The translations under genes and the position numbers were made by a program. Below are positions 1 through 13,373 of a DNA stretch of 13,373 bases, piece by piece (position 1 is the stretch's first letter; each line of letters starts with the position of its first letter). The stretch comes from Gemmatimonadota bacterium (GTDB lineage: Bacteria > 4572-55 > J002), in NCBI GenBank assembly GCA_003697105.1, contig RFFQ01000143.1, forward strand, positions 1-13,373, read 5' to 3'. The notes beneath the pieces were generated by a model, which had not been told where the DNA came from, did no database searches, and saw only the letters and a list, made by a program, of their open reading frames with translations.

Positions 1-227
1 AATTAATAGTTTAGCTATCTACACTCATTACTTTTGTTTATTAGTTTATCTGGCAGAAATTGGAGCTTTGTGTGTAATTTTTTATCGCAGCCATGTTTTA
101 CCGACCAAAACAAAATAAGAAAACGTAACTAACTGATAAATTTACAAATCGCTTATACCACATCACCTAACACTTGAGCAAAATCAATACTTAAGAAGAA
201 AAAACATCAAAATAGATAAAAATCTAC

Positions 228-256
228 TTGACAAATTACTTTAGATCGAGTATGGT
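228..256 (+). promoter_or_regulatory. sigma70-type promoter of ftsZ
   Basis: TTGACA at 228-233, a perfect -35 consensus, is followed after exactly 17 bases by TATGGT at 251-256, a fair -10. Transcription would start near 262-263. It is the best promoter-like sequence I found in the window and points toward ftsZ, suggesting ftsZ has its own promoter. Confidence 0.7.
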
Positions 257-277
257 AGCTAAAGGTTTTTGAAAAAA

Positions 278-298
278 TTACGTCATTAATTAACGTAA
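278..298. repeat. short inverted repeat TTACGT-N9-ACGTAA
   Basis: TTACGT at 278-283 and ACGTAA at 293-298 are perfect reverse complements nine bases apart, lying about 15-35 bases downstream of the predicted ftsZ transcription start. The position would suit an operator or a weak leader hairpin. The arms are only 6 bp in AT-rich DNA, so chance is not excluded. Confidence 0.3.
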
Positions 299-428
299 AA
301 TCAAGCCCTTAATGTAAAATGTGAGCTAAAATAGCCAACGATCAATCTATCGTGGTAGTTGCTAAAAATTAAATAAAGCAGGAATTTTAATCCGTTAAGT
401 TTTACACATTACAAGTTGGAGGTGCGCA

Positions 429-1598
429 ATGGCGTTGCGGTTAGAATTTGATGATCGCGTTGATCAACACGCTAACATTCGAGTCATTGGCGTTGGGGGT
501 GCCGGAGGCAATGCAATCAATTGTATGATTGCATCAGACTTGAAGGGAGTTGATTTTCTGGTAGCAAACACGGATGCACAAGCATTAACAGCATCCAAAG
601 CGCAGCACAAGGTACAGATCGGAGCCAAATTAACTCGAGGGTTGGGCGCGGGTGCAAACCCGGAGATTGGGCGAAAAGCGATTGAAGAAAGCCGCGATCT
701 GGTTAGTGAAGCCCTTTCGGGATCAGACATGGTCTTTGTCACAGCGGGAATGGGTGGCGGTACCGGTACCGGCGCCGCTCCGGTGATCGCCGAAATCGCC
801 AAAAGTCAAGGAGCATTAACGGTCGGTGTTGTGACCCGTCCATTCGATTTTGAGGGTCCAAAGCGCCTTCGCTCTTCGGCAGAGGGAATTGCTGAGATGC
901 GAGAACATGTGGATACCTTGATTACGATCCCCAATGAACGGCTTTTTGAAGTCGTGAGTAAGCAAACGACCTTCACAGAAGCCTTTGCCATTGCGGATAA
1001 TGTTTTGCTCAATGCGGTACGCGGTATTTCGGAACTGATCACCCGTCCGGGGTTGGTCAATTTGGATTTTGCCGATGTTCGCACCACCATGCAAAATATG
1101 GGGCGAGCGCTGATGGGTACAGGCTATGCCACCGGCGAAAATCGAGCCGTAGAAGCCGCCCATATGGCGATCAACAGTCCGCTTCTGGAAGATACGTCCG
1201 TAGAAGGCGCTCGTGCGATTCTGGTCAATATCACCGGGGGACGCGATCTGACCCTACATGATGTGCGCGACGTTAATGCCATTGTGCAAGATGCTGCCGG
1301 ACACGAGGCAAATATCATCTTCGGTTCTGTGATTGATGAAGATATGTCTAACGAAATCCGAGTCACCGTCATTGCCACCGGTTTTGAAGAAATTGCCCAC
1401 AAAGCCGCCGGCAACGTGATCCCAATGGGAGCACGGAAAAGTCAGGAATTGCCAGATTACGGGAGTGTGGGCGTCATCCGGCGTCGGGCAAACAGCGGGC
1501 ATGAAGCAGATGAGTACCAACGCCAACAACGCTCAACAACCAATACCTATGATAAAGGTGATCTGACCATTCCCGCTTACATCCGCCGCCAAGGATAG
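429..1598 (+). CDS. ftsZ: cell division protein FtsZ
   Basis: FtsZ is the tubulin-like GTPase that polymerises into the cytokinetic Z-ring at midcell. The 389-residue product is of usual family length. Visible are the N-terminal nucleotide-binding loop GVGGAGGNA (21-29), the tubulin signature GGGTGTG (109-115), and the T7 synergy loop NLDFADVRT (211-219), whose aspartates D213 and D216 complete the GTPase site of the neighbouring subunit. After a short variable linker rich in Q, R, N and T (about 340-377), the protein ends in [11 protein letters not shown], the conserved C-terminal peptide that docks FtsA, ZipA and other partners. No key residue is missing. The start is supported by GGAGGTG four bases upstream. 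The gene sits outside a division/cell-wall cluster within this window: no ftsA or ftsQ is adjacent. It has its own promoter and terminator, so it is probably transcribed alone. Confidence 0.99.
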
Positions 1599-1624
1599 GT
1601 ACGCGGTAAAAGGCTAACCCCCTG

Positions 1625-1662
1625 AAAACCCACCGGTACGGGATGTACCGGTGGGTTTTTTA
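1625..1662 (+). terminator. intrinsic terminator of ftsZ
   Basis: A perfect 15-bp stem, AAAACCCACCGGTAC (1625-1639) against 1645-1659, closes a 5-nt GGGAT loop and runs into a six-base T tract (1656-1661, overlapping the stem end). It lies 27 bases after the ftsZ stop and separates ftsZ from the downstream signalling genes. Confidence 0.92.
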
Positions 1663-1682
1663 TGTGTGCCCGCAAACACCTA

Positions 1683-1700
1683 ACGTAAAACATGACGTAA
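1683..1700. repeat. paired ACGTAA direct repeats
   Basis: ACGTAA occurs at 1683-1688 and again at 1695-1700, 12 bases apart, about one and a half helical turns short of nothing else recognisable. The first copy lies in the 10-mer TAACGTAAAA, which is also present at 291-300 in the ftsZ leader. The sharing of a 10-mer between two spacers hints at a common binding site, but this is weak evidence. Confidence 0.3.
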
Positions 1701-1843
1701 TCCACTAAATCGCTTGGAATAAAAAGGAATTAGATACGCCACATATTTTTGCACTCAAAGACGGGACTATTTCATCACGAAACCCAATGGATCGGATTTT
1801 CCCAACAGTTACTCGAAATTAACACAAAGCATAAACAAAAAGA

Positions 1844-1871
1844 TTGCGGTTTGAACGTAGAACACTATATT
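1844..1871 (+). promoter_or_regulatory. possible promoter of the phosphatase operon
   Basis: TATATT at 1866-1871 is a good -10 (five of six consensus bases). The best-spaced upstream partner is TTGCGG at 1844-1849 with a 16-base gap, a poor -35 matching only TTG. Transcription would begin near 1878, about 40 bases before the start codon. A promoter is needed somewhere here because ftsZ ends in a strong terminator, but this exact site is uncertain. Confidence 0.3.
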
Positions 1872-1918
1872 CTCAGAAAATCGGACGCTATCGACAACCC
1901 TAACCGGCTATTCCAGTC

Positions 1919-4177
1919 ATGAAAAACATCTTGGATCATCTTTATCGCATTGAAAAAGCGATCAGTAAAGCGACCACGTTGCGCGAAACCTGTGACATTA
2001 TCCTGAAACGGGGACTGCCAGTGGTCAAGGCACATTCGGGACAGTTGAAAGTCATCAACCCAGACCAAAATCGACTGGTGACCATCGCTTCATGGAACGT
2101 GAAGGAACCACCGGAAGAGGCTCGTAAACCGGTCACCTCGCGGGGAGTGTGTGGAAGAGCGGCAAAAACCGGCAAATATGTTTATATCACCAATCTGGAT
2201 ATGAACCGCGCTCATGGGAAAAAATTAGCCCAATACGCCGGCACGGAGTATGGAAAACACCTCCAACGACGGAAATCCCAACTTGCCATCCCGCTCAAAA
2301 TCCGAAATGAAATTGTCGGTGTACTTGATGTCCACAGCCATCGTTATGAAGCCTTTTCGGTCAACGATATTCGATTTTTGGAGTTTCTTGCCACCCGTGC
2401 CGCCGCGGCGGTAGGCTATGCAAATGCATTCAAACGGATTTCCACCCTGCAGCAAATTAGCGATTCCATTAGTGGGCAACTCGATCTGCTGAAACTGCTT
2501 CAGACCATCCAACAAGAAATTGAGCGCCTCATCCCCGTGCTGGATACCACCTGTATTCTGATCTCGGATACCAAAACCCAGCAGCTACTCCCATTTTTTC
2601 GTTGCCCTTACATTCAACCCAATGGTGAATGTACACATTGTACCCCCCACCATCCGGTCATTCGTGACGCCCTGAAAACCCAAACGATAGCCCTTACCCA
2701 CCGTGAAGAACCACGTGAGGCGGAGCAGAAAAAAACCCTTTACCACTTTGAAGTTGCCATGCCTATGATCTGGAACAACGTCACAGTGGGGGTAGTAACC
2801 GGACGAGGGCTAACCACCGAACCCTTTAGCCAATTGGACCAGGAATTGTGGATGCGTATCTCGCGCGTCACCGCAAAAGCCGTCTATACCGCCAGACGGT
2901 ATGCTGAAGTCGAAAATGAGATTGAGCAACGCCGCTTTGAGCTGGAAGTTCTCGGTAAGGCTGGGCAGATCATCAACTCTAGCCAAAATTTAGCGGAAGT
3001 ACTCTCGTTGATCATGACCGAGGGTCTGAAAATTTTGGGTGAGCGCAATAAAAGCTTTTTTATCGCCTTGTATGACCCCCAAACTCAAGAATTGGTCACC
3101 AAAGTCGGTGGTGGTGAATTTTTTAAGCAAGAAATGATCGGACAACGGCAATCTATCCAGAGCGGTATTATGGGTTGGGTCTTCCGCAATCAAGCCCCCT
3201 ACCTGAGTGTGGATATTCATCAAGATAAACATTACGTGGAACGCCTCGAAAAGACGCTTTCAGAATTCGCCGTACCCCTTATCCACAACAACACCGTATT
3301 GGGTGTACTCGATCTGGAAAGCACCGATCTAAATGATTTTGATGAGGAACACCAGTTTATTATAAAATCATTAGCAAATTATGCCGCCATCGCCATCCGT
3401 AACGCCCAATTATACGATGAAGTGCGCGATCAAGAACGAATCAAACAAGAATTACGCATCGCTCGACAGATTCAGCACCATCTGCTACCGGCCACGGCTC
3501 CCCATTTCCCGACCCTAAATGTCGCCGCGCTCGCCCTAAGCGCCCGAGAAGTCGGTGGCGATTTTTACGATTTTATCGACTTCCAAGAAACACCGCACAG
3601 GAATAAACTGGGCATCGTCATTGCGGATGTATCCGGCAAAGGTATCCCCGCCGGCATTGTGATGGCAACCTCAAAGAGCGTGTTCCAAATTCAGGCATTA
3701 AGCCGGATAGAACCCGCGGCGGTGATGCAAGAAAGCAACCATTGGCTCGTGCGCAACCTACAAAAAGATATGTTTGTCGCCGCCGCTTATGCGGTAATTG
3801 ATACCCAGCACAAACGGATGGAATACTCCATCGCGGGGCAACCCTTGCCACTCCTCATCCGGGCAGGAACCGAAATCCCACTGGATTCAATGGAACCACG
3901 CTATCCCCTCGGATTTCGTGCGAATATCCCCTATTCACAGCGCGCCATCCAGCTCCAAACCGGAGATATTTTAATATTTTATACCGACGGGTTGATCGAA
4001 GCAACCAACAAAGCGGGTGAACTGTATGACCTCCATCACCTGACAACTATCGTCAACGATAATCCGAACCGCTCTCCTGCGGACATCATCCAATTGATTA
4101 TCAAAGATGTAAAACGCTTCACAAAAACAATCGATCAAAGTGATGATTTAACACTCGTCGTGATTCAAGTCTGTTAA
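1919..4177 (+). CDS. triple-GAF, SpoIIE/PP2C-type (RsbU-like) serine phosphatase
   Basis: A cytoplasmic 752-residue signalling phosphatase. Three GAF sensor domains are visible at about 15-168, 185-325 and 345-495. A helical linker follows (about 498-525) containing ARQIQHHLLP, the typical lead-in to the SpoIIE domain. The catalytic PPM/SpoIIE domain spans about 530-752, with metal-binding motifs GGDFYD (546-551), IADVSGKGIPAG (568-579), FYTDGLIEA (687-695) and DQSDDLTLVVI (739-749). All metal-site aspartates expected of an active enzyme are present. The loop usually written AGHNPPL reads AGQPLPL here. Family members dephosphorylate STAS-domain anti-anti-sigma proteins, but no STAS or anti-sigma kinase gene lies in the window. 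The second GAF holds a cysteine cluster (C229, C238, C241, with H240, H244, H245) that could bind metal. There is no signal peptide or membrane helix. The start is the first ATG after an in-frame stop at 1901-1903; its Shine-Dalgarno is poor. It likely heads an operon with the next two genes. Confidence 0.93.
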   Translation: MKNILDHLYRIEKAISKATTLRETCDIILKRGLPVVKAHSGQLKVINPDQNRLVTIASWNVKEPPEEARKPVTSRGVCGRAAKTGKYVYITNLDMNRAHGKKLAQYAGTEYGKHLQRRKSQLAIPLKIRNEIVGVLDVHSHRYEAFSVNDIRFLEFLATRAAAAVGYANAFKRISTLQQISDSISGQLDLLKLLQTIQQEIERLIPVLDTTCILISDTKTQQLLPFFRCPYIQPNGECTHCTPHHPVIRDALKTQTIALTHREEPREAEQKKTLYHFEVAMPMIWNNVTVGVVTGRGLTTEPFSQLDQELWMRISRVTAKAVYTARRYAEVENEIEQRRFELEVLGKAGQIINSSQNLAEVLSLIMTEGLKILGERNKSFFIALYDPQTQELVTKVGGGEFFKQEMIGQRQSIQSGIMGWVFRNQAPYLSVDIHQDKHYVERLEKTLSEFAVPLIHNNTVLGVLDLESTDLNDFDEEHQFIIKSLANYAAIAIRNAQLYDEVRDQERIKQELRIARQIQHHLLPATAPHFPTLNVAALALSAREVGGDFYDFIDFQETPHRNKLGIVIADVSGKGIPAGIVMATSKSVFQIQALSRIEPAAVMQESNHWLVRNLQKDMFVAAAYAVIDTQHKRMEYSIAGQPLPLLIRAGTEIPLDSMEPRYPLGFRANIPYSQRAIQLQTGDILIFYTDGLIEATNKAGELYDLHHLTTIVNDNPNRSPADIIQLIIKDVKRFTKTIDQSDDLTLVVIQVC

Positions 4178-4214
4178 AAACAACCTAACTGTAATTATAA
4201 CAAGAGGTTATATC

Positions 4215-7200
4215 ATGCGTAAAGCTCGATTCAATCTGTTAATTCCGGTTTTACTGATGGCGGCTTCTGCCTTCGCGGTGGAGTTTACTAATGGGCGGCA
4301 ATCGATCCAGATGGTGGACGCCAATGGAAACCAACTCCAAAAAACCGTTTTGATTGTTGACGGAATGGAATACCCAATACCGGTAATCTCCCGCAACCCC
4401 CCATCAACCGCAACACATCGCGAAACGGAAATCCTGTGGACTCGCTTTGATGAGGCAGGCATCGCTTCTAACGTGGGGTTATCCGGTGATGGTGAGCTGG
4501 CATTTACGGGCTGGACACTCAACAATCGCCGTTTTGAAGCCTTTTTGACCTTTGGGGATGGCAATCCATTATGGGTAGATTCCGTCCAAACCCATACGGA
4601 CGGCGCTCATTTGCGCTCGTCAACCACCGCCGGTCTCATCATGGGGGCTACGTACAATTATGTAAATCGATATTATACCGACGGGCAAATTGCTTGGACG
4701 TATGACAGTGGGACAGACTATTCCATCGCCGATATGAGTGTCGCCCCCAATGGTGAGTTTACAGCCCTCGCCCTCAATGAAACGGCAAATCTGGAAGATC
4801 ATCGTTTGCTGGTACTGGATGCAGACCAAAATGAACGCTGGCATGTGGATTTAAACGCAGAAGACAATTACCTGATGCAACATGTAGTTATTTCCGCAGA
4901 TAATCAAATTATCGCCTTGACCACTTATACCCGCGTGTATGTGTTTGATGCCGCCTCCGGACAAATTCAATTTGAGACTGATTTTTACGGTCAGACGGCA
5001 CCGGCTATCTCCGCGGACGGTGCGGTATTGGTAACCGGTGATTTCAATGGCTACGCCAATGTATATCTCTGGCGGGATGAAACATACCAGCGATTGTGGC
5101 GATACCGTTTCCGGCGGGATACCGCCCGGACAAATTGGGTCACTGCCGTGGCGGTCTCAGCAGATGGGCAACGAATTGCAGCCGGAACACTCGATTTTAT
5201 CCCGGGAGGCTATCAAGGACAGATCGCGGTTTTCGACACACCAAATCCATACCCGATTTGGACGGACATCCATCAAGGGGATTATGTGGAAGGATTGTGC
5301 TTTAATACGGAGGGGTCACTGTTGGTCGCCGGAAATTGGGGCGAGTATGGTGCTCCTCAAGATCAAATTCGTGTTTACAATGGCGATACAGGAGAACTCT
5401 TTTTCTCGGAGAGCGTCCCCGGTTCCATATTTTCACTGGATCTAGCCGATGATGGGCAGTATGCCATTTTTGGTGGCAAGCATGTTCATGCCCGCGAGTG
5501 GGGGAACGGTGGTGATGTGTACCTGCTGCGACTCGATCCGGGGGGAGGCACAATTCAGGGTACTGCCTACGTACCAAACGGCGAAGACCCTCACGGAATA
5601 ACGATCCAAGTGCTCGGTACCAGCCGGTACACCCAAACTCGGGCGGATGGATCGTTCACCATGCGTTACATCCCGGCAGGGACATGGGATATTCAGGCAA
5701 GCAAACCCGGCTACACCTTTGAATTTCAGCGAGATATAGACGTTGCGGAGAACGACATTATTGAAAATTTAGATTTTGAATTGAGTGTCGTAGAAAACCC
5801 ACCCCAAAATCTATTGGCAACGGATGATGCCTTCCTTGATCACATTCTACTTAGCTGGGAAGACGGAGAGGGACAGTTATCGCCACAACGGCAACAGCAG
5901 ATTCAAACCGTTTTAGGGGTGCACCAACCCCCGGAAAAGAAAATTCAGGCAATGAGGGGTCTCCAACGGGCACAAATTGGCTGGGATCAAACCCGTGAAC
6001 CCTTTCGCGACATCCAAACGCCCCTCTATTATGCGATTTACCGGAGTTCATTGCCCGATGGTCCCTATTTTCTGCTTGATCTCGCGGCGACAACGGAAAC
6101 AACCTATGCGGATTCACTCGATCTCTTTCCACAGACACCATACTATTATCGGGTTACGGCGGTTTATGAGACGGGAGAAAGCCCATATTCCAACGAAGAT
6201 AGCGGTACTCTAAACGACGATTACATTGAATTTGAAATCGAGGTCCCCCTGACCTACACAGTGCCCACCTTTGACGGCATTATCGACACGACAGAGTGGG
6301 CTGATGCGTATGAATTTGACATCACCGATGTGTTCGGTTTTTTTGAAGGACGGCTCGACCCGCCGGGAACGGTCACTGCTAAAATAAAAGTGGATGACGT
6401 GCAGAACCAGCTTTATCTAGCCGTTGCTAATCGAGCAGACCAACACTTGACCGATGGGGATCAGGTGGGATTGTATTTTGATGATAACGGCGATGGTCAT
6501 TATCCCGCACCAGATTGGGATTTGAAAGAAGGGAACTTTTGGGTTCGGCACTACGCCAGTGGAGCAGATTCCGTCCACTTTCGTGCTTGGCATGATCAAG
6601 GATATAATGAAACCATTACACTGCCCATTACTGATGTCGGGATTTCGGATCAAGCCGGATATGTGGCTTATGAGGTTGCCCTCCCACTCGGATTTATGCA
6701 ACCGGAGCAACTTCAGGTGTTTTTGCCGGAACAGATGCCGCGTCTTTGGTTGTTTGTCTCTAACGCGGAAACCGGCGATTTTAATGGATATTGGCCCCAA
6801 CCGGTTGAAAATTGGCGTGATCCCCAAAACTTTGGGCAGATTCATGTCCCGGTGACGTTAGATGCGCCACCACAAGCACCCGGTAACTTAACACTTACCC
6901 CCGTTGGTACAGCTCAATTCCGCCTAACATGGACAGACCCGACCTTGGATCGTGCAAATGCGCCACTGATGAATCTGGAAGGAATTCATATCTTTCGGAA
7001 TTATGATTTATGGCAAACGGTCCCGCCGGGAACGGAATCGGTGATTGATGCGGAGGTGTTGCCCTATCGCTGGTACACATACCAACTGAAGGCATTCAAT
7101 AGTAGCGGGTATTTGAGTCCGTACAGTCCGGCAGTGAGTGACTGGGTCTATCAAGCACCGGAATTTACCGAAATTAGCTACGATGATGGTAGTGCAGAAG

Positions 7201-7943
7201 GGTTTTATGTAGCCAGTTTTAATTTTGATGATAACAAGTTTGCCGTCCGGTGTACACCGGCAGTAGAACCGTCATATATTGGAAAAATAGCGGTGTTTGT
7301 CAGTGATACAACACCGTTTGAGGTCGCAATTTATAGCCACCGCAGTGGACTACCGGATGAGATTATCGCGGGGCCGTATCCTATCCGATTAACAGAAGAC
7401 GGTCCGGGTTGGGCAGAAGCCATCATCCCCGGCGATGATCCGCCGTCAGTGAGCAGTGATTTTTGGGTGGTAATGCACTGGTCAGAAACATCGCCCGGGG
7501 CACCCGGCGTCGGTGGCGACCGGGATCAATTGCGAAACCGGTCTTACTATTACTTAAATTCGGTGGGTTGGCGTGCTTCGACCCAACAAAATTATCTAAT
7601 GCGTGCTTATACCTATACCCAAGACCCCGTTCCGGTCGAACACCCCGCGACGACCGTTTCCACTCCAGAAAAGCCGGCATTCAGCCTCTATCCAAACCCA
7701 TTTAATGCCAATATCGGTTTTTCATTTGCGCTACCGGACGGATCGCCCGTAACTATCTCTATCTACGACATTAAAGGCGCACTTGTCAAAATTCTGGTTG
7801 ACAAGTTTTATCCCTCAGGCTATTATCGGATCAACTGGAGCGGGATGGCGGAAACGGGAGAAACACTACCAAGTGGTATCTATACGGTCATGTTTTCCAC
7901 GCCACACTATCAGCAGCACACCAAAATAATCCTGCTGAAATAA
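4215..7943 (+). CDS. secreted multidomain beta-propeller protein with C-terminal (T9SS-type) sorting domain
   Basis: The 1242-residue product begins with a signal peptide cut after ASAFA (about residue 21). Residues 70-440 hold about seven beta-propeller blades, recognisable by recurring phrases such as SADGQRIAAG and IRVYNGDTGEL. Then come a carboxypeptidase regulatory-like domain (about 442-523), a fibronectin type III domain interrupted by a polar Q/R-rich insertion (about 529-665, insertion near 549-605), and a CBM9/DOMON-like domain (about 682-875, starting FDGIIDTTEWADAYEF). A second FN3 (about 883-978) and a beta-sandwich (about 982-1134) follow. The last 87 residues (1156-1242) begin FSLYPNPFN and end in a short basic stretch, matching the FlgD-Ig-like/type A sorting domain that directs export to the cell surface by type IX secretion. 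No catalytic motif was recognised, so carbohydrate or protein binding at the surface is inferred. AAGAGG lies 7 bases before the start. It follows the phosphatase by 37 bases and precedes the receiver by 10. Confidence 0.9.
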   Translation: MRKARFNLLIPVLLMAASAFAVEFTNGRQSIQMVDANGNQLQKTVLIVDGMEYPIPVISRNPPSTATHRETEILWTRFDEAGIASNVGLSGDGELAFTGWTLNNRRFEAFLTFGDGNPLWVDSVQTHTDGAHLRSSTTAGLIMGATYNYVNRYYTDGQIAWTYDSGTDYSIADMSVAPNGEFTALALNETANLEDHRLLVLDADQNERWHVDLNAEDNYLMQHVVISADNQIIALTTYTRVYVFDAASGQIQFETDFYGQTAPAISADGAVLVTGDFNGYANVYLWRDETYQRLWRYRFRRDTARTNWVTAVAVSADGQRIAAGTLDFIPGGYQGQIAVFDTPNPYPIWTDIHQGDYVEGLCFNTEGSLLVAGNWGEYGAPQDQIRVYNGDTGELFFSESVPGSIFSLDLADDGQYAIFGGKHVHAREWGNGGDVYLLRLDPGGGTIQGTAYVPNGEDPHGITIQVLGTSRYTQTRADGSFTMRYIPAGTWDIQASKPGYTFEFQRDIDVAENDIIENLDFELSVVENPPQNLLATDDAFLDHILLSWEDGEGQLSPQRQQQIQTVLGVHQPPEKKIQAMRGLQRAQIGWDQTREPFRDIQTPLYYAIYRSSLPDGPYFLLDLAATTETTYADSLDLFPQTPYYYRVTAVYETGESPYSNEDSGTLNDDYIEFEIEVPLTYTVPTFDGIIDTTEWADAYEFDITDVFGFFEGRLDPPGTVTAKIKVDDVQNQLYLAVANRADQHLTDGDQVGLYFDDNGDGHYPAPDWDLKEGNFWVRHYASGADSVHFRAWHDQGYNETITLPITDVGISDQAGYVAYEVALPLGFMQPEQLQVFLPEQMPRLWLFVSNAETGDFNGYWPQPVENWRDPQNFGQIHVPVTLDAPPQAPGNLTLTPVGTAQFRLTWTDPTLDRANAPLMNLEGIHIFRNYDLWQTVPPGTESVIDAEVLPYRWYTYQLKAFNSSGYLSPYSPAVSDWVYQAPEFTEISYDDGSAEGFYVASFNFDDNKFAVRCTPAVEPSYIGKIAVFVSDTTPFEVAIYSHRSGLPDEIIAGPYPIRLTEDGPGWAEAIIPGDDPPSVSSDFWVVMHWSETSPGAPGVGGDRDQLRNRSYYYLNSVGWRASTQQNYLMRAYTYTQDPVPVEHPATTVSTPEKPAFSLYPNPFNANIGFSFALPDGSPVTISIYDIKGALVKILVDKFYPSGYYRINWSGMAETGETLPSGIYTVMFSTPHYQQHTKIILLK

Positions 7944-7953
7944 GGGAGAACTA

Positions 7954-8331
7954 ATGAAAAAGCGGGTATTAATTGTTGACAACGATGATACGATTGTCAC
8001 CATGATTGAAATGCTGTTAGACAATATCGGTTATGAAGCACGGGGAGTTTTAAACGGTGGGACGGCCATCAAAATGTTGGAGACGGACGCCAATTATGAT
8101 TTGATTATTTTGGATGTTATGATGCCTAGCGTAAATGGATGGCAGGTGATGGAATTTCTGAAAGCCGATAAGCGGCTCGGGTCAATACCGGTAATGTTAA
8201 TGACCGCTAAAGCGGATGATGAATCAATCAGCAAAGGACTTCACGATGAACATGCCGCTGATTACATCATTAAACCTTTTGAGATGGATGATTTTATTCA
8301 CCGAATCAACAAATTGGTTGGTCAAAGATAA
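7954..8331 (+). CDS. stand-alone response regulator receiver protein
   Basis: A 125-residue single receiver domain with no output domain. The phospho-acceptor is D54 in IILDVMMPS, with the switch threonine T84 (MTA) and K107 in KPF. The acidic pocket reads D9-N10 rather than the usual pair of acidic residues. The residue aligned with CheY D13, a direct Mg2+ ligand, is therefore asparagine, though D11 and D12 follow and might compensate. CheY-like proteins relay phosphate to or from partner proteins by direct binding; no histidine kinase is encoded here. AGGGAG ends 5 bases before the ATG and the gene starts 10 bases after the preceding stop, so it is very probably co-transcribed with the secreted protein and perhaps with the phosphatase. 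It might sense or gate the same pathway as the phosphatase, but no direct link is visible. Confidence 0.95.
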   Translation: MKKRVLIVDNDDTIVTMIEMLLDNIGYEARGVLNGGTAIKMLETDANYDLIILDVMMPSVNGWQVMEFLKADKRLGSIPVMLMTAKADDESISKGLHDEHAADYIIKPFEMDDFIHRINKLVGQR

Positions 8332-8360
8332 AGAGATTAACCGCGACCAGATAGTTTGGA

Positions 8361-8395
8361 AAAACCCCGCATTCCCTTGAGGAATGCGGGGTTTT
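8361..8395. terminator. bidirectional intrinsic terminator
   Basis: A perfect 15-bp stem, AAAACCCCGCATTCC (8361-8375) against 8381-8395, encloses a 5-nt CTTGA loop. It ends in TTTT on the plus strand and in five T on the minus strand (8360 contributes the fifth). It lies between the convergent receiver gene (stop 8331) and the lipoprotein gene (stop 8422), so it can end transcription from both sides. Confidence 0.92.
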
Positions 8396-8421
8396 ACGTT
8401 TCAGGTTATTATGAAAATCGG

Positions 8422-9150
8422 TTAGCCTTCTAACTTCGCGATCTGGTTGTTAGCAAAGTCTCGATAGTCTCCCGGTTGTTCATGCAGTGATGCTTTAAAT
8501 TGATTAAGGGCTTCAACGGGTTGGTTTAATTTAAGGTAAATTTTGCCTAACATAATCCGGGCATGTTCGCGCTTATTACTCTCATCAAATGAATCCAACA
8601 AATGTTCAAAAACGGTAATGGCTTGATTATACTCGCCCATCAGAAAGTACCCCACTCCGACCCAATAATGGCAATTATCGGTTAAATCAGTATTTGGGTA
8701 ATCCGTTGCCAGTTGGGTAAACAGGGCAATAGCTTCCGTCCGGTCACCATCTTTCATCAATTGGCGTGCTCGATCATATTCCGCTTTCATTTCGCTAGGG
8801 GCACGATTGAGTATCCCCCCGGGCGCTGATGGGGGTAACACAATGGTATCCTCTTTTTGTGGGGCGGTCAACTGCGTAATGCGCTCTTCTATGGACGTTA
8901 AATCCGCTTCCAACATCGAAATCTGCTGGACGATTTGCGCATTCTGATTTTGCAATTGATTTACCCGGTCATTCGAAGATGTCACAGCGGTATTTAGCCG
9001 GTTGACTCGCTGATCCAGATCGGTCAATGCCGTGGCAATATCCCGATCCGTCAAGCTACCCCGATCGGTTTTGGAGGCGGCACAACCGGTAAGCAAGAAA
9101 AGACCTGTTAGGGCAAGACAGGCGTATGCAAACCATCGATGAAGTTTCAT
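8422..9150 (-). CDS. CpoB/YbgF-like lipoprotein with coiled coil and TPR repeats
   Basis: The 242-residue product starts with a lipoprotein signal: hydrophobic residues 8-20 and lipobox LTGC, giving lipidated C23. The residue after the cysteine is alanine, not the aspartate that retains lipoproteins in the inner membrane of E. coli. A heptad-rich coiled coil (about 36-95) and a proline-containing linker (about 100-113) follow. Three TPR-like units sit at about 121-154, 157-190 and 195-228 (for example YPNTDL, MGEYNQAITVF). This order of coiled coil then TPRs matches CpoB/YbgF, a periplasmic protein that in E. coli links the Tol-Pal system and peptidoglycan synthesis during constriction. E. 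coli CpoB is not a lipoprotein, and no tol or pal gene is present, so the role is inferred. AAGGAG lies 9 bases upstream of the ATG. The gene follows the caspase-like gene by 20 bases and is probably translated from the same transcript. Confidence 0.85.
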   Translation of the reverse strand: MKLHRWFAYACLALTGLFLLTGCAASKTDRGSLTDRDIATALTDLDQRVNRLNTAVTSSNDRVNQLQNQNAQIVQQISMLEADLTSIEERITQLTAPQKEDTIVLPPSAPGGILNRAPSEMKAEYDRARQLMKDGDRTEAIALFTQLATDYPNTDLTDNCHYWVGVGYFLMGEYNQAITVFEHLLDSFDESNKREHARIMLGKIYLKLNQPVEALNQFKASLHEQPGDYRDFANNQIAKLEG

Positions 9151-9170
9151 TTTGAGAGACTCCTTTTACA

Positions 9171-10361
9171 TTAACGTTGAAGATTAACATAAACATCATG
9201 GACTCGACCGGGTTCAATTCTAACAGTTATTATCTCCGGTTCATACCCCTCCCGAAAAATATGAATCCCATGCTCTCCCGGGGGAAGCTTGTACTTCAGG
9301 GGGGAACTCCCTGCAATAATACCATCGACTCGAACAGTAGCTCCGGGAGGGTTGGTTTTGACCACCAAGTCACCGACTTCTACACTGCTTGTTTCATCGG
9401 GATAATCTCTTAAATCATATAACCGGGGCCATAAACCATTATCCGAGATTTTCGGTTGTGGTGGTGTCAAACCTGAGGAGCTAGGAGCCATTTGATATGG
9501 CTGAGATTGCCGCTCAAAACCGGTAAAAAAAACCGGCTGGTCTGAGCCACGAATTAAAATTGGTTTTTGTGGATGCCCAGCTTGTGCCATGCTATATTGC
9601 ACATATGTGGATAACTCCACAACATCAATTTGTCCGGATCCCGGACGTTGTGGGAGATCGGCTTTTCCCCGTAACCCTTGCACTAAGAAATAGGTAAACA
9701 TACCATGCTTCAAAGTATGTGATTCTTTTGAAACCTGATTGGCTTCACAGGACAATAAATAGGTGACATTCGGTTTAGAGGCGTTTAAGTTATCTGCCTC
9801 AAACGGGTCGGCTACCGGTAGAACGTTTGTAATTCCGCCACTATAGCAGGCATCAATAATCACGACCGTCTCTGCAGATGGAATCTCAGCCACCCGTTTG
9901 GTAAATTCGGTATACGGAATATCATTCGTCGAAACGAGTTGATCTGCATCATACGGTAAAAGTCCATTGAGAAATTTGCGCTCATAATCCGGGTCATAAA
10001 CCACCGTGCCATGACCACTGAAAAAGATGATCACCGTATCATTTTGTTTCACAGAGCGTTTCAACCGCTCCAAGGCGGCATAAATATTGTCCTTTGTGGC
10101 AGATTGGTTAATCAGTTTTAATACACGGGAATCCGGTAAAGAATGATTAAGCCGCCTTAATTCTTGTAGAAAGACCAAGGCATCGCGGTGAGCATAACTT
10201 AAACGAAATGTGGGGGCCTCATAATTTGAAATGCCTATAGAGAGAACCCACAGTTGAGGTTGGGAACCCACGCTCCCAGATGCAAACACCTGGGGGGATC
10301 CCCCGACCATTAAAATAAAAAACACGATAATAATATAAGTTGTAGCGCCTCTTTGCATCAT
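9171..10361 (-). CDS. secreted caspase-like (peptidase C14) protein with C-terminal PEGA domain
   Basis: I place the start at 10361 (396 residues). GGAGGGG lies just upstream of this ATG, at 10367-10373. The longer frame opens with TTG at 10382 and would encode the Shine-Dalgarno itself. The protein begins with an export signal: R4, then a hydrophobic run (about 8-20), with probable cleavage after VFA (27). A caspase-fold domain spans about 34-281, with the catalytic dyad visible as H117 in SGHG (115-118) and C172 in IIDACYSGG. A proline/serine-rich linker (about 285-328) leads to a PEGA domain (about 330-396; NPPGATVRVDG, then LPPGEHGIHI), a beta-sandwich associated with extracytoplasmic or S-layer-linked proteins. 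Both catalytic residues are intact, so protease activity is likely; substrate unknown. Bacterial caspase homologues usually cut after basic residues, which is family knowledge rather than something seen here. It lies 20 bases from the downstream lipoprotein gene. Confidence 0.92.
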   Translation of the reverse strand: MMQRGATTYIIIVFFILMVGGSPQVFASGSVGSQPQLWVLSIGISNYEAPTFRLSYAHRDALVFLQELRRLNHSLPDSRVLKLINQSATKDNIYAALERLKRSVKQNDTVIIFFSGHGTVVYDPDYERKFLNGLLPYDADQLVSTNDIPYTEFTKRVAEIPSAETVVIIDACYSGGITNVLPVADPFEADNLNASKPNVTYLLSCEANQVSKESHTLKHGMFTYFLVQGLRGKADLPQRPGSGQIDVVELSTYVQYSMAQAGHPQKPILIRGSDQPVFFTGFERQSQPYQMAPSSSGLTPPQPKISDNGLWPRLYDLRDYPDETSSVEVGDLVVKTNPPGATVRVDGIIAGSSPLKYKLPPGEHGIHIFREGYEPEIITVRIEPGRVHDVYVNLQR

Positions 10362-10366
10362 ACTGA

Positions 10367-10373
10367 CCCCTCC
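10367..10373 (-). promoter_or_regulatory. Shine-Dalgarno that fixes the caspase-like gene start
   Basis: On the minus strand GGAGGGG stands at 10373-10367, with its GGAGG core 7 bases before the tandem ATG ATG at 10361-10356. This spacing is ideal and argues that translation starts at 10361, not at the TTG at 10382. Confidence 0.8.
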
Positions 10374-10382
10374 GAAAGCCAA

Positions 10383-10526
10383 TATATCAGCAGTGATAAA
10401 ATGAAATGGCTATAAAAATGGCGCTCCCCCCGGAACACTCAAAAAAATAACCCATATAAACAGAAAGTTTGAGCACCGTCCCCAATGCTCAAACTTTCAT
10501 AGAAAAATCATAGTATCGTAAGAGAA
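10383..10526. other. spacer between the tandem-domain gene and the caspase-like gene
   Basis: These 144 bases hold the hairpin at 10463-10498 and a run of seven A on the plus strand (from 10441), which reads as a T run on the minus strand. No convincing -35/-10 pair for the caspase-like gene was found, so that gene may depend on read-through past the hairpin or on a non-standard promoter. Confidence 0.5.
10463..10498 (-). terminator. terminator-like hairpin after the tandem-domain gene
   Basis: GAAAGTTTGAGCA (10463-10475) pairs perfectly over 13 bp with 10486-10498 around a 10-nt loop. It begins 28 bases after the stop codon of the tandem-domain gene on the minus strand. The sequence after the stem (CTGTTTATATGGG) is only moderately T-rich; a seven-T run appears about 15 bases later. 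It could be a leaky terminator, an attenuator, or an RNA-stabilising 3' hairpin within one operon. Confidence 0.55.
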
Positions 10527-13373
10527 TTAGGGGTAAAGCGGTAACTTCTGGCACCGGCTTGGTGTGTCAGAATTTGTTGTTGTACGATTACCACCATAAC
10601 TCCGCTCATATCGACTACGAGACGAACGTGCTTCTGCCGCATTATCCGGGCGAAGCGTTATTTCAATTAACCATGACGGCGAGCGATTACTCAGGGTGAC
10701 TTCTAGACAGTCTTCCCCAGATAAGATTCGATTACCGAATGTATCATACACGAAGAGTCGATATGTTGTCAAGTTTAAATTAGAAAAAACAACCTCACCT
10801 TTGTCATCCGTGAATTTAATCGATTGATATTCAAACGGGGGATTCTCTCCATCGGTCAATTCAACTCGATATTTTTCCGGTTTCAATTCGGGTTTATCCT
10901 CTAGGTTGATCCGCAACACAATCCGGCGAGGGTCTTCCGGTTTCGGTTTCTCGCAGGTATTAAACCGGACAGCTTGGTGAGGAAAGGTTTCCGTGAGCGC
11001 AACCGTCACGGAATCACCCAGAAGTTTGCTAACATTTGCCTGTTCCACATTATTGGAATATAACGTCACAGCATAAACACCCAGATCAAGACCTTCAAAT
11101 TTCAGGTTAGCACGACGGGGCGAACTGCTACGGTTGTCACTGGCATCCGAAGTTTTCACTTTTTTTGTGCTCTGATTTGTAATTACCACGCGATATTCAC
11201 CTATATTCTGGCAATCTTCGATCATCACCATCAACGAACCTTTGGTCTGTTGGCTCGGACAATCGATCTTGACATCCCGCCAAGCGACTGGTAACAATTC
11301 GGAGAGGGTTACATCGATACACTCAAATTTTTCTACATACCGGTACGGGTCATCGATTGCCAAATACACTCGCAGACAGTAATTTCCAAACTCCAGATTA
11401 GGGAAACGGAATTTAAAGTTATCGGAATTTCCGGTCGTATCCGAAGCCACCAATTTATTATCCTTAATCAGGTCAACAATATAAATTTCAGTGTCACGAC
11501 ACGGTTTTTGAATTTTTCCGGCGATCTCCCCACCTTTTTTCACAGGTTTATCACACACTTCAACTTCAACTTCGGTGCGTACCGCATCAACCGCAACATT
11601 GATCGATTTATCCAGTAGTTTCAGGCGGCTTTCATCGGCATAGACCTCAACCCGATACACACTCTTTTCCAAATTTGTAAAGGTCATCCGAAAGGCGCTA
11701 CCCCCAGACAATACATCCCCATCTAAACGGACACTACCCGGGGCACTACTGCTTGCCTTGATGTTATCGACGGTATGGCTGTTTCGCAGGTTGACCAATC
11801 GAATATAAAATGGGGCGGCACACTTACCGGCATTGCGAGATTTGACCGTTACTTCCAAATCACCAACATCTTTTTTCTTTTTTTCACCACAAATGGCAAG
11901 GGTCATAATTTTGTTCAGACTTAACTCCGAAATCTCGATCTGATGTTCCCCCTGAATAAATTTATCCGTAAAGGGGTCTGCGTATGCTTCTACCCGATAG
12001 CGATCAATGGATAATTTTTCAAAGAACACTCGCCCATCATCGTCGGTTACTTTGGTATAAATCTGACTCGCCGGATTAGAAGCCCCTCGCAAGGTGATCT
12101 TAAAAGGTGCTTTATAAGAGCCATCTGGGCAGGTAACCGTCAATTGAAGTGTTCCGGTTTTTGGCGCCTTTTTCTCGGCGCCAACCTCATACGTCTTCCG
12201 AATATGCGGGTCTAGCTCCGAAACCGTGAGCGTATAATCCGAACTCAACAGCCGCCCATCGGGCAACGTACCTTCATAGATGTAAACATAATAGACATCA
12301 AAACCAACATTATCAAAAAAGACATCGCCGTATTTGTTAGTTGGCTGTTTGTAACGGAAATTTTGGGTATTAGAGCGGCTCAATAATGCCACCTCAAAGG
12401 GAGGTTTGGCATCTCCTTTACCTTTAACCGAGATAAACACCGAGCCAAACTTAGGCTTGTTACCATTATCATCACGGGTCGTTGCCGGTTGGGGACAACA
12501 AGCATTGTTCAAATCCTTAATGACACGAGTGGGATTCGGGAAAAGCTCGCTAATCCGCACCGCAATCGGTTTATCACAGCAAACCTGCTCCATTGGTGAG
12601 GAATAAACTTGTAGCGTATAATCCCCGTAGGGCAAATCTTCAAACCGGAATGTGCCATGATTTGTCCAACGGTAATATCGCTTTTTCGTTTCCGAATTAA
12701 CTAATTCCAGCCGATAAATCTTCTCGGTACAGGTAGGGCAACTCGCATCATCTACCGAACACACAATACGTCCATCAAAGGTACCTTTGGGGATAGAAGC
12801 GGGATCGACCTCTTCTACAGGTTTTTCAGCGGGGGCAGATAAGCTGATTTGAATCACCCGTTCTGGAAATAATTTGGTTAAGGTTACCTGGATATCATCT
12901 TTTAAAATTTCGTGGGAACCCGGCTCGAGGACGGTGATTTGGTATGTTCCCAACGGTAGGTCTGAAAAGGAAACTTGACCGAAGGAATCAGTATGATTAA
13001 TGATTTTTTTCCTGTTTTCAGAAACAAGCATTACTATGTACGTATTCAGGGCATCCGTCGCTCCTTCCCTTGTAACACGAATCTCCAAACGTCCTTCTTC
13101 TGTTTTCGGTTCGGGTTGTTTTTCTGGAACCGCTTCCAACGGGATTGCTACGCGACGGTATTCCGCATCTAACGCCACCCCTACTCCTTCTTTGATAACT
13201 TTTCCAGATGAAATATCCCGCACGACAACTTCGTAGTTATCATACGGCACGTTCTCAAAGGTGACAATGCCGGTGTTAGGGTTGGTGGATTGAATCTGTT
13301 GATATTGTCTGCTTTTGAGCACGACCGAGAAGAAGTTCTGTGGTGAGTTAGCGCGTACCACCTGAACCTCAAC
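10527..13373 (-). CDS. large tandem beta-sandwich (Cna-B/SpaA-like) repeat protein, 5' end beyond window
   Basis: Partial gene: the frame stays open to the right edge (V-E-V-Q precede the apparent GTG start at 13361), so the true start lies outside and 948 residues are visible. Counting from the edge, nine repeat units of about 80-105 residues cover roughly 1-81, 93-182, 196-296, 309-396, 406-496, 504-608, 613-706, 712-808 and 817-907. Each has F-x2-[LV]-x4-Y (for example FSDLPLGTY, FEDLPYGDY) followed by a strand, and most then have a [VI]-[ST]-E-L-x-P-like segment. This is the layout of Cna-B, SpaA or carboxypeptidase-regulatory folds, usually stalk or scaffold domains. Nineteen cysteines suggest disulfides and therefore an extracytoplasmic location; no signal peptide can be seen because the N-terminus is missing. 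The tail (908-948) is rich in R, S, N and T with a last cysteine at 941 and no known sorting motif. Function unknown; a surface or periplasmic scaffold is inferred. It lies upstream of the caspase-like gene. Confidence 0.85.
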   Translation of the reverse strand, partial: VEVQVVRANSPQNFFSVVLKSRQYQQIQSTNPNTGIVTFENVPYDNYEVVVRDISSGKVIKEGVGVALDAEYRRVAIPLEAVPEKQPEPKTEEGRLEIRVTREGATDALNTYIVMLVSENRKKIINHTDSFGQVSFSDLPLGTYQITVLEPGSHEILKDDIQVTLTKLFPERVIQISLSAPAEKPVEEVDPASIPKGTFDGRIVCSVDDASCPTCTEKIYRLELVNSETKKRYYRWTNHGTFRFEDLPYGDYTLQVYSSPMEQVCCDKPIAVRISELFPNPTRVIKDLNNACCPQPATTRDDNGNKPKFGSVFISVKGKGDAKPPFEVALLSRSNTQNFRYKQPTNKYGDVFFDNVGFDVYYVYIYEGTLPDGRLLSSDYTLTVSELDPHIRKTYEVGAEKKAPKTGTLQLTVTCPDGSYKAPFKITLRGASNPASQIYTKVTDDDGRVFFEKLSIDRYRVEAYADPFTDKFIQGEHQIEISELSLNKIMTLAICGEKKKKDVGDLEVTVKSRNAGKCAAPFYIRLVNLRNSHTVDNIKASSSAPGSVRLDGDVLSGGSAFRMTFTNLEKSVYRVEVYADESRLKLLDKSINVAVDAVRTEVEVEVCDKPVKKGGEIAGKIQKPCRDTEIYIVDLIKDNKLVASDTTGNSDNFKFRFPNLEFGNYCLRVYLAIDDPYRYVEKFECIDVTLSELLPVAWRDVKIDCPSQQTKGSLMVMIEDCQNIGEYRVVITNQSTKKVKTSDASDNRSSSPRRANLKFEGLDLGVYAVTLYSNNVEQANVSKLLGDSVTVALTETFPHQAVRFNTCEKPKPEDPRRIVLRINLEDKPELKPEKYRVELTDGENPPFEYQSIKFTDDKGEVVFSNLNLTTYRLFVYDTFGNRILSGEDCLEVTLSNRSPSWLIEITLRPDNAAEARSSRSRYERSYGGNRTTTNSDTPSRCQKLPLYP
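10653..13373 (-). repeat. nine tandem protein-domain repeats, diverged
   Basis: The repeat units described for the tandem-domain protein occupy this stretch. They are diverged at the amino-acid level, sharing chiefly the F-x2-[LV]-x4-Y core, so no long DNA identity is apparent and recent duplication is unlikely. Unit 6 (about 504-608) carries an extra G/S-rich insertion before the core motif. Unit 7 has two additional cysteines (666 and 685) on what should be neighbouring strands. Confidence 0.75.

Follow-up and report, generated by a model that had tools for sequence, protein, structure and literature searches.

Residue-level analysis of the tandem-repeat gene at one end of the window (the whole 13,373-bp stretch, which is one complete contig, C19, of a 4.18-Mb genome in 199 contigs that is 97% complete) revealed that cysteines lying just past the first strand (A) and the last strand (G) of its SpaA/Cna-B-like units are present or absent in concert, in this genome and in a relative. 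We propose, with a probability of roughly 0.6, that the gene product is a stalk of such units, some of which are clamped by an A-to-G cysteine cross-link. An earlier note on this DNA had described end cysteines that come and go in pairs and had attributed them to a disulfide tying the first and last strands; the observation was confirmed, and the interpretation is partly supported.

The gene lies on the minus strand at positions 10527–13373 (ORF 13373..10527) and encodes 948 aa; the frame has an open 5' end and stops at 10527. Residue 1 corresponds to the codon at 13373–13371, and window coordinates run opposite to the protein. Because contig C19 ends at 13373, the frame has no start codon, the N-terminus is missing, unit 1 is incomplete, and the true array must be longer than the nine units of this C-terminal part. 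Its extent had earlier been given as 10653–13373, which falls short of the stop and does not register the truncation at the contig end. All nine F-x2-[LV]-x4-Y anchors described for the repeats were found (aa 39, 136, 244, 353, 451, 565, 657, 759, and 863). The protein contains 19 cysteines (205, 212, 215, 265, 266, 292, 293, 415, 495, 518, 607, 625, 666, 685, 705, 721, 807, 889, and 941); every one named in the earlier note was at its given residue, while C666, C685, C889, and C941 had gone unmentioned there.

Units 1 (aa 1–82, 13128–13373, start missing), 2 (aa 92–182, 12828–13100), and 4 (aa 306–395, 12189–12458) are cysteine-free, and unit 9 (aa 818–914, 10632–10922) carries a lone C889 with neither an A-end nor a G-end cysteine, so the residue listing bears out the description of these four units as lacking both end cysteines. 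Unit 3 (aa 195–303, 12465–12791) does have seven cysteines, as had been reported: in its AlphaFold2 model (m8924cdaf9116, pLDDT 80.8), C205 is placed in strand A, C212 and C215 in the A-B loop, C265 and C266 in the E-F loop, and C292 and C293 past strand G. This unit may be a specialised module, as had been suggested. In the model of units 5–8, the two end cysteines follow strands A and G by +1 and +2 residues in unit 5 (C415 and C495; aa 403–500, 11874–12167), by +6 and +1 in unit 6 (C518 and C607; aa 503–612, 11538–11867), by +3 and +3 in unit 7 (C625 and C705; aa 613–710, 11244–11537), and by +2 and +2 in unit 8 (C721 and C807; aa 711–812, 10938–11243). Unit 7 has the additional C666 and C685, a possible second pair. 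All of these features are on the minus strand, as is the short Ser/Arg-rich tail with C941 (10527–10631, from the translation). The protein ends in SDTPSRCQKLPLYP, where no LPXTG with a hydrophobic tail is present; profile searches gave no match to a sortase-signal family, and no T9SS-type sorting tail was seen in the translated tail or by these searches.

Directly downstream on the same strand is a gene for a caspase-like peptidase (9171–10382; Peptidase_C14, with SGHG and DACYSG motifs) with a signal-like N-terminus and a C-terminal PEGA domain, followed after 20 bp by a gene for a YbgF/CpoB-like TPR lipoprotein (8422–9150). The array gene and these two genes possibly form one transcription unit. 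The window also encodes, on the plus strand (4215–7943), a 1242-aa exported protein with a beta-propeller-like region, fn3 and CarboxypepD_reg domains, and a T9SS type A-like sorting tail (TIGR04183, above cut-off).

The array units have the SpaA/Cna-B prealbumin-like (transthyretin-like) fold. Pfam searches with the 948-aa protein matched SpaA (PF17802; 9.6e-19, 67.8 bits versus a cut-off of 23.1), CarboxypepD_reg (PF13620; 9e-15), and SdrD_B (PF17210; 4e-8), the latter two likewise above their curated cut-offs, and a profile of 51 units matched SdrD, streptococcal pilins, and NOMO/NOMO2 in the PDB. The AlphaFold2 model of units 5–8 was built from 13 sequences and had a mean pLDDT of 71, with unit 5 mostly between 71 and 91 and unit 6 weak; its unit 5 aligned with the CnaB2 domain 8bdw over 90 of 95 residues (Z 10.4, rmsd 2.9). 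Unit 3 was modelled with seven strands from 50 sequences, and its PDB matches were weaker than those of unit 5 (best Z 9.3). The Cna-B-like fold suggested previously is thus upheld, whereas the idea of a distinct repeat family was rejected because all three Pfam families match above cut-off.

The missing beginning of the gene is probably on contig C53 of the same genome, which ends in a 3'-open frame with eight units of the same repeat family, preceded by a lipoprotein signal (lipobox VASC). The C53 frame is cut off at its end and the C19 frame at its start, in each case exactly at a contig edge, and the source genome has no further strong array locus; we therefore infer that the two frames probably form one gene of at least ~1,750 aa and 17 units, although comparison of the C53 and C19 ends revealed no exact or approximate sequence overlap. 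Given this probable half, the array is probably an envelope-anchored lipoprotein stalk, in agreement with the extracellular stalk that had been envisaged. At one unit junction of the C53 frame (L004:6402–6680), four cysteines (C674, C705, C718, and C766 of that frame) fall together and could form two disulfides or a possible metal site. The same contig encodes a 1360-aa surface protein with a different repeat (L156:15320–19399) and regularly spaced cysteine pairs, 48 residues apart (C785/C833, C904/C952, and C1021/C1069) or 8 residues apart (C981/C989 and C1098/C1106).

The relative, Candidatus Cloacimonetes bacterium 4572_55, was the only other genome of the phylum compared and belongs to a different family from the source genome. 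Its array of about 35 units is spread over two overlapping frames (2489 and 1013 aa), and the former is also interrupted by a contig end. The overlap (L018:7430–7480) resembles a one-base slip, either real or an assembly error, and since the frames meet there, they are probably one gene. A search of 84,980 species genomes with the window protein found no relative, and the same search with the relative's protein matched that relative alone. With the unit profile at 1e-14, matches among 145 diverse genomes were confined to the source genome and the relative; other proteins of these two genomes gave weaker, general matches to the same fold.

To quantify the pairing, we used an iterated profile to delimit 51 full units from the two genomes and located all their cysteines, defining the A-end as profile positions 8–13 and the G-end as the stretch just past the last strand. 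Both cysteines were present in 12 units and neither in 37, with one unit having the A-end cysteine only (GA_40) and one the G-end cysteine only (C53_627) (Fisher p=1e-9, common descent ignored). The pairing also held in the relative alone, whose sequence had not been available to the earlier note (7 both, 1 A-end only, 0 G-end only, and 27 neither; p=1e-6, common descent ignored); with the windows fixed from units 5–8, the counts were 6, 2, 0, and 27, respectively (p=2e-5, descent ignored). The nine units of the window divide into five with both cysteines and four without either, an outcome expected once in 126 by exact count. Frequent loss of one pair member alone, which had been named as the pattern that would count against the pairing, was not found.

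Across the 51 units, no other pair of regions showed comparable co-occurrence, with one exception. A cysteine two residues before strand A accompanied the cysteine of an F-x2-L-x-C-G-x-Y motif, with both present in 10 units, one alone in 4 and 1, and neither in 36 (p=8e-7, descent ignored). This second pair is found mainly in the relative and scarcely overlaps the A-G pair, and its members have been lost alone in the close copies GB_22 and GA_2412. Nine units of the relative (L018:5020–8720) combine C-x-G-K at the strand A start with F-x2-L-x-C-G-x-Y.

In the CnaB fold, strand A lies next to strand G and parallel to it (PMC5311914; PMC12617251), which brings both strand ends to one pole. Classical CnaB domains tie these strands with a Lys-Asn isopeptide bond, and axial force thereby bypasses the rest of the domain (PMC5311914). 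The catalytic Glu of that bond corresponds to column 55 of our profile (strand E, four residues after the core Tyr), which is V, I, L, M, A, or F in 51 of 51 units; in the solved GBS52 domain 3phs, the aligned residue is Glu. Lys, tabulated for strand A only, occurs at columns 6 and 8 in only about a fifth of units. With Glu missing from all 51 units, the usual Lys-Asn clamp is not expected, and an isopeptide clamp was rejected for these arrays.

Two cysteines placed beyond the ends of strands A and G would serve the same purpose. Under our proposal, the gene product would be a long envelope-anchored stalk of SpaA/Cna-B-type beta-sandwich units arranged head to tail. Some of these units would hold the cysteines that follow strands A and G opposite one another at the C-terminal pole, where the two would be cross-linked within the domain, most likely as a disulfide. 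The strands tied in this way would be those that the Lys-Asn isopeptide joins in related Gram-positive pilin domains. Pulling force would then pass from strand A through the S-S bond to the exit, bypassing strands B–F, so that clamped units would resist unfolding while cysteine-free units could still extend. We infer both the thiol oxidation and the load-bearing role; a disulfide between the A-end and G-end cysteines is likely but unproven, in a lineage where it would not be expected.

Two results from these genomes count against a simple disulfide and give some weight to a different chemistry, in which the paired cysteines are near in space but act as thiols, binding metal or sulfur species either alone or together with the near-pole cysteines of the next unit. 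No recognised oxidative folding pathway was found: profiles for DsbB, VKOR, DSBA, and Thioredoxin_4 had no match in the source genome or the relative, whereas 6, 3, 8, and 9 of 14 control genomes, respectively, were positive. Many Thioredoxin_2 matches were obtained, but these were not counted as oxidases because the family is too general, and the Evr1/Alr oxidase profile matched no control genome, so that search was uninformative. Nor did exported proteins show an excess of even cysteine counts: 25 were even and 30 odd in the source genome (45% even) and 15 and 28 in the relative (35%), compared with 18 and 4 in E. coli under the same script (82%; Fisher p=0.0007), in small samples chosen by a simple signal-peptide rule. 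The relative belongs to a MAG series from anoxic marine sediment, which was also counted in favour of thiols, and some clusters resemble metal sites, including CPTC, CC, and CC in unit 3 and C-N-K-V-C in the last unit of the relative, as well as the cysteines that converge at the C53 junction. However, units 5–8 each have two lone cysteines, too few for a usual metal site, and inspection showed no pattern of His/Asp partners. We consider this thiol-based explanation unlikely.

The lack of disulfide signs in the genome is also to be weighed against the regularly paired cysteines of the 1360-aa protein on C53. According to one study (PMC12453122), bacteria with an even-cysteine bias generally possess DsbA and DsbB or VKOR, but in some anaerobes a small number of disulfides are produced by other oxidases, for example an AhpC/TSA-type protein. 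We read the data to mean that the paired cysteines of certain long surface repeat proteins in this genome may oxidise after export, in an envelope that overall does not rely on disulfides. A broader reading, which we put forward tentatively as a possibility short of an even chance, is that a little-known phylum without recognised disulfide enzymes builds very long stalks (at least 17 units here and about 35 in the relative) whose units have one of two alternative staples, one joining first and last strands at one pole and one linking the beginning of strand A with the FxxLxC loop at the opposite pole. If true, this would imply an unknown or non-enzymatic route of extracellular cross-linking, and clamped stretches of the stalk would alternate with stretches able to extend.

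Pairing could also reflect descent, the cysteine-bearing units having been copied from a few founders so that the pair is structurally meaningless. Units within an array are indeed mutual duplicates, with neighbours alike (GA_1288, 1392, and 1494; window units 5–8), and the unit tree, built with cysteines masked, was poorly resolved. However, the cysteine-bearing units of the window are only about 15–27% identical to unit 6, and at such identity the joint survival of two unselected cysteines is hardly expected. On the tree, the A-end trait required at least 10 changes and the G-end trait 8. Along well-supported branches, both traits changed in the same direction in 2.4 of 3 independent comparisons and in none did they diverge, a trend in the expected direction but with too few cases for significance. 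The supported sisters GB_427 (both) and GA_1589 (neither) differ at both positions together, GA_1000 (both) is nested in a supported clade in which most of the other units have neither, and the A-G pattern recurs in two genomes from different families. Pairing by descent appears improbable. Cross-linking between neighbouring units or separate stalks, which would give partners to the lone C889 and C941 and to the CC pairs, is very improbable, since the co-occurrence is within units and units 5–8 each have exactly one A-end and one G-end cysteine, placed by the model at the same pole.

The proposed intradomain A-to-G clamp has parallels in known systems. The textbook way for bacterial pilus domains to withstand pulling is a covalent clamp from first to last strand, the known examples being mainly isopeptide bonds. 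Like the Gram-positive CnaB/SpaA pilins SpaA, BcpA, RrgB, and FctB, which are clamped between these very strands, the array has tandem units with a transthyretin-like seven-strand sandwich, a GxFxFxxLxxGxY core, and strand A adjacent and parallel to G. Unlike them, it lacks the catalytic Glu, in whose stead two cysteines lie beyond the strand ends; it has no LPXTG or sortase signal, and its probable N-terminal half bears a lipoprotein anchor. Closest in sequence, among PDB and Pfam entries, are the SdrD B domains and the NOMO/EMC7 prealbumin-like repeats. Actinomyces FimP/FimA and the Mobiluncus giant adhesin also string such folds in tandem and contain intradomain disulfides, but in the two reports (PMC3485203, PMC10619420) these bonds lie elsewhere (loop ends of strands 1–2, sheet to hairpin, and strands 2 and 5), mostly beside isopeptide bonds, and none of those quoted links the first and last strand ends. 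No disulfide between the first and last strands of CnaB repeats was described in the part of the literature covered. Several SpaA-type families commonly contain disulfides (PMC12617251), so the chemistry as such is not new. A clamp of this kind in a lineage without the usual oxidases would raise the question of how such bonds form in anaerobes, and a natural cysteine clamp on the same strands as the isopeptide bond, gained and lost pairwise along one protein, would provide a comparison set for clamp mechanics.
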